Shown here: positions 1 to 64,000 of the stretch, piece by piece | How the letters are laid out: each line of letters starts with the position of its first letter | How positions within the stretch are numbered: the stretch's first letter is position 1 | From: an uncultured Rhodopila sp. | GTDB lineage: Bacteria; Pseudomonadota; Alphaproteobacteria; Acetobacterales; Acetobacteraceae | DNA length: 64,000 nt | Assembly: GCF_903915725.1 (NCBI RefSeq) | Contig: NZ_CAIWTY010000034.1 | Location: 1-64,000 of the forward strand | Direction: 5' to 3' | Notes under the pieces: model-generated | Told to the model about the DNA's origin: nothing | What the model saw: only the letters and a program-made list of their open reading frames with translations | Databases searched by the model: none | Made by a program: the position numbers and the translations under genes

Positions 1-24
1 ATAGCGGGCGCTCCGATTTTGCCC

Positions 25-81
25 GCCCGGTGTGTCGGCTCTTCGGTCGGCTCCGCCTCCCTGCGAGCCGACACACCGGGC
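25..81. repeat. 17-bp perfect inverted repeat
   Basis: Positions 25-41 and 65-81 are perfect reverse complements of each other, with a 23-nt loop. No T-tract follows, so this is not a classical intrinsic terminator. It could be a protein-binding palindrome, a folded RNA element or a remnant of a mobile element. I recognise no named family. The rest of 82-345 shows no gene I can support. Confidence 0.6.
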
Positions 82-345
82 AACCTTTGCCCCACCGATT
101 GAACCCCAACTGTCAGGTTTAGTCGAGACTTCTACAGCTGAGCCAACTCCAGGACAAGGCCCGCCCAACCGATCTCACCACGGTGCGGGGACTGCAAGCA
201 TGGCTCGACAGCCATAGCGAAACACAGTCGGTGACAGGTGCGGTTCGTTGAAACTTCCGGCCTCATCGCCGCAACCGTGCGACGGCGGATACGAAGCTCG
301 TACCGGCGTAAAGGTTAAACCCGCCGTACCTGGGGAGACGTATTT

Positions 346-645
346 GTGTCTGATGCACATGCCAAACCGCAGTCGTTCTTCGATCTCTTCATGGACGGTC
401 AGGTGACCCGCGATGAGCCGACCACTTCATCGATGCCTGGCACGACGCCGGCGAGGATGAACAACGCCCGCTGACCGAGTTCCTCGGCATGACCGAGGAA
501 GAATACTCCATCTGGAGGATGGATCGGCGCGTACTCCCCGAACTCTCCGCCGCCCGCCGCCCCATCGATCGAATCCCTCATGGCCGACCGCGCCGCGCTG
601 TTCTCCCTCGGCCACTGGCTCAAGGCCCGCGGCATCGACGCCTGA
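346..645 (+). pseudogene. Frameshifted small hypothetical gene
   Basis: A GTG at 346 sits 7-8 nt after a GGGGAG ribosome-binding site. The frame reads SDAHAKPQSFFDLFMDGQVTRDE to about 416. The protein-like reading then continues one base out of phase as [20 protein letters not shown] and [17 protein letters not shown] to about 550. It returns to the original frame as [20 protein letters not shown] and stops at 643-645. The three pieces together make a plausible acidic protein of about 100 residues. The N-terminal part resembles small hypothetical proteins seen in Acetobacteraceae, which is a memory-based impression. Two compensating shifts suggest decay, or sequencing error. Function is unknown. 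Confidence 0.5.
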
Positions 646-657
646 TACCCGAAGTCC

Positions 658-685
658 TTGCCGCCCCGTCTCGCGCCTATATAAG
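658..685 (+). promoter_or_regulatory. Possible hisS promoter
   Basis: TTGCCG at 658-663 and TATAAG at 680-685 are separated by 16 nt and resemble sigma-70 -35 and -10 elements. They lie just upstream of the hisS GTG at 713. This is a pattern match only; high-GC alphaproteobacterial promoters are often poor matches to consensus. Confidence 0.35.
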
Positions 686-712
686 ACCGGGATCAAGGAC
701 CAAGGACCACAC

Positions 713-1948
713 GTGACCGACCTCCAACCCGTACGCGGCACCCGCGACCTCATCGGAGAGGACCAGCGCCGCTTCCACCGCGTCGCCGACACCGCCCGGC
801 GCGTCGCCGCCAGCTACGGCTTCGACGAATGGCAAACCCCGATCTTCGAGGACACGCGAGTCTTCGCCCGCACCTTGGGGGAAACCTCCGACGTGGTGAT
901 GAAGGAGATGTATACCTTCCCCGATCGCGGCGGCGACTCGCTGACCCTTCGGCCGGAAGGCACCGCCGGGGTGTGCCGCGCACTGGTGACCAACGGCCTG
1001 ACCCAATCCCTGCCGCAGAAGGTTTTCTACGCCGGCCCGATGTTCCGCTACGAGCGCCCCCAGAAAGGCCGCTACCGGCAGTTTCACCAGATTGGCACCG
1101 AACTGATTGGCCCGGCCGAACCGTTGGCGGATGCGGAAGTGATCGCCTGCGGCTGGTCGATCCTGCAAGCCCTCGGCGTCGCGGGCGACACGGTGCTGGA
1201 ACTCAACACCCTCGGCGACAAGGACAGCCGCGACGCCTACCGCACCGCCCTCGTCGCCTTTTTCACCGAGCACCGCGCCGGCCTGTCCGAGGACAGCCTG
1301 AACCGGCTGGAGCGCAACCCGATGCGCATTCTCGACAGCAAAGATGACAAAGACCGCCGCATCGTCGCCAACGCGCCCACGATCCAGCCGTATCTGACTG
1401 AAGCCGCCGCCACGTTCTACGCCAAGCTGCAGGACCACCTGACCCGCTTCCGCGTGCCGTTCGTGGAAAATCCCCGCATCGTCCGCGGCCTCGACTACTA
1501 TGGCCACACCGCGTTCGAGTTCGTGACTTCGAAACTCGGCGCCCAGGGCACGGTCATGGCCGGCGGACGCTATGACGGGCTGGTGCAGGAGATGGGCGGT
1601 CCCGCCACCCCCGCCGTCGGCTGGGCCGCCGGGATCGAACGACTTGCCATGCTGATGGACGCCGCGCCCCCTGCCCCCGCGCCGGTCGCCGTGATCCCCA
1701 TCGGCGACGCCGCTGAAGCCGCCGCGATCGACATCCTGCAGGCGTTGCGCGCCGCGGGCATCCGCGCCGAGATGGCCTATCGCGGCAACCTCAAGCGCCG
1801 GATGGAGCGCGCCAACCGCACCGGCGCCCGCGCCGCGGTGATCCTCGGGGACACCGACATCGCCGCCGGGGTGGCGCAGGTGAAGGACCTGCAAACCGGC
1901 ACGCAGGAAGCGGTTGCCTTCGACCAGATACCCGCGCGGCTAAGATGA
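713..1948 (+). CDS. hisS: Histidine--tRNA ligase
   Basis: Class II aminoacyl-tRNA synthetase that charges tRNA-His in the cytoplasm. The 411-residue length is normal for bacterial HisRS. Motif 2 reads [20 protein letters not shown] around residues 110-130. The histidine-specific [13 protein letters not shown] lies near 257-269, and motif 3 with GWAAGIERL near 303-311. The C-terminal anticodon-binding domain begins near 325. The start is GTG at 713, with AAGGA a few nt upstream. The stop overlaps the prfA start by 4 nt (ATGA at 1945-1948), so the two are translationally coupled. Confidence 0.97.
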
Positions 1949-3000
1949 GTCTGGCACTCAAGCTCGACCGCATCGCCGCCCGCGCCGAGGAACTCCGGGC
2001 GCTGCTGTCGGAAGGCATAACCGGCGAGGCCTACGTCAAGGCGTCGAAGGAATTGTCCGACATCGAGCCCGTGGTCGCGCGCATCGGCGACCTGCGCTCG
2101 GCCGAACGCGCCCGGTCCGAGGCGGAGTCGCTGCTGGAAGATCCGGAGATGAAGGATCTGGCCGAGGCGGAACTGTATGAACTGAAGGAGCAGATCCCGG
2201 CGCTGGAACACGAAATCCGGCTGGCGTTGCTGCCGAAGGACGAAGCCGACGCCCGCTCCGCCATCCTGGAAATCCGCCCCGCGGCCGGCGGAGACGAGGC
2301 CGGGCTGTTCGCCGCCGAACTGTTCGGGATGTACCAGAAATATGCTGAAGCCAAAGGCTGGAAGTTCGAAATCCTGGAATACGGCGACACCGGCCTGGGC
2401 GCGATCAAGGAAGCGACGGCGGAAGTCACCGGCCGCAACGTGTTCGCCCGGCTAAAGTACGAATCCGGCGTGCACCGGGTGCAGCGCGTGCCGGCGACGG
2501 AAAGCCAGGGCCGCATCCACACCTCGACGGTAACGGTCGCGGTGCTGCCGGAGGCCGAGGAAGTGGACGTCCAGATCAACGAAGGCGACCTGCGCATCGA
2601 CATCTACCGTGCCTCGGGCGCCGGCGGCCAGCACGTCAACAAGACCGACAGCGCGGTGCGCATCACCCATCTGCCCACGGGTATCGTCGTGGCAATGCAG
2701 GAAGAGCGCAGCCAGCACAAGAATAAAGCCAAGGCGATGAAGATCCTGCGCGCGCGGATGTATGAGCAGCAACGCGCCTCCCTGCACGCCACCCGCTCGG
2801 CAGATCGCAAGTCCCAGGTCGGCACCGGGGACCGCAGCGAGAGAATCCGGACGTATAACTTCCCGCAGGGGCGGGTGTCCGACCATCGGATCAACCTGAC
2901 GCTGTACAAGATCGACCGCGTCATGCAGGGCGATCTTGACGAGTTCATCGATGCGCTGACCGCGGAAGACCAGGCGGCACGGCTGTCGGCCGAGGATTGA
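1945..3000 (+). CDS. prfA: Peptide chain release factor 1
   Basis: RF1 terminates translation at UAA and UAG. The 351-residue protein carries the RF1 tripeptide PAT (about residues 183-185, in VPATESQGR) that reads the stop codon. The universal GGQ (about 226-228, in [15 protein letters not shown]) triggers peptidyl-tRNA hydrolysis. It overlaps hisS by 4 nt. Its usual partner prmC, which methylates the GGQ glutamine, comes only after an inserted methyltransferase gene, so the common prfA-prmC coupling is broken here. Confidence 0.97.
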
Positions 3001-3137
3001 GCGGTGGGCATGGTGCAACTGCGTTATGGCCAGTTCGATATGATCACGAATTTTTACCTAGTTGCTTGTATGGTTTCGTTGTCGAGGCTAGGCTCCAGCA
3101 GTTTGCATCGTCTGAGATCGCGCGGGGCGGTGGGCGC

Positions 3138-3818
3138 ATGAGTGTCGTGAGGACTTACCCGATGGGACAGACCGCCGTTAGATTTATGCACGGCCTCCAC
3201 CACGCCGACATTTATGCTGGTTTTGTGCCGACCTTTGCGTTGGACCTGCAGGGGTGGAACAGCCAAGATCCATCATTCGAACGCATCATCGCCGAGATCA
3301 GGCCGATCGTTGTGATTGATGTCGGTGTATGGAAGGGTGGTTCCACCATTCACCTTGCAAATTTGCTGCGCAAATACGAGATCGATGGCGTGGTATTGGC
3401 CGTCGACACCTTCCTTGGCAGTTCCGAGCATTGGCCAGGTGCCCCGTTCTCCAACCTGATTGGCCGCCGGCATGGTATTTCAATGCTTTATGAGCAGTTT
3501 CTTGCCAATGTTGTGCGAAGCGGTGCGCAGGATCTGATCGTGCCGATGCCGCAAAGTTCCGAAGGCGCAGCAGCAATTCTAGCGGCACGCGGTGTTCGGG
3601 CTGACCTGATCCACATTGATGCGGCACATGATTACGAGTCCGTGCGTCGCGATGCCCGCGATTATTGGGGGCTTCTCGCACCGGGTGGTTACCTGGTTGG
3701 AGACGACTACGTCACGGGATGGCCCGGTGTCGTCAAGGCAGCCGACGAGTTCAGTGCAGAGAAGAATACACCTCTCGTCGTCTCAGGGCCGAAGTGGATC
3801 ATGCGAAAGGATGCGTGA
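3138..3818 (+). CDS. Class I SAM-dependent methyltransferase (CmcI-like)
   Basis: The Rossmann-type motif I reads IVVIDVGVWKGGSTIH near residues 57-72. A later stretch DLIHIDAAHDYESVRRDA and LLAPGGYLVGDDY is typical of CmcI/methyltransf_24 proteins, which methylate small molecules or sugars. I take ATG 3138 (MSVVRTY) as start, after GGTGGG; the frame is open upstream to 2997, where it would overlap prfA. The gene is visibly richer in A/T, including at third positions, than hisS, prfA and prmC and splits a usually tight pair. That suggests horizontal acquisition. The substrate cannot be inferred. Confidence 0.85.
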   Translation: MSVVRTYPMGQTAVRFMHGLHHADIYAGFVPTFALDLQGWNSQDPSFERIIAEIRPIVVIDVGVWKGGSTIHLANLLRKYEIDGVVLAVDTFLGSSEHWPGAPFSNLIGRRHGISMLYEQFLANVVRSGAQDLIVPMPQSSEGAAAILAARGVRADLIHIDAAHDYESVRRDARDYWGLLAPGGYLVGDDYVTGWPGVVKAADEFSAEKNTPLVVSGPKWIMRKDA

Positions 3819-4000
3819 TTTCATTCCTTCGAACTTATCATGTCCGTGCACCAGCATCGGGTCAGGGAACTGTTGCGAGAACGCTACGGCCGCGACAGGG
3901 GCGCGACGGCCATCTGACCGATAAATTAGCGCTCGTTCTGGTAACCCGCACCACTACACGCAGCGAATAACCGCTCCGGCCACATGAACCCGACTTCCGC

Positions 4001-4843
4001 ATGACCTCTACCATCGCGACAGCCATCCAAGACGGCGACCTCCGCCTGCGCGATGTGGCCGACAACCCCCGGCTCGAAGCCCGCCTGCTGCTCGCCCACG
4101 CCCTCGGCCTCACCCGGGCCGACTTGATCCGCGATCCGCATCGGCACATCGAAACCGGCACCTTCAACGACCTTCTCAGCCGCCGCCTGCGCCGCGAACC
4201 GCTCGCCCACATCCTCGGCCGCCGGGAGTTCTGGAGCCTGGAGTTCCAGGTCTCCCCCGCTACCCTGATCCCGCGCCCCGACAGCGAAACCCTGATCGAG
4301 GCCGCCCTCGCCCGCTACGCCGGCGCTCCCCCGCCGCGGCGGATTCTGGACCTCGGCACCGGCACCGGCTGCCTGTTGCTGGCGCTGCTGCATGAATTTC
4401 CGGCCGCGTTCGGTATCGGCGCCGACATCGCGCCGGACGCCGCCCGGCTCGCGCGCCGCAACGCCGTCCAACTTGGTCTGGCAGATCGGGCGGCTTTTAT
4501 CGTGGACGATTGGACCAATGCGCTTAACGGGCGGTTCGACCTGGTGATCTCCAACCCGCCCTATATCCCGGCCGCCGACATCCCCGGCCTGATGCCGGAG
4601 GTCTCCCTGCATGAGCCGCGGCGAGCGCTCGACGGCGGATCGGATGGCTTTGATGCTTACCGTACGATTTTACGCGACCTTCCCAGCCGGCTGCTGCCGG
4701 GCGGCGCCGCGATTCTCGAACTGGGCGCCGGACAGGCGCGGGACGTGGTCGCACTCGCTCGGGAAGGCGGATTTGGCTGCTCACTTCACCTCGATCTGGC
4801 GGGGATTCAGCGGGCCATCGTCATCTCACGGACAGGTGATTGA
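4001..4843 (+). CDS. prmC: Release factor glutamine methyltransferase
   Basis: PrmC/HemK transfers a methyl group from SAM to the GGQ glutamine of RF1 and RF2. An N-terminal helical domain is followed by the SAM motif ILDLGTGTGCLLLALL near residue 114. The diagnostic NPPY sits near 184-187 (ISNPPYIPAADIPGL). The length, 280 residues, is typical. The protein is standard, but a methyltransferase gene and about 180 nt of non-coding sequence separate it from prfA, so it probably needs its own promoter. Confidence 0.95.
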   Translation: MTSTIATAIQDGDLRLRDVADNPRLEARLLLAHALGLTRADLIRDPHRHIETGTFNDLLSRRLRREPLAHILGRREFWSLEFQVSPATLIPRPDSETLIEAALARYAGAPPPRRILDLGTGTGCLLLALLHEFPAAFGIGADIAPDAARLARRNAVQLGLADRAAFIVDDWTNALNGRFDLVISNPPYIPAADIPGLMPEVSLHEPRRALDGGSDGFDAYRTILRDLPSRLLPGGAAILELGAGQARDVVALAREGGFGCSLHLDLAGIQRAIVISRTGD

Positions 4844-5069
4844 AAAAACTGTTTGGCACAGGCGGAACAGCGGTGTACGGTGTTGGCGTGGCAGGGGTGC
4901 TGCGTGACAGATGTCCCCGGTCGCGAAGGTTCGTCGGAAGTCCTTTGCGTGCCACGATCAACGCCGATGGAACGTGGCTGGCCAGGGAAGCGGACCGGGA
5001 ATGCTTTATCCGGTCTACCCGATCGCCCCACAGGTCTGCCGATATTTGGGAAAGTGCGACGGCATTAGT

Positions 5070-5576
5070 ATGAACATGAAACGCATGCGTGGCCGCAACC
5101 ATCGCCCTGGCGGCGGCGGCGGCGGTGGTGGCGGTGGATCAGGCGGTGGCGTGCGCCATCACTCGGGCGGCAACGTGCCGCTCAACCGCAACCATGTCTT
5201 CGACAGCAACGGGCCGGAAATCCGCATCCGCGGCACGGCGCAGCAGCTGTTCGAGAAATATCTGCAGCTCGGCCGCGATGCCACCAGCGGCGGCGACCGG
5301 GTTACCGCCGAGGCGTTCTTCCAGCATGCGGAACATTATTTCCGTATCCTGAACGCGATGAACCAGGCGCAGCAGCAAAACCAGCCGAACGGGCAGGCGC
5401 CGCAGCAGCAGCAAGCCAATCAGCGGCGCAACTACCAGCAGAACGAAAGTTACCAGGGCAACGACGACGGCCAGGGGCAAGGCGAGCAGAACGACGAGGA
5501 ACCCCGCGGTCCCGGCTTCGGCGACCAGCCGGACTCGCGTGACATCCCGATCGCCGCCGCCCCGCCGGAAGGCTGA
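5070..5576 (+). CDS. DUF4167 domain protein
   Basis: The start MNMKRMRGRNHRPGGGGG at 5070 fits the alphaproteobacterial DUF4167 family. A basic N-terminus and a polyglycine run are followed by the conserved core with EIRIRGTAQQLFEKY and the helical segment AEAFFQHAEHYFRILN (about residues 50-95). After that comes a Gln/Asn-rich, low-complexity acidic tail. The basic Gly/Arg start resembles nucleic-acid-binding segments, but function is unknown. The frame stays open upstream to 4911; the conserved family start argues for 5070. It follows prmC, as is common in alphaproteobacteria. Confidence 0.85.
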   Translation: MNMKRMRGRNHRPGGGGGGGGGGSGGGVRHHSGGNVPLNRNHVFDSNGPEIRIRGTAQQLFEKYLQLGRDATSGGDRVTAEAFFQHAEHYFRILNAMNQAQQQNQPNGQAPQQQQANQRRNYQQNESYQGNDDGQGQGEQNDEEPRGPGFGDQPDSRDIPIAAAPPEG

Positions 5577-5592
5577 TCAGGCGGAAAGCCGA

Positions 5593-6420
5593 TCAGAGCG
5601 CAGCCCGGAGGCTGGCCGCCTCCGGCCCGGCAATCAGGCCCAGCCGAATGAACAGGTCGATCAGCACCAGGTTCACGTTGAACTTGAAGTCGTCCGTGTC
5701 GCGCACCGCCGTGAGAACGCGAGGGATGGGCCAGAGTTCGAACGCCTCGACCTCGCCGTCCGCCGGTTGCGGGGTGAAATCCTCCGGCAGGACCAGGTCG
5801 TAGGCGTATAGCCAGTCGCGCCGTAGCCCCTCCTGCCGCTCGCTCGCGTAGCCGAACGACGCGACAGGGACGGCCTTACCGGCCAGGTCGGGCGGGATCG
5901 CGGCTTCCTCGCCGGCTTCCTTGATCAGTGTCTGTAGCGGGGTCAACCCGGCCGGAATGCCGCCGGCGACGATGTGGTCCAGCTTGCCGGGGTCCAGCAG
6001 CTTGTCCATGGCACGGCGTGCGACCCACATGTGCAGCCCGTCCGGGCGCTGCACGAGGCCATTCAGGTGCACCCCGGCGGCACGGATGCCGAAGAACGGG
6101 ATGGCGCCGCGATCAACCCGGGCCAGAGCCGGCAGTTCCGGACGGGCGCAGACGTCGAACGGCTCGCCGCGGCGGCGCAGCACCCCACGCTCCGCCAGGG
6201 CCAGAGCGATGCCGTCGAGCGCCTCCGGCTCGGTCAGCTCAACCGTATCGGCCGTCACACGCATAGCCGGGAAGCGGCTCAGCGCTTCCACCGCCGCGGG
6301 CGCGACCCAGCCGACATGAGTCGCCGCGATGCGGAACGGCAGGCGCGCTCCGGGCAGGACAGCATTGTTGCAGGCGCGCACATGGCGCTGAAATCCCGTC
6401 TCTTTCGCGTGCTGATCCAA
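5593..6420 (-). CDS. NUDIX hydrolase with DUF4743
   Basis: The 275-residue protein has an N-terminal DUF4743-like region (to about residue 115) and a NUDIX fold with the modified box GGIPAG...KEAGEEAAI at about 153-175. The GXXXXXE part of the canonical box is degenerate, as in NUDT20/24-type plant and yeast relatives. Those act on damaged thiamine diphosphate; that activity is inferred from the family. It is convergent with the DUF4167 gene and diverges from the ABC exporter with only 18 nt between starts, so the two promoters overlap each other's 5' regions. Confidence 0.85.
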   Translation of the reverse strand: MDQHAKETGFQRHVRACNNAVLPGARLPFRIAATHVGWVAPAAVEALSRFPAMRVTADTVELTEPEALDGIALALAERGVLRRRGEPFDVCARPELPALARVDRGAIPFFGIRAAGVHLNGLVQRPDGLHMWVARRAMDKLLDPGKLDHIVAGGIPAGLTPLQTLIKEAGEEAAIPPDLAGKAVPVASFGYASERQEGLRRDWLYAYDLVLPEDFTPQPADGEVEAFELWPIPRVLTAVRDTDDFKFNVNLVLIDLFIRLGLIAGPEAASLRAAL

Positions 6421-6438
6421 GCCGATCGCCTTTCCAAG

Positions 6439-8352
6439 ATGGCGTCATCATGCCACATGCGCGGGATGAGACGAAGCAGCGTTCGATCGCCACCGGCGGT
6501 TTTGCCGCCCGCCTTGCAGGTGCAGCGGTCCACCCTGCAAACGGTCACCGCCCTGCTGCCCTATCTTTGGCCGGCCAGGAACACCGGTGCCCGGATCAGG
6601 GTGGTGATCGCGCTGGCCTTCATGGTGCTGGCCAAGGTCGCCACGGTCTATGTGCCGGTCGTGTACGGCCGCATCATCGATGCGCTGACGCCGCACGGCC
6701 AGGGGCTAACATCCCACGCCGTGCCGGCGATCACGCCCTATGCCGTGCCGGTGATGCTGATCCTGGGATACGGCCTGATCCGGCTGTGCTCGGCGGCGTT
6801 CGGGGAATTGCGGGACGCGGTGTTCGCCGCCGTCTCGCAGCGCGCGGTGCGGCTGCTGGCGCTGCGCACCTTCCGCCACCTGCACGCCGTCAGCCTGCGC
6901 TTCCATCTCGACCGCCAGACCGGCGGGATGTCGCGGGTGATCGACCGCGGAGTCACCGGCATGCAGTCGGTGCTGCGCCTCGCGGTGTTCAACATCGTGC
7001 CGACGGCGCTGGAGCTGGCGATGGTCACCGCCATCATCTGGCACATGTTCGATTGGCGCTACGCCGCCATCACCTTCGTCGCCGTGGTGGTCTATATCGG
7101 CTTCACCACCGCGCTGGCGAGCCGCCGCGGCCGCTATCGCCGCACCATGAACGACACCGACAACGACGCCTCCACCAAGGCGCTGGACAGCCTGCTCAAT
7201 TACGAGACGGTGAAGTATTTCGGCAACGAGGCGCATGAGGCGCAGCGCTACGACCATGCGCTCGCCCGCTTCGAGCGCGCCTCGGTCCGCGTCCAGGTGT
7301 CGCTGAATATGCTCAACACCGGCCAGGCGCTGATTATTTCCGCGGCCTTGACGCTGATCATGCTGCTGGCCGCCTCCGGCATGGAAGATGGCTCCATGAC
7401 CGTCGGCAAGTTCGTGGTGGTGAACACGTATCTGATCCAGCTCTACCAGCCGCTGAACTTCCTTGGCATCGTCTACATGACGATCAAGCAGGGGCTGGTG
7501 GACATGGAGCAGATGTTCGCCCTGCTGCGCGTCGAGCAGGAAATCGCCGACAAGCCGGGCGCCGCCGCCCTGGCCGCGCATCTGTCCGAGGGGTCCGCCG
7601 GGGAGGTCGTCTTCGAGGACGTGCAGTTCGGCTACCAGCCCAACCGGATCATCCTGAAAGGCGTCAGTTTCAGCGTGCCGGCCGGCGGCAAGCTGGCGAT
7701 TGTCGGGCCGACGGGGGCGGGAAAATCCACCATCAGCCGGCTGCTGTTCCGCTTCTACGACGTCACCGGCGGCCGCATCCTGATCGACGGCCAGGACATC
7801 CGCGACGTCACGCAGGACAGCCTGCGCGCCGCCATCGGCGTGGTGCCGCAGGACACCGTCCTGTTCAACGACACCATCCGCTACAATATCGGCTACGGAC
7901 GGCCCGGTGCGTCCCAGCCGGAGATCGAGCAGGCCGCCCGCCAGGCGCAGGTGCATGACTTCGTGTTGAAACTGCCCGAGGGTTACGACACCATCGTCGG
8001 CGAGCGCGGCCTGAAGCTGTCGGGCGGCGAGAAGCAGCGAGTCGCCATCGCCCGGACCATCCTGAAGGATCCGCGCATCCTCATATTGGATGAGGCGACC
8101 AGCGCGCTGGACACCCGCACCGAGCAGGACATCGAGTCGGCGTTGCGCGCGGTGGCGCACCGGCGCACCACGCTGGTCATCGCCCACCGCCTGTCCACGG
8201 TGGTGGATGCCGACGAGATCATCGTGCTGCAGGACGGCCGCATCGCCGAGCGTGGCAGCCATGCGGCGCTATTGGCCAATGGCGGCCTGTATGCCCGGAT
8301 GTGGACCCTGCAAGCGGCCGAACAGACCCTCGAACCCCTGTCCGTGACATAA
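6439..8352 (+). CDS. Atm1-type ABC exporter (fused TMD-NBD)
   Basis: Half-transporter with an N-terminal six-helix membrane domain and a C-terminal ATPase, about 637 residues from ATG 6439. Walker A GPTGAGKSTISRLL lies near residue 422, the signature LSGGEKQRVAIART near 527 and Walker B ILILDEATSALD near 546. The membrane part (LNYETVKYFGNEAHEAQRYD, YMTIKQGLVDMEQMF) is characteristic of Atm1/HMT1 proteins, which export glutathione-linked or sulfur compounds and heavy-metal conjugates. ATGs at 6457 and 6466 are alternative starts. The long open frame upstream to 5974 is the shadow of the NUDIX gene. Confidence 0.92.
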   Translation: MASSCHMRGMRRSSVRSPPAVLPPALQVQRSTLQTVTALLPYLWPARNTGARIRVVIALAFMVLAKVATVYVPVVYGRIIDALTPHGQGLTSHAVPAITPYAVPVMLILGYGLIRLCSAAFGELRDAVFAAVSQRAVRLLALRTFRHLHAVSLRFHLDRQTGGMSRVIDRGVTGMQSVLRLAVFNIVPTALELAMVTAIIWHMFDWRYAAITFVAVVVYIGFTTALASRRGRYRRTMNDTDNDASTKALDSLLNYETVKYFGNEAHEAQRYDHALARFERASVRVQVSLNMLNTGQALIISAALTLIMLLAASGMEDGSMTVGKFVVVNTYLIQLYQPLNFLGIVYMTIKQGLVDMEQMFALLRVEQEIADKPGAAALAAHLSEGSAGEVVFEDVQFGYQPNRIILKGVSFSVPAGGKLAIVGPTGAGKSTISRLLFRFYDVTGGRILIDGQDIRDVTQDSLRAAIGVVPQDTVLFNDTIRYNIGYGRPGASQPEIEQAARQAQVHDFVLKLPEGYDTIVGERGLKLSGGEKQRVAIARTILKDPRILILDEATSALDTRTEQDIESALRAVAHRRTTLVIAHRLSTVVDADEIIVLQDGRIAERGSHAALLANGGLYARMWTLQAAEQTLEPLSVT

Positions 8353-8364
8353 GGAATCGCCACC

Positions 8365-8592
8365 ATGCCCGACGACCCCAACGTGCCGCCCGCCGATTTG
8401 AGCCATGCCGGAGCGGTCGTCGACAAGGCGATCGAATACATGACCAGCCAGAACATCAACTCGGTGGCGATCGCCTCGGCGCTGCTGGCCGGTTCGATGG
8501 CCCTGTTGGCCCGGTCGGTATCGGACGATGCGGTCATCGGCATCCTGAACAACGCCATCGCCAGCGTCCGGTCGGGGGAGTTGCGGAGTTAG
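8365..8592 (+). CDS. Small hypothetical protein
   Basis: A 75-residue frame starts 12 nt after the exporter stop and is probably co-transcribed with it. It reads MPDDPNVPPADLSHAGAVVD at the start and contains an alanine-rich segment (SVAIASALLAGSMALLARSV) that could be one short membrane helix. Codon use matches neighbours. I recognise no family, and a link to the exporter is only positional. Confidence 0.6.
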   Translation: MPDDPNVPPADLSHAGAVVDKAIEYMTSQNINSVAIASALLAGSMALLARSVSDDAVIGILNNAIASVRSGELRS

Positions 8593-8693
8593 GATGACGA
8601 CCCGGAGGCAATTGTTCGCCTGTGATCCTTGACGCGCCCCGCTTAGGTCGCCATAACCCGCCGCTTGCAATCAGTTTCTGAGGATCAAGTGCG

Positions 8694-8999
8694 ATGTCGC
8701 GTCGCTGTGAAATCACGGGCAAGGGCGTTCTCAGTGGCAACAACGTCAGCCACGCCAACAACAAGACCCGTCGCCGGTTCCTGCCCAACCTTCAGGTGAC
8801 GTCGCTGCTGTCCGACATCCTCGGTCACGAGGTACGCATGCGCCTGTCCACGCGCGGCATTCGCACGGTGGAGCATAACGGCGGCATCGATGCCTTTCTG
8901 CTGGGCACGCCGAACACCAGGCTGACCGAGGAAGGGCGCGAGCTGAAGCGCCGGATCGAGCGTGCACGGATCAAGCGCGCGAGCGCCGCGGCGGCCTGA
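8694..8999 (+). CDS. rpmB: 50S ribosomal protein L28
   Basis: The sequence opens with [20 protein letters not shown] and [13 protein letters not shown], the hallmark of bacterial L28, and at 101 residues has the alphaproteobacterial length. The tail is basic and alanine-rich ([15 protein letters not shown]). It stands alone, with its own 5' region of about 100 nt after the small hypothetical gene. Regulation is not evident. Confidence 0.97.
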
Positions 9000-9008
9000 T
9001 CGGGGTGT

Positions 9009-9061
9009 CGGCGCGCCGGTTCCGGGCGAAGCTCCGCCGCGCGCCGGCCAATCAGCCTTTT
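9009..9061 (+). terminator. Possible rpmB terminator
   Basis: CGGCGCGC at 9009-9016 pairs with GCGCGCCG at 9039-9046, and a short TTTT run follows near 9058. The loop is long and the U-tract short, so this is a weak candidate for termination after rpmB. The remaining stretch to 9436 holds no gene I can support, apart from a sigma-54-like site listed separately. Confidence 0.3.
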
Positions 9062-9254
9062 GCCGTCCGGCCGGTGCCGGCCACGCCGATCGATGCACGC
9101 CGGTCTGCCCTGCCGGGAAGGATGCTTTCCCGGGGGATTGGGTTATGTGAGACTCCTCGCCCGGACGTGATTTCGGTGCATGAGTCTCAACCATGGGTTG
9201 ATAAACTTGCGTCAATGCCAGTTATTTGGATCAGTCTCCGAGGCTGACAAATTT

Positions 9255-9270
9255 TTGGCACGATTCTCGC
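9255..9270 (+). promoter_or_regulatory. Sigma-54-like -24/-12 site
   Basis: TTGGCACG at 9255-9262, four bases, then TCGC at 9267-9270. This matches the sigma-54 consensus TTGGCACG-N4-TTGC with one mismatch, and the GG and GC doublets have correct 12-nt spacing. It lies about 170 nt upstream of the small gene at 9437 on the same strand. No activator site was identified. Confidence 0.35.
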
Positions 9271-9436
9271 GAATTCTGTCGATTCGCTCTGCATTTTCGA
9301 CTTCACAATAATCCTGCTGGCGTGCGAGGTGCTCGAAACACCTAGTTCCCATGTAGGGTTTGGCGTCCCCTCGCTATGACGTGATTCCGTTTAATGCCGA
9401 ATCGTCCCTATTGTGTATCCAGAATAGGAGACTGCT

Positions 9437-9691
9437 TTGGACGCCACTCATTTCAGAAACAGGGCTGCGAAAGCACGGGAAATGGCCCGAGCGGGGGAGG
9501 ACGCTCGCCTGGCCGAAATGCTCCTGGAAGTTGCGCTTGACCTCGAAGCCGAGGCCGACGCCATCGAAGCCGAACAGCGCGACGCCGGACTGGTGATAAC
9601 CGAACCCGCCGAGACGCACCCCTCATGGCTGTGGATTCCGGTCCGCGAGATCAAATCGGCATCGCCGATTCCGGCTGAACGAGTAACCTGA
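9437..9691 (+). CDS. Small helical hypothetical protein
   Basis: An 84-residue protein begins MDATHFRNRAAKAREMARAG, followed by EDARLAEMLLEVALDLEAEA. It is a predicted amphipathic helix resembling a recurrent family of short alphaproteobacterial proteins of unknown function. The TTG start at 9437 is supported by a strong AGGAG at 9426-9430, six nt upstream. A sigma-54-like site lies further upstream. No enzymatic motif is visible. Confidence 0.75.
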   Translation: MDATHFRNRAAKAREMARAGEDARLAEMLLEVALDLEAEADAIEAEQRDAGLVITEPAETHPSWLWIPVREIKSASPIPAERVT

Positions 9692-9757
9692 CAGGTGGAT
9701 TGCCTGCCGGTTTGCCGCGCCGGGACGCCGCTTGGCAGCGGTCCTGCCGCCCCCCGG

Positions 9758-11167
9758 TCAGGGCAGAAATCGCAGCAGCCGCACCAGGCCCTTGGTTCGG
9801 GCCGAAAACAGCCGCGCGGCGAAAAAGCTGCCCGCGGCGCGCCTGGCAGCCTCCGACCGGGTCGGATAGGGCACGATCAGGCCCGCCAGTGCCGAGACCT
9901 TCGTCCGGCGGGCAATCGCCAGGCTCCATAGGCTGATCATCTCGCCCGCATGCGCCGCCAGGATGCCGGCGCCGACGACCCGGTTGCGGCTGACCACCAG
10001 TTTGACCAACCCGGCGGTGTCGCGTTCCGCCACCGCGCGGTCGTTCTCGGCCAGCGGCCAGCGCAGCATCTGCACTTTCATTCCGGCTGCCTGCGCCTCC
10101 CGCTCGGTCAGGCCGGTCTGCGCCAGTTCGGGATCCGTGTAGGTCACCCGCGGCAGGGCGGCATAGTCGATCGCCGCGGGCAGCCGGAACAGCGCGCGCC
10201 GGATGACGATGCCGGCGTGATAAGATCCCACATGGGTAAATGCCCGCGGCCCGATCCCCGCCGGATCTGCGATATCTCCCACCGCGAAGACCCGGCTGTT
10301 GCTGATGCTGCGCAAGCCACGGTCCGTGACGATCCCGGCCCGGCTTGCCGTGATGTTGGCGGCGGCAAGGTTCAGCGCCGCCAGGTTCGGCGTCCGCCCG
10401 GCGGCAACCAGAAGATGCGAACCCGCGATGCGCTCGCCATCGGACAGGATCAGCACCGGACCCGGCGCCGCTGACGCCACCGTCACGCCCTCCCGCAGGA
10501 CCACGCCGCGCCGGGTCAGCGCCTGCGCGAGGCCCGCGGCCAGTTCCGGATCATCTTTTGCGGCGATCCGGTCCGCCTCGATCACGGTCACCCGGCAGCC
10601 AAGGCCGCAAAACGCGTCCGCCATCTCCAGGCCGATGGGGCCGCCGCCGAGGATCAGCAAATGAACAGGCTTTTCGGCCAGATCGAACAGCGAATCGTTG
10701 GTCCAATACGGCACCTGGTCCAGCCCCGGTATCGGCGGGATGGCGGCGCGGCTGCCGGCGGCGATGACGAATCGTCTGGCGGTCAGCGTTCGGCCCTCGA
10801 TGGACAGGGTCGCCGGGTCGAGGAACCGCGCCTCGCCGCGCAGCACGGTGGCGCCCAGGGCGCGGAAGCGTTCTTCCGAATCGACCGGGGCGATCTCGGC
10901 GATCACCTCATGCACCCCGGCGCGGACCCTGTCCCAGTCGATCGCCGGCGGGTTCGCGATCACGCCGAACCGGGCGGCGTCGCGGACGGTGCGGGCGGCA
11001 TGCCCCGCGGCGAGCAGCGCCTTGCTCGGCACGCAGCCGGTGTTGAGGCAGTCGCCACCCATGCGGCCGCGCTCGATCAGCGCCACCCTGGCGCCGAGTT
11101 GCGCCGCGCCCGCCGCGACAGACAGCCCGGCCGCACCCGCGCCGATGATGGCGAGATCAAAGTCCAT
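9758..11167 (-). CDS. FAD/NAD(P)H disulfide oxidoreductase, MerA/Lpd-like
   Basis: The 469-residue flavoprotein carries an FAD motif GAGAAG (residues 9-14) and the redox-active pair C40/C45 in GGDCLNTGCVPSK. An NAD(P)H-binding GGGPIGLEMA lies near 175-185, and a C-terminal dimerisation domain follows. In dihydrolipoamide dehydrogenases the C-terminus has HPT-x-SE with the catalytic histidine. Here it is PYPTRSEA, so it is not a standard Lpd and resembles mercuric-reductase-like relatives of unknown substrate. The TVP38 gene lies upstream on the same strand; relatives of these two proteins are often fused. Confidence 0.88.
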   Translation of the reverse strand: MDFDLAIIGAGAAGLSVAAGAAQLGARVALIERGRMGGDCLNTGCVPSKALLAAGHAARTVRDAARFGVIANPPAIDWDRVRAGVHEVIAEIAPVDSEERFRALGATVLRGEARFLDPATLSIEGRTLTARRFVIAAGSRAAIPPIPGLDQVPYWTNDSLFDLAEKPVHLLILGGGPIGLEMADAFCGLGCRVTVIEADRIAAKDDPELAAGLAQALTRRGVVLREGVTVASAAPGPVLILSDGERIAGSHLLVAAGRTPNLAALNLAAANITASRAGIVTDRGLRSISNSRVFAVGDIADPAGIGPRAFTHVGSYHAGIVIRRALFRLPAAIDYAALPRVTYTDPELAQTGLTEREAQAAGMKVQMLRWPLAENDRAVAERDTAGLVKLVVSRNRVVGAGILAAHAGEMISLWSLAIARRTKVSALAGLIVPYPTRSEAARRAAGSFFAARLFSARTKGLVRLLRFLP

Positions 11168-11233
11168 GGGTTAGGTCGATCCGGTGGGGATCGGGTCGAT
11201 CGCGGGACAGGCATTTGTTTTACCACCGCTTTC

Positions 11234-11450
11234 TCGACGCAGAGTTCGCAGAGCGGGGCGCAGAGTGCGCAGAGCGAAACCTTCCGCATGCGGTTGACCC
11301 GTCGGCGACAATGCCGATCCCGGACAAGATTGATGCCTTGCCGAAGGCGTCAGAATCTTAAAGCGTGATTTTAGCGAATGCCGGTTGGCCCGCTGCCCGG
11401 GTAATTTTCCTCTGCGCGCTCTGCGCCCCGCTCTGCGAACTCTGCGTCGA
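11234..11450. mobile_element. MITE-like element with 41-bp terminal inverted repeats
   Basis: Positions 11234-11274 and 11410-11450 are reverse complements at 40 of 41 positions and enclose 135 nt with no credible ORF. The arms are built from repeated CGCAGAG/CTCTGCG units, a pattern of intergenic repeats in several bacterial phyla. No target-site duplication is obvious. The element sits between the TVP38 gene and the oxidoreductase and fills most of the 365-nt gap between them. Confidence 0.7.
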
Positions 11451-11532
11451 AACGCGGATTGTCCACCGCCACCTGCGCCGCAGGTTCGCACCCGCAGCCC
11501 CCCTCCCCCCGGGCCGCCGAACCGGACACACA

Positions 11533-12216
11533 TCACGCCGCCACCCGGCGGCGCAGCAGCACCGGCAGCAGCGACAGCGCTGCAAGGCCCAGCAGCGGCA
11601 GCAGTATCCGCGGCCCGAACAGCACCGACAGATCCGGCGTGCGGCCCTGCGCCAGGATGCCACCCACGCCCGCACCGATGGAACTCAGGACGAAACTCGC
11701 CGGCACGATACCCAGCAGAGTCGCCGGCACGAACACCGCCAGGCGAATTCCCGCCAAAGCGGCGGCCAGATTGACGATCCAGAACGGCACCAGCGGCACC
11801 AGCCGCAGCGCCAGCAGGTAGCTGAACCCGTCCCGCGCCAGACGCGCCTGAACATGAGCCGGAATGCGCTGCCGATGCCGCTCCAGCGTCTTGCTGAACG
11901 CGGAGCGGATGGCCAGCAGCAGGATGGAGGCGCCGATGGTCGCGCCAACGACGGTCAGCGCGCAGCCTGCCACCGCGCCGAACAGCAGGCCGCCGGCAAC
12001 GGTCAGCAGCGCCGCCTGCGGCAGCGACAGCGCCGCGGTCAGGATATAGGCAGCCACATACAGCGCCGGAGCGCCGAACGGATGCGCGGCCACCCAGCCG
12101 ATCAGCATGTCCTGGTGACGCGCCAGGCTGTCCCACCCGACGCCGAGGCCGGGGAGCAGGACAAGTCCGGCACAAAACAGCAACAGCAGGATCAGCAGCG
12201 GCAGGAAACGGCGCAT
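11533..12216 (-). CDS. TVP38/TMEM64 family membrane protein
   Basis: A polytopic inner-membrane protein of the DedA-like VTT superfamily, 227 residues from ATG 12216 (MRRFLPLLILLLLF). Several hydrophobic helices are visible. The conserved central region reads LTAALSLPQAALLTVAGGLLFGA and FSYLLALRLVPLVPFWIVNL, with the LRL-P-PF-NL signature. The family is implicated in lipid scrambling and membrane homeostasis. The frame extends to 12279, but the preceding residues are polar and the signal-anchor-like MRRFLPLL is the natural start. It lies upstream of, and in line with, the disulfide oxidoreductase. Confidence 0.87.
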   Translation of the reverse strand: MRRFLPLLILLLLFCAGLVLLPGLGVGWDSLARHQDMLIGWVAAHPFGAPALYVAAYILTAALSLPQAALLTVAGGLLFGAVAGCALTVVGATIGASILLLAIRSAFSKTLERHRQRIPAHVQARLARDGFSYLLALRLVPLVPFWIVNLAAALAGIRLAVFVPATLLGIVPASFVLSSIGAGVGGILAQGRTPDLSVLFGPRILLPLLGLAALSLLPVLLRRRVAA

Positions 12217-12341
12217 ACCCGCAACATGGGGACACAAAGGCCGGTTGTCGCGTGAAAATCCGGCGAAAACCATCGCCAATGCCGGTCCGGAACCAGCCCT
12301 TCGGCTTGCCCCGGCACGGCCGAGGCCGATATGACAGGGCT

Positions 12342-13310
12342 ATGACCGAAACGCATCGAACCAGGCTTCTTATCATCGGCGCCGGGCCGGCCGGCTACAC
12401 CGCGGCGATCTACGCTGCACGCGCCAGTATGTCGCCGATCCTGGTGGCGGGGATGCAGCCGGGCGGGCAGTTGATGATCACCACCGACGTCGAAAACTAT
12501 CCCGGCTTCGCCGATGTCATCCAGGGCCCCTGGCTGATGGAGCAGATGCAGGCGCAGGCCACGCATGTCGGCACGCGGATCATCCACGACCTGATCACCG
12601 CGGTGGATTTCTCCGGGCCGCCGTTCCGTTGCACCGGCGACTCCGGCGACACGTATGAGGCGGACGCGGTGGTGATCGCCACCGGCGCGCAGGCCCGCTG
12701 GCTCGGCCTGCCATCGGAGCGGACGTTGCAGGGCCGCGGCGTCTCCGCCTGCGCCACCTGCGACGGCTTCTTCTATCGCGGCAAGACCGTCGCGGTCATC
12801 GGCGGCGGCAACACGGCGGTGGAAGAAGCGCTCTATCTGACCCACCACGCCGAGAAGGTCACCCTCGTACACCGCCGCGACTCGCTGCGCGCTGAGAAGA
12901 TCCTGCAGAAGCGGCTGTTCGCGCATCCCAAGATCGACGTGGTCTGGAACAGCGCGGTGCAGGAGATTGTCGGCGGCGGCTCGCCGGAGGTCGTCACCGG
13001 CGTGCGGCTGCGGCATACCGTCACCGGTTCGCTGACCGAGCTGCCGGTGGACGGTGTGTTCATCGCCATCGGCCATTCGCCGACGACGGCGATCTTCGCC
13101 GGGCATGTCGATATGGACCCGGAAGGCTATATCCGGACGAGTCCCGGCAGCACCCGCACCTCGATTCGCGGCGTGTTCGCGGCGGGCGACGTGCAGGACA
13201 AGGTGTTCCGCCAGGCGGTCACGGCGGCCGGAACCGGCTGCATGGCGGCGCTGGAGGCGGAGAAATACCTCGCGGAACACGAATCGCACCCGCTTGAGGC
13301 GGCGGGATAA
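12342..13310 (+). CDS. trxB: Thioredoxin-disulfide reductase
   Basis: NADPH-dependent flavoenzyme that regenerates reduced thioredoxin. FAD motif IIGAGPAGYTAAIYAARA at the N-terminus, redox pair in SACATCDGFF (about residues 135-144), NADPH motif IGGGNTAVEEALYL near 155, and the C-terminal FAD segment GVFAAGDVQDKVFRQAV. At 322 residues from ATG 12342 the length is normal; the frame is open back to 12252. A LysR regulator follows, an arrangement that recurs in alphaproteobacteria. Confidence 0.95.
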   Translation: MTETHRTRLLIIGAGPAGYTAAIYAARASMSPILVAGMQPGGQLMITTDVENYPGFADVIQGPWLMEQMQAQATHVGTRIIHDLITAVDFSGPPFRCTGDSGDTYEADAVVIATGAQARWLGLPSERTLQGRGVSACATCDGFFYRGKTVAVIGGGNTAVEEALYLTHHAEKVTLVHRRDSLRAEKILQKRLFAHPKIDVVWNSAVQEIVGGGSPEVVTGVRLRHTVTGSLTELPVDGVFIAIGHSPTTAIFAGHVDMDPEGYIRTSPGSTRTSIRGVFAAGDVQDKVFRQAVTAAGTGCMAALEAEKYLAEHESHPLEAAG

Positions 13311-13449
13311 ACGAAAATTGCCTCAGACCATCAAAATCGCATACCTGACTCGTCAAAGTGTGGTTAGTCTTGCCACATTGTACGAAGGGGCCATGGCCGG
13401 TTGACCGGGATGCGGCCGGCACGTTCGTGCCGCTAGGAGAGGGTTCGCG

Positions 13450-14334
13450 ATGGATTGGGACAAGCTGCGCGTTTTTCACGCGGTGGCGGAAGCGGGCAGC
13501 TTCACGCATGCAGGGGACACGCTCAGCCTCAGTCAGTCTGCGGTCTCGCGGCAGATATCGGCCCTGGAGGAGGCGCTTCAGGTGCCGCTGTTCCACCGCC
13601 ATGCCCGCGGGCTGATCCTGACCGAGCAGGGCGAGTCGCTGAACCGCACCGTACGGGAAGTATTCGCCAAGCTGGCAATCACCGAGGCGCTGCTGACCGA
13701 GAGCAAGGAAAAGCCGGCCGGCAAGCTGAAGGTCACCACCACCGTCGGCTTCGGTTCGGCCTGGCTGGCGCCGCGGCTGCACGGCTTCCTCGACGCCTAC
13801 CCGGATGTGTCGGTGTCGTTGCTTTTGGACGACACCGATCTCGATCTGGCGATGCGGGAAGCCGATGTGGCGATCCGCATGCACCCGCCGAAACAGCCCG
13901 ACCTGGTGCAGCGCCATCTGCTGACCTTGCAATGGTTCGTGTGCGCCTCGCCGGAGTATCTGAAGAAGCACGGCGTGCCGCAGCGGGCGGAGGATCTGGA
14001 TGCGCACCGGCTGATCCTGTTCGGCCAGCACCACCCCCCGGTGCAGGAGATCAACTGGTTGGCGGAAGCCGGGCGGCGGCCGGGCAATCCGCGGCGGGCG
14101 CTGCTGGAGGTGAACTCGATCCAGGCGGTGCTGTTGGCGATCCGCGCCGGCACCGGCATCGGCGCCCTGCCCGACTTCGCCGTCTCGGAGAACCCGGACC
14201 TGGTGCAGGTACTGCCGGAACTGAAGGGACCGAAGGTGGACGTGTTCTTCGTCTACCCGGAGGAGCTGCGGAATTCGAAGCGGGTGGCGGTGTTTCGCGA
14301 CTTCCTTCTGGCCAAGCTGGCGGAGCGGCACTAG
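13450..14334 (+). CDS. LysR-family transcriptional regulator
   Basis: The N-terminal winged helix-turn-helix reads LRVFHAVAEAGSFTHAGDTL and SQSAVSRQISALEEALQVPL (residues 5-47), followed by a LysR substrate-binding domain (about 90-290). The start ATG 13450 follows AGGAGAGGG. The 294-residue length is normal. The 139-nt gap after trxB contains an A/T-rich stretch (13320-13385) that may hold the promoter and an autoregulatory site, not resolved here. The effector is unknown. Confidence 0.92.
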   Translation: MDWDKLRVFHAVAEAGSFTHAGDTLSLSQSAVSRQISALEEALQVPLFHRHARGLILTEQGESLNRTVREVFAKLAITEALLTESKEKPAGKLKVTTTVGFGSAWLAPRLHGFLDAYPDVSVSLLLDDTDLDLAMREADVAIRMHPPKQPDLVQRHLLTLQWFVCASPEYLKKHGVPQRAEDLDAHRLILFGQHHPPVQEINWLAEAGRRPGNPRRALLEVNSIQAVLLAIRAGTGIGALPDFAVSENPDLVQVLPELKGPKVDVFFVYPEELRNSKRVAVFRDFLLAKLAERH

Positions 14335-15050
14335 CGCGGATGTCCGCAGCGGGACGCCCGGTGGGTACTATCGGGCCCGACCCATTCGAACGAGCGGCTT
14401 CATTCGCTTTGGCTGGCGCAGGACCGCCATCCCCGGCTTTGTTCGTAAAAGCACACGGCCTGGACGCCCACCTCCGCCAGTATGACGGAGGCAGGCGTCC
14501 GCGCCGGAGAATCGCGATCAAAGCCGGCTGGCATACGTGATTTGGCGCAAGCGACCGGTGCGGCGGACAATGCTGAAAAATTGACACACAACGCCATTTC
14601 CGGGCGTGGGCGTCTCTTGCGCGGGCCAGCCGGGTCGGTTCGGGCCGCCGGCCTGTTGCGATAGCGCGAGGACCGGCGCCATTCGGCCGGTCTTGGTGCA
14701 TGCGTTGCCGCTGCTGACAGAGTTCCGGGTCGCGAGGCTTCTGCCGCGTTACCGTTATGATATTGGCTCAATATCTTGGCGGCAGCGCAATCCGCGCGGT
14801 TTTTCATATTTATATTGTATCGAAATCGCATCTCGCTGGCCGGATCGGCCGCGCGCGAGGGGCGGCAACGCGCATATTATGTATGATAATACAACAATAA
14901 TGCAATTGGATTCACTTTCGCGCCGCTGTACGCGGCTAATCTGGATTAAAATTTTTAAGTCTATAACTGAGATATTAAGTTCCGGAATTATTAGGTTTTT
15001 CGTTACCGCCCCGCTATAACGTTGACGATCGACAACACAGGCCGGTTAGT
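14335..15050. other. 716-nt intergenic region with degenerate repeat and A/T-rich promoter segment
   Basis: No supported gene. About 14403-14495 is a decayed, inverted copy of the dispersed hairpin repeat described elsewhere in this annotation. From about 14755 to 15020 the base composition falls sharply to A/T-rich, unlike the rest of the window, just before the histidine kinase. That is consistent with a promoter and regulator-binding region or a recently acquired segment. Confidence 0.55.
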
Positions 15051-18000
15051 ATGTATAGCCAGTCCCCGACCCCGGACACGAATGCGGCATCGCTGCCCGC
15101 CGACATGTTTGCGGCCACGCACCCCGGATGCGTCGTCCGATTTTCCAATCGCCCGGGAATTCGCTGGCTGGTTGGAGGCATCGGCGTCCTGGCAGCGCTG
15201 ATCGCGATAAACGCCGCAGTGTTCGGCAGCAAACTGCCGTTCGAGCAGGGGCGCACCGCGAAGGCCGCCGCGGTCCGCCATACCAACGATGTCATCGCCG
15301 CGGCCCGGCAGGTCTCGTATGAAGTCCGCGATGCCGAATCAGGTCGGCGATCCTACCGCCTGAGCGGCAGCCCGGACGACCTCGCCGCTTATCGCGCGGA
15401 AATGCACGATGCGCGCCGGGCGGCGGCGGACCTGACCGAACTGACCCGCGATGAACCGGTCCAGCAGGACAAGATCAGCCTTCTGGATAAGCTTCTGGCG
15501 ATCGACGTGACCCCGGCCGCGGACCATGCCGGGGCGGGTGGGAGTTCTCTGCCGCTCCCGTTCAACGCGGTGCGCGAGACCATCGCCTCGGTCGTCGAGC
15601 AGGAGGTGCAGCTTCTCCAGACGCGCATGGCCGCGGTGGAAGAGGCCGAACGCCGCGGGGTGATGATCGTCACCATCCTGTCGATCGCGCCGCTGCTGAT
15701 CGTCGTGCTGTGTGCCGCCGCCCTCGCCGTCATCCTGATCGCGTCGAAGAACATCAACCGTGCCGCGGCGGAGCGCGAGCGCTTGCTGAACATCATGGAC
15801 CTCGCCGCCGTCATCGTCCGTGAGATGGACGGCACGATCCGCTTCTGGTCGGAGGCCTGCGAGCGGCTGTTCGGCTGGACCTCCGCGGAGGCGGTCGGGC
15901 AGGTTTCGCACCGGCTGCTGCGAACGGAGTTTCCGGAGTCGCGCGCCGAGGTGGAAGAAACGCTGCTGCGGACGGGCGGATGGTTCGGCGAGTTGCGGCA
16001 CCAATCGCGAGACGGTGCCGACGTTATTGTACTGGCCAGGAAAATCCTTCGCCGCGCCGCAGGCGGGCGCAGCCTGGTGCTGGAGATGCTCACCGACACC
16101 ACGGCGCTGCAACGCTCTGAAGCGGCACTGCGGAAAAGCCAGGCGATCCTCCACTCGGTGGTCGGAACCGCGGCGGAGTGCATCATCGTGTCCGACTCGG
16201 ACGGCAAGATCATTTCGATCAATCAGGCCGGCGTGCTGATGTTCGGCTACGATCGTGAAGCCGAGCTCCTGGGGCAAGACGTCAATATGTTGATGCCGCA
16301 AGCCGAGAGAGCGCGGCACGCCGCCGACGTCGCGGCGTATCGCGACGGGGCGCCGCCGCGGATCATCGGGGTGCCGAGCCGGGAACTTGAGGCGATGCGG
16401 CGCAACGGCTCGATCTTCCCGATCGATTTGTCGATCAGCGCGTTCGGCACCAACGGCAACCGCTTCCTGACCGGCATCATCCGCGACACGACCGTGCGCA
16501 AGGCGGCGGAGAAAGCACTGCGCGACAGCGAGGCACGGCTGCGTCTGGTGCAGCAGGTCGGCGAGATCGCCAACGCCGATTGGGCGACGTCCGGCGCGCG
16601 CGCCTTCGTTTCGGAGGAATATCACCGCCTGTACGGCCTCGCACCGGACCAGGCGCCAGGCACGTTCGAACAATGGCTCGAACGGGTGCATCCGGACGAT
16701 CGCGGGCGGATCGCCGCCGAGGCCCGGGTGCTCAATGAACAACCCTATGCGGTCGCGTTGCAGTTCCGCATCCGCCGCCCCGACCGGGCACTGCGCTGGA
16801 TCGCCATGCGGGCCGAATCGTTCCGGGAGCCAGACGGCAGCCTGCGGATCATCAGCGGCCATCAGGACATCACCGATATCGTCGCCGCGCGTGAGGCGCT
16901 GGCCCAGCGGCGCGACGAGCTGGAGCAGCAGATTGCCGAACGCACCACCGCGCTGGTGGAGGCGGAGGAGCAGTTTCGCGCCGTGTTCGACTCGCAGTTC
17001 CAGTTCGTCGCGGTGCTGGCGCTGGACGGCACCGTGCTGCTCGCCAACCGGACCGCGCTGGAGTCCGGTTACTGCGATGCCGCCGACGTCATCGGCCGCC
17101 CGTTCTGGGAGACCAAATGGTGGCCCGAGGTCGATGCCGATCGGCTGCGCAGGAAGATCGGCGAGGCAGCCAGCGGCACTCTGGTCCGGCGCGAGATGGC
17201 GGTGCGGGATCTGGCCGGCCGCAGCGTCTGGATCGATATCTCCTTCAAGCCGGTGCTCGACTCCGCCAACGGGCAGGTCAGGCAGATCGTGGCGGAATGG
17301 CGCGACGTGACCGAACTGCGCGAACTGGCCGAAAAGCTGGCGCAGGCGCAGAAGGTGCAGGCGCTGGGCCAGCTCGCCGGAGGCATCGCGCACGACTTCA
17401 ACAACATCCTGCAAAGCGTTTCCGGCGCGGCGATGCTGATCGAGCGCCGTCCGGAGGATCTGGACCGAACCCGGCGCCTCGCACGCTCCGCCATCGATGC
17501 CGCCTCACGCGGGGCCTCGATCACCCAGCGGCTATTGTCATTCGCGCGCCGCGGCACGTTGCGAGCCGAGGTGATCGCGACGCACGAGTTGCTGAACAGC
17601 ATGCGGGAGGTGCTGGCGCATACGCTCGGGACGGGAATCAGCGTCAGGGTCTCGGTCCCGGATGCCGGCGTCCCGCCGCTGCTGGCGGACCGTGGACAGT
17701 TGGAGACGGCGCTGGTCAATCTCGGCACCAATGCGCGCGATGCGATGCCTGACGGCGGCACTTTGACGCTGTCGGCCGAGGCCGCGGATGCGCCGGGGGA
17801 CGGCCTGCCTCCGGCCAACCTGGCCGCGGGACATTATGTGCGGATCACCGTTGCCGACACGGGATGCGGGATGAACGCGGCGACCTTTGCCCGCGTCGCC
17901 GAGCCGTTCTTCACCACCAAGCCGATCGGCAGCGGCACGGGTCTGGGACTGGCGATGGTGAAGGGTTTCGCTGAACAATCCGGCGGGGCGATGACGGTGA

Positions 18001-18476
18001 CAAGCGATCTCGGCATTGGCACGACGGTGGAGATCTGGCTGGCCCGCGCCCTGGACGATGCCGTGCTGAACCGTGCCGATGAGACAGCCGATCGGCCGAT
18101 TTCGTCGGGGGTTTTGCGGATCATGATGGTGGACGACGACGATCTGGTGCGCGAGACCTTGGCTGAACAGATGGAGGAGCTGGGCTTCGAGACCATCGTG
18201 GCATCGAGCGGGTCCGAGGCGCTGGCTTTGCTCGAGTCCGGGGTGACGGTGGACGCTCTGGTCAGCGACCTGTCCATGCCGGGCATGAGCGGCGTGGCCA
18301 CCATTCAGCGGGTGCATGTGCTGCGGCCCGGGCTGCCGTGCTTCCTGCTGACCGGCTATGTCGGGGAACGCGCCGCGCTGGAGGCCGGGGCGATGTTCAC
18401 GCTGGTGCACAAGCCGATATCAGGCAAGAAGCTGGCCGCACGGATCGAAGCCGCGGTCGGGGCGAACGTGTGCTGA
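15051..18476 (+). CDS. Hybrid sensor histidine kinase, CHASE3-like plus four PAS, with receiver
   Basis: A 1141-residue membrane sensor. Helix one lies near residues 38-57 and a CHASE3-like periplasmic domain (YEVRDAESGRRSYRLSG) near 85-200. Helix two lies near 202-230. PAS domains follow at about 243-360, 365-490, 495-615 and 640-760. The H-box LAGGIAHDFNNIL has phospho-acceptor His781, followed by a HATPase with DTGCGM and GTGLGLAMVKG. A receiver at about 1020-1137 has Asp1073. The second PAS is FixL-like: His423 in RARHAADVAAYR aligns with the heme-ligating histidine, though the equivalent of the FixL FG-loop arginine is replaced. No partner regulator is adjacent; output may go through a phosphorelay. 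Confidence 0.92.
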   Translation: MYSQSPTPDTNAASLPADMFAATHPGCVVRFSNRPGIRWLVGGIGVLAALIAINAAVFGSKLPFEQGRTAKAAAVRHTNDVIAAARQVSYEVRDAESGRRSYRLSGSPDDLAAYRAEMHDARRAAADLTELTRDEPVQQDKISLLDKLLAIDVTPAADHAGAGGSSLPLPFNAVRETIASVVEQEVQLLQTRMAAVEEAERRGVMIVTILSIAPLLIVVLCAAALAVILIASKNINRAAAERERLLNIMDLAAVIVREMDGTIRFWSEACERLFGWTSAEAVGQVSHRLLRTEFPESRAEVEETLLRTGGWFGELRHQSRDGADVIVLARKILRRAAGGRSLVLEMLTDTTALQRSEAALRKSQAILHSVVGTAAECIIVSDSDGKIISINQAGVLMFGYDREAELLGQDVNMLMPQAERARHAADVAAYRDGAPPRIIGVPSRELEAMRRNGSIFPIDLSISAFGTNGNRFLTGIIRDTTVRKAAEKALRDSEARLRLVQQVGEIANADWATSGARAFVSEEYHRLYGLAPDQAPGTFEQWLERVHPDDRGRIAAEARVLNEQPYAVALQFRIRRPDRALRWIAMRAESFREPDGSLRIISGHQDITDIVAAREALAQRRDELEQQIAERTTALVEAEEQFRAVFDSQFQFVAVLALDGTVLLANRTALESGYCDAADVIGRPFWETKWWPEVDADRLRRKIGEAASGTLVRREMAVRDLAGRSVWIDISFKPVLDSANGQVRQIVAEWRDVTELRELAEKLAQAQKVQALGQLAGGIAHDFNNILQSVSGAAMLIERRPEDLDRTRRLARSAIDAASRGASITQRLLSFARRGTLRAEVIATHELLNSMREVLAHTLGTGISVRVSVPDAGVPPLLADRGQLETALVNLGTNARDAMPDGGTLTLSAEAADAPGDGLPPANLAAGHYVRITVADTGCGMNAATFARVAEPFFTTKPIGSGTGLGLAMVKGFAEQSGGAMTVTSDLGIGTTVEIWLARALDDAVLNRADETADRPISSGVLRIMMVDDDDLVRETLAEQMEELGFETIVASSGSEALALLESGVTVDALVSDLSMPGMSGVATIQRVHVLRPGLPCFLLTGYVGERAALEAGAMFTLVHKPISGKKLAARIEAAVGANVC

Positions 18477-18529
18477 CATGGGGTTGACGGCATGTGCAGC
18501 CATTCGATTGGCGCTTGTTTCACACCGAT

Positions 18530-18550
18530 GCCATGCACCGGGTGCATGGC
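18530..18550. repeat. 21-bp palindrome with single central base
   Basis: GCCATGCACC at 18530-18539 is mirrored exactly by GGTGCATGGC at 18541-18550 around one G. As RNA the one-base loop is too tight, so a protein-binding operator is more likely than a hairpin. It lies 54 nt after the histidine kinase stop, in the convergent gap before the PLP decarboxylase. Confidence 0.4.
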
Positions 18551-18703
18551 GGGTGCCCGGATTTATACGATGTCTTCCTTCGCATCTGCGGGATAAAAAA
18601 CCGGGTCAGTTACGGCAGCGATGCCGCCCGAGTTCCAGCGCCACTCGCTGGAAGGGGGTCATTGGCCCCTACGTCTCCCAGACGTGAAGCCTCCCTGTAT
18701 ACT

Positions 18704-18737
18704 TGCCCCCGGTTAACAGCCGGGGGCACTTTGTTTT
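18704..18737 (+). terminator. Intrinsic terminator of the hybrid kinase gene
   Basis: TGCCCCCGG at 18704-18712 pairs perfectly with CCGGGGGCA at 18720-18728 around a 7-nt loop, followed by CTTTGTTTT. The T-tract is on the plus strand, so it ends the kinase transcript. The same hairpin overlaps the last codons and stop of the minus-strand PLP decarboxylase. Confidence 0.65.
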
Positions 18738-20188
18738 GGTTCGCGGCACGCGCTGTTTTGGTTGGCACGCGCTCGACGGCCGCCGTATTCAAGTATTGCG
18801 TCTACCAATATCTCGATGTCGCCGCAAGTGGTCCGGTGGTTGACGATCGCCGCGCGGATCGCCAGCGCTCCGTTCACCAGGGTGGTTGACGGTGCCGCGA
18901 TCCCGGCCTCCTGCACATCCGCGACAATGTCGGCGTTGAGGCGATCGAGGTCGCCGTCCGCGGCGATGTAGCGGAAGCAGACAATATTCAAGGTGACGGG
19001 GGCAAGCCGCTCCAGCGCCGGCTCCCGGTCCACGCGCGCCGCCAGCGCGGCCGCCAGGTCGCAGCTCTGCTGCACCACTTCGCCAAGCCGATCGGCGCCG
19101 TAGACGGAGAGAGTCATCCAGACCTTGAGGGCGCGGAAACCGCGCGACAGGTCGGGGCCGAGATCGCAGGGCCAGATCCCGCCGCCCGCCAGGCCGCGCT
19201 GCTCGCGCCGGAGATAGGCCGCCTCGGCGCTGAAGGTTGCCAACTGGCGGGCGCCGTCGCGCACCACGATGCAGCCGGCATCGTATTGAACCTGGGCCCA
19301 TTTATGGAAATCGAAGGCGACCGAGTCCGCCCGCTCGATCCCGGCCAGCTTCGGGCGCAGCGCGGGCGCCAGCAGCGCCGTCGCCCCGAAGGCGCCGTCG
19401 ACGTGGAACCAGAGGTTTTCCCGGGCGGCGATGTCGGCCAGTGCGGCAAGGTCGTCTACCGCGCCGGTGTCCACCGTGCCGGCGGTGCCGGCCACCAGGA
19501 ACGGCCGCATCCCGCTCGCCCTGTCCTGGGCGATCCGGCGGGTCAGCACGTCGATCCGCATCCGGCCGCTGCTGTCGAACGGGATCATGCGCAGGGCTTC
19601 GCGGCCGAAGCCGGCGATGTCCATCGCCTGCGGCAGGCAGCCATGCGCGGCGGCGGAGGCGTAGGCGACCAACCGGCTGCCACCGACTCCGGTCTCACGC
19701 ACCTCGGGACCAAGGCAGGCCGATCGGCCGACGAGTATGCCGATGAGGTTGGCGATCGAACTGCCGGTGACCAGCACGCCGGAGGCCTCGGCGGGAAATC
19801 CCAGCATCTCCGCGACCCAGGCGATGACCTGGCGCTCCACTTCGATCGGCGCCTGGTCCCGCCCGCCGAGATTGGCGTTCAGCCCGGCGGCGAGCAGTTC
19901 CGCCAGCATGGCGACGGGGTTGCCGCCACCCTGCACCCAGCCCATGAAGCCGGGATGCAGATTGCCCACGGCGTAGGGCTGCACGAGGGACTGGAAGTCC
20001 TTGTAGACCGCCTCGGCGGTGGACGGCCCGCGCGGCAAGGGCTGCCGCAGCCGCTCACGCAACGCCGCCGGCATCGGCTGCCAGACCGGGCGGTCGCGCA
20101 GAGTTTCCAGGTGATCGACCATGTCGTCGAGCATGCGGTGGCCGAGCGCGCGCAGACCGGTCCAATCGGCGGGGTCGAGACTTTCCAT
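18713..20188 (-). CDS. PLP-dependent decarboxylase (group II, aromatic amino acid type)
   Basis: 491 residues from ATG 20188. The fold-type I signature is present: the PLP lysine K296 in AFDFHKWAQVQYD, Asp264 in WFHVDGAFGA and the stacking histidine near residue 182 (AAAHGCLP). The N-terminal HPGFMGWVQGGGNPVAMLAE matches the group II decarboxylase family, which includes DOPA, tryptophan and tyrosine decarboxylases. The exact substrate is not determinable. It starts 2 nt after the GH5 stop, in the same operon. The last residues are encoded within a terminator hairpin of the opposite gene. Confidence 0.88.
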   Translation of the reverse strand: MESLDPADWTGLRALGHRMLDDMVDHLETLRDRPVWQPMPAALRERLRQPLPRGPSTAEAVYKDFQSLVQPYAVGNLHPGFMGWVQGGGNPVAMLAELLAAGLNANLGGRDQAPIEVERQVIAWVAEMLGFPAEASGVLVTGSSIANLIGILVGRSACLGPEVRETGVGGSRLVAYASAAAHGCLPQAMDIAGFGREALRMIPFDSSGRMRIDVLTRRIAQDRASGMRPFLVAGTAGTVDTGAVDDLAALADIAARENLWFHVDGAFGATALLAPALRPKLAGIERADSVAFDFHKWAQVQYDAGCIVVRDGARQLATFSAEAAYLRREQRGLAGGGIWPCDLGPDLSRGFRALKVWMTLSVYGADRLGEVVQQSCDLAAALAARVDREPALERLAPVTLNIVCFRYIAADGDLDRLNADIVADVQEAGIAAPSTTLVNGALAIRAAIVNHRTTCGDIEILVDAILEYGGRRARANQNSACREPKQSAPGC

Positions 20189-20190
20189 GT

Positions 20191-21417
20191 TTACATCCGT
20201 GATGACAGGCCAAGCACCGACAGGACGCGCGGATCGAGCCGCGGGTGCAAACCCGGCGGCGGCGTTATAGCGAAACCCATGACATCGTCGTAGCCCCAAA
20301 GAGCCCAGCCTATGCCCCGGGTTTCCAGCCCGTCACGCACTGTTTTCAGCCAGGCCAGACGGGCGGCCGGGTTGAGCGCGGCCGTCGCGCCGAACTCCCC
20401 GGCCAACAGGGCAACGTGATGCCGACGCGCCCAGGACGCGGCGCGATCGAGGGTTGCGCCGATGCGCCCGGCGTCCCAGCCGAAGCCGCAGTAGTAGCGC
20501 ATCAGCCCGGCTGTGGCGGGGTCGCGGGCGGTCGCGGCGGTGGCGGCGCAACGGGACGGGTCGTCCACCGGAAACGGCAGAGTCGCCAGCGCGGCGCGGT
20601 CCAGGCCGGGGCGATACGCCGCCAGCGCGGTCAGTTCCGGCGGGTCGTACAGATGGAAGCTGTAAAGGACATTGCGGTCGTCCTCCGGCGTCAGCGCGAG
20701 CAGGCCGTCGATGCTGCCCCAGTCCTGGCCGGTGAGCACGACGGTTGCGGCAGGCAGCCAGCGGCGGATATCGAGCAGGACGGCGTGCTGCAGCGTGGCC
20801 CATCCGGCGGGATCGCCGGGGAATACAGGTTCGTTGAGGATCTCCGGCAGGGTCCGGACCTGGTCCAAAGCCCGCAACTCCGGCGCCAGGCTCCGCCAAA
20901 ACGCCAGCAGCGGTGCCGGTTCAGCCTCCAATCGCCAGCCCTGCGGGTGCGGCGAGACGACGACCGCGAAACCCTGGCGCTGGATGCGGCGGATCGCGCC
21001 AAGCAGCGTGGCGCGTTCGGCCCCGGTGGCGACGATCGCCGGATCGACCGCCAGCCGCACGAAGTCGAACCCGGCGGCGCGCAGATCGGCGAGAGCCTGG
21101 TTGCTTAGGTAGGCGCCGAGGGCGGCGGGATCGCGGGAGGGCGTAAAGCGGAACCAGTTGGTCAGGTTGATGCCGCGGGTGAGGTTGGCCGGCCGGGCTA
21201 GGGGGGGGGTGTCCGCCGTCATGGCGGGGGATGCGAGGCCCTCGCGCGCCGGGTCGGGCGAAGCCGGTCGCCGTCCTCTCGTCATGGCGGGCGAAGGGCC
21301 GCCATCCACGCCTTTCGAGGCTGGCGTCGCCAAAGGCGTGGATGGCGGGCCTTCGCCCGCCATGACGGTGTGCACAGATAGCCACGCCCCGATCGCCAAA
21401 CAAAGCCACCGCCTCAA
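20191..21417 (-). CDS. Glycoside hydrolase family 5 (cellulase-like), secreted
   Basis: An N-terminal signal peptide (MRRWLCLAIGAWLSVHTVMA) is followed by an odd Pro/Ser/Arg-rich stretch (about residues 21-75) and a GH5 barrel starting at LTRGINLTNWF. The acid/base Glu196 lies in LPEILNEPVF and the nucleophile Glu341 in LLAGEFGAT. Conserved HLYDPP (about 255-260) supports the family. The odd stretch is encoded by a dispersed hairpin repeat (21280-21367) that keeps the frame. It overlaps the GT2 gene by 4 nt. It could trim or process an exported glucan; the real substrate is unknown. Confidence 0.88.
   Translation of the reverse strand: MRRWLCLAIGAWLSVHTVMAGEGPPSTPLATPASKGVDGGPSPAMTRGRRPASPDPAREGLASPAMTADTPPLARPANLTRGINLTNWFRFTPSRDPAALGAYLSNQALADLRAAGFDFVRLAVDPAIVATGAERATLLGAIRRIQRQGFAVVVSPHPQGWRLEAEPAPLLAFWRSLAPELRALDQVRTLPEILNEPVFPGDPAGWATLQHAVLLDIRRWLPAATVVLTGQDWGSIDGLLALTPEDDRNVLYSFHLYDPPELTALAAYRPGLDRAALATLPFPVDDPSRCAATAATARDPATAGLMRYYCGFGWDAGRIGATLDRAASWARRHHVALLAGEFGATAALNPAARLAWLKTVRDGLETRGIGWALWGYDDVMGFAITPPPGLHPRLDPRVLSVLGLSSRM
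21280..21367. repeat. Dispersed hairpin repeat inside the GH5 gene
   Basis: 21280-21315 and 21332-21367 are reverse complements at 35 of 36 positions around a 16-nt loop. Each arm runs through the CGTCATGG...CATCCACGCC core common in alphaproteobacterial genomes. It lies in frame between the signal peptide and the catalytic domain of the GH5 protein. A partial extra copy of the motif (GTCATGGCGG) occurs at 21218-21228. Confidence 0.75.
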
Positions 21418-22400
21418 CGCGCCACCCTGACGGCGCTGGGTTCAAACCGTTGCACAAGGTACAGCGGCCGCTGCTTGGTCTCGTCGAACACCCGCCCGAG
21501 ATATTCGCCAATAACACCCAGGAACATGAGTTGCACGCCGCCCAGGAACAGCACCACCGTCATCAGGCTCGGGTAGCCGGCGACCGGGTTGCCGATGATC
21601 AGCGTCTTGACGATCACCTGCACGGCATAGATCACCGCCAGCACGGCCACGGCCAGTCCGACATAGGTGGCGCATTTCAGCGGCATCACGGTGAAGCTGG
21701 TGATTCCCTCCAGCGCCAGGTTCCACAGCCGCCAGTAGGTCCATTTGCTGACCCCGCTGCTGCGGCATGCGCGGTCGTACGGCACGAACGTGGTGGGATA
21801 GCCGATCCAGGCGAACACGCCTTTCATGAAGCGGTGCTGCTCGCGGAGCTGGCGCACGGCGTCCACCGCGCGGCGGCTCAGCAGGCGGAAATCGCCGGTG
21901 TCCTCCGGCAGTTTCAGCGCTCCGGTGCGCTGCATCAGGCGGTAGAAGGCGTGCGCGGTGCGCCGCTTGAGCCAGGTTTCCCCGGCGCGGCTGCGGCGGC
22001 GGGCGTTGACCATGTCGTAGCCGCGCCGCCATTGCGCGATCAATTCGGGGATCAGTTCCGGCGGGTCCTGCAAGTCGGCGTCGATCACCACCACCGCATC
22101 CCCGGCGGCATGGTCAAGGCCGGCGGTGATCGCGGTCTCCTTGCCGAAGTTGCGCGACAGGCTGAGCACGCCGGCGTGGCAGTCGGTGCTGCGCAAAGCT
22201 TCCATCACCGCCAGGGTGCCGTCCGTGCTGCCGTCATCGACGTAGATGACTTCCCAGGAAACGCTGTCCGCCAGGGCGGCGGCAAGCCTCTGGTGGAAGC
22301 GGTCCAGTCCCGCCGCCTCGTTGAACGCCGGCACGACGACGGACAGGGTGGGCTGCCGGAATGGCCGCTCCGGCAGCGGAATCATGTCGGGCATAAGCAC
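21414..22400 (-). CDS. Family 2 glycosyltransferase, undecaprenyl-phosphate sugar type
   Basis: The GT-A domain opens LSVVVPAFNEAAGLDRF. The nucleotide-sugar motif EVIYVDDGSTDGTLAVM holds Asp55-Asp56, and VVVIDADLQDPPELIPEL lies near 104-121. Two C-terminal membrane helices (about 232-257 and 268-292) are characteristic of GtrB/DPM1-like enzymes, which load a sugar onto undecaprenyl phosphate. The start is GTG 22400 or ATG 22394. It is the first gene of an operon with the GH5 enzyme (4-nt overlap) and the decarboxylase. A membrane GT39-like gene diverges from it, a natural acceptor-side partner. Confidence 0.9.
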   Translation of the reverse strand: MLMPDMIPLPERPFRQPTLSVVVPAFNEAAGLDRFHQRLAAALADSVSWEVIYVDDGSTDGTLAVMEALRSTDCHAGVLSLSRNFGKETAITAGLDHAAGDAVVVIDADLQDPPELIPELIAQWRRGYDMVNARRRSRAGETWLKRRTAHAFYRLMQRTGALKLPEDTGDFRLLSRRAVDAVRQLREQHRFMKGVFAWIGYPTTFVPYDRACRSSGVSKWTYWRLWNLALEGITSFTVMPLKCATYVGLAVAVLAVIYAVQVIVKTLIIGNPVAGYPSLMTVVLFLGGVQLMFLGVIGEYLGRVFDETKQRPLYLVQRFEPSAVRVAR

Positions 22401-22457
22401 TCCGTTAACCTTTGGCCGTTAGGCTGGGCGGCACCATGACCCGGGAAGTGCTGCGAT

Positions 22458-23996
22458 TTGGTTAACGCGGTGAAATTTTGTTCGGTGCTGCTGCTCGGCG
22501 CGGCGGTGCTGAGTGCGGCGGCGTGGCTGCGCGGGGCGGAATACGACGAGCAGTATACGCTGTTCCTGACTGCGGGCGCGGCACGGCCGGACTGGCCGGA
22601 GACGGTATTTCCCGCCGGGCTGATTGCCGCGGTGCAGGCGGGACACGCCGGTTTGGCGGGCATCGCGCGGGACCTGCGCGCCACCGATGTGCATCCGCCG
22701 TTGTATTTCTGGGCGGTGGCGCTGTGGCGGGAGCTGTTCGGTCCCGGGCTGTTCGCGGCGCGGCTGTTCTCCGTGCTGTGCGGCGTGGTGTCGCTGGGGC
22801 TGACCGGGCGGATTGCGCGGCAGTGCGGTGTGAGGGCGGCGCCGGCGATGCTGGCGACGCTGGGCTGCTACGGGTTTGTCTATACCAATGCCATCGCCCG
22901 GGGGTTTGCTTTGGCGGAGATGCTGAGTCTGGCCGGGGTGACGCTGCTGCTCGGACGGCGGCCGGTGGCCGCGGGGGTAATGCTGGGGGCGGCGTGCGGC
23001 TGCAATTACCTCTCGGTGTTCGTTGCGGCGGCGGCGGTGGTCTCGGCGCGGGGGTGGCGGGCAGTGCCGGTTGCGATGCCGTTCCTGGCGCTGGATGCGT
23101 GGTTTTTCGCCGCGCAGCACGGGTCCCGGCCGGACCAGTTCCCGCCCTTCGCGCCGGGGCCGAGCCTGCTGCGGCTGGCGGAGTATGAGGTGGCGGCGGT
23201 GTTCGGCGGATTGCCGCTGTATGTCGATGGCTGGATGCGGGTGGCGGTTGCGGCGGCCGTCAGTGTGGCGGCTGTTGGTTTGGTGGCGGCGATCGCGGCG
23301 GCGAGGCCGTGGTCGGGCGGTTCCGGCGTGCGGCTTGTGCTGGCGGCGGCGGTGGCGCCTCCGGCTGGACTGTTGCTGCTGGGCGCGGTGTTCGACAACA
23401 CGCCGATAGAGTTGCGGTATCTGTCGTTCGGATTGCCGTTTCTCGCGGTGTTGGTGGCGTTCGGCTTGAATCCCCGCGGCTGTCCGCACCCCGTCATGCC
23501 GACAAAGGTCGGCATCCACGCCTGTTGCTTGTCCGAACGAAGGCGTGGATGGCGCTCCGCCTTCCGCCATGACGAGGGGGGCGGCCTTACCCGGGGATCA
23601 CGGGCGGTTGGTATAAGCCTCCTTCTCGCCATCCAAACCGCCTCCATCGCCGGCCTGCTGCTATCCGCCCGCACCATGCAGCCGGCGCGTGCCGCCGCGG
23701 CCGAGGCAGCCGGACTGGTTGGCGACGGAGTCGTGCTTCTCCCGCGCGGCAACGACGGAGTCGGCATCCCCGGAGCGTTCGGCATCGAGGCGCCCCCTGC
23801 CCTGCCGCTTCTACTTGTCCGCGCTGGCGAGCCGGTCGCCGAACGGATCGCGTCCTGGAACCGCGTCGTTGTCGTGACGCTGGCGCAGGACCGAGACAGT
23901 GCCGCCGCCCTGCCGGTGCTGCGCGCCGCCCTGAGTGCCGCACACTGGTGCCGGGTGGCGAACAGGTTCGACGTCGAGGTGTACGAACGGGAGTGA
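22458..23996 (+). CDS. GT39/ArnT-like membrane glycosyltransferase
   Basis: About 512 residues with many hydrophobic helices. The catalytic acidic pair lies in AEYDEQYTLF (residues 27-36) and the second conserved motif ATDVHPPLYFWAVALW near 76. These are typical of dolichyl/undecaprenyl-phosphate-sugar glycosyltransferases acting on the periplasmic face. The start is TTG 22458 or GTG 22470. A dispersed repeat (23492-23574) is embedded in the frame and adds about 30 polar residues, including MPTKVGIHACCLSERRRG, between two membrane segments. The adjacent GT2 enzyme would supply its lipid-linked sugar. Confidence 0.85.
   Translation: MVNAVKFCSVLLLGAAVLSAAAWLRGAEYDEQYTLFLTAGAARPDWPETVFPAGLIAAVQAGHAGLAGIARDLRATDVHPPLYFWAVALWRELFGPGLFAARLFSVLCGVVSLGLTGRIARQCGVRAAPAMLATLGCYGFVYTNAIARGFALAEMLSLAGVTLLLGRRPVAAGVMLGAACGCNYLSVFVAAAAVVSARGWRAVPVAMPFLALDAWFFAAQHGSRPDQFPPFAPGPSLLRLAEYEVAAVFGGLPLYVDGWMRVAVAAAVSVAAVGLVAAIAAARPWSGGSGVRLVLAAAVAPPAGLLLLGAVFDNTPIELRYLSFGLPFLAVLVAFGLNPRGCPHPVMPTKVGIHACCLSERRRGWRSAFRHDEGGGLTRGSRAVGISLLLAIQTASIAGLLLSARTMQPARAAAAEAAGLVGDGVVLLPRGNDGVGIPGAFGIEAPPALPLLLVRAGEPVAERIASWNRVVVVTLAQDRDSAAALPVLRAALSAAHWCRVANRFDVEVYERE
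23492..23574. repeat. Dispersed hairpin repeat inside the GT39-like gene
   Basis: CGTCATGCCGAC...GGCATCCACGCCT (23492-23523) is mirrored by AGGCGTGGATGGCG...CCGCCATGACG (23541-23574). It belongs to the same family as the copies at 21280 and 48700. It is read through in frame within the membrane glycosyltransferase, around residues 345-373. Confidence 0.75.
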
Positions 23997-24311
23997 GCGG
24001 TGATCTTCAACGGCTTCGCTTCGGCGCGAGTGCCCCCGCCAATGCTCGTCGCGCCCGCAGAAGGCTGGTTCCCAAAGTCGGACGAGCGCGATACATCGGC
24101 GGTAGGAAGGGCTACCCGACCTGCGGCGCTGAAGACTGCCGACTTTCCCTGGCTGTCGCCGAATGGCCTCGCGCTTTTGGGTGACGCACAGGAGGTAAGC
24201 GGCCCTCCTACCTACAAGCAATTCCGCGGCGGACGGTAACAAGAACCGAGCGTTATCGCAGCGCGGCGGCGAGCATCGACGAGAGGCCCGGCCGTGCGAC
24301 CGGGCAGCCGC
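23997..24311. other. 315-nt gap with no supported gene
   Basis: Lies between the GT39-like gene and the convergent exosortase gene. A short open frame from GTG 24000 shows no family resemblance or coding signature. The stretch GGTAGGAAGGGCTACC near 24100-24120 and a mirrored region near 24195-24225 look like repeat-type intergenic sequence. No clear intrinsic terminator for either convergent gene was found. Confidence 0.4.
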
Positions 24312-25820
24312 CTACCGTACCGCCGTCACCGCCTCCACCGACTGATCCAGCCCCCGGTGCGCAACCAGGAACGCGCCCAGTTCATCCTCGGCGATCCGCC
24401 GCCGGGTCACGTTCAGTGCCGCCCAATCGACCGCCGGCGTCACCGTCATCACCAGCGGCGCATGCGCCGAGCCCGTCAGGCTATCGAGCGCCATCCGCAA
24501 CCGCATCCCGAGCCCCGGACGCTTCGGCCGGCCATCGATCCAAACCGAAACCCCCAGGGCGTAGGCCGGTTCGTCCGCCCGGATGATCCGCCATGCGCTC
24601 GGCTTGCCGTCGCCGGGGTCCAGCCAGGCTTCCGAACGGGACTCGCCGTCCGCCGGGCGGCATAAACGGCGCCACGCCGCCATCACCGCGCCGGCCGTCG
24701 AGCGCGGCGACAGCGCCTGCCAGCGCATGTCCATCACGGCCTCGCCGCAGGTCGCGCGCTGCCCGCGCTCCGGCGCCGGCAGCGGCGAAACCGAGCAGCC
24801 CGGTCCGAGGTCGATGGTCTCGGCCGTCAACAGCGGGCTGCGCGTGGCAATGGCAAGGCCGGTTACCAGGACCGGACTGACGCAGGCCACGGCGACCAGT
24901 CCCGCGGCTGCGACCAACGCTCCCCGCCACTTCGCAGCCGGTTCGACCGCCGGCGGCGGCGAAACGGAGCGCGTGGTCAACTCATCCTGCCGGAACGGCA
25001 GCCCCAGCACGATCAGCAGCAGAATAACGAACGAGAAGAACACCCAGCCGTAGATGATATGGTCCGCTGCCGCCGCCTGCGCACTGTTCAGCACATACCC
25101 CAGATAAACAATCCCGATCGCCCGGAAGCCGTTCGCGACAATCGGCACCATAATAGAAACGAAGATGAACAGGCCGCGCCGCACCGGGCCGCGGTACATC
25201 ATCAGCGCATACAGGCAGCCGAAGGCGATCGATGCGATCAGGAAACGCAGCCCGGCGCAGGCTTCGGCGATGAAGAAGGTGCCCTGCGGGATCTCGATGA
25301 CGTACCCGTCGATATAGGCCGGCACGCCAAGCATATCCAGGCCGTGCCTGACGAACCAGGTGGTGACGTCCTGAAGCTGCGGCGTCAGGAACTCGCCGAA
25401 CGGAACGAGAAAGTAAAGATATAGCAACGGCCCCGCCATGGCCCACCAGAGCCGCCGCCCGAGCACCGCCAGGACCAGCAGTTCGACGAAGGTCATCGCG
25501 GCGAGCTGGCGGCCTTCCATGATGCCGAGACGCTCCGCCAGCAGCCACACCAGCGCTACCGGCACCGCCAGCAGCATGGCCGGCCGCCATGGCTGCATCG
25601 TTACGCCGCGCAGATCGAACCGCCGATCCCATAGCAGATAGGCGGCGATCGGGATCACCAGGAAGCAGTGGTTATACGCAGTCGAATCGATCCAGGTTTG
25701 GATCGCCGCCGAAATTTCTTCGTTGAAGACCGCGCCCAGTACCAGCAAGCCGGCGCCGAGCAACAAAAGCGGCCGCCGCCACTCGGACGAGGTGGACAGT
25801 GCCGCCGCGGGCGCGTTCAT
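24312..25820 (-). CDS. xrtA: Exosortase A with C-terminal EpsI-like domain
   Basis: A polytopic transpeptidase-like enzyme proposed to process PEP-CTERM proteins at the inner membrane. The catalytic triad of the family is present: Cys188 in FIAEACAGLRFL, Arg233 in VANGFRAIGIVYLGY and His254 in ADHIIYGWVFF. Residues 1-275 form the exosortase core with about eight helices. After a Pro/Ser linker, residues about 290-502 form an EpsI-type domain, which many XrtA loci encode as a separate or fused unit. It is the last gene of the minus-strand exopolysaccharide operon. Confidence 0.94.
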   Translation of the reverse strand: MNAPAAALSTSSEWRRPLLLLGAGLLVLGAVFNEEISAAIQTWIDSTAYNHCFLVIPIAAYLLWDRRFDLRGVTMQPWRPAMLLAVPVALVWLLAERLGIMEGRQLAAMTFVELLVLAVLGRRLWWAMAGPLLYLYFLVPFGEFLTPQLQDVTTWFVRHGLDMLGVPAYIDGYVIEIPQGTFFIAEACAGLRFLIASIAFGCLYALMMYRGPVRRGLFIFVSIMVPIVANGFRAIGIVYLGYVLNSAQAAAADHIIYGWVFFSFVILLLIVLGLPFRQDELTTRSVSPPPAVEPAAKWRGALVAAAGLVAVACVSPVLVTGLAIATRSPLLTAETIDLGPGCSVSPLPAPERGQRATCGEAVMDMRWQALSPRSTAGAVMAAWRRLCRPADGESRSEAWLDPGDGKPSAWRIIRADEPAYALGVSVWIDGRPKRPGLGMRLRMALDSLTGSAHAPLVMTVTPAVDWAALNVTRRRIAEDELGAFLVAHRGLDQSVEAVTAVR

Positions 25821-25890
25821 GTCCGGTGGCTTTTGCTAAGACAGCGCATCAAACGCTCCTTGATCCGGGTGCAGGCGAGGCAGTCCGCTG

Positions 25891-26934
25891 TCATCCCAGC
25901 CCGCGCACGATGAACGGGCCGACGGCATTGGCGACGGGCAGCGGCAGCCGCTTCCATGCGGCGATGAACAGCGCGTATTTCGGGTTCAGCGGATTGAGCT
26001 CGGGGATCGTCTCGCCGGGCTTCAGCTTGAACCGGTACTGCAGGTTTGCCGGCTCGAACCCCCAGTTGCGCTTGAATGCCAGCGCCCCGGTGCCGAGCTT
26101 GCTGCGGCCGAAATCGAACAGCCGGCAGCCGCGATCGGCCGCACGTCGCATCACTTCCCAATACATGAAATCGTTGCCGGCGCAGCCGCGCGCGGCCGCC
26201 GTGCCGCCGCCGTAATAGGGCAGCACCTCGTCGCGGAAATAGAAGTTCAGCACGGAGGTAACCGGCGTTTCCTTGTCGAAAACGGTCACCGCATCCGCGG
26301 CCTCGCCGAACACCTCCATCAATATGCGGAAGTAACGGCGCGAGAACACCGGCGTGCCGAGGTTGCGCACGCTCTCGGCATATACCCGGTGCAGCAGCCT
26401 GACATCGCGGTTCGCCACCGAGGTCAGGCCGTTCTGGATGCCCTTGCGCACCATCGCCCGCTGCTTGCGCGGGATGGCTTTCATGTTGGCATCATGGTCC
26501 CCGCCGATCGGCTTGCGGAACGTCACGTAAAGGTCGGGCCGCTCGACCCAGCCGTCGCCGGCAAGCGAAGCGGGCGAATCGCGGTAACGCAACTCCGCCG
26601 CCGAGGCGCCGGTGCGCGTCAACAGATCGCCGGCATGCGCCAGCAGCGCAGCCTCACTTTCCGCATCCGCGGCCAGCGCGCCGCCATAGACGCAGAACGG
26701 CGCGGATATCAGCGTGTCGCCGAACAGCCGGGTCTTCACCCGGGCCAGCGGCAGCACGCCGGTGATGGCGCCGTCGCGCTCGGCGAAGACGTAATGCGTG
26801 GCGTGGCCGAAGGCGGTTTCCACCACGCGGGCCCAGCCGGCGCGATGGAAAAACGTCCCCGCCGGCATCGCCAGCACGAAGCGGTCCCAGGCCGCTTCGC
26901 TGGCCTCCTCCAGCGGACGGACGATGACGGCCAC
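25891..26934 (-). CDS. FemAB-family XrtA/PEP-CTERM-associated protein
   Basis: A GNAT-fold FemAB-like protein, 347 residues from GTG 26934 (VAVIVRPLEEASEAAWDRF). Characteristic stretches include ITGVLPLARVKTRLFGDTLI, RKQRAMVRKGIQNGL and YWEVMRRAADRGCRLFDFGR, and the tail YRFKLKPGETIPELNPLNPK is typical of the XrtA-linked subfamily. The chosen start is 2 nt after the deacetylase stop. The longer open frame beyond it shadows the deacetylase gene. It is probably an aminoacyl- or acyl-transferase acting in surface-polymer assembly; the substrate is unknown. Confidence 0.9.
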   Translation of the reverse strand: MAVIVRPLEEASEAAWDRFVLAMPAGTFFHRAGWARVVETAFGHATHYVFAERDGAITGVLPLARVKTRLFGDTLISAPFCVYGGALAADAESEAALLAHAGDLLTRTGASAAELRYRDSPASLAGDGWVERPDLYVTFRKPIGGDHDANMKAIPRKQRAMVRKGIQNGLTSVANRDVRLLHRVYAESVRNLGTPVFSRRYFRILMEVFGEAADAVTVFDKETPVTSVLNFYFRDEVLPYYGGGTAAARGCAGNDFMYWEVMRRAADRGCRLFDFGRSKLGTGALAFKRNWGFEPANLQYRFKLKPGETIPELNPLNPKYALFIAAWKRLPLPVANAVGPFIVRGLG

Positions 26935-26936
26935 GG

Positions 26937-27806
26937 CTAGGCCCGCACGGTTTCGGCGGCGATGCCGGTCAGCATCGGCGCATAGACCCGGTCCATCCGG
27001 TCCCACGGAAAGTCCCGCAGCAACCGTTCCAGACTCGCCTGCATCCGCGACAGGTTGGTGTAGTGGCGCAGCCGGGATTTCAGCGGCGCGCCCGGCATCC
27101 GCGGCTGCCCGGGGTCGATCTCCCACGGGTGGAAGTAGAACACGCCCGGCTGGCGATCGCGCCGGTTCACCCGGGCGAGGCCGGCGCGGTACAGGCTGCT
27201 GGGCAGCAGGCGGAAATACCCCCCGCCCGAACAGGGCCAGTTGCGGCCGAGCAGACGCACGGTCGTCATCGGTATCTCCAGCACGCCCTCGGCATGCGGG
27301 AGAAACGGAACCCGCGGCGCATCCGGCATGCCGTAGATGTCGTGCCGGATCGGGTTGATGCTGGAACTGTAGATGTAGCCCTCCTGCCGCAGGATCGGGA
27401 ACACCCACATGTTGCGGTGGTTGATCGAGAACGTGGCGGCGCGATAACCGGTGACCCGCACGCCGCCGATATCCTCCAGCAGCGCCCGGGTGCGGCGGAT
27501 ATCGGTGCGGAACGTCTCGGGCGCCTGCATGTCGGCGCGGGTATGGTCCCAGCCATGGCTGGCCAGTTCATGCCCCTCATGCACCATGCGGCGGACGATG
27601 GCGGGGAACCGGTGCGCCACCCAGCCCAGGGTAAAGAATGTCGCCTTCACATCGGCGGCGGCGAACATGTCGAGGATGCGGTTGGTGTTCGCCTCCACCC
27701 GGCCGGGAAAGCCGTCCCAGTCGGCGCGGCCGACACAGCCGGCGAAAGCCTGGACCTGGAAATAGTCCTCCACGTCGACCGTCATGGCGTTCGTCAGCAC
27801 GGTCAT
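26937..27806 (-). CDS. XrtA-system polysaccharide deacetylase (DUF3473)
   Basis: A NodB-homology carbohydrate esterase of 289 residues. The metal-binding aspartate motif is MTVDVEDYFQ (residues 8-17). VKATFFTLGWVAHRFP follows, then the second metal motif in HELASHGWDHTR (about 78-89) and GYRAATFSI. The C-terminal DUF3473 segment contains VFYFHPWEIDPGQPRMPG. It would remove N- or O-acetyl groups from the exopolysaccharide. It overlaps the preceding ATPase gene by 4 nt (27803-27806), so the two are translationally coupled. Confidence 0.94.
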   Translation of the reverse strand: MTVLTNAMTVDVEDYFQVQAFAGCVGRADWDGFPGRVEANTNRILDMFAAADVKATFFTLGWVAHRFPAIVRRMVHEGHELASHGWDHTRADMQAPETFRTDIRRTRALLEDIGGVRVTGYRAATFSINHRNMWVFPILRQEGYIYSSSINPIRHDIYGMPDAPRVPFLPHAEGVLEIPMTTVRLLGRNWPCSGGGYFRLLPSSLYRAGLARVNRRDRQPGVFYFHPWEIDPGQPRMPGAPLKSRLRHYTNLSRMQASLERLLRDFPWDRMDRVYAPMLTGIAAETVRA

Positions 27807-28774
27807 GCCGCCTCGCCCGCCGCCTTGGCCTCGAGCAGATCCAGGATTCGGCGGGACATCGTCTCCTGGCGGGCGGCCAGCCGCTCGAGCGTTTCGATCC
27901 GCTGCGCCAGAGCGTCCGCCTCGGCCCCTGCCGCCGGAGCCGGCGCCGTCAGCCCGTCGCCGAGATCCTGGCGCAGCTCCTCGGCGGTGGTCTCGACAAT
28001 CGCCGCGTCGATCGCATGCAGTTCCTCCAGCGCGCCGAACAGCAGCACGCGGGAACAGAGCGTGTTGATGCGCCGCGGAATGCCGCCGGTGTTGCGATGC
28101 ACCGCCGCGAAGGCGTCGTCGCTCCAGGCCGGATCATTGTTCCAGCCGACGGTGCGCAGCCGGTGCTCGATATAGCCGCGCGTCTCGGCCTCGGTCAGCG
28201 GCCCGAGATGATACGACGCCAGCACGCGCTGGCGGAGCTGCTCGACATCCTTGCCGGCAAGTATCGGCCGGAACTGCGGCTGGCCCAGCAGGATCGTCTG
28301 CACCGAGGCGCGGCCATCGACGGTGATGTTGGACAGCATCCGCAGCTCCTCCATCGCCGCCAGCGACAGGTTCTGCACCTCATCGACGACCAGCAGGCAG
28401 CGGCGGCCCTGCTTGCGCTGGTCGCGCACCATGTGTTCGAAGCGGCGCAGCAGCGTTGCCTTATCGGTGCCGGGGGTTTCGCCGAGGCCGAAATTCGCCA
28501 TCGCCAGCCGCAACAGGTCGTCGCCGGAGACCTGCGTTGTCACGACGCGCGCCATGACATAGGTGGCACGGTCGAGCTGCGACCACATCTGCTCGACCAG
28601 CGTCGTCTTGCCGGCGCCGACTTCGCCGGTGATGACGATGAAGCCTTCCTGTTGCGACAGGCCGTAGACGAGGTGCGCGATTGCCCGGCTGTGCCCGCTC
28701 GATCCGAAGAAAAACCGCGAATCGGGCGTCAGCAGGAAGGGCAGACCGGACAGTTTGTAGAATGTTTCGAACAC
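27803..28774 (-). CDS. XrtA/PEP-CTERM-associated AAA ATPase
   Basis: 323 residues resembling GspA/ExeA-type ATPases. It opens MFETFYKLSGLPFLLTPDSR, with Walker A GEVGAGKTTLVEQM near residues 50-63 and Walker B RRCLLVVDEVQNLS near 118-131. A sensor region contains LLGQPQFRPIL, and a C-terminal coiled-coil follows (IETLERLAARQETMSRRI). Members are constant parts of XrtA exopolysaccharide loci and probably energise assembly or secretion; the precise role is not established. It overlaps the deacetylase start and follows the outer-membrane protein gene by 9 nt. Confidence 0.93.
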   Translation of the reverse strand: MFETFYKLSGLPFLLTPDSRFFFGSSGHSRAIAHLVYGLSQQEGFIVITGEVGAGKTTLVEQMWSQLDRATYVMARVVTTQVSGDDLLRLAMANFGLGETPGTDKATLLRRFEHMVRDQRKQGRRCLLVVDEVQNLSLAAMEELRMLSNITVDGRASVQTILLGQPQFRPILAGKDVEQLRQRVLASYHLGPLTEAETRGYIEHRLRTVGWNNDPAWSDDAFAAVHRNTGGIPRRINTLCSRVLLFGALEELHAIDAAIVETTAEELRQDLGDGLTAPAPAAGAEADALAQRIETLERLAARQETMSRRILDLLEAKAAGEAA

Positions 28775-28783
28775 TTTACCCTG

Positions 28784-30976
28784 TCAGAAGGACTTGGAGA
28801 TGCCGAGGATCAGCATATTCTCATAGAACGTGTAGGCGGTTACCTGCGCCTGGCGGGCGAAGAACGAATAGCGCAAACTGGCGCTGACGGTATCGGAAAT
28901 CTGATACTGCAGCCCGGCGCTGGCGGCTTCGGAATTGCTGTTGCCCGGGCCGCCCGAGCCCGCAACGCCATTCTGGATCGCATACGACACCGCGGCGCTG
29001 AGCATGAGACCGTCCCGCAACTGGTGCTGCCAGTTCCCGGTGACGCTGATCACCGTTCCGTTCGATGAAGACGAGCCGCTGCCGGCACGGGTCTGCCGCG
29101 TGTCCATCAGATTGATCGCGATGCTATCGCGGTCAAGAATCGTCTGCAGGCCGGCGGTAAGGGTGTCGTAGCGGAAAACGCCGTTCTGCACCGGCAGCGC
29201 ATTCGTGCCGGTGAACAACTGACCGCCGTTCTGGCCGTTGATCAGCGTGCCGTTGCCGCTCGCCGTCGCCAGGTTGATCTGGCTCTGCAGATTTTCGAGC
29301 TGGGTTCCGGTGGTCGATCCGTATGAAACGGTCAGCGTGGTGCGCCCGGTGATCGCATAGCGCCCGTTGACGGTCAAAGAGTTGTAGCCGTTCAGGTGGC
29401 CGTAGCTGACGGTCAGGTAGGTGTCCGGATCTGGGGTCAGCGTGGTGCCGAGGCTCCAGGTCAGGTCGTTGACGTTCAGGCCGCCAGGTTCGTTGTAGAC
29501 GATATTTTCATGACCGCCCGACCCGAACACCGCGACGGCGCGGTTGATCTGCCAGGTGACCTTGTCGGTAATGAAATCCCGGGTGGAGGTGTAGGTCTGG
29601 TTTGCCAGGGGCGCGCCGGTGGCGCCGTAGCCGTAGTTGGCGCCCGAGGTGGTCTGATTCTGCATCAGGTCGATATCGAAGCTGTTTTCCACCGGCTCCA
29701 GGAAGTCGCCGGTGGCGAAATGCGCGACCTCCTCATTGGACAGCAGCGTCTGGCTGTTGGCGCCGGAGCCGCTGAGGAACGGCGACGCCGCGAAGCCGGT
29801 CAACTCGTCCGACGCGGTGGCGTTGAAGGAATAACCGAGCTTGCCGGTTCCCCAGTCGCCAAACTGCCGCAACAGATAGGGTGAGACACCGAAACTGTTG
29901 GTCTGCACCTCGTTTGAGCGGCTCAGTCCGAGGCTATTTCCGGCCAGGCTGGGGGTGGTCGCCTGCATCGAGCCGACACCCGTGCTGGAGGCGCCGACGG
30001 TGCCCAGGCCCCCGACACCGCCGTAGAGATTGTGCACGCCGGCCAGGACGCGCACGTCGACGAAGGCGAGCTCGGGCACGACCGTGACCAGGCCGATGCC
30101 GTCCATCTGCTGCGTCAGCGCATTCATCGAGGTGGTGCGTGCGTAGAGAGACAGCGCCGGCGCATAGTCGAATGTCAGTTGCAGGCGCGGCAGGTCGCCG
30201 GCGACGTGAATGGCGGGCGAGAGATAGGTGGCCAGGTCCCATTGCCGCGGCTGGTTCGCCTGCAGCGCATTGTCGGTGAACATCTCCTGGAAATCGAGGC
30301 GCGGAACGATGGTCCAGCCGCCGCCCGGCGGCGCCGCCAGGCCGTTGGATAGCTGCAACTGATGCTTCAGATCCTGCGCATCCGGCGCGGCGAGTTCGGT
30401 GCCCTGCGGCACCTGATCCGCGTTCGATGGATCGATCAGCGGAAACGCGCCCGCGCGACCGCTTTGAACCGTCAGGAATACCGAGCCGAGCGATAGACCG
30501 AGAGCAATGCTCAAATACCGGCGGCAGACCAATGTTTCCGCTGAGGCGTGGTCCGCCGGCGGCTCAATACCGGATAACCAGGCGGACGGCGGCAGGCCGT
30601 GCCGATTGGCCGCGATCGTCGCGGCCTCCGATCCCGCGAATAGACTGACATCCCGGGACAAAGCGGCCGATGGTCCGGCCGCGAGGACCGCGAGGCCACG
30701 CGGCCGCGCGTCCGGCGATCCGGGCATGCGCACAGCGCACGGCGAAACCGCGAGACCACGGTGCTTCCGGCCCGGCGATGCGGTCATCGATCCTTTGGCC
30801 GCCACGGCCATGAGGCCACGCTGCCGCAGGCCCGGCGATCCGGGCATTCCTTCCGGCCCTGCCATGACGGAGAGGGCACGCTGCCGCATGCCCTGCGCCG
30901 CGGCTGCGGCCGCGCAATCGTTGCGATATCCTGGCCAGCCGCCCCGGACGGGACGCGGCGATCCGTTAGCGATCAT
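28784..30976 (-). CDS. TIGR03016-type XrtA-associated outer-membrane beta-barrel protein
   Basis: The C-terminal about 550 residues are a beta-rich, Gly/Asn/Thr-rich barrel ending in a terminal phenylalanine (LILGISKSF), as for outer-membrane proteins. A clear signal peptide lies at residues 149-176 (VCRRYLSIALGLSLGSVFL, cleaved after GRAGA). Upstream of it the frame carries about 148 extra residues with four 20-residue Arg/Gly/Pro repeats encoded by 60-bp tandem repeats. The real start may therefore be TTG 30532 at the signal peptide. ATG 30976 is the longest option and has a poor ribosome site. It probably forms the EPS outer-membrane channel or an anchor. Confidence 0.85.
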   Translation of the reverse strand: MIANGSPRPVRGGWPGYRNDCAAAAAAQGMRQRALSVMAGPEGMPGSPGLRQRGLMAVAAKGSMTASPGRKHRGLAVSPCAVRMPGSPDARPRGLAVLAAGPSAALSRDVSLFAGSEAATIAANRHGLPPSAWLSGIEPPADHASAETLVCRRYLSIALGLSLGSVFLTVQSGRAGAFPLIDPSNADQVPQGTELAAPDAQDLKHQLQLSNGLAAPPGGGWTIVPRLDFQEMFTDNALQANQPRQWDLATYLSPAIHVAGDLPRLQLTFDYAPALSLYARTTSMNALTQQMDGIGLVTVVPELAFVDVRVLAGVHNLYGGVGGLGTVGASSTGVGSMQATTPSLAGNSLGLSRSNEVQTNSFGVSPYLLRQFGDWGTGKLGYSFNATASDELTGFAASPFLSGSGANSQTLLSNEEVAHFATGDFLEPVENSFDIDLMQNQTTSGANYGYGATGAPLANQTYTSTRDFITDKVTWQINRAVAVFGSGGHENIVYNEPGGLNVNDLTWSLGTTLTPDPDTYLTVSYGHLNGYNSLTVNGRYAITGRTTLTVSYGSTTGTQLENLQSQINLATASGNGTLINGQNGGQLFTGTNALPVQNGVFRYDTLTAGLQTILDRDSIAINLMDTRQTRAGSGSSSSNGTVISVTGNWQHQLRDGLMLSAAVSYAIQNGVAGSGGPGNSNSEAASAGLQYQISDTVSASLRYSFFARQAQVTAYTFYENMLILGISKSF
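30661..30900. repeat. Four 60-bp tandem repeats
   Basis: The block GAGGCCACG...TCCGG/CCCGGCGAT recurs at exactly 60-bp spacing (GAGGCCACG-like cores at 30692, 30752, 30812 and 30872). The unit is a multiple of three and lies in the frame of the TIGR03016 gene, where each copy encodes about 20 residues of the type MPGSPxxRxRGLAV. The repeat ends at about 30900. Confidence 0.75.
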
Positions 30977-31011
30977 TACCTGGGTACCATGATGCTGTGT
31001 TTGGCTGCCGG

Positions 31012-32160
31012 CTACGACGAGTAGTACGAAGAGTACGCGCCGAACGTGTAGCGGGACGAAATCTGCTGCTTGTTCAGAACCAACGTGATGGTCGGGCAGG
31101 CCTGGATCAGGTCGAGCGAGGCCTCGATCTCATCGCGCTGGGTGCGGTCCGCCTCCACCACGAACAGGATCTGGCCGACAACCTGCGCGAGCACCGCCGG
31201 GTCGCTGGTGGACAGGCACGGCGGCGCGTCCAGCACCAGCAGCCGATCGGCGTAGCGGCGGCCGAGGCTCTGGATCAGGCGGGTCATTTCCTTGGTGGAG
31301 AACAACTCCGCGCTGCGCTCGCGCTCCCGCCCGACCGGCAAGATCGACAGCCGCTCGATCGGCGTCTTGACGATCAAAGGGGCCGGATCGAGCTTGGGAT
31401 TGGCGGCGAGGTCGAGCAGGCCGCGCGCCTGCGCCAGCCCGAGGCTGTAGCAGATCGAGTCGCGCTTGGAGTCGGCATCGACCAGCAACACGTGATGGTC
31501 GCCCTGCCGCGCGATGCTGCCCGACAGGTTGGTGGACATGAAGCTCTTGCCCTCGCCTGGACGCGCGCTGGTGACCATCAGCAGATTGGAAAACCCGGGT
31601 TCGGCGCCCGGTCCGAAGGCGGATCGCAGGATCTGGCGTTGCACCAGCCGGAATTCTTCCGAGATGCGGGTGCGGGTGCGCGACCAGTCGACCATCCCGG
31701 CGCGTTCCAGCGACATGGCGTCGATCGACTGCGGCGCCTGCAGCAGCCCGGACGGCGGCTCGGATACGGCTGCGCGCTGTATCCCGGGGGGCATCCCGGG
31801 CGACGCGACGGAACGGTCGGGCGTCGCGGCTGGCGATCCGGACTGGAGCCCGAACGAAGCCGCAGCCGATCGGCCAAGCATGCCCGGCGCCGGCAAGGCG
31901 CCCGGGCGGGGCATTGCACCGGCCCCCGGGTCAACAGGCGGCGGGGCGAACGAGGTGGATGGCCGCGACGGCTGAGCGGCGGCACGCGGGCTGGATGCCG
32001 CCTGCCCGGCCGTTTCCACGGCCGGAGCAGGCGTCTCCTCATTCGGCGGGGCCGAATTGCCGGGCTGCATGAGCTGCGAAGCCGTATCGTCCAGCGCGCC
32101 GGAGCGCAGCAGGCGTTCGGCGGCCCGTTCGACCAGATGGGATGCCTTCGGTATCAGCAT
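31012..32160 (-). CDS. XrtA-associated tyrosine autokinase
   Basis: A BY-kinase cytoplasmic domain. Walker A TSARPGEGKSFMSTNLS, Walker A' VLLVDADSKRDS and Walker B RLLVLDAPPCLS lie in the C-terminal 200 residues. A tyrosine cluster ends the protein (YTFGAYSSYYSS) and is the expected autophosphorylation site. Residues about 35-150 are a disordered Pro/Ala/Ser-rich linker. The start is ATG 32160 with GAAGG about 10 nt upstream, rather than the TTG at 32169. It pairs with the chain-length protein encoded just upstream to control polymer length and export. Confidence 0.92.
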   Translation of the reverse strand: MLIPKASHLVERAAERLLRSGALDDTASQLMQPGNSAPPNEETPAPAVETAGQAASSPRAAAQPSRPSTSFAPPPVDPGAGAMPRPGALPAPGMLGRSAAASFGLQSGSPAATPDRSVASPGMPPGIQRAAVSEPPSGLLQAPQSIDAMSLERAGMVDWSRTRTRISEEFRLVQRQILRSAFGPGAEPGFSNLLMVTSARPGEGKSFMSTNLSGSIARQGDHHVLLVDADSKRDSICYSLGLAQARGLLDLAANPKLDPAPLIVKTPIERLSILPVGRERERSAELFSTKEMTRLIQSLGRRYADRLLVLDAPPCLSTSDPAVLAQVVGQILFVVEADRTQRDEIEASLDLIQACPTITLVLNKQQISSRYTFGAYSSYYSS

Positions 32161-32260
32161 GCACCGCAAACCTTCACGTCGATGATATCGGGGATGCGGC
32201 GCCGGGAAATGACTTCCCGAAACGTGCGGGGCGAGGCCGGCGAAATCCGGGAGCGGGCCA

Positions 32261-33823
32261 CTAGATCAGCGCCGCCGAGCGCAGCAGGTGGATCATGAGG
32301 CCGCCATAGACACCGACCAGCACGGCGACCGCCGCGCCGAAACGCAGCGCCGACATCAATCGCAGGCGCAGCGGCACCAGGCCGAGGATCGAGATGCCGC
32401 CGAGAACCGGCAGGCCGAGCGAGCGCAGCTCATCGACGGTGGAGAATGACCGGTCGAGCTGGCCGATGAGCACGGTGACGCCGACGCCGGCCGCCATGCC
32501 GCCCAGCAGCACCACGCTGACCAGCATCAGTCGATTGGGCGCCACCGGCAAACGGGGAATCTCCGGCGGATCGATGACCTGCAGCTTCACTTTGTCGGCC
32601 TGGGTGTCGGCAGCCTGGGCGATATTGGCCGACTGCAGGCGGCCCAGCAGATCTTCATAATTGCGGCGCAGAACGGTATAGTCGCGATCCATGTTCTGGT
32701 ACTCCGCGATCAGCCCCGGCTGGTCGCGCTGCACTTTTTCCAGCCGCTCGCGGTAGGCCACCGCTTCGTCGCGTTGGCGTTGCAATGAAGTAACGGTGGA
32801 TTCGGCTTCGATCAGCTTGACCTTGAGCTGTTCGTAAACCTGGTTCGGCACTGAATGCCTGACCTCGCCCGCGTCGCGGCCGCCGGACGCGGCCTTGCCG
32901 GCGGGTTCGGCGGGTGCTTCGCCCGGGGCGCTGCGCAAGGATTCGATCAGCTTGCGCTGGGCGATAACGTCGGGGTGCTTGTCGGTGTCCCGCAGCAACA
33001 GCATGCGGAGATCCTCCTCGGCCTGCTGCAATTTGGTTTTGACCGGCTGACCGTTGGCCGCGGTCGCCAAACCGCCGCTGTCCGTCACCAGCATGGGCGG
33101 CGTATTGTCGACCTCCTGCTTCAGCGCGTCGCGCGATACCGCCGCGTCCTGCAATTTGCCCTCCGCCTGCTGCGCCGCGCTGCGCGCGCTTTCCAGCGCC
33201 GGCACGTTCGGCGAGTCGCTGCTGGGCAGCACCTCGATGTAGCGGCTGCGGAAGTCGGCACGGCGCTTTTCGGCGGCGCGAAGCTGCTGCTCGTAGGACT
33301 GGATCTGCCGCTCCAGGAATCGCCTGGCGTTCTCCATCTCGGTTCGCGAGCCGCCGGTGGCACTTTCGACGAAGATGGTGAGCAGGGTCTGGACCACGTC
33401 GTGCGCCAGTTTCGCGTTGGTGTCCCGGTACGTGATGGTGAACAGGTTCTTGGTCTGCGGACTGACCTTTATTTCGGTTGCCAGGCGGCTCAGCAGCCGC
33501 TCCCGGTCCGACGGTCCGTTCAAAGCGAGGTCGAGGTCGGTCTTGGAGATCAGCTTTTCCAGGTTGGGCCGGCTGAGCAGGGTTTTCTGGATGATTTCGA
33601 GCTGCGTCGTCGGCGCCGAGTCGGCGGCGATGCCGCGCAGCAGCGGAGTCAGCACGGCATCGGCATCGACGTACAGCCGAGCGCTGGACTCGAACTGATT
33701 CGGGATCGAGTAGACGCCGACCCAGCCGAGGCCGCAGACCAGCCAGGCGACGATGACGCCCAGCCAGCGGCGGCGCCAGGCCGCGCGCAAATACTGCGAG
33801 ATGATGAGACGAATGGCATCCAT
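32261..33823 (-). CDS. XrtA-system polysaccharide chain-length determinant (Wzz/EpsF-like)
   Basis: A 520-residue polysaccharide co-polymerase. An N-terminal membrane helix (WLGVIVAWLVCGLGWVGVY, about 20-38) is followed by the Wzz domain and a long coiled-coil periplasmic region (about 160-390, rich in Gln/Glu/Arg). The second helix lies near 428-450 (LMLVSVVLLGGMAAGVGVTV) and a short C-terminal helix ends the protein. It lacks the kinase domain, which is a separate downstream gene. It follows the export lipoprotein gene by 12 nt. Confidence 0.93.
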   Translation of the reverse strand: MDAIRLIISQYLRAAWRRRWLGVIVAWLVCGLGWVGVYSIPNQFESSARLYVDADAVLTPLLRGIAADSAPTTQLEIIQKTLLSRPNLEKLISKTDLDLALNGPSDRERLLSRLATEIKVSPQTKNLFTITYRDTNAKLAHDVVQTLLTIFVESATGGSRTEMENARRFLERQIQSYEQQLRAAEKRRADFRSRYIEVLPSSDSPNVPALESARSAAQQAEGKLQDAAVSRDALKQEVDNTPPMLVTDSGGLATAANGQPVKTKLQQAEEDLRMLLLRDTDKHPDVIAQRKLIESLRSAPGEAPAEPAGKAASGGRDAGEVRHSVPNQVYEQLKVKLIEAESTVTSLQRQRDEAVAYRERLEKVQRDQPGLIAEYQNMDRDYTVLRRNYEDLLGRLQSANIAQAADTQADKVKLQVIDPPEIPRLPVAPNRLMLVSVVLLGGMAAGVGVTVLIGQLDRSFSTVDELRSLGLPVLGGISILGLVPLRLRLMSALRFGAAVAVLVGVYGGLMIHLLRSAALI

Positions 33824-33835
33824 GGCGCGCGCGCC

Positions 33836-34591
33836 CTAGAACCAGGATTGCGGGATGATCAGCGTGTCACCCGCTTTCATTTCGACATTCTGGCTGATGT
33901 CGCCATCCTTGATGAGATCGGCGAGGCGGACCTTGATGATCTGCTGCTTGCCCTCCGGTTCGAGCCGGACGATCGTGGCGCGGTTGCCGGAGGCATATTT
34001 GGTCAGGCCCTTGGTCGCGATCATGACATCGAGCAGCGTCATGTGGTCGCGATACGGGATCGCCACGGGTTCGGACGCCTCGCCGATGACCCGCACCTGC
34101 CGATCGGCCGGGCCGATGAAGCTGCGGACGATGACGGTGACGTTGGGGTCCTGGACGTATTTGCCGAGCTTCTGCTCGACCTCGCGGGCGAGCTGCGTCG
34201 GGGTCTTGCCGGCGGCAACGATGTCCTCGATCAGCGGGGTGGAGATCCGCCCGTCGGGCCGCACGGCGACCGAGGCTTCGCTGAGATCGGGGTTGCGGTA
34301 GACGAACACGCTGAGCGAGTCGCCGGAGCCGATGATGTAGTCCTCGGCGGAGACGGCGGCGCCACCATCTGGCGGCTTCGGCGCGGACTCCGGCTTTGGC
34401 GAGCCGGTGCCGCACCCCGCGGCGGCCAGCAGCAACGGGATGGCGGCGGCGAGGCGGATTGCGGCCGAGACCGTGCCGATGCGCCGCGCTGCCGGTCCCG
34501 AAGCGGCCCGCATGGCCGGAGCGCGTGTCGGTTCGAGAGCAGTGCGGGACGCGATGTCTTTTCCGATCTGTTCGGGCGGTGCTTGAATCAC
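33836..34591 (-). CDS. XrtA-system exopolysaccharide export lipoprotein (Wza-type)
   Basis: The 251-residue protein has a lipobox LLLAAAGCGTG (Cys near residue 60), then the polysaccharide export domain with DYIIGSGDSLSVFVYRNPDL and one SLBB domain (QVRVIGEASEPVAIPYRDHM). It forms the outer-membrane export ring. The start is GTG 34591 with GAGG 5 nt upstream, giving a long basic N-terminal region before the lipobox helix. An internal ATG at about 34513 would give a more usual signal peptide. It is the first gene of the minus-strand operon. Confidence 0.92.
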   Translation of the reverse strand: MIQAPPEQIGKDIASRTALEPTRAPAMRAASGPAARRIGTVSAAIRLAAAIPLLLAAAGCGTGSPKPESAPKPPDGGAAVSAEDYIIGSGDSLSVFVYRNPDLSEASVAVRPDGRISTPLIEDIVAAGKTPTQLAREVEQKLGKYVQDPNVTVIVRSFIGPADRQVRVIGEASEPVAIPYRDHMTLLDVMIATKGLTKYASGNRATIVRLEPEGKQQIIKVRLADLIKDGDISQNVEMKAGDTLIIPQSWF

Positions 34592-34676
34592 GTCAACCTC
34601 TGAATAGTAACCTTGGGCGCGCCGGCAATCGCCGGCGCATCGGACGGGTATGAAACGAGCGCGGGACCCGGCACGC

Positions 34677-34750
34677 TGGTAGGCGCGGAAGGAATCGAAC
34701 CCCCTCTTCTGCCGAGTTGAGGCAGCGCTCTGCCAATGAGCTACACGCCT
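34677..34750 (-). tRNA. tRNA-like cloverleaf with encoded CCA and atypical anticodon loop
   Basis: Read on the minus strand. Acceptor AGGCGTG pairs with CGCGCCT, with a discriminator A and encoded CCA. The D-arm is GCTC-ATTGGCA-GAGC, the anticodon stem CTGCC/GGCAG, a 4-nt variable region follows, and the T-arm is GGGGG-TTCGATT-CCTTC. All stems pair (two wobbles in the T-stem). The 7-nt anticodon loop is TCAACTC: position 33 is C rather than the near-universal U, and position 37 is a pyrimidine. By position the anticodon would be AAC. It is either a decayed tRNA or a tRNA-like RNA; I do not assign an amino acid. Confidence 0.6.
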
Positions 34751-35186
34751 TCGGTTTCCCCGGTCCGGATACGCGGGAAAGATAATACCGATCAGTACAA
34801 CCTCGCCCGTTCGTGATGGTGCCTATAACACCGTGTTTGCGGCGTTTCAACGCGGACGTAATAGGAAATTGTTGCCGGGTCCATTTTGTTCGAAAATACG
34901 TATTTTGTGCCAAAAATTGCGACACCCGGAGAAATGACGGCGCCGCGTCGTCCCAATTTTTATACGATTTGAACCGTGCTGCGCTCGTAGTTTCTATATC
35001 AATATAATGAAACATGTATGATTAATCCGGAAATCCGTTGACCGGCATGCGGGAATGTGTAACGTTCCTCCCCGTTATCGCTTGGGGGCCGGCAGCGGAT
35101 CGCAACAGGACGACAGAGCCCGCCGCGCCGGGATGTCGCATCAAGTTCAAAAAATCAGACCGGGCGGGTTGAAAGGACAGCATTTG
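34751..35186. other. A/T-rich divergent region between the two XrtA transcription blocks
   Basis: About 436 nt without a gene. From about 34780 to 35030 the sequence is strongly A/T-rich compared with flanks. It contains a TATAAT at 35003-35008, but I see no matching -35. The block probably holds the promoters of the plus-strand glycosyltransferase gene and of the minus-strand operon, plus PrsR sites. A small palindrome GCGCCGGC-AATC-GCCGGCGC (34619-34638) lies between the tRNA-like element and the export gene. Confidence 0.45.
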
Positions 35187-36524
35187 ATGCAGCGCGCATT
35201 GGCACATTACGTGCCCCGCGAAATGGCCGTGCTCGGCCTCGTCGAACTCGCGTTGTCGTTCCTCGTCATCTACATCGTCATGACGCTTTCCGGCACGCCG
35301 GACTGGATGCTCGGCAGCCTCGGCCCGCTGCCGGGAGCCTCCGCCGTGCCGGCCGCCTTGCTCGCCCTCGCCATCGGCATCGTCGCCCTACCCATCGGCT
35401 TGTATCAGCCGGAGGTGTGTTTCGACCGCGCCCGCCTGCTGCCGGCGACCTGCCTCGCCGCCGGATTGATCTTCGCCGTCATGCTGGTGTTCGGCGGCAG
35501 CATCACGCTCGACCGCGCCCTGGAAACCGCCCGTCTCTGCGCCGCCGGGCTGGCGACGATGACGCTGATCCGCGTGGCCTGGGGACTCGACGTCATCCGC
35601 AACGCCATGGTCAGGCCGATCCTGGTCCTGGGCAGCGCGCCTGAGGCGGCCGCGTTCAAGGCCGCCCTGAAGACACGCCGCGGACGCAACTTCTCGCTCG
35701 CCACCATGCAGGGCGGCGATGCCTCCTGGCCGGCGCTGCGCCGGCAGGGCGTCTGGGGCGTCGTAATCGCATCCGGCATGGACGAGCGGACCGCGGCGGC
35801 GATGCTCGACTGCAAGCTGCGCGGCCTTCCGGTGCACAGCGTTGCGGCCTTCCACGACCGCTATCTCGGCCGCGTCGATCTCGCCTCGCTGACCGCGGCC
35901 GGCCTGCTCGCCGGCGAGGGATTTGCGCGCGGACCCGCATCCGCCGCGATCAAGCGATGCTTCGACATCGTCATCGCCATCTGCATCCTGCTGTTCACCT
36001 TGCCGCTCATGAGTGCCGCCGCTTTGGCGATCAAGCTCGACAGCCCGGGACCGGTGTTCTACCGGCAGAAGCGCATCGGCCGCTTCGGCGCGACCTTCAC
36101 GATGCTGAAGTTCCGCAGCATGACCGCCGATGCCGAGGCCTGCGGCAAGCCGCGCTGGGCGCAAAGGAAGGACCCGCGCATCACCCCTGTCGGCCGCTTC
36201 ATCCGCGCCTCGCGCATCGACGAGCTGCCGCAACTGACGAACATCATACGCGGCGAAATGAGCCTGGTGGGACCGCGGCCGGAGCGGCCGCACTTCGTCA
36301 CGCAACTGTCCGAAGCGATCCCGTTCTACCACCAGCGGAGCTATGTCAAACCCGGCCTGACGGGCTGGGCGCAGGTCAACTACCCGTACGGCGCATCGGT
36401 CGAGGATGCGCGCGAGAAGCTCGCCTACGACCTGTATTACGTCAAGCACCGCTCGGTCTGGCTCGATCTGATCATTCTGATGGAGACGGTTCGCGTGGTG
36501 CTGTTCCGCGACGGCGCGCGCTGA
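35187..36524 (+). CDS. TIGR03013-type XrtA-system priming glycosyltransferase
   Basis: 445 residues from ATG 35187 (MQRALAHYVPREMAVLGL), preceded by GAAAGGA nine nt upstream. Four N-terminal helices (about 15-135) are followed by a CoA-binding-like segment and the C-terminal bacterial sugar transferase domain. That domain carries KRCFDIVIAICILLFTLPLM, PVFYRQKRIGRFGATFTMLK, PRITPVGRFIRASRIDELPQ and GEMSLVGPRPERPHF. It transfers the first sugar phosphate to undecaprenyl phosphate to begin exopolysaccharide repeat assembly. The PrsK gene follows after 144 nt. Confidence 0.94.
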   Translation: MQRALAHYVPREMAVLGLVELALSFLVIYIVMTLSGTPDWMLGSLGPLPGASAVPAALLALAIGIVALPIGLYQPEVCFDRARLLPATCLAAGLIFAVMLVFGGSITLDRALETARLCAAGLATMTLIRVAWGLDVIRNAMVRPILVLGSAPEAAAFKAALKTRRGRNFSLATMQGGDASWPALRRQGVWGVVIASGMDERTAAAMLDCKLRGLPVHSVAAFHDRYLGRVDLASLTAAGLLAGEGFARGPASAAIKRCFDIVIAICILLFTLPLMSAAALAIKLDSPGPVFYRQKRIGRFGATFTMLKFRSMTADAEACGKPRWAQRKDPRITPVGRFIRASRIDELPQLTNIIRGEMSLVGPRPERPHFVTQLSEAIPFYHQRSYVKPGLTGWAQVNYPYGASVEDAREKLAYDLYYVKHRSVWLDLIILMETVRVVLFRDGAR

Positions 36525-36668
36525 TGCCACGCCTGCGGCAGAGCGGGCGGTGCTAAGGGCTGCCATTGGCGGTGCCCGGGCGCCGGCCGCGATACGACGG
36601 CCGCTCCGCCTTTTTATGCTCGCCGCCGGCGCCCCGCACCGCCCGGCAGCCGGCGTGATCGCCCCGCC

Positions 36669-38723
36669 ATGACCATCATCCTCGATGGTCCGCTGTTTGT
36701 GGGGCTGCACGCCGCATGTGCCCTGGTCTACGGTTCGCTCGCGGTGCTGATCCTGACGCGCCCGCCGTTCAGCCGAACCGGCATCTGGCTCGTCACCGGC
36801 TGCCTGGGCACCGCGTGCTGGGCGGCCGCGGTCGCCGCGTCCTGGCAGTTTCCGCTCGGCCAACTGCCGGGCTGGCTGGAGATCGGCCGCGCCGCGGCGT
36901 GGTACGGGTTCATCCTGCACCTCTACCGGCGCTCAGCCGGGGATGACGGCCAGCTCGCGGCGGCGTTCAGGACGATGGGACTGCTGGCGCTGCTGGTCGT
37001 GTGCGGCACGCCTTTGCTCGACTGGCTGTCCGGCGCAAGCGGCGGCGCCTTGCCGTCGCTGGCGACCGCTGTGCGGCTCGGCTTCGCCGTCTGCAACGTG
37101 CTGCTGCTGGAAAACCTGTATTTCAACACCCCGTCGGACACGCGCTGGAACATCAACCTGCTCTGCGTCGCGCTTGGCGGCCTGTTTCTCTATGATTTGC
37201 TGCTTTACGCCGACGCGGTGCTGTTCCACCGGCTGTCGTTCGCGCTGCTGGAAGCACGGGCTCCGGCAACGATCCTCGCCGCGCCGCTGATCGCCATGGC
37301 CGCGGTGCGCAACCGGCGTTGGGCCATCGATATCCACGTCTCACGCGATGTCGTCTTCCACAGCTTCACCCTGATCGCCAGCGGCATCCTTCTGCTGGCG
37401 GTGGCGCTTGTCGGCGAGATTCTCCGCCAGGGCGGATCGGAATGGGGCCGGGTCGCCGAGACCTCGCTGATCTTCGGCGGCATCCTGGCCGTCGCCGTGA
37501 CGCTCACCTCGGGCTCGGCGCGGTCCCGTATCCGGTCGATGGTGGTGGATAACTTCTATAGTCATCGGTATGACTATCGCCGGGAGTGGATGCGCTGCAT
37601 CGACGCGCTGACCGCGCCCGACACCTTCGTCCCGCTGCACAAGCGGGCGATCTGCGCCGCGGCCGAGGTGGTCGACAGTCCCGCCGGCGCTTTGTTCGTC
37701 CGCCCGCCGCAGGATGTCGCCTTTCAATGGGGCGGATCCTGGAACATGCCGGCGGTCGGCGCCCCGGTTCCGCCCGGCCATCCCCTGGTCGCGCTGTTGC
37801 ATGGCCGGGAGTCGATCGTCCGGCTGGACCAGCATGAGGATTCGCCGGGCTGGCTGCCGGAGCTGCCCCGCGCCTGGATCGTACTGCCGCTCAATCATTC
37901 CGGTAGCCTGATTGGGTTTGTCGTCCTCGGGCGATCACGGGCGCAGTTCAAACTGGACCAGGAGGCGTACGACCTGCTACGGGTGGTTGGTCACGAAATC
38001 GCGAGCCGCGTGGCCGAGCAGCGGGCGATGCAGATCCTGACACAGACCCGCGAGCTTCGCGAATACGGACAGCGCTTCGCCTTTGTTATCCACGATATCA
38101 AGAACGTTTCCGGACAGCTTTCCATGCTTTTGGCCAATGCCGAGGTTTACGCTGACAATCCGGAGTTCCAGCGTGACATGCTGGCGACGGTCAGGGCCTC
38201 CGTCGGCAAGATTACCCGGCTGCTGTCCCGCCTGCAGGCGGACCGCCAGGAAAGAAACCACGCCCTGATAACGCCTTCCGAACGCCTGCGCGACCTGACG
38301 GGTTTTTACCGGCTTACCACCAGCCGGACAATCGTGGTGCAGGATCATTCCGAGGGCGCCGGCGCTGCGATCGACCCCGACGCGTTCGACGCGGTCGTCG
38401 CCCACCTGCTGACCAACGCTGTGGAGGCATCATCCGGCGTGATCCGGGTCGATCTGGGTGTGGAAGCCGCCGGACTGATAGTGGACATCATCGACGAGGG
38501 ACCGGGCATGGCGCCGGAATACGTCCGTGACGAGTTGTTCCGCCCGTTGCGGACCTCCAAGGCCGAGGGTCATGGCATCGGTGCCTACCAGGCACGCGAA
38601 ATGCTGCGCGCGGCGGGCGGCGACCTGCTGGTTCTCAGCAAGCCCGGGGCGGGAACCACGATGCGGATGATTCTGCCCGCGTTGCGGCCCGAAGTCGTGG
38701 CACCGGCAACGGTCGAAGCATGA
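36669..38723 (+). CDS. prsK: XrtA/PEP-CTERM-system histidine kinase
   Basis: 684 residues. The N-terminal about 280 residues hold seven to eight membrane helices. A GAF-like domain lies at about 310-450, the H-box is FVIHDIKNVSGQLSMLLANA with His475, and the C-terminal HATPase has VDIIDEGPGMAPEYV and EGHGIGAYQAREML. This arrangement is that of PrsK, the sensor kinase of exosortase A loci. The stop overlaps the prsR start by 4 nt (38720-38723), so kinase and regulator are co-translated. Confidence 0.94.
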   Translation: MTIILDGPLFVGLHAACALVYGSLAVLILTRPPFSRTGIWLVTGCLGTACWAAAVAASWQFPLGQLPGWLEIGRAAAWYGFILHLYRRSAGDDGQLAAAFRTMGLLALLVVCGTPLLDWLSGASGGALPSLATAVRLGFAVCNVLLLENLYFNTPSDTRWNINLLCVALGGLFLYDLLLYADAVLFHRLSFALLEARAPATILAAPLIAMAAVRNRRWAIDIHVSRDVVFHSFTLIASGILLLAVALVGEILRQGGSEWGRVAETSLIFGGILAVAVTLTSGSARSRIRSMVVDNFYSHRYDYRREWMRCIDALTAPDTFVPLHKRAICAAAEVVDSPAGALFVRPPQDVAFQWGGSWNMPAVGAPVPPGHPLVALLHGRESIVRLDQHEDSPGWLPELPRAWIVLPLNHSGSLIGFVVLGRSRAQFKLDQEAYDLLRVVGHEIASRVAEQRAMQILTQTRELREYGQRFAFVIHDIKNVSGQLSMLLANAEVYADNPEFQRDMLATVRASVGKITRLLSRLQADRQERNHALITPSERLRDLTGFYRLTTSRTIVVQDHSEGAGAAIDPDAFDAVVAHLLTNAVEASSGVIRVDLGVEAAGLIVDIIDEGPGMAPEYVRDELFRPLRTSKAEGHGIGAYQAREMLRAAGGDLLVLSKPGAGTTMRMILPALRPEVVAPATVEA

Positions 38724-40144
38724 GCGGCAGCCGTACGGCCAATCCCAGGCTGCTGATCGTCGAGGACGACGACGGACTCTGCTCGCAGTATCGCTGGGCA
38801 TTTCCCGGGTGCAACGTACTGCTGGCGCATGCCAGGGCCCAGGCGGTGGCGCTGGTGAAGCGGGAGTTCCCCCCGGTCGCCATCATGGACCTTGGATTGC
38901 CGCCCGACCCGGACGGGGTGAGCGAGGGCTTCGCCACGCTCGAGGAAGTGCTGCGCATCGCACCGCAGACCAAGGTGATCGTCGTCACGGGCAACGGCGA
39001 GCGCAAGACCGCGCTGCGGGCGATCGCCTCCGGTGCCTATGATTTCTGCGAAAAACCGGTCGAGATCGAGGTGCTGCGGACGATCATCGATCGCGGCCTC
39101 AACCTGCACCGGCTGGAAGAGGAAAACCGCCGCATGGCCGTCGCCCCGGGGATTTCGCCGATCGCGCGGATTGTCACCGGCGACCCCGGAATGCTGAAAA
39201 TCTGTCGTGATATCGAAAAGATTGCCCCGACCAGTGTTCCCGTGCTGCTGCTGGGCGAAAGCGGCACCGGCAAGGAGGCGCTGGCGCGGGCGGTGCATGA
39301 TCTCGGGCAGCGTGCGAAAAACCCCTTCGTCGCGCTCAACTGCGGCGCCATCCCGGAAAACCTGCTGGAAAGCGAGTTGTTCGGGCACGAACGGGGGGCT
39401 TTCACCGGCGCGGTGAAACAGTCCATCGGCAAGATCGAGCTGGCTCATACCGGCACGTTGTTTCTGGATGAGGTGGGCGACCTGCCGCATCCGCTGCAGG
39501 TCAAGCTGCTGCGGTTCCTGCAGGACCAGATCGTCGAGCGAGTCGGCGGGCGGCAGAAGATCCAGGTCGATGTCCGTATCGTTTCGGCCACAAACGCAAA
39601 TCTGGAAGAAAAGATCAACCGCGGGGTGTTCCGCGGTGATCTGCTGTACCGGATGAACGCCTTCACCGTTCGCGTGCCGCCGCTGCGCGCGCGCGGTTCC
39701 GACATCATCCTGCTGGCCAATTTCTTCTTGAATCGTTTCAACCAGGAGTTCGGCCGCCGGATGCGCGGCTTCACCGACGAGGCCGGCGCCGCGATGATGG
39801 CGCATGACTGGCCCGGCAACGTGCGCGAACTGGAGAACCGGCTCAAGCGCGCCGTGGTGATGTCGGAACACCGCATGATCGATGCCGCCGATATGGAACT
39901 GTCGCCGCGCGAAGGCGGCATACCGGATCTCGACCTGCGAACCGCGCGGCTGCGCGCGGAGAACCACGTGATCAAGGCGGCGATGGCGCGCAGCAACAAC
40001 ACCTTGTCGCTGGCGGCCAGGCTGTTGGGCGTCAGCCGCCCGACGCTCTACGGCCTGCTGGAGGCTCATGGACTCATTAACGAAACCGTAAGACCCGGAG
40101 ACGGCGCCCGCCAGGCGGCCGCGGTTCCGGACGAAACGGCATAG
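38720..40144 (+). CDS. prsR: PEP-CTERM-box response regulator, sigma-54 activator
   Basis: 474 residues. The receiver domain has phospho-acceptor Asp57 (IMDLGLPPDPDG). The AAA+ domain has Walker A GESGTGKEALARAVHD (about 180) and the sigma-54-contacting GAFTGA (about 226). A Fis-type helix-turn-helix closes the protein (NNTLSLAARLLGVSRPTLYG). It would activate sigma-54 promoters of EPS and PEP-CTERM genes in response to PrsK. No convincing -24/-12 site was found directly upstream of the XrtA operons. Confidence 0.95.
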   Translation: MSGSRTANPRLLIVEDDDGLCSQYRWAFPGCNVLLAHARAQAVALVKREFPPVAIMDLGLPPDPDGVSEGFATLEEVLRIAPQTKVIVVTGNGERKTALRAIASGAYDFCEKPVEIEVLRTIIDRGLNLHRLEEENRRMAVAPGISPIARIVTGDPGMLKICRDIEKIAPTSVPVLLLGESGTGKEALARAVHDLGQRAKNPFVALNCGAIPENLLESELFGHERGAFTGAVKQSIGKIELAHTGTLFLDEVGDLPHPLQVKLLRFLQDQIVERVGGRQKIQVDVRIVSATNANLEEKINRGVFRGDLLYRMNAFTVRVPPLRARGSDIILLANFFLNRFNQEFGRRMRGFTDEAGAAMMAHDWPGNVRELENRLKRAVVMSEHRMIDAADMELSPREGGIPDLDLRTARLRAENHVIKAAMARSNNTLSLAARLLGVSRPTLYGLLEAHGLINETVRPGDGARQAAAVPDETA

Positions 40145-40166
40145 CGAAACGATCGAGGATAAACGG

Positions 40167-42929
40167 ATGCGCACTCGCACTCTCGGCTGGATCATGCTCG
40201 GCGCCTGGATCGGTGCATGGCCGCTCGCCGCGCACGCTGACTACATGACCAACGCCCGCGCCTCGTTGAAAAAGGGCGACCTCAGGTCCGCTCAGATCGA
40301 CCTGCGCAACGCCGTCCGGGCGGACCCGCAAAACGGCGAAGCGCATTACTGGCTCGGCCGGGTGACGTTCGAGCTCGGCGATCCGGTGGCCTCGGAACGC
40401 GAGGCGATCGCGGCGCGCGACCGCGGTTTCGACCCGCATCAGTCGGTGCCGCTGCTGGCGCAGGCGCTGCTCTCGCAGAACAAGTTCGACGAACTGCTGG
40501 CTACGTTGAAGCCGTCGGGGCAGGATCCCGCGCTGGATGCGTCGATCCTGGTGTCCCGCGGCTATGCCGAGGTGGGATTGAGGCGTCCCGAGGACGCGCA
40601 GAAATCCTTCGCCGAGGCCGAACAGGTGGCACCGAATGCGGTTGAGCCGCTGCTGGCGGATGCGCGGCTCGCCGTCGCCCGTGCCGATCTGGCCGGGGCT
40701 CAGGCGAAGATCGACAGAGCGATCGAGGCGCAGCCGAAGTCCTCGGAAGCGTTGCTGGCCAAGGCGCAGTTGCTGCGGCTGAAGAACAACCTTCCCGGCG
40801 CGATCGCGGTGCTGGATGAGTTGATCATCGACCAGCCAAGCGTCGTGCAGGCACGTCTGGATCGCGCCAGCCTGGAACTCGCATCCGGCAAGACCGATGC
40901 CGCGCGCGGCGATCTGGACGTGGTCATGCGCGGTTCGCCGGGCAACGTCCAGGGCATCTACCTGCGGGCGGTGATGGAGGCGCAGGCGCGCAACTTCAAG
41001 GCCGCCGAGGCCGATCTCGACCGCATTGGCAATTACGTTGGCCGTATCCAGCGGGCGTATTACCTGCAGGCGATCGTCAAGGAGCAGTTGGGCCAGCTCG
41101 AGCAGGCCGAGGAGGCGGCGCAGAAGTATCTCTCGCGGTCGCCGAACGACTTGTCTGCCTACAAGCTTCTGGCACGGGTCCAGTTCGCCAAGCACCGGCC
41201 CGATCTGGCGGTGGAGACGCTTGGCAAGATCGCGGACTCCGGCAAGGCCGACGAGGAATCCTATGACCTGCTGGGCCGTGCCTACGCGGCGACGGGACGC
41301 GCGGACGAGGCGGTGAAGGCGTATCAAAAGGCCGAGGAACTGGCGCCCAACGATGTCGGTTTGCAAACCAGGCTGGCATCGGTCCGGCTGGGCATGGGCG
41401 ATGTCGATACCGCGATGGGCGACCTTGAGCACACGCTGACCCTGGCGCCCAATGTTCCCGCAGTCGGTGAGGCACTGTTCTTTGCGGCGCTGGCCACCGG
41501 AGACACCGCCAAGGCCGGCCAGGCGCTGGACAAGATCCGCGCCGCCCAGGGCGAAACCGAAGTCGTGCAGAACCTGGACGGCCTCTACAAGATGTCACAG
41601 ATCGATTTTGCCGGCGCACGGACTGTCTTCGCGGAACTGGTGGCCAAGCATCCCGAGTTTTCCCCGGCCAGGATCAATCTCGCCCGGGTGACTGCGATCA
41701 TGGGCGATCTGGCGGCCGCCGACGCGATTCTGGTCGATATTCTTAACAAGAATCCGGTCGCGCAGCCGGCACTCACCATGCTGACCTCGGACTATGTCCA
41801 GTCCAACCGGCTGCAGGACGCGACTGAAGTGATGGAACGCGCCCATCGTGCCGATGCCAGCCAGACCCGCATCACGGTCAGTCTCGGCGATCTTTATATC
41901 CGCACCAACCAGGCGCAAAAGGCGTTGGACCTGACACTGATCGAAAAGGGTGAGAATGCGAACGCAGTCAATGTGCTCACCCTGCGTGCCGCCGCCTATC
42001 TTGCGCTCGGTCAGCGCAAGGATGCCCGCTCCACCTATGCCCAAATCCTCAAGCAGGACCCCGGTTCGGCGCTCGCGCGGCGTCAGCTGACAGCTCTGCT
42101 TGTCGAAGCGGGCGACTACGAGAGCGCGCGTTCCGTCGTCACCGCGGGGATCGCCAACAGCCCGCGGAACTACCAGATCTACCAGGACTATGTCGGGATC
42201 GACCTGAAGTCGACCGGGCTGGAGGCTGCACTGGCGTCAGCCGATCGGCTGATCGCCGAGGACCGCGACTTCGCCGGCCTCAGGGCGCTGAAGGGCGATG
42301 TCTACCTGATGGCCAACCGCCCTGCCGATGCGGTGAACGCCTATGTGGAAGCCGGCAAAGCCGCACCGTCCAGCCTGCTGACGACGCGTCTGGCAGGTGC
42401 GCTGCTGCGGACCGGACGGCTGGATGATGCCAACAAACTGCTCGCCGACTGGCTGGTCAAGCATCCGGACGACCTGGTCGTGGCCGAACAGGCGGCTGAA
42501 GTAAACATCGCCGCCAACAAGCTCGATGCCGCCGCCGGCTACCTGCAACAAGTGCTCAAAACCAAGCCGCATAATGTGCTGGCGCTGAACAACCTGGCCT
42601 GGGTCTACCAGCAGAAGGGAGACGGCGCGCGTGCGGTTGCGCTCGGCAGGCAGGCCTACGTGTTGTCGCCCGGGGCACAAACCGCCGACACGCTCGGGTG
42701 GATACTCACCACATCCGGCAACGCCAAGGCCGGCGTCGCGCTGCTGCGGCAGGCCAACGCCGAGACGAAATCGGATCCGCGCATCAACTATCATTACGGC
42801 GTGGCATTGAGAGACACCGGCAACCGGGAGGAAGCGCGGGCGCAACTGCAAATCGCGGCTGCCGCACGAGGCGAGTTCAAGGAAAAAGCCGACGCCCAGA
42901 AGTTGCTGGACGAGTTGTCGAAGGGATGA
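40167..42929 (+). CDS. prsT: XrtA/PEP-CTERM-system TPR protein
   Basis: A 920-residue protein with an N-terminal signal peptide (MRTRTLGWIMLGAWIGAWPL, ending AAHA near residue 26) followed by about 20 tetratricopeptide repeats. Typical helices read MTNARASLKKGDLRSAQIDL near the start and AQTADTLGWILTTSGNAKAG near the end. It is exported and is presumably a periplasmic scaffold for EPS assembly or localisation; the family role is not proven. It starts 23 nt after prsR and completes the prsKRT cassette. Confidence 0.94.
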   Translation: MRTRTLGWIMLGAWIGAWPLAAHADYMTNARASLKKGDLRSAQIDLRNAVRADPQNGEAHYWLGRVTFELGDPVASEREAIAARDRGFDPHQSVPLLAQALLSQNKFDELLATLKPSGQDPALDASILVSRGYAEVGLRRPEDAQKSFAEAEQVAPNAVEPLLADARLAVARADLAGAQAKIDRAIEAQPKSSEALLAKAQLLRLKNNLPGAIAVLDELIIDQPSVVQARLDRASLELASGKTDAARGDLDVVMRGSPGNVQGIYLRAVMEAQARNFKAAEADLDRIGNYVGRIQRAYYLQAIVKEQLGQLEQAEEAAQKYLSRSPNDLSAYKLLARVQFAKHRPDLAVETLGKIADSGKADEESYDLLGRAYAATGRADEAVKAYQKAEELAPNDVGLQTRLASVRLGMGDVDTAMGDLEHTLTLAPNVPAVGEALFFAALATGDTAKAGQALDKIRAAQGETEVVQNLDGLYKMSQIDFAGARTVFAELVAKHPEFSPARINLARVTAIMGDLAAADAILVDILNKNPVAQPALTMLTSDYVQSNRLQDATEVMERAHRADASQTRITVSLGDLYIRTNQAQKALDLTLIEKGENANAVNVLTLRAAAYLALGQRKDARSTYAQILKQDPGSALARRQLTALLVEAGDYESARSVVTAGIANSPRNYQIYQDYVGIDLKSTGLEAALASADRLIAEDRDFAGLRALKGDVYLMANRPADAVNAYVEAGKAAPSSLLTTRLAGALLRTGRLDDANKLLADWLVKHPDDLVVAEQAAEVNIAANKLDAAAGYLQQVLKTKPHNVLALNNLAWVYQQKGDGARAVALGRQAYVLSPGAQTADTLGWILTTSGNAKAGVALLRQANAETKSDPRINYHYGVALRDTGNREEARAQLQIAAAARGEFKEKADAQKLLDELSKG

Positions 42930-43114
42930 TGACGGCAGAATTGACGCAGCGACCCCGACAATCGACGAGACACACGCCGTGCAGTCGCCGTTGAACCCCA
43001 ACCATGCCCTGGTTGGCGTGCCCTCAGCGCGGCGCGGGTGAATTGCCCTGTCGGACCATGACGAGGCAACGCGACCAAGGGCTCCGGTAAACCGGTTCTT
43101 AACCAATACGCAGT

Positions 43115-44320
43115 ATGACCACCGCCATGCCAGCCGCTCCGATTCGCCTGCTCACCTTTTCGACGTTGTATCCCCATCCGGGGCGCCCGAATCACGGGAT
43201 CTTCGTGGAAAATCGGCTGCGCCACCTGCTCGCCGGAGGTGAGGCAACCAGCGTCGTGCTCGCGCCCGTGCCCTGGTTCCCCAGCCAATCGGCGCATTTC
43301 GGCGACTGGGCGAAGAACGCCCGCGCGCCGCGCATGGAAATCCGGCACGGCATCGCCATAAGCCATCCGCGCTATCCGGTTATCCCCCGGATCGGCATGT
43401 CAATCGCGCCCTGGCTGCTGTATCGGGCGATGATACCGCAAGTGGCGCGCCTGCTGGCTGACGGCCATCGCTTCGACGCCATCGACGCGCACTATGTTTA
43501 TCCGGACGGCGTTGCCGCGGTCTGGCTGGGGCGGCGTTTCGGTTTGCCGGTGGTCGTCACCGCCCGCGGCACCGACGTGAATCTGATACCGCGCCACACG
43601 ATCCCGCGCCGGCTGATCCAAGGCGCAATCCGCGATGCCGCGGCGGCGGTGGCGGTCAGTGCCGCCCTGAAACAGGTGCTGGTGGAACTCGGTGCGCTGG
43701 ATGAGAAGGTCACCGTTCTGCGCAACGGCGTCGACACCAACCTGTTTCGGCCGCCAGCCGATCGGCAGGCCACGCGGGCAGCGCTGGGATTGAATGGGCC
43801 GGCGCTGATCTCCGTCGGCGCGCTGATCGAGCGCAAGGGCCATCATCGCACGATCGAGGCCATGCGGCAGCTTCCGGGGTTTGAACTGATTATCGTTGGC
43901 GAGGGACCGGAGCGCGAGCGCTTGTCCGCGATGATCGAGCAATACGGGATGGGCGACCGGGTGCGGCTGCTCGGTCCGCGTCCGCACGCCGAGCTGCCGG
44001 CGCTGTACGGGGCGGCGGATGCGTCGGTGCTGGCGTCGTCGCGGGAGGGATGGGCCAACGTCCTGCTGGAATCGATGGCCTGCGGCACCCCGGTGATGGC
44101 CGCCGATATCCCGGGCAATCCGGAGGTCGTGCGGGCCCCTGAGGCGGGGATAATCTTCCGGCCGAACACCGCCGACGCGCTCGCCCGCGGGGTGCGGGAT
44201 CTGTTCGCGGTGCTGCCGGACCGCGCGGCGACACGGCTCTATGCGGAAGCGTTCAGTTGGGATGAAACAACGGCCGGACAGTTGGCATTGTTCCGCAAGG
44301 TGGCGGGGCACGGCGGTTAG
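43115..44320 (+). CDS. Family 4 glycosyltransferase
   Basis: 401 residues with the GT-B fold. The N-terminal domain begins IRLLTFSTLYPHPGRPNHGI, with the linker DAIDAHYVYPDGVAA. The C-terminal GT4 domain has ISVGALIERKGHHRTIEAM and the nucleotide-sugar motif SSREGWANVLLESMACGTPV, containing the conserved Glu pair. It resembles TuaC/RfaG-like enzymes and enzymes of XrtA loci. The start is ATG 43115; an in-frame ATG lies at 43127. It follows prsT after 185 nt and probably adds a sugar to the same exopolysaccharide. Confidence 0.92.
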   Translation: MTTAMPAAPIRLLTFSTLYPHPGRPNHGIFVENRLRHLLAGGEATSVVLAPVPWFPSQSAHFGDWAKNARAPRMEIRHGIAISHPRYPVIPRIGMSIAPWLLYRAMIPQVARLLADGHRFDAIDAHYVYPDGVAAVWLGRRFGLPVVVTARGTDVNLIPRHTIPRRLIQGAIRDAAAAVAVSAALKQVLVELGALDEKVTVLRNGVDTNLFRPPADRQATRAALGLNGPALISVGALIERKGHHRTIEAMRQLPGFELIIVGEGPERERLSAMIEQYGMGDRVRLLGPRPHAELPALYGAADASVLASSREGWANVLLESMACGTPVMAADIPGNPEVVRAPEAGIIFRPNTADALARGVRDLFAVLPDRAATRLYAEAFSWDETTAGQLALFRKVAGHGG

Positions 44321-44676
44321 AGCCGCGCCGCTTGTACCAGTGCGCTTTGAGTTTGACCCATCGGGCCCCTCTCCAACGTCATGGGAAGAGTCGCCCTCAT
44401 CGGCCGTTGGTATTACTTCGCCCCCCGCCCGCCGATCGGCCGGTTTTCCGGCCCTGAAATGCGGTTGAACGACGGGAAGTACCGGATCGCGGCAGTTGTG
44501 CGGGACTTGGATTCAGCGCCCGCTGGTAATTGTCTGCCTTGGTCGCTTCTTGGATGAAAGCAATGTCCTGCGCGATTTCATCGGTTTATCCGAACATACC
44601 GGCGAACGCCGTCTTGCAAGAGCGTCACGCGGCTGATATCGCCCGCAGCAGCGTTCCCGCCAGCCGAATCATGCTA

Positions 44677-44690
44677 TTGACCGACCTCAA
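44677..44690. promoter_or_regulatory. Imperfect FNR/FixK-type site upstream of DUF485-actP
   Basis: TTGAC-CGAC-CTCAA differs from the TTGA(T/C)-N4-(A/G)TCAA pattern at one position (C before TCAA). Its centre is about 140 nt upstream of the DUF485 start. It gains some weight because satP in the same window has a better copy. On its own it would not be convincing. Confidence 0.3.
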
Positions 44691-44735
44691 AAACATGGCC
44701 GCTGGCTGGTCGTTCATGATAGTCAGATGGGGGGA

Positions 44736-44787
44736 CCGCGGACCTCAGTCCTGCATGCCGCATGGAAGGCAAAGGGACTGTCCGCGG
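44736..44787 (+). promoter_or_regulatory. 5' leader hairpin of DUF485-actP
   Basis: CCGCGGAC (44736-44743) pairs perfectly with GTCCGCGG (44780-44787), extended by AGTCC (44747-44751) with GGACT (44775-44779). The loop is about 22 nt. No U-tract follows and the coding start is 36 nt downstream. It could be a regulatory RNA element, an operator or a transcript-stabilising structure. Confidence 0.45.
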
Positions 44788-44822
44788 AAAGCGTTCACAG
44801 AAAGCAGGAAGGCAAACAGACC

Positions 44823-45128
44823 ATGGCGGCCCTAGGCTACGAAGCAATCCAGCGTAACCCCAAATACCAGCAACTCGTCAGGCAGCGTTCGGTGTTCGGC
44901 TGGACACTGACGGCGGTGACTCTGATCATCTATTTCGGGTTCATCCTGCTGATCGGCTATGCACCCAAATTCCTTGGCATTCCGATCGACGGCAGCGTCA
45001 TGACGCTCGGCCTGCCCATCGGGCTGTTCGTGATCGTTTCTGCGTTTGTCCTGGTCTGGATTTACGTCGCCAGGGCCAACGCAAGCTATGACACCCTGAC
45101 CCGCGCCATCGTCGAGGAATCCCGCTGA
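44823..45128 (+). CDS. DUF485 membrane protein (ActP partner)
   Basis: A 101-residue inner-membrane protein (YjcH family), [20 protein letters not shown]. It has two membrane helices ([20 protein letters not shown] and [20 protein letters not shown]) and a C-terminal helix ending AIVEESR. The family is nearly always encoded immediately before acetate permease ActP, and the stop is one nt before the actP ATG. It may assist assembly or function of the permease; its biochemical role is not established. Confidence 0.93.
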
Positions 45129-45129
45129 C

Positions 45130-46818
45130 ATGAATCGCTTCAAAGCCCTTGCCGGCGCGGCCCTGTTGACCGCCGCGCCGGTGTTCGCCTATGCCGAAGG
45201 AATCGACGGCGGCCCCAAGCAGACCACCAACTGGTCCGCGATCTCGATGTTTATCGCCTTCGTCTTCCTGACGCTCGGCATCACATATTGGGCGGCCCGG
45301 CGCACCAAGTCCGCCGCACAGTTCTACTCCGCCGGCGGCGGCATCACCGGCGTGCAGAACGGCATCGCCATCTCCGGCGACTATATGTCGGCCGCGTCGT
45401 TTCTCGGCATTTCCGGCCTGGTCTACATGTCCGGGTATGACGGGCTGATCTACTCGGTCGGTTTCCTCGTCGGCTGGCCCGTCGTTACATTCCTGATCGC
45501 CGAACCGCTGCGCAACCTCGGCAAGTATACCTTTGCCGACGTCGCCTCGTTCCGGCTCGGCCAGACCGAGACCCGCATCCTCGCGGCCTGCGGCTCGCTC
45601 GTCGTGGTGGCCTTCTACCTGATCGCGCAGATGGTCGGCGCCGGCAAGCTGATCCAGATCCTGTTCGGGCTGGACTACTGGATGGCGGTCGTCATCGTCG
45701 GCATCCTGATGATCGTCTACGTGACGTTCGGCGGCATGCTGGCGACGACCTGGGTGCAGATCATCAAGGCGGTGCTGCTGCTGTCGGGCGCTTCGTTCAT
45801 GGCGTTCGCGGTGCTCTGGCACTTCAACTTCAGCCTGGAGACGCTGTTCGCAACCGCGGTGCAGGTGCATCCGAAGCACCTGGCGATCATGGAGCCGGGC
45901 ACCCTGGTGGCGGACCCCGTGTCGGCGATCTCGCTGGGCATGGCGCTGATCTTCGGCACCGCCGGGCTGCCGCATATCCTGATGCGTTTCTTCACCGTGT
46001 CCAACGCCAAGGCCGCCCGCAAGTCGGTGCTCGTGGCCACCGGACTGATTGGCTACTTCTACATCCTGACCTTCATCATCGGCTTCGGCGCGATCACCCT
46101 GGTGGCGACCAACCCGGCCTTCCTCGACCCGGCCATCGCTGCGTCCAAGGGAGCATTGGTGGCGATCAAGGGCGGCTCGAACATGGCGGCTATCCACCTC
46201 GCCAGCGCGGTGGGCGGCAACCTGTTCCTCGGCTTCATCTCCGCCGTCGCCTTCGCCACCATCCTGGCCGTCGTCTCCGGTCTGGCCCTGGCGGGCGCAT
46301 CCGCCATCAGCCACGACCTGTTCGCCACCGTGATCCGCAAGGGGAAGGTGGATGAGCAGGCCGAGATGCGGGTGTCGAAAGTCGCCACGGTTGCGTTGGG
46401 CATCCTGGCCATCGTGCTGGGCATCGCGTTCGAGAACCAAAACGTCGCCTTCATGGTGGGCCTGGCATTCTGCATCGCGGCATCGTGCAACTTCCCGGTG
46501 CTGCTGCTGTCGATCTACTGGCGCGGCCTGACCACGCGGGGCGCGCTGATTGGCGGCCTGCTCGGCCTGGGGTCGGCGGTGATCATGGTGGTGCTGTCGC
46601 CGGCCGTGTGGGTGGTGACGATGGGCCATCCGAAGGGCAGCGCGCCGTTCCCGTACGACAACCCGGCGCTGTTCTCGATGACGATCGCTTTCGTCGGCAT
46701 CTGGCTGTTCTCAGTCCTCGACAAGAGCCGCCGCGGGACGATCGACCGCAACGGCTTCGATGCGCAGTTCGTCCGTTGCCAGACCGGCATCGGCGCCAGC
46801 AGCGCGTCGTCGCACTAA
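45130..46818 (+). CDS. actP: Cation/acetate symporter
   Basis: 562 residues of the sodium:solute symporter family with about 13 membrane helices. A cleavable-looking N-terminus ([20 protein letters not shown]) precedes the core. The core contains [40 protein letters not shown] and [20 protein letters not shown], which are ActP hallmarks. It imports acetate and related short acids using a cation gradient. It is coupled to DUF485 and followed by a hairpin and the cNMP/CBS/DUF294 gene, a conserved acetate-signalling arrangement in proteobacteria. Confidence 0.94.
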
Positions 46819-46829
46819 CCCGAAGGTTT

Positions 46830-46857
46830 CCCGGGCGCGGTCAAACCCGCGCCCGGG
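46830..46857 (+). terminator. Intercistronic hairpin after actP
   Basis: CCCGGGCGCGG (46830-46840) and CCGCGCCCGGG (46847-46857) pair perfectly around a 6-nt loop, 11 nt after the actP stop. There is no U-tract and the next gene starts 24 nt later. It is therefore more likely a partial terminator, processing site or mRNA-stabilising stem that lowers expression of the downstream gene relative to actP. Confidence 0.5.
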
Positions 46858-46881
46858 ACCCTAAGGGGGGAGGCTATCGCG

Positions 46882-48681
46882 ATGCCCAACGCCTTCGACC
46901 CCAACAACCCGCCCTTCGACCGGCTGACCGGGCCGGAGATGGAGACCCTGCGCAAGGCGCTCGACATCGGCTATTTCCGGCCGGGCGAAACCATCATCGC
47001 CCAGGGCGCGCCCGCGGAAGCGCTCTACGTCGTCATCAAGGGCGTCGTTGAAGAACGCGACGGCGACGAGGTCACCGGCCTGCTCGGTCCCAAGGACTCC
47101 TTCGACGGCCGCGCCCTGGTACACGGGGAGAGCGGCAGCGCCTTTGCCGCCCGTGAGGAGACTCTGTGCTACGTTCTGCCCAAGGCGGTGGCGCTGGCCC
47201 TGGTGCACGACAACCCGCGCTTTGCCGCGTTCTTCTATCTTGAACTGTCTCGCAAGCTCGACGCCCTGGCGCGTGAGGATGAGGACAGCCGCGTCGGCAC
47301 GCTGATGCGCGCCCGGGTCCGCGACATGAGCCTGTATCCGGCCTCGTTCATCGATGCCGACGACACCATCGAAACCGCCGGCCGCCGCATGCGCGACGTC
47401 AATACCAACGCCCTGTTCGTGCGCAACGGCGACCAGATCGGCTTCATTACGGGAATGAATTTATCCAAGGCGCTGGTGCTGGACCGCATGCCGCTCGATG
47501 CGCCGGTGGCGCCGATCGTGCATTACAATGTGATTTCTTTGGCGCCGGATGACTTCATCTACTCGGCGCTGATCCTGATGACCAAGACCAACAAGCGCCG
47601 GGTCGCGGTGCATGATGGCAAATCCTATATCGGCATCCTGGAAGACATCGAGCTGCTGAGCTACCTGACCGGCAACACGCAGATGGTGGCAGGCCGGATC
47701 GATCGCGCCGTCGCGGTGCCGGAACTGATCACCGCGGCCCGGGAAATAGGCGAGCAGGTGCGCATGCTGCGCCGCCAGGCGGTTAAGGTGGAGGCAGTGG
47801 CGGAAATCGTCTCCGACCTCAATCGCCGGCTGTTCGCCAAACTGTTCGACCTGATCGCGCCGCGCGCGCTGCGCACCGGCGCCTGCCTGGTGGTGATGGG
47901 GAGCGAGGGCCGCGGCGAGCAGACCGTGCGAACCGACCAGGACAACGCCCTGATCCTGGCCGCACCGGTGGAGGAGGCGGTGCTGGACAAGTTCCGCCAC
48001 GACTTCACCGCGGCGCTGGAAAGCTTTGGCTTTGCCCCCTGCCCCGGCAACGTGATGGTGCGCAACCCGGCCTGGTCGCAGACTGTGGACGCCTACACGA
48101 CGATGTTCCACCACTGGGTGGCGATGCCGGACGAGCACTCGCACATGAACGTGGCGATCCTGTACGATGCCGTCGCGGTGGCAGGCGACGCGAAGCTGCT
48201 GGCGCGGACCAAGGCGGAACTGATGGAGACGGTGCGCGGCCGCAGCGCCTTCATGGTGCATTTCGCCCGCGCGATCGACGCCTTCCCGATGGCGCTCGGC
48301 TTCTTCAACAAGCTGGTTGCTCGCGACGGCCAGGGCGACGCGGTGGATTTGAAGAAGGGCGGCATCTTCCCGATCGTGCATGGCGTGCGCAGCCTGGCGC
48401 TGGAGCGCGGGCTGACCGAAACCAACACCGCCGCCCGCATCCAGCGGCTGGTGGAAATCGGCACGTTCAAAGCCGATTTCGGGCGGGAACTGACGCAGTC
48501 GCTGTATTTCCTGATGACCCTGCGGCTGGATGCGAAACTCACCGCCGCCGGCACGTCGGGGGCGCTGGTGCGGCCGGCGGACCTGTCGAGCACGCAGCGC
48601 GACCTGCTGCGCGACGCGTTCCAGGTGGTCAAGCAGTTTCGGGAGATCGTGCGCCGGCACTTCAACCTCGGCGCGTTTTGA
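46882..48681 (+). CDS. cNMP-binding/CBS/DUF294 nucleotidyltransferase-like signalling protein
   Basis: 599 residues. The N-terminal cyclic-nucleotide-binding domain (residues 10-125; GYFRPGETIIAQGAPAEALY) precedes two CBS domains (about 150-275). The DUF294 nucleotidyltransferase domain has the GlnD-like motif GSEGRGEQTVRTDQDNALIL near 340-359. DUF294_C follows to the end. The domain set resembles sensors that link nucleotide levels to acetate uptake. Targets are unknown. It lies 63 nt after actP with a hairpin between them, and the exonuclease gene follows, a frequent neighbourhood. Confidence 0.92.
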   Translation: MPNAFDPNNPPFDRLTGPEMETLRKALDIGYFRPGETIIAQGAPAEALYVVIKGVVEERDGDEVTGLLGPKDSFDGRALVHGESGSAFAAREETLCYVLPKAVALALVHDNPRFAAFFYLELSRKLDALAREDEDSRVGTLMRARVRDMSLYPASFIDADDTIETAGRRMRDVNTNALFVRNGDQIGFITGMNLSKALVLDRMPLDAPVAPIVHYNVISLAPDDFIYSALILMTKTNKRRVAVHDGKSYIGILEDIELLSYLTGNTQMVAGRIDRAVAVPELITAAREIGEQVRMLRRQAVKVEAVAEIVSDLNRRLFAKLFDLIAPRALRTGACLVVMGSEGRGEQTVRTDQDNALILAAPVEEAVLDKFRHDFTAALESFGFAPCPGNVMVRNPAWSQTVDAYTTMFHHWVAMPDEHSHMNVAILYDAVAVAGDAKLLARTKAELMETVRGRSAFMVHFARAIDAFPMALGFFNKLVARDGQGDAVDLKKGGIFPIVHGVRSLALERGLTETNTAARIQRLVEIGTFKADFGRELTQSLYFLMTLRLDAKLTAAGTSGALVRPADLSSTQRDLLRDAFQVVKQFREIVRRHFNLGAF

Positions 48682-48699
48682 TGCCGACGACGACGCCAT

Positions 48700-48783
48700 C
48701 GTCATGCCGACGGAGGTCGGCATCCACGCCTGTCGATGCAGCAGAAAAAGGCGTGGATGGCTGCCCTACGGCCGCCATGGCGG
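48700..48783. repeat. Dispersed hairpin repeat between DUF294 and exonuclease genes
   Basis: CGTCATGCCGACGGAGGTCG continuing to CATCCACGCC (48700-48730) faces GGCGTGGATGGC...CCGCCATGGCGG (48750-48783). It is the same family as the copies at 21280 and 23492, here in a normal intergenic position between two genes of the acetate operon. Confidence 0.75.
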
Positions 48784-48831
48784 TGAAAGTGACTACGCCG
48801 GTGGCTCGAACACAACGCGGGCAGGTGTGAC

Positions 48832-49503
48832 ATGATCCCGCGCGCGCTGAAGCGGCTGTTCCATCAGATCAGCATTGGCGACCAGTCCTACCGGTTCATG
48901 TTCGATCCCGGCCCGCCGGACGAGGCAGTGGCGTTCGATTGCGAAACCACCGGCTTGGACGTGCGGCGCGACGACATCATCTCCATCGCCGCGGTCAGGA
49001 TTCGCGGCAACCGCATTCTGACCAGCGAGCGGTTCGAAGCGGTGGCGCGGCCGGAAGCCGCGATGAAGATCGATTCGATCAAGGTGCATCGCCTGCGGGA
49101 GATGGATGTCGGCGCCGGGGAGCGCATCGAGGCGATCATCCCGCGCTTCCTGCATTTCGTCGCCGGGCGGCCGCTGATTGGCTACTACGTCGATTTCGAC
49201 GTCCGCATGGTGGACAAATACCTGCGCGGGCTGATTGGTATCGAACTGCCGAACCCGATGATCGAAGTGTCGAAGCTGTATTACGAACGTAAATACAGCG
49301 ATGCGCCGCCCGGCACGACTGTCGATCTTTCGTTCGCTGCGATCATGCGGGATTTGGATCTGCCGGCGCTGGACCAGCACGATGCCTTCAACGACGCGCT
49401 GATGACGGCGATGATGTATCTGCGGCTGAAGGATATGAAGCAGCGGGGGGTGCGGATCGCTCGCACGCGGGAGGTGGACAGGCCGCAGACGACAATCGGG
49501 TGA
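48832..49503 (+). CDS. DnaQ-like 3'-5' exonuclease
   Basis: A 223-residue DEDDh exonuclease. Exo I is VAFDCETTGLDV with Asp36 and Glu38, exo II lies in GYYVDFDVRMVDKY (about 118-131), and exo III is LDQHDAFNDALMTA with the catalytic histidine and aspartate (about 181-194). The N-terminal segment ALKRLFHQISIGDQ is typical of the version encoded after actP-DUF294 in proteobacteria, so its target may be RNA or a signalling nucleotide rather than replication errors. It is the last gene of the acetate operon. Confidence 0.9.
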   Translation: MIPRALKRLFHQISIGDQSYRFMFDPGPPDEAVAFDCETTGLDVRRDDIISIAAVRIRGNRILTSERFEAVARPEAAMKIDSIKVHRLREMDVGAGERIEAIIPRFLHFVAGRPLIGYYVDFDVRMVDKYLRGLIGIELPNPMIEVSKLYYERKYSDAPPGTTVDLSFAAIMRDLDLPALDQHDAFNDALMTAMMYLRLKDMKQRGVRIARTREVDRPQTTIG

Positions 49504-49527
49504 TGGCGAAGGCGCCCGCGTCCCATT

Positions 49528-49553
49528 GTCATGCCGGCACGGGCCGGCATGAC
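49528..49553. terminator. Bidirectional terminator-like palindrome
   Basis: GTCATGCCGGC (49528-49538) and GCCGGCATGAC (49543-49553) pair perfectly with a 4-nt loop, midway between the convergent exonuclease and satP stops. It is a short member of the dispersed repeat family and probably ends both transcripts, although U-tracts are weak. Confidence 0.5.
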
Positions 49554-49572
49554 GGGGATGTAGAGTTTTCTG

Positions 49573-50166
49573 TTACGCCGCCTTGTGCAGGCCGAGCGAA
49601 GCGACCGGCTTCGGGGCCGGAGCGCCGACGGGCAGCACGACGTGGCCGTGCGTCTCGTTGATGATCTCGGCGGCTGCCAGGTAGAAGGCCAGCAGCGCGG
49701 TGAGCAGGCCAAAGTAGCCGCCCACCGTCTTCAGTTCCGGTATGGCGAACAGGTCCGCTGCGGCCAGCAGGAAGAAGGTGATCACCAGCACGAGGAAGAT
49801 CGCCTGCAAGGCGCGGTTGAGCGCCAGGGTGCCGACGAACATTGCCAGCGAGAACACGCCCCAGGCCGCCAGCCACCAACCGACGAAACCGGCCGGCACG
49901 GTGGCGTGCGGGAAGAATTCAAGGAACAGGGCAAAAGTCCACCAGAACGCGCCATAGGCGCAGAAGGCGACAAAGCCGAAGGTGTTGCCGCGCGGCATCT
50001 CCATCAAACCAGCGCAGAACTGAGCCGTACCGCCGAAGGCGAACGCTGTCGCGAGTACCAGGGGGATCGACGTGCCGGTGTAATAGCCGGCATTCACCAG
50101 GCTCAACAACCAGGTCGTCAAAGCAAAGCCGGTCAGCCCGAGCGGGGCCGGATTGGCTAGTTTCAT
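49573..50166 (-). CDS. satP: Acetate/succinate uptake transporter (GPR1/FUN34/YaaH family)
   Basis: 197 residues with six membrane helices. The family signature NPAPLGLTGFALTTWLLSLV occurs at the N-terminus, with GGTAQFCAGLMEMPRGNTFG near the middle. SatP-type proteins move acetate and succinate in response to the proton gradient. The start ATG 50166 (MKLANPAPLG) is favoured because GGAGG lies 8 nt upstream; ATGs at 50172 and 50181 are too close to it. A good FNR-type box lies about 100 nt upstream. It is a second acetate entry system beside ActP. Confidence 0.92.
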   Translation of the reverse strand: MKLANPAPLGLTGFALTTWLLSLVNAGYYTGTSIPLVLATAFAFGGTAQFCAGLMEMPRGNTFGFVAFCAYGAFWWTFALFLEFFPHATVPAGFVGWWLAAWGVFSLAMFVGTLALNRALQAIFLVLVITFFLLAAADLFAIPELKTVGGYFGLLTALLAFYLAAAEIINETHGHVVLPVGAPAPKPVASLGLHKAA

Positions 50167-50266
50167 AGTCATTTCCTCCAATTTCTACCGATACCGGCTG
50201 ACGCTCATGGCCGGACGGCCGCAGTCGGCCATGCCGGCAAATTCCATGACGGCGGCTGTCACGTCT

Positions 50267-50280
50267 TTGACGTGGATCAA
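50267..50280. promoter_or_regulatory. FNR/FixK-type box upstream of satP
   Basis: TTGAC-GTGG-ATCAA is a near-perfect dyad of the FNR/FixK type, centred about 107 nt before the satP start. Activation from -41.5 would put the transcript start near 50232. This suggests induction under low oxygen. It sits in a 268-nt non-coding gap before the patatin gene. Confidence 0.55.
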
Positions 50281-50434
50281 CGACTGTTACGTCGGGCACG
50301 TCTTTCAACACGGCGGGTGTGCCATGGCTTCGCACGAGCAGTCATGCCAAGGATGCCCATGACGTCAATACTACCGAGTAGCGCCCGGCACCCGGGAAGC
50401 CGATGCGCGCACGAGCCATCCGGAGACGCCTTGG

Positions 50435-52213
50435 CTAGCGATTACGGCCCAGAGCCGCCTTGATCTCATCCAGATGGTCCAACGCCGCCTGATGTCCGGC
50501 CGCGATCACCTTCTCATGCGCGTTCCAGTCAAAAATCCCGATATCTCCCACCGCCGGTTTCAGCAGCACGTCGCGGCCGTCGCGGATCGGGTTTGCCGCC
50601 GTGTCGCTGCCGATGGTGCCGACACGCCACAGCAGATCCAAAATACCCGGCAGCCCGGTCTCGCCAGCCGATCGCGCGTCCCGTTCCGACGATCCCACGT
50701 CCACCGCGATCACCGACGCCACCCCGAACCCGTGAATCCCCTCGATCGGCATGTTGTTCAGCACGCCGCCATCAACATAAACCGCGTTGCCTTCCAGTAT
50801 CGGCGGGCAAATCCCCGGCACCGCGGTCGTCGCCCGCAACCAGGTCACCAGCGGCCCGGTCCGGTGCACCGCCGAAACACCCTCGGTGATATTGGTCGAG
50901 ACGCAGAACAGCGGTATCGGCGCATCCTCGATCGTCATGGTCCCGAAGCAGTGGCCGAGCGTCCGGACAAACGCCCGCTCGGAATACAGCGCCGTCCAGG
51001 GCACCGCGAAATCCGAAAACTTTCGCCGGTTGAATGCCATGGCCAGGGCGCGGACGGTGGTCGCGAGATTCCATTCCAATGCACACACCGCAGAAACGAT
51101 GGCGCCGACGCTGGTGCCGCCGACAGCGTCGATCTGGATGTCATGCTCCCTTAGCGCATGGATGACGCCGATATGCGCCAGCGCCTTGGCACCGCCGCCG
51201 GACAGCACCAGGCCGAGCCCGCGCTCGGCGATCAGGCGGCTCGCGCGTTCAATATCGGCGAAAGAACGAATATGAAAATGCCGGCTTGGGTGCACCGCCG
51301 CCAGCCAGCCGGTGGTTTTCCCCGGCACGATTGCGTCCTGCCACAGCAGCATCAGCGCCAGCGGCGTGGTATGCGGAACGTCCATCCGAACCGGCCCCGG
51401 TTCGGCATCACCGTTCGCCACCAGCACGACACGGTCACTTTGCCGGACGCAGAACCGCGTCCACGCCGTCGGATCGCCGTCCGCTTGCAGCAGGACGAAA
51501 TCCGAGTGCTTTTCTATGTCGGAGAACCACGCCGAGGTTCGTTCTGATTTTTGCTTGCTAGCAACGATCACAACCGTGCCGAAGGCCTCCAGGCAAGCGG
51601 CAATCTTTTGGACCACCGGCCTGATGTCGGTCGCGTCATCCGCCGGCACGAAGCAAAATGTGTGACATTTCGGCAGCTTCGCCGACGCCGCCTGGCCGCG
51701 CTGGAGCCTTTGCACGGCGCCGGAACAGACCGCCAGCAAAACGCCATGGCAGCGCGCCGCCGCCGCATGCAGATCGGCTTTTGATATTCGCAAGACCTCG
51801 CTGTTGCGCAGCGCCCGAACGCCGACCGTGTGGGCTTCGCCGGTGAAGAACCCGACGTCTCCGATGACATCTCCGGCGCCAAACCGGTCGAGCATGTCTT
51901 GCCCGCGTCCAGCCGCCCGGAAAGCACCGAACTGGCCGGTCATGACGATATACACCGCCTCCGGCTGCTCGCCTTCCAGGATCAACGTCGTCCCGCCGGG
52001 CACCGACATCAGCGAGCAGATCGAGGTCAATGCTTCGATCGATTTGCCATCCGCGAGAGGAAACGCCGCGCGCAGATCGCGGGCGCGCTCGGCCAGCGTG
52101 TTGTCTTCCTCAGCGCGGCGGGCCGCGGAAAGGGGATGCCGGTACAGCCAGCCGTCCGGGGTCCGCGCATGCAGCTTGAGACTGTTCAAAAGTCGCGTGG
52201 TCCTGTCAGACAT
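50435..52213 (-). CDS. Patatin-like phospholipase with cyclic-nucleotide-binding domain
   Basis: 592 residues resembling neuropathy-target-esterase-type lipases. An N-terminal cNMP-binding domain (about 50-160; LSIC-to-GDVGFFTGEAHTVGVR) is followed by a Rossmann-like middle region (about 190-320). The patatin domain has the oxyanion loop LSGGGAKALAHIG (about 343-355), nucleophile Ser368 in GGTSVGAIVSAV and Asp481 in YVDGGVLNNMP. It probably hydrolyses phospholipid or lysophospholipid and may respond to a cyclic nucleotide. It reads in the same direction as the nitrilase-like gene upstream of the 271-nt gap. Confidence 0.92.
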   Translation of the reverse strand: MSDRTTRLLNSLKLHARTPDGWLYRHPLSAARRAEEDNTLAERARDLRAAFPLADGKSIEALTSICSLMSVPGGTTLILEGEQPEAVYIVMTGQFGAFRAAGRGQDMLDRFGAGDVIGDVGFFTGEAHTVGVRALRNSEVLRISKADLHAAAARCHGVLLAVCSGAVQRLQRGQAASAKLPKCHTFCFVPADDATDIRPVVQKIAACLEAFGTVVIVASKQKSERTSAWFSDIEKHSDFVLLQADGDPTAWTRFCVRQSDRVVLVANGDAEPGPVRMDVPHTTPLALMLLWQDAIVPGKTTGWLAAVHPSRHFHIRSFADIERASRLIAERGLGLVLSGGGAKALAHIGVIHALREHDIQIDAVGGTSVGAIVSAVCALEWNLATTVRALAMAFNRRKFSDFAVPWTALYSERAFVRTLGHCFGTMTIEDAPIPLFCVSTNITEGVSAVHRTGPLVTWLRATTAVPGICPPILEGNAVYVDGGVLNNMPIEGIHGFGVASVIAVDVGSSERDARSAGETGLPGILDLLWRVGTIGSDTAANPIRDGRDVLLKPAVGDIGIFDWNAHEKVIAAGHQAALDHLDEIKAALGRNR

Positions 52214-52484
52214 CAGACCCCTTCGTCACCACCGAATCGTATGCGTGGTAACTCACCCAGCTATAGCGGGTTTGCAGTATGAGAAGCCACGAAGAACCCG
52301 CGCTCCCAATTGTTCGTTATCGACAGCGGATTCCCTGCCGATCGGCGGTCAATAAGACGTGGTGGACGCCGTTCGGCTTACACCGCGCCGCCAAAGGGGT
52401 TGCAGGTGATGGGGTGTGGCGGACTTTGTCCAACGCGCGAAGGCTCAGCGCCGATCGGCTTTCCGGTTCCTCCAGCGCGCCTGT

Positions 52485-53552
52485 TCAGCCGCCGGGCGCC
52501 TTCCAGATGTTGCGCTCTTGCATCAGCCTGACCTGTCGATCGATAACGTCTCTCTTATAGTCGGCGTGACGGCCGGGGATCGTGTCGGCGTACAGGTTTT
52601 TCGGGTAAATCGGCTGCTCGTAAATGATCTGCGCCAGTTCCGCGCGGATGTCCTTGGCCCAGTTGGTCACCTGGGCGCTCTGCCGATGGTGCCGCAACGC
52701 CTCGATATTGATCACGCCGGCAACGAACGTGGAGCCGTTGGTGTCGCGCTGCTTGCCGGCGATTGCGCCGCGATAATCCACGATCATCGACTGCCCGCCG
52801 CCCGCGTCGATCGGCGTTTCGCTGTCGGGATAAAGGTGGTAGCCGCCGATATTAGGCGCTACGACATACATATTGTTCTCCAGCGCTCGCGCCCGGTTGG
52901 AGATCTCGAAGAAATCGTTTTCCGTGAACGGCGCCGGCAGGGAGGCGCGGTAAACCACTTCCGCGCCATTCAGCGCGAGGCCCCGGCCGTTCTCGGGGTA
53001 GCTGCCCTCCATCGCCATCATGATCCCAAGCCGGCCGATGGCGGTGTCGGCGACCGGCCAGAACGCCTGCAAGGTGCGGCCGTATTTCTCGATCCACCAA
53101 TCGAACACGTCATGCGGGGAGACCGAGCGCTCGCACGGCAGCAGCGCCGAGATCTTGTAGTGCTTGAGAATAACATTGCCGTCCGGGTCGACGATGAAGC
53201 CAACATTGAAAAACCGGTCCGGCCAGTCTTCGTGCCGCGCCTTGGCCTGGGCGATAATGAAGCAGCCCCACTGCCGGGCCAGACGGCCGATGCGATCGGT
53301 TTCCGGGCCGGGGATGTCGATGGCGCAGGTGCGGGCGAACTCGGCATGATCGACGTCGAGAACCTCGTCGTTGAAGCCTTGCAGCGCGCCTTCGGGAATG
53401 GCGATCAGGCGGACCGGAATGTCGAGGTTGGACAGCCAGAACGCCGCCTTGGTCAGGCTTTCCAGGTGCTCGAGGTTCTTTCCCATGTCCTCGCGGCGGC
53501 GGATGCCCCAGAAGCTCGGGATCAGTTCGACGGCGGTATAGGGTTCAATCAT
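52485..53552 (-). CDS. Nitrilase-superfamily protein lacking the catalytic cysteine
   Basis: A 355-residue carbon-nitrogen hydrolase fold. The catalytic glutamate lies at Glu54 (AIPEGALQGF) and lysine at Lys133 (VILKHYKIS). Where the nucleophilic cysteine is expected (xxxC-x-x-G/E-x-YPE), the sequence is GIMMAMEGSYPEN with Ala180, encoded by GCG. The rest (GRGLALNGAEVVY, ENNMYVVAPNIGG, GGGQSMIVDYRGA) is well preserved, so this is not simple decay. It may be a non-hydrolytic binding protein or use altered chemistry. Neighbours suggest no substrate. Confidence 0.88.
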   Translation of the reverse strand: MIEPYTAVELIPSFWGIRRREDMGKNLEHLESLTKAAFWLSNLDIPVRLIAIPEGALQGFNDEVLDVDHAEFARTCAIDIPGPETDRIGRLARQWGCFIIAQAKARHEDWPDRFFNVGFIVDPDGNVILKHYKISALLPCERSVSPHDVFDWWIEKYGRTLQAFWPVADTAIGRLGIMMAMEGSYPENGRGLALNGAEVVYRASLPAPFTENDFFEISNRARALENNMYVVAPNIGGYHLYPDSETPIDAGGGQSMIVDYRGAIAGKQRDTNGSTFVAGVINIEALRHHRQSAQVTNWAKDIRAELAQIIYEQPIYPKNLYADTIPGRHADYKRDVIDRQVRLMQERNIWKAPGG

Positions 53553-53721
53553 GCCATCCCCCGGGTAATCAATGCGTGGTAGGAATGGGGCACCTCCGCG
53601 GCTATGGAGTCAACATCCCGGCGTAGCCACCGATCACGATGACACATTACCGGGACCGACCACCCATGCGGCGCGGATTTTGCTGATGTGTCGGCCTGGT
53701 TTATTTGGGAGGAAACAGAAA

Positions 53722-54720
53722 ATGGCGGAACCCAACCCTTTCAGCGCCGAACTCGACAACCTCATTGCCGCGCTGCATGGCGAACTGAAAGCCAACACCG
53801 CCGGGGAATTGGCCAGCTACATCCCGGAGCTGGCCAAGGTGCCCGCCGATTTGTTCGGCATTGCCGTGGCCGACCCGCGGGGCCGGGTGTCCAGTCTGGG
53901 CGACGCTGCCCATGAATTCACCATCCAATCCGTCGCAAAACCGTTCGCCTTCGCGATGCTTCTCGATACCATCGGCCGTGACGCAACCTACCGCAGCGTT
54001 GGCGTGCAGCCGAGCGGGGATCCTTTCAACGCGATCGAACTCGATCCGCGCACGAACCGTCCGTTCAACCCCATGGTCAATGCCGGCGCGATCGCGGTGT
54101 GCGGCCGCTTGCTACAGGCTTTGGGTCCGTCCGCCTTCGACCGGCTGAAGGCCAAACTCGGCGATGCCGCGGGAAGGCCGCTGGACATTGACGAAGCGGT
54201 GTTCCGTTCAGAAAACGAAACCGGGCACCGGAACCGTGCGATCGGTCACTTGCTGCGCGCAGCCGGCGTCTTCGACGTTGACGTCGAGGCCGTCCTCGAT
54301 TTGTATTTCCGGCAATGTTCCATCAAAGTCACCGCCATCGACCTGGCGATGATGGGCGTCACCCTCGCCAATGTCGGCACCAACCCGGTGACGGGGCGCG
54401 AGGTCTTCGGTGTCGATCCGGTGCGCGACACGTTATCGGTGATGTTCACCTGCGGTATGTACAATGCGGCTGGGGAATGGTCCTGCCGGGTCGGACTACC
54501 CGCCAAAAGCGGCGTTGGCGGCGGCATCGTGGCGGTGGTCAATCGGCAGCTCGGCATCGGCGTGTTCTCGCCGCGGCTTGACGAGGCAGGCAATTCGGTG
54601 CGCGGGCAGCTCTGCTGCATCGGCCTCGCCGAGGATCTCGGCCTGCACGCCTTCGACAGCACCAACCCCGGATCGAATTTCCTGCGGGCATGGGACCACG
54701 GGAGTAACAGCCGGAGGTAG
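53722..54720 (+). CDS. glsA: Glutaminase
   Basis: 332 residues from ATG 53722 with GGGAGGA 8 nt upstream; the frame is open back to 53572. It converts glutamine to glutamate and ammonia. The serine-dependent beta-lactamase-like fold shows the S-x-x-K motif IQSVAKPFAF (about Ser70/Lys73). The family stretches PFNPMVNAGAIAV (about 114-126), SENETGHRNRA and AKSGVGGGIVAVV are also present. It diverges from the nitrilase-like gene (169 nt between starts) and converges on mnmE. Confidence 0.94.
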   Translation: MAEPNPFSAELDNLIAALHGELKANTAGELASYIPELAKVPADLFGIAVADPRGRVSSLGDAAHEFTIQSVAKPFAFAMLLDTIGRDATYRSVGVQPSGDPFNAIELDPRTNRPFNPMVNAGAIAVCGRLLQALGPSAFDRLKAKLGDAAGRPLDIDEAVFRSENETGHRNRAIGHLLRAAGVFDVDVEAVLDLYFRQCSIKVTAIDLAMMGVTLANVGTNPVTGREVFGVDPVRDTLSVMFTCGMYNAAGEWSCRVGLPAKSGVGGGIVAVVNRQLGIGVFSPRLDEAGNSVRGQLCCIGLAEDLGLHAFDSTNPGSNFLRAWDHGSNSRR

Positions 54721-54773
54721 ATTGCGATGCCGGGATGAACGCCGGCGTCCGGCCATACTTCGCCGTGGCGCCG

Positions 54774-56066
54774 CTACTTCCCGATGCAAAACTGCCGGAA
54801 TACCGTGTCCAGGATATCCTCCACACCGACATGGCCGGTGATTCGCCCCAACTCGCGCATCGCCAGGCGCAGATCCTCTCCCCGCAACTCCGGCAGTTCG
54901 GCCCGTTCGGCGTCTTCCAGGTGACCTGACGCTGCCAACAGCGCCGCCCGGTGCCGCGCCCGGGTCAATGGCGGAGCGCCCCGGGATTCCGTCATCCACC
55001 GCGCCGTGGAAGCGAGACCATTGCGAAGGTCAGCCATCCCCTCCCCTGTCTTCGCGCTGATCCGCACTGCCCCCGCCGGGCCTGGCAGTCCCATATCGGC
55101 TTTGTTCGCGACCAGAACGTGCCGGTCCGAGCCCGCCGGAACCGCTTCAGCCCCCGCCTCTACCACCGTCAGGACCAAATCGGCGTCCTCCGCCCTGGCC
55201 AGCGCCCGGCGAACCCCTTCCGCCTCGATGCTGTCCGTCGTCTCCCGCAAGCCGGCAGTATCGACCAGTGTCACCGGCACCCCGCCGAGGACAACGCGGG
55301 TCTCCAACGCATCCCGGGTGGTGCCGGGAACTGCCGAGACGATCGCTACGTCGCGTTCGGCCAAAGCGTTGATCAGAGTGGATTTTCCGACATTGGGTGC
55401 GCCCGTGATGGCGAAATACAGCCCCTCCCGCAGCTTCTCCCCACGTCCGGCATCGTCCAGATGATCGCGGATCTCCGCCCGGACGGCACGCAAGGTCGCC
55501 AGAAGCTGGTCCTCCACTTCCGGAGGCAGGTCCTCGTCCGGGAAATCGATCAGCGCCTCCTGATACGCCAATATCCCCCGCAGACGGTCCGCCCAGTCCT
55601 GGTAGATCGCGCCGAGCGCCCCCTCCATCTGGCGCAACGCCTGGCGCCGCTGCGCCTCGGTCTCCGCGGAGATCAGGTCATGCACCGCCTCCGCCTCGAC
55701 CAGATCCATACGGCCGTTCAGGAACGCCCGCCGGGTAAACTCCCCCGGTTCGGCCGGACGCAGGCCAGCCGCGACCAGAGCATCCGCGACCCCTTCGATC
55801 ACCGCACGGCCGCCATGCAAATGAAGCTCGGCGCAATCTTCACCGGTATAAGTGCCAGGGCCGGGGAACCACAGGACGAGCGCCTGATCCAACACGTCGC
55901 CCGACGCATCGCGCAACCGCCGCAGCGAGGCATGGCGTGGAACCGGCGTCGCGCCGCAGCAAAGCGCGGCTGTTGCCTGCCTGGCGCTTGGCCCGCTGAT
56001 CCGCATCACCGCAATGGCGGCGCGGGCGGAGCCGGACGCGAGGGCAAAAATCGTATCATCGCTCAT
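54774..56066 (-). CDS. mnmE: tRNA uridine-5-carboxymethylaminomethyl GTPase
   Basis: 430 residues from ATG 56066 (MSDDTIFALASG). The N-terminal tetrahydrofolate-binding domain has GTYTGEDCAELHLHGG, a helical domain follows, and the GTPase has G1 GAPNVGKSTL, G2/G3 GTTRDALE and DTAGLRET, and G4 NKAD. The C-terminal FCIGK provides the cysteine needed for modification. With MnmG it modifies wobble uridines. The frame is open to 56141, but the conserved start is 56066. bchE diverges from it. Confidence 0.96.
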   Translation of the reverse strand: MSDDTIFALASGSARAAIAVMRISGPSARQATAALCCGATPVPRHASLRRLRDASGDVLDQALVLWFPGPGTYTGEDCAELHLHGGRAVIEGVADALVAAGLRPAEPGEFTRRAFLNGRMDLVEAEAVHDLISAETEAQRRQALRQMEGALGAIYQDWADRLRGILAYQEALIDFPDEDLPPEVEDQLLATLRAVRAEIRDHLDDAGRGEKLREGLYFAITGAPNVGKSTLINALAERDVAIVSAVPGTTRDALETRVVLGGVPVTLVDTAGLRETTDSIEAEGVRRALARAEDADLVLTVVEAGAEAVPAGSDRHVLVANKADMGLPGPAGAVRISAKTGEGMADLRNGLASTARWMTESRGAPPLTRARHRAALLAASGHLEDAERAELPELRGEDLRLAMRELGRITGHVGVEDILDTVFRQFCIGK

Positions 56067-56127
56067 CGCGTAACCATAGCGGCTTTCGCGCCGCCCTGAA
56101 CCGCCCCGGCTGCTTAATCTATTGCCT

Positions 56128-56141
56128 TTGATCTGCGTCAA
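56128..56141. promoter_or_regulatory. FNR/FnrL-type box upstream of bchE
   Basis: TTGAT-CTGC-GTCAA matches the FNR/FixK dyad TTGA(T/C)-N4-(A/G)TCAA. Its centre is 63 nt before the bchE GTG. That position suits a class II site at -41.5, with transcription starting near 56176. Low-oxygen activation makes sense for the oxygen-independent cyclase. No PpsR-type TGT-N12-ACA palindrome was seen in the 131-nt gap. Confidence 0.65.
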
Positions 56142-56197
56142 TGTCAGGTGTCACCCCGACCGTCAACCATGCTTGACAGATCGGGAGGTCATTCAGC

Positions 56198-57904
56198 GTG
56201 CGTATCCTGCTCATTCATCCGAACTACCATTCCGGCGGCGCCGAGATTGCCGGCAACTGGCCGCCTGCCTGGGCCGCTTACCTCGCCGGATCGCTGAAAG
56301 CCGCCGGCTTCAGCGATCTGCGGTTCGTCGACGCGATGACCAACAACATCTCGGACGACGACCTGCGTGACATCATTAAGGCCGAACAGCCCGATATTGT
56401 CGGTTGCACCTGCATCACCCCCTCGATCTACAAGGCCGAGCGTGTGCTGCAGATCGCCAAGGAGGTCGCGCCGAAAACGGTGACGGTGCTCGGCGGCATC
56501 CACGCCACGTTCATGTATCAGCAGGTCCTCACCGAGGCGCCCTGGATCGACACCATCGTCCGCGGTGAGGGCGAGGAGATCCTGATCAACCTCGTCCGCC
56601 TGATCGACCAGGGCCGCTGGCCGGCCGATCGGCATGAGGTCAAGGGATTGGCGTTTACGGAAACGCTGGCTGAGGGTGCGCAGATCGTCGCCACGCCGGC
56701 CGCGCCCACAATCAAGGACCTGGACTCGATCGAAGCCGATTGGGGCATCCTGGAGTGGGATAAATATCGCTACATCCCGCTGAACTGCCGCGTCGCGATC
56801 CCGAACATGGCGCGTGGCTGTCCGTTCACCTGCTCCTTCTGCTCGCAGTGGAAGTTCTGGCGCGACTATCGCTTCCGCGACCCGATCAAGGTCGTGGACG
56901 AGATCGAGACCCTCTATAAGAAGTACGATATCGGCTTCTTTATCCTCGCGGATGAGGAACCGACGATCAATCGCAAGAAGTTCATCCAGTTCTGCGAGGC
57001 ATTGATCGAGCGCGGGCTGAACGAGAAGGTTCTGTGGGGCATCAACACCCGCGTGACCGACATCCTGCGCGACGAGGAATACCTGCCGCTGTACCGCAAG
57101 GCCGGCCTGATCCATGTGTCGCTCGGCACCGAAGCCGCGGCGCAGTTGAAGCTCGACCTGTTCAACAAAGAGACGAAAATCTCCGACAACAAGAAGGCGA
57201 TCCAGCTGCTGCGCGACGCCGGCATCGTTGTCGAAGCGCAGTTCATCGTCGGGCTTGAGAACGAGACGGCCGAGACGCTGGAAGAGACCTACCGCATGGC
57301 GGTGGAATGGGGTCCCGACCTGGCGAACTGGTCGATGTATACGCCGTGGCCGTTCACCTCGCTGTTCCAGGAGATGAAGGACAAGGTCGAGATCTTCGAC
57401 TTCGACAAGTACAACTTCGTTACGCCGATCATGAAGCCCAATGCGATGGATCGCAGTGAGCTGCTGGATCGCGTGATGAACAACTACCGCCGCTTCTACA
57501 TGAAGAAGGCGCTGTTCCACTACCCGTGGGCCGGCAAGGGCGCGCGGCGGCGCTATCTGCTGGGCTGCCTGAAGGCCTTCCTCAAGTCCGGTTTCGAACG
57601 CAAGTTCTACGATCTCGGCAAGGTCGGCTATTGGGGACCGCAGTCGAAGAAGAAGGTCAACTTCCACTTCGACGAGGGCCGCAAGCTGGCCGAGGCGCAG
57701 ACCAGCGACTGGATTGCCGCGGCCGACACCTCGCGCAAGGCGAAGCCGTTGATTCCGTTGTCGGCGGTTTCCGCTTGCGGCGGCGGGCGCGACCAGATGG
57801 ACGCGATCGAAGCCAGCGGCGCGAAGGCGCCGGCGGTGGTGATGGCCTGCGGTGGCGGCACCGAGCAGATGGCCGAGACCGATGACGCAGCCGGCGCGGA
57901 TTGA
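56198..57904 (+). CDS. bchE: Anaerobic Mg-protoporphyrin IX monomethyl ester cyclase
   Basis: A 568-residue B12-dependent radical SAM enzyme that closes the isocyclic ring of bacteriochlorophyll without oxygen. The start is GTG 56198 with GGGAGG 11-12 nt upstream. The opening [20 protein letters not shown] is diagnostic. A cobalamin-binding domain covers about 1-150 and the radical SAM cluster is Cys208/212/215 in [25 protein letters not shown] lies near 390. The C-terminus carries two copies of ACGGG-x-x-QM (Cys527 and Cys551, 24 residues apart). bchJ starts just after the stop. Confidence 0.95.
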
Positions 57905-57911
57905 TCGTTCG

Positions 57912-58526
57912 ATGCACGGGCTGACCGATGACCCCTCGATACCCGGGGTCATCGGACCGAACTCCGTCCTTCAGCTAATCGAGGCGCTGAAGGACGCGGG
58001 ACTGTACGAGGTATGCGCCCCGGTCTTCGCGACGGCCGGGGTGGCGGACTGGTTGATCGACCCGCCTGAGAAAATGGTCGATCAGCGCCGCGTCGCCCGG
58101 CTGCATCAGGCGATTCGGGCGGTGTCCTCGCCTGAGGAGGGCATCGCGCTGATGGCCGAATCCGGGCGGCTGACCGCGGACTACATCCTGGCCAACCGCA
58201 TCCCCAAGCCGGCGCAGGTGCTGCTGAAGCTGCTGCCGGCGAGGCTGGCGGCGATGGCGTTCGTGCCGGCGATCAAGGCTCATTCCTGGACCTTCGCCGG
58301 GACGGGCAAGTTCACCGGCAAGGCGGGATCGCCGACGGTGTTCACCCTGACCGGCAATCCACTCTGCGCGGGCGAGCGTGCCTCCAAGCCGGTCTGCACG
58401 TGGCATGCCGCGGTGTTCCAGCGGCTGTTCCAGGTTCTGGTGTCACCCCGTGCCCGTGCCGTCGAGACGGATTGCGAGGCTTGCGGCGGTCCGTTCTGCC
58501 GTTTCGAGGTGGATTGGCGGAAATAG
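57912..58526 (+). CDS. bchJ: Bacteriochlorophyll 4-vinyl reductase family protein
   Basis: About 204 residues from ATG 57912 (MHGLTDDPSIPGVIGPNSVL); ATG 57882 and GTG 57852, overlapping bchE, are also possible. It contains a V4R domain with the closing cysteine-rich motif ETDCEACGGPFCRFEVDW. It resembles BchJ, associated with 8-vinyl reduction or substrate delivery in bacteriochlorophyll synthesis. The annotated reductase activity has been questioned, since true vinyl reductases such as BciA are known. It forms an operon with bchE. Confidence 0.88.
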   Translation: MHGLTDDPSIPGVIGPNSVLQLIEALKDAGLYEVCAPVFATAGVADWLIDPPEKMVDQRRVARLHQAIRAVSSPEEGIALMAESGRLTADYILANRIPKPAQVLLKLLPARLAAMAFVPAIKAHSWTFAGTGKFTGKAGSPTVFTLTGNPLCAGERASKPVCTWHAAVFQRLFQVLVSPRARAVETDCEACGGPFCRFEVDWRK

Positions 58527-58594
58527 GGTCGCGTTAAGCCGATCTTAACTATTTGGCGGTTTTGTGGGGGCGCAAGAAGGATGTGCGCCGCTGC

Positions 58595-58924
58595 ATGCTG
58601 CTCCCCGGAACCCTCCGCGCACTGAAAGGCCACCATGACGGCATTGTCACGGTGGCCTGCCTCGGCGCGTGTTTGACTGCGATTGAATGCGGTGTGCCCG
58701 CATGGGCGTCAATAGCGGCCCTTGCGATGTCTTTGGGCGTATCACATCTTCGAGCAACGACGAAGGAACGTCATATTGAGGCGCTTGCGCGTCGACAAAT
58801 GATAGATGCAATGGTTAGGCTTGCGACCATTGAGAACAACCGGTCAGTGGCCGTGCCTCGGTCTGGACGCAAACCGCGCTCGGCCGTACGGCAACTGGAA
58901 GATGATGAAGGTTATCAGCGATGA
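58595..58924 (+). CDS. Small membrane hypothetical protein (first of coupled pair)
   Basis: About 109 residues from ATG 58595 (MLLPGTLRALKGHHDGIVTV); the frame is open to TTG 58553, and AAGAAGGA just before 58583 also makes GTG 58583 possible. Two hydrophobic helices (GIVTVACLGACLTAIECGV and ASIAALAMSLGVSHL) precede a basic, polar tail (RHIEALARRQMIDAMVRLAT). The stop overlaps the next ATG by 4 nt. No family recognised. It lies 69 nt after bchJ and may be co-transcribed. Confidence 0.6.
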   Translation: MLLPGTLRALKGHHDGIVTVACLGACLTAIECGVPAWASIAALAMSLGVSHLRATTKERHIEALARRQMIDAMVRLATIENNRSVAVPRSGRKPRSAVRQLEDDEGYQR

Positions 58925-59160
58925 ACCTGCTATCAACTGACCTTGCGGCTATCGTGGCGGCCATGCTTGTGGCGGTTTCCGCGTGGGCCATTCGCTCGCA
59001 ATCCCATGCCCGGCACGAAGCCCGCGTCAGGCTGCTGCGGGAAACCACGGAGTCGCTCCATCGGAAAGCGGAGGAAGCTGCCCGGTTCCGCTCGGTGGGG
59101 GAAATGCCGATGCAGGGTCCTTCAACGCCAAGCAGGCCGTCTCAGGTCTTTCCGGCGTAG
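58921..59160 (+). CDS. Small single-span membrane hypothetical protein (second of coupled pair)
   Basis: A 79-residue frame begins at ATG 58921, overlapping the previous stop (ATGA). One N-terminal membrane helix (LAAIVAAMLVAVSAWAIRS) is followed by an amphipathic, charged segment (HEARVRLLRETTESLHRKAE). It resembles a signal-anchored coiled-coil peptide. Its end overlaps the convergent DUF169 gene by 19 nt. Function is unknown; a phage lysis pair was considered but no other phage gene is nearby. Confidence 0.55.
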   Translation: MNLLSTDLAAIVAAMLVAVSAWAIRSQSHARHEARVRLLRETTESLHRKAEEAARFRSVGEMPMQGPSTPSRPSQVFPA

Positions 59161-59948
59161 CTTTTCGCCATCCCCTCGCCCGGTTCGGCCTGCGGGCCGA
59201 ACGGCATGATCGGGTAGCGCAGGCCGGCTTTCGACAGGCCGTGCAGCCCGATCACCGCGCGTTGCAGATCCTCCGGCGGGCAGGCCATGAGCATCTCGTC
59301 GTCCGCGACGCCGCCATACCGGCGCTCGGCGTAGCACGGGATCGACAGGCTGACCTTGCGGTTTTTCAGCGCGCTGCCCCAGCTATCGGCGCAGGCGCTT
59401 TCACCGGTGATGCTGAAATCGTAGCGCTGGTAGTTGCGCCATTGCAGGCCGTTGATGAACAGGATCATCTGCGCCGGGTTGCCGTAAAACAGGCACACAT
59501 CCGGCGGGTCCAGCCGCCCGGTGCGCAGCGGTGAAATTGCCAGGCCGTTATATGTCCCTGCCGGCACGCGCGGCATTTGCGCCTGATGCGCGGCGGCGGC
59601 GTCGCGGTTCTCGAACCACACGCCCTCCATCTTGCGGCCGGAGGTGTAGATCTCGCCGGGAGCGTCCAGACCGATGACGCTGCTGCAGCTTGAGAACGGT
59701 GGCACGTTTTCGGTGGTAATGCCGAGGGTGAAGCCCGCCATGCGGGACTGGGTGACGAGCTGGCAGGTCGAGAAGGTTTTTCCCGGCGCCGGGCGCCGCA
59801 GGCCGGGGATGGCTTCCATCTCGGCGACGTCGGCGAACAGCTTCATGCCGATGGGAAAGGTGCGCAGCTTCAGCAACTGGTTGAGTTGCTCCGCCAGTTC
59901 GGCCATCGCCTTGCCGTCCAGCGGCTGCGTCGTAGACACGTCGTTCAT
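59142..59948 (-). CDS. DUF169 domain protein
   Basis: 268 residues. Conserved features include LLKLRTFPIGMKLFADVAEM (about 27-46), GKTFSTCQLVTQSRMAGFTL with a conserved cysteine, PPFSSCSSVIGL and SITGESACADSWG, plus CYAERRYGGVADDEM. The conserved cysteines (about residues 63, 87-88, 185 and 204) suggest cofactor or metal binding. DUF169 has no settled biochemical function that I can cite. Its position next to bchEJ makes a role in pigment or corrinoid/tetrapyrrole handling a hypothesis only. Confidence 0.88.
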   Translation of the reverse strand: MNDVSTTQPLDGKAMAELAEQLNQLLKLRTFPIGMKLFADVAEMEAIPGLRRPAPGKTFSTCQLVTQSRMAGFTLGITTENVPPFSSCSSVIGLDAPGEIYTSGRKMEGVWFENRDAAAAHQAQMPRVPAGTYNGLAISPLRTGRLDPPDVCLFYGNPAQMILFINGLQWRNYQRYDFSITGESACADSWGSALKNRKVSLSIPCYAERRYGGVADDEMLMACPPEDLQRAVIGLHGLSKAGLRYPIMPFGPQAEPGEGMAKSYAGKT

Positions 59949-60008
59949 GGCCTGTTGCCTCCTGCGCGCTCATGGTGCCATGACGCGCGTCCGAGGGAAA
60001 CTCGACCG

Positions 60009-60233
60009 TCAGGCGGGAACGATCTCCAGCCGGCGCTCTATCCGGTCAAGCCGGACTTCGATACGGTCGATCCGCTCGGATTGCGCAGCGAAGTCGCCAT
60101 GCAGGAGGACAACCTTGGTTTCCAGCGACGTTACGCGCCGCCCGATGTCTCCAACGGCCGATGCCAGGCGATCGAGCTTTTCATCAATCCTGCGAAGATA
60201 GACCAGTATCAGGTTGTCAGGCTCTTCGCTCAT
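60009..60233 (-). CDS. Small coiled-coil hypothetical protein
   Basis: 74 residues from ATG 60233 (MSEEPDNLILVYLRRIDEKL); alternative starts at 60245 and 60308 are less supported by ribosome sites. The whole protein is a heptad-patterned helix (LDRLASAVGDIGRRVTSLET, RIDRIEVRLDRIERRLEIV). Similar short coiled-coil proteins are widespread in alphaproteobacteria without assigned function. It follows the sterol-desaturase-family gene on the same strand. Confidence 0.75.
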   Translation of the reverse strand: MSEEPDNLILVYLRRIDEKLDRLASAVGDIGRRVTSLETKVVLLHGDFAAQSERIDRIEVRLDRIERRLEIVPA

Positions 60234-60308
60234 TCCATGCTCCATCGACAGCGTGCCGACATTATCCAATATATGTGTTAACAAGCGGTTAAGGAAGCGC
60301 CCGCGCAA

Positions 60309-61232
60309 TCACATTCCGTGCCGCACCAGCCGCCGCAGTCCCGCCATCTGCTGCTCCGCCCACGTCCCGGTGGCCAGTGCCTCCTCCCCCGACGGGTCGC
60401 CCGTGCGCACGTACTCGCGGGAAAAATCCGCAGTCCGGAACAGCATGTCCCACCACGGCAGCACCGCCCCGTAATTGCAGCTTCGCTGCCCCGCCGCCAG
60501 CACCCCGTGATGCGCGCGGTGGAATCGCGGCGAGATCAGCAGACGCTCCCCCAGCCAGCCGAACGACAGCCGCACGTTGGCGTGCGAGAGAGACTCCAGG
60601 AACCGCAGCACCAATACCAGCAGTGGAAACTGCAGCGGCGGCACGCCGATCAGCAGAGCGATGACGCCGAACCAGACAAAGGCGATCAGATCGTCCAGGA
60701 CATGATTCCGGTCATCCGACCAGAACGTCATCTGCCGCTGCGCATGGTGCAGCGAGTGCAGCGCCCACCACCAGCGAAACCGATGCGCCAGCCAATGCCG
60801 CCAGTAATCCGCAAAGTCCAGGATGATTGCATAAATAACGAACACCAGAACCTGCTGCCCGAGCAGCGCCGGAAACAGCCCCTCCAGCGTCGGGGGCACC
60901 CAGCCCTGATCGGCCATCCAGCCGCTGACCGCCACCTGGGCGCGGTAGAACAGCACGTAAGTAACGAACGGCAACACGCCGACGCGCGACAGCAGCGTGT
61001 ACAGCACATCGACCCAAACGGCCTGGCTGTCCGGCCAGCGCTCCACCGGCCGCCAGCGCTCCAGCGGCAGGCAGACGGCGAAGGTCAACACCACCTGGGC
61101 GATGCCGTACAGGGCGAACAGCGCCCAGCCGTACGACACGTCCTCCCAGTTCATCAGTCCCAGCCAATACAGCGCCGGGATCAGCGCATGCTCTTCAAGC
61201 CACCCGGCGGCGAGGTCGAACGGATCGCCCAT
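60309..61232 (-). CDS. Sterol desaturase/fatty acid hydroxylase family protein
   Basis: 307 residues with about six membrane helices and the three histidine boxes of the di-iron superfamily: YWRHWLAHRF (about 143-152), ALHSLHHAQR (about 157-166) and PRFHRAHHGV (about 237-246). Such enzymes hydroxylate or desaturate lipids, hopanoids or carotenoids. The substrate is unknown. It overlaps the YncE-like gene by one base (61232), so the two are coupled. A link to hopanoid or carotenoid metabolism would fit a phototroph but is inference. Confidence 0.9.
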   Translation of the reverse strand: MGDPFDLAAGWLEEHALIPALYWLGLMNWEDVSYGWALFALYGIAQVVLTFAVCLPLERWRPVERWPDSQAVWVDVLYTLLSRVGVLPFVTYVLFYRAQVAVSGWMADQGWVPPTLEGLFPALLGQQVLVFVIYAIILDFADYWRHWLAHRFRWWWALHSLHHAQRQMTFWSDDRNHVLDDLIAFVWFGVIALLIGVPPLQFPLLVLVLRFLESLSHANVRLSFGWLGERLLISPRFHRAHHGVLAAGQRSCNYGAVLPWWDMLFRTADFSREYVRTGDPSGEEALATGTWAEQQMAGLRRLVRHGM

Positions 61233-62200
61233 CAGCGGCTGGAGACCACCATCGGCGACGGAGCCCGGGCGTTCAGGAACAGCCCGTGCGGAGAGCGCCC
61301 CACCGCGATCGTCTCAAAGGTTCCCGTGACCGGATCGAGCACCGCCACGCTCTCCGCCCAACGCCGGGTGATCCAGAGCTTGCCGCCGGGCGCGAAATCG
61401 ATGTCGTCCGGACCGCCGGGGACGGAATAGCTGCGAATGACCTTCAGCGTCGCGGCGTCCACCGAGACGGTCGTCCCGCCGGCCCGGTCGTTGACCCACA
61501 GGATCTTCCGGTCGGGCGACAGGAACAACTGATGCACGCCTTTGCCGGTGACGATGCGGTCCACCACCTTGCCGTCCACCGGATCCACCACGGCGACGTA
61601 GTCGGTGCCCATATCGGCCACCAGCACGCGGCCGTTCAGCCACAGCACGCCGGCGGGCGTCTTGCCGACGGGCACGGTCCATTTCTCGGTCATGGTCCGC
61701 AGGTCGAACGCCGCCAGCTTGTCGCTGTCCTGCAGGCTGACGAACACGGTGGAGGAATCCGGCGACCAGGTCAGGTGGCTCGGCGTCGCCACCACCGGGA
61801 AGCGTTTCAGCAGCTTCATGCTGGCAGCATCGTAGATATCCACCTGGTTGCGCGCCAGGCCGTTCACCCCGAGGAACTTCGCATCCGGACTGAACTGCAA
61901 CTGATACGGGTCCGCCACCGGCAGGCGCTTCTGCACCTCCCCGGTGTTCGGATCGATGAACATGATCTGGTTGCCGGCGGTGTCGCCCACCAGCAGGCTC
62001 TTGCCGTCGGGGCTGAGGATCAGGTGATGCGGCTCCCGCAGGCTGGGGATGCGGCGCACTTCCTTTTGTGTCGCCATGTCGATGACGCTGATCGAGGCGC
62101 CGTTCGAATTCACCACGAAGGCGATGCCGGCCGCCCGGGCCGAGGCGGCAAAACCGCCGATGGCGGCAACGCAGAAGAATGCAAGGCAAAGGCGCCGCAT
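61232..62200 (-). CDS. YncE-type YVTN beta-propeller protein, exported
   Basis: 322 residues from ATG 62200 (MRRLCLAFFCVAAIGGFAAS), a signal peptide cleaved after ARAAG. About seven repeats of the YVTN type follow, for example SISVIDMATQKEVRRIPSL, HHLILSPDGKSLLVGDTAG and PDDIDFAPGGKLWITRRWAE. The frame is open to 62404, but the signal peptide fixes the start. It is likely periplasmic; YncE-like propellers bind DNA or proteins, or serve as quinoprotein-like scaffolds. It is followed directly by the desaturase gene. Confidence 0.88.
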   Translation of the reverse strand: MRRLCLAFFCVAAIGGFAASARAAGIAFVVNSNGASISVIDMATQKEVRRIPSLREPHHLILSPDGKSLLVGDTAGNQIMFIDPNTGEVQKRLPVADPYQLQFSPDAKFLGVNGLARNQVDIYDAASMKLLKRFPVVATPSHLTWSPDSSTVFVSLQDSDKLAAFDLRTMTEKWTVPVGKTPAGVLWLNGRVLVADMGTDYVAVVDPVDGKVVDRIVTGKGVHQLFLSPDRKILWVNDRAGGTTVSVDAATLKVIRSYSVPGGPDDIDFAPGGKLWITRRWAESVAVLDPVTGTFETIAVGRSPHGLFLNARAPSPMVVSSR

Positions 62201-62232
62201 GGGGTGCTCCGGCAAAGATGTGTGGCCGATGC

Positions 62233-63588
62233 CTAAACCTTCGGCGCGGAATCGGGCAAGGCCAATCGGGGCTGAGGAGCAAACACCGCGGCGGCGAGCG
62301 CGAACAGCACGCAGGCCGGGGTTGAGATCAGCACATTGTCGGTGACGGCATGGCAGGCTAACGCGGCAAACACCAGCCGCATGATCCGGCGGTCCGAGGC
62401 GCACAGGACGCGCGTATGGACAAAAACCCAGGCAGCGAACAGGCCGATGAAGGCCGCCCGGCCAACGTGTCCGCCCTCGACCTCCATGCGGAGGTACTCG
62501 TTATGGGCCGCCCAGGTGTGCAACATGCGGGCGATCGGGCCGTCCGGCGGGATCACCGCGTTGCCGGCGCCGATGCCCCAGCCGAACCAGGGGGATTGTG
62601 CCGAGGCTGCCTCGAACGCCGGCCATAACAGGCCGCGCCCGCTGAGGTCGCCGGCATAGTTGGTGACGACGTTGAACAGGCGGATGTCGGACAGGTCGCC
62701 GGCGAACAGCAGCAGCACAGGCGCAGCGGCCGTCCCGGCCAGGATCAGCAACAGGCGGCGGTGCAGCGGGAAGACGGTGGAGCGGATGGTCACGAGGCTT
62801 ATCCCGGTGACGGCAACGGCGTAGGCCAACGGGGCGCGGGCGCCGGTCAGCAGCAGGAGCGCGAAGTTCACCGCCAGAAGCGCCAGATCGCGGCGGCGGC
62901 CGTGGCGGTACAGCAGGATCAGGCAGGCATAGATCGCCGCCAGGCAGACTCCGGCCAGAAATGCCGGGTGCCCCAATCCGCCCAGCCGCGCGCCGCCGCT
63001 GTCAACGAACAGCGGCCTGATGCCGGCCATGGCCAGCGGCACCGAGGCGGCGATGGCGACGGATGGGCACCAGGCGACAGCCCGTATCATCGTGTGCGGC
63101 CAGTTGCGCGGCAGGCGGCAGAAGCAGAAGGCGAAGGGCGCGGCGGAGCCGACGAATGACCGGACGCTTTCGCCGGGGGTAAGGCCCGGGTGCAGCCCGT
63201 GCACCAAGCCGACGGCCAGCATTGCCAGGTAGGCCCAGGCCGGGTTGAGCGGGTCGAGCCGCGGGCCAAACCGCAGCGCGCAGATGCTCGCCAGGACGAT
63301 CCCGATGCCCTTGACCGCCGCTATTACCGGCTGGAACGTTTCGTCGCCCACCACGTCGGCGAAGGTCATTTCCAGGCTCATGCCGGTGACCAGCAGCCAG
63401 GCGACGCAGAAGCCGGTGGGGTGGAGGAACGCCAGGACGAGGATGCCGGCGATGATGCAGGCGGCCAGCGTGACCCAAAAGAAAGGCGGGACGATGAGGC
63501 CGCAGCCGAGCGCCACCGCCAGCAACAGGGCGGCGGCGGTCAAAGGAGCGGTGTCGGGGTGGTTGGACAGGCGCATCGGCAACATCAC
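62233..63588 (-). CDS. O-antigen ligase/polymerase (WzyC domain) family protein
   Basis: 451 residues, about 12 membrane helices, with the WzyC-type periplasmic loop between helices (DLSDIRLFNVVTNYAGDLSG, SPWFGWGIGAGNAVIP and AAHNEYLRMEVEGGHVGRAA). The last of these carries the conserved His/Glu motif. It ligates or polymerises lipid-linked glycans. It is 18 kb from the XrtA locus, which lacks an obvious polymerase, so it could serve that pathway; this is speculation. The start is ATG 63588 or the next Met codon. Confidence 0.9.
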   Translation of the reverse strand: MMLPMRLSNHPDTAPLTAAALLLAVALGCGLIVPPFFWVTLAACIIAGILVLAFLHPTGFCVAWLLVTGMSLEMTFADVVGDETFQPVIAAVKGIGIVLASICALRFGPRLDPLNPAWAYLAMLAVGLVHGLHPGLTPGESVRSFVGSAAPFAFCFCRLPRNWPHTMIRAVAWCPSVAIAASVPLAMAGIRPLFVDSGGARLGGLGHPAFLAGVCLAAIYACLILLYRHGRRRDLALLAVNFALLLLTGARAPLAYAVAVTGISLVTIRSTVFPLHRRLLLILAGTAAAPVLLLFAGDLSDIRLFNVVTNYAGDLSGRGLLWPAFEAASAQSPWFGWGIGAGNAVIPPDGPIARMLHTWAAHNEYLRMEVEGGHVGRAAFIGLFAAWVFVHTRVLCASDRRIMRLVFAALACHAVTDNVLISTPACVLFALAAAVFAPQPRLALPDSAPKV

Positions 63589-63744
63589 GCGCCGGTATGC
63601 CCGAAAAAGATGAATAAAAGGTTTACGTGCAGCGGCGGATTGTCACGCCGGCTCACTTGCAGAGGCGGTGAGGCCGTTTCGGAACTCTGACCGAGACGCG
63701 CTTCACGACCCTGGCGATGCGAGCCTGTCGGATGGAAATATCCT
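63589..63744. other. Non-coding gap before the putative small RNA
   Basis: No supported gene. It contains the divergent control region for the O-antigen-ligase-like gene and, near 63720-63744, GGATGGAAATATCC, a short dyad that could be part of a promoter or operator for the downstream RNA. Confidence 0.35.
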
Positions 63745-63855
63745 ATTGAATCTTCCCTCGGGGTTGCCTAAGTCCCGCTTTGGATGAGGGCGTCGGATAC
63801 GCTAGTTACCCGAGATCATCCACCGAAAGGCTCACCTAACGGTGGGCCTTTTTTG
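63745..63855 (+). ncRNA. Putative small regulatory RNA
   Basis: About 110 nt without a coding frame but with nested pairing. CTCGGG (63757-63762) pairs with CCCGAG (63809-63814) and encloses CCC/GGG and GCGT/ACGC hairpins. The unit ends in a strong intrinsic terminator. No Rfam family is recognised by eye; it is not tmRNA, SRP RNA or RNase P RNA. Ends are approximate, and a long leader of a gene beyond the window is an alternative reading. Confidence 0.45.
63826..63854 (+). terminator. Intrinsic terminator
   Basis: AAAGGCTCACC (63826-63836) pairs with GGTGGGCCTTT (63841-63851) through one U-G wobble, with a TAAC tetraloop and a run of six T (63849-63854). It is the best intrinsic terminator in the window. 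It ends the putative small RNA on the plus strand. Confidence 0.85.
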
Positions 63856-64000
63856 TTACGGGCTTCTGGCTGTCCCTCTTGGGAATGACAGAGAACAGTT
63901 CGGCGCGTGGTTTCCTCTGGGTGCATTCGAAAATCGCCCGGTCATGCACGGTGTTGCCGTATCCGTCCGGCCGTGCCGGTTCTCCATGGCGGTCATTTTC
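63836..64000 (-). CDS. Possible partial ORF at the right edge
   Basis: On the minus strand a frame is open from the window edge to a TAG at 63836-63838. It reads ENDRHGEPARPDGYGNTVHD, then RAIFECTQRKPRAELFSVIP, and ends VTKKAHR. The composition is protein-like and basic, but only about 54 codons are present and the end lies inside the terminator hairpin. I recognise no family. Confidence 0.2.
   Translation of the reverse strand, partial: ENDRHGEPARPDGYGNTVHDRAIFECTQRKPRAELFSVIPKRDSQKPVTKKAHR

Follow-up and report, generated by a model that had tools for sequence, protein, structure and literature searches.

A conserved tRNA-Val-like element at the front of XrtA exopolysaccharide operons in Acetobacteraceae

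As judged by sequence comparison, the tRNA at positions 34677–34750 (minus strand) of the window, by which we mean the whole 64-kb stretch of DNA analyzed, belongs to a tRNA family that is conserved within Acetobacteraceae, and its copy in the window is not a product of recent decay. The tRNA is located upstream of EpsE, the first gene of an XrtA exopolysaccharide operon. From the pattern of constant and variable nucleotides, the family RNA is very probably a charged tRNA that is not bound to decoding. Our best explanation as a whole, to which we give slightly less than an even chance, is a dedicated leader valyl-tRNA that would be co-transcribed with the operon, charged, and most likely used as a donor by the FemAB protein encoded at the operon end.

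ARAGORN found a single tRNA within the 64-kb window, at exactly these coordinates, and typed it as tRNA-Val with anticodon AAC. It matched the Rfam cloverleaf RF00005 with 50.2 bits (gathering score 29, E 8.8e-08), which places it in the tRNA class; no broken pairs were marked, and the T-loop TTCGATT and CCA are both encoded. The anticodon loop reads U32 C33 A34 A35 C36 U37 C38 (UCAACUC; DNA TCAACTC). C33 replaces U33 and U37 replaces the purine at 37, so that the window tRNA lacks both marks of a decoding elongator. The original prediction, which described fully paired stems, an intact T-loop and CCA, and a TCAACTC loop devoid of U33 and of a purine at 37, was borne out in all these respects. 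Among the 42 other distinct tRNAs read from the source genome (43 with the window copy), U33 is present in 41 and a purine at 37 in 42; ordinary valine tRNAs elsewhere in the genome have the anticodons UAC, GAC, and CAC. Sequence error is an unlikely cause of the odd loop, because the identical tRNA occurs in one further genome (G006; L002 and L061) and a close loop, UCAACCC, in another (G024; L062 and L143). The same genome contains a tRNA-Ile (GAU) with G33 and two T-stem mismatches (L096; G000:C104:2606-2678), which lies on a contig of <10 kb and may be another unusual tRNA of this organism or belong to foreign DNA.

Related copies were collected in three ways. A DNA (BLAST) search of 98 genomes, the source genome included, gave matches in 28, of which 25 contain 27 family loci; the other three matching genomes contribute a 24-base fragment at a contig end (G031) and ordinary tRNAs (G072 and G075). 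Of the 30 places returned by this search, L026 and L027 (ordinary tRNA-Trp and tRNA-Gly) and L028 (the 24-base fragment) were left out. At L087 (G031:C106), an XrtA operon lies near the contig end and the match consists of 24 bases of the 3′ part of the tRNA. A pattern scan of a named genome collection gave 54 family loci, most labeled Acetobacteraceae, Rhodospirillales, Rhodopila, Acidisphaera sp. S103, or Limobrevibacterium gyesilva, and some under other depositor names (Proteobacteria, Alphaproteobacteria, Asaia bogorensis, and Nitrosovibrio); these loci overlap with the genomes of the DNA search, and they are not counted as evidence for A35–C36 because the pattern itself demanded it. Finally, a covariance model (R1) built from 48 distinct sequences, all with A35–C36, was run on 299 Acetobacteraceae genomes and returned 59 copies in 58 genomes, with scores of 81.7 to 99.6 bits (96.4 bits for the window tRNA). 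Neither the BLAST search (27 loci) nor the model search (59 copies) demanded A35–C36, and every locus and copy they gave has it. Among the R1 matches listed, the next score at most 79.1 bits and were taken as ordinary tRNAs; 20 of these, read singly, are ordinary valine tRNAs, a 75-bit match in G182 proved to be a damaged member of the family (L213), and a few further family copies may hide at these scores. In a sample of 200 genomes from the order, all 10 matches, among those listed, belong to the family of the window organism, Acetobacteraceae. In other alphaproteobacteria, ARAGORN found no tRNA near EpsE-type genes in any of the 29 genomes scanned, out of 30 other matching genomes of a class sample, four of these 29 being below the EpsE family cutoff and some loci ending at contig ends.

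Over the 59 model copies, A35, C36, and A73 are each invariant (59/59). U33 is present in 44 and missing from 15, CCA is encoded in 28, and a pyrimidine occupies position 37 in 7; position 34 is U, C, or A, and G34 was never seen (0/59). A73 persists also in copies that have no CCA behind it; G73 occurs in one genome not represented among the 59 copies (L073 and L120, the same sequence). Of the cultured carriers, Acidisphaera sp. S103 has two copies with G33 (L102 and L117), and the copy of Limobrevibacterium gyesilva RN2-1 (L133) has U33 but no encoded CCA. Mapped onto a FastTree phylogeny of 55 EpsE proteins, the tRNA positions from 32 through 38 require 12, 14, 15, 0, 0, 4, and 9 changes, and the U33/non-U33 state requires nine, with no change of A35, C36, or A73. 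This tree rests on one protein, mixes both locus sources, and uses identical EpsE sequences once; dropped from it were loci with a short EpsE (L073, L079, L118, L120, and L124), with no EpsE match (L076, L105, L146, and L182), or with a tRNA missed by the regular expression (L080, L086, and L179). Ordinary valine tRNAs of relatives have U33 in 20 of 20 cases (12 distinct). The constancy of A35, C36, and A73, together with the variability of U33 and CCA, suggests that the RNA is matured, charged with valine, and partly freed from decoding.

A section of PMC9976931 gives the bacterial ValRS identity set as A73, G3–C70, U4–A69, A35, and C36. The family carries A35, C36, and A73 along with G3–C70 (48/48 distinct sequences) and has C4–G69 (48/48) in place of U4–A69, for which reason we call the element tRNA-Val-like. 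The three ordinary valine tRNAs of the source genome and 17/20 of those of relatives likewise have C4, which therefore does not discriminate here. At other listed valine elements, the window copy has C in place of G20 and A at 45. Within the T stem, G–U pairs occupy both 50–64 and 51–63 (G50–U64 and G51–U63) in 54/59 family copies. This double G–U is absent from those ordinary valine tRNAs of relatives whose T stem was correctly indexed (L282 and L283 were mis-indexed) and occurs in none of the other tRNAs of the source genome (the T stem of L090 was mis-indexed), so that the EF-Tu contact pairs are unlike those of ordinary isoacceptors, as looked for in a donor of the Fem type. In PMC8219837, 50–64 and 51–63 are counted among the three pairs that affect EF-Tu binding most strongly; our guess is that G–U pairs there weaken it. 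The 15–48 tertiary pair is, over 55 copies, U–A in 18, A–U in 14, G–C in 11, G–U in 4, and other in 8, and because it is mostly kept, the L-shape seems to be kept as well. The stems hardly vary among relatives, and the tRNA body is nearly invariant (mean column identity 91 percent over 48 distinct sequences). This same invariance leaves almost no covariation evidence; one pair has changed on both sides, and 59 of 500 shuffles attained as much.

Many bacteria have XrtA/PEP-CTERM exopolysaccharide operons. The position of the tRNA relative to such operons is nearly constant: 58/59 model copies are closely followed by EpsE in the same orientation, at a distance of 114 to 478 nt from its family domain, the sole exception being in G032, with no EpsE match. 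In 25/26 contexts of the DNA-search set and in 52/54 pattern loci, two sets that overlap, EpsE comes directly after the tRNA and shares its strand. A copy is present in 57/111 genomes with an EpsE match versus 1/188 without. In the window, the operon runs along the minus strand from the EpsE-type XrtA exopolysaccharide export protein (33836–34591; TIGR03027, 236.3 bits, cutoff 180) through the XrtA chain length determinant (32261–33823; TIGR03007, 454 bits), the XrtA-associated tyrosine autokinase (31012–32169; TIGR03018, 209.3 bits, below the cutoff of 230.65), the PEP-CTERM system outer membrane protein (28784–30976; TIGR03016, 98.5 bits, cutoff 90.85), the XrtA-associated ATPase (27803–28774; TIGR03015, 335.3 bits, cutoff 324.5), and the XrtA polysaccharide deacetylase (26937–27806; TIGR03006, 420.6 bits; PF01522) to the XrtA FemAB protein (25894–26895 as the family-matched stretch; TIGR03019, 448.7 bits), the candidate user of the tRNA. 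A FemAB-family gene had been predicted in the same locus, and this is the gene in question. Its mechanical ORF (25891–27408) reaches too far at the start and there runs into the deacetylase gene in a different frame; similarity to the FemAB family sets in near 26895. On the plus strand, outside the tRNA transcript, lie the divergent XrtA glycosyltransferase (35055–36524; TIGR03025, 364.1 bits, cutoff 295.55; TIGR03013, 376.3 bits, below the cutoff of 393.35), the PrsK histidine kinase (36669–38723; TIGR02916, 534.9 bits), and the PrsR response regulator (38720–40144; TIGR02915, 614.5 bits). Elsewhere, the XrtA operon of L082 (G049:C474) is split, with EpsE, the chain length gene, and the tRNA on one strand and the FemAB half several kilobases off on the other. 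Three genomes (G019, G025, and G156) have two tRNA–EpsE loci each; the second locus of G025 (L066) matches the window operon only partly.

Upstream of the window tRNA, a sigma-70-like candidate promoter at 34824–34850 on the minus strand, recognized by its motifs and fixed spacing, comprises TTGAAA (34845–34850) and GTTATA (34824–34829), its near end 73 bp and its far end 100 bp from the tRNA. A TTGAA/TATA pair at fixed spacing is found in 19/27 loci (19/23 of the window genus and 0/4 of other genera), by a pattern that was written after the sequences were seen and hence was not blind to them. Loose promoter scoring gave 8 or more in 35/70 family leaders versus 81/350 shuffled ones. By eye, an inverted repeat like CTCAC-N6-GTGAG, a candidate operator or 5′ hairpin, stands just 3′ of the −10 motif, near the expected transcription start, in L065, L068, L069, and L086. 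EpsE start candidates follow base 73 by 38 nt in L075, L125, and L138, by 41 nt in L074, and by 88 nt in the window, where the candidate is a GTG with AGAGG ahead of it. Such short spacing would hardly accommodate a terminator together with another promoter, and from it we infer that the tRNA and the operon are probably one transcript from one promoter. A terminator scan 3′ of the tRNA, a scan without power, scored 6/70 family copies versus 1/44 ordinary tRNAs of the genome.

The window FemAB (25894–26895) was aligned with 20 relatives and modeled (pLDDT 88.9). In a profile search of solved structures, it matched S. aureus FemX (3.5e-11) and two aminoacyl-tRNA-dependent peptide synthases (1.9e-06 and 5.9e-06). 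Foldseek placed FemX, Sbb17, Sba18, FemA, and MprF or A-PGS structures at ranks 1 to 15 and an acetyl-CoA enzyme 16th, with TM scores of 0.66 to 0.70 by query length and up to 0.79 by target length (Sbb17/Sba18). The model has the double-GNAT fold closest to FemX and, on this basis, the operon FemAB is closest to aminoacyl-tRNA-dependent enzymes. It is alike in predicted fold to FemX (1xf8 and 6snr), Sbb17 (9wqw), and Sba18 (9wqy), and K275, within (F/Y)KxNWG, is invariant in 21/21 proteins and aligns with FKK of S. aureus FemX. Lys305 is named as the catalytic lysine of Weissella FemX in part of PMC12945691, and we read K275 as its possible counterpart, by way of the S. aureus FemX alignment. 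The window FemAB differs from the FemX family in that the Pfam FemAB profile PF02388 gives 23.1 bits, just below the cutoff of 24 (PF13480 is above its cutoff), and we accordingly file it as FemX-like and not as a family member; PF02388 matches 20/21 of the aligned proteins at E up to 0.01 (best 1.7e-08). Streptothrisamine, with which the Sbb17 structure was solved, contains an amino sugar whose amine is free. FemAB is present in 56/57 EpsE-positive genomes with the tRNA versus 47/54 without (Fisher p 0.029, kinship uncorrected), or in 50/54 of the latter when three weak matches are included, and being common without the tRNA, FemAB does not need the family tRNA. Literature searches found no description of a substrate of the XrtA FemAB.

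Several known systems resemble parts of this arrangement. Non-proteinogenic tRNA-Gly isoacceptors are used by FemX, FemA, and FemB in S. aureus; tRNA-ProX occurs in alphaproteobacteria; and in E. coli tufB and metY-nusA, tRNA genes are cotranscribed with protein genes, decoding tRNAs thereby accompanying translation or transcription genes. Like those of E. coli, the family tRNA stands ahead of a protein gene, but that gene belongs to an exopolysaccharide operon. The S. aureus isoacceptors, as parts of PMC4052509 describe them, are extra isoacceptors for non-ribosomal use of the Fem type, the use proposed here for the family, with T-stem changes that are thought to weaken EF-Tu binding, as the T-stem G–U pairs of the family may do; they serve glycine and Gram-positive cell wall bridges and have GG at 18–19 replaced, whereas the family is of valine type, occurs in Acetobacteraceae, and keeps GG. 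Also unlike them, the family tRNA is often devoid of U33 and leads an operon coding for a Fem-like protein. Valine-type viral tRNA-like structures, compared through portions of a published description (PMC9976931), share the conserved A35 and C36 and are valylated RNAs outside translation, as the family RNA may be, but they are the 3′ ends of viral RNAs, whereas the family has the canonical cloverleaf and is placed in the 5′ leader of a bacterial operon. The ThrRS mRNA, in the same portions of that paper, has a tRNA-like element in a bacterial 5′ leader that mimics the anticodon loop for synthetase binding; the family element, in contrast, is a complete tRNA with A73 kept. A natural bacterial tRNA without U33 is tRNA-ProX (A33 and A34), whose anticodon and identity disagree according to part of PMC11415595, whereas both are valine in the family tRNA. 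Our searches of PubMed Central articles, which include few subscription papers or bioRxiv preprints, gave no recognizable report of a tRNA in an XrtA operon, and the word tRNA is absent from the text of the PEP-CTERM/EpsH paper of 2006 (PMC1569441).

We propose that a conserved, dedicated valine-type tRNA (A35, C36, A73, and G3–C70) at the front of the XrtA operon would be transcribed with EpsE from one promoter, as the spacing suggests, and that, as conservation suggests, it would be released by the standard tRNA-processing enzymes, would receive CCA where its gene has none, and would be a substrate of valyl-tRNA synthetase. Good decoding would no longer be required of it in the window lineage and in several more, as the loss of U33 indicates. 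The FemX-like FemAB would then, most likely, hand valine to a non-ribosomal acceptor, perhaps an amino sugar laid bare by the neighboring deacetylase. We give the tRNA about an even chance of being the donor for FemAB. That the valine goes to a freed amino sugar is a reasonable guess in view of the adjoining deacetylase, and the full scenario, in which a valyl-tRNA that has departed from translation shares a transcript with a FemX-like enzyme that would place valine onto a de-N-acetylated amino sugar to yield a valinylated matrix, is put forward tentatively. The original prediction had offered, among its readings, a tRNA with another role such as FemAB donor. The other role gains from the constraint pattern and from the nearness of FemAB to aminoacyl-tRNA-dependent enzymes; the tie between the tRNA and FemAB is one that we infer, since most XrtA genomes without an intact tRNA have FemAB. 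Further points against our explanation are that in L082 the tRNA stays with EpsE and not with FemAB, that extra tRNA copies go with extra EpsE loci, that EpsE persists in genomes whose tRNA is damaged or lacks any match, that the 44 copies with U33 could still decode, that the promoter motif is missing in 8/27 loci (including 4/4 from other genera), that the window copy departs from the valine set at 4–69, 20, and 45, and that the near-invariant stems lend almost no covariation support. A leader tRNA with valine identity but often no U33 suggests that FemAB is aminoacyl-tRNA-dependent and that valine is the first amino acid to try; if this were true, the family would be a rare natural variation that separates the parts of a tRNA used for charging from those used for decoding.

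The presence of FemAB without the tRNA and the behavior of the tRNA in L082 leave room for a role in cis, a possible but rather doubtful reading, in which excision of the tRNA by RNase P and 3′ enzymes would determine where the mRNA of the EpsE operon begins, how stable it is, or how it is translated, or binding of ValRS would couple the operon to valine or to charging. Such a role would fit the strict EpsE linkage (58/59 copies) and the way in which tRNA copies follow EpsE copies and the tRNA remains with EpsE in the split operon, and the ThrRS mRNA offers a known precedent of a tRNA-like leader bound by the synthetase that the mRNA encodes (in part of PMC9976931). Processing alone, however, should not need a never-changing A35–C36, a synthetase-binding operator need not keep A73 without CCA or an unbroken acceptor stem, both of which are kept, and EpsE is retained in some genomes whose tRNA is damaged. 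Pairing of the anticodon loop with the EpsE leader, at 5.23 versus 5.06 for swapped pairs over 70 loci, was slightly above that of the swapped pairs (p 0.047, kinship uncorrected) and was not accepted. That the element is an auxiliary decoding tRNA-Val, co-expressed with the operon and under looser rules since the cell can do without it, we regard as improbable. The U33 retained in 44/59 copies, in loops such as AUUACAU or UUUACAU, favors it, as do natural bacterial tRNAs with A33 or G33, although G33 seems to curtail decoding by one of them (part of PMC11415595). The genome, however, already has valine tRNAs UAC, GAC, and CAC, and relaxation should also hit A35, C36, A73, and the 15–48 pair, which never change or, in the case of 15–48, are mostly kept while the U33 state changes nine times; damaged copies do show relaxation at such sites, and G34 is absent throughout.

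A regulatory small RNA or a source of tRNA fragments, charged incidentally and acting on polysaccharide genes or their regulator, is quite unlikely: the place at the operon front and the variable loop flanks would suit it, but only A35–C36 is fixed in the loop, so that no common target sequence is visible there. Decay or an integration-site remnant without function, the other readings offered by the original prediction, is highly improbable. U33 is absent from the window loop, and damaged copies occupy the same place in some genomes; the window copy, however, has no broken stem pair, keeps A35, C36, A73, the elbow, and the 15–48 pair across many species, and belongs to the nearly invariant set described above. 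Recent decay of the window copy was rejected on this cross-species conservation, the damaged copies of other lineages having broken pairs. An integration-site remnant was likewise discarded, as the same downstream gene follows in 58/59 copies and no integrase was found among the 10 neighboring proteins scanned in the window. We inspected the leaders of 13 of the 54 genomes that have EpsE but no high-scoring copy: in five, the same place holds a match with broken pairs that scores 44 to 75 bits, one has a faint trace of 12 bits (L211), and seven have no match. Damaged copies are those of L212, L213, L216, L218, L220, and L080; the copy of L080 (G014) scores 67 bits, and the 75-bit copy of G182 (L213) is still called a tRNA by ARAGORN. 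The tRNA element can thus be lost while EpsE stays.
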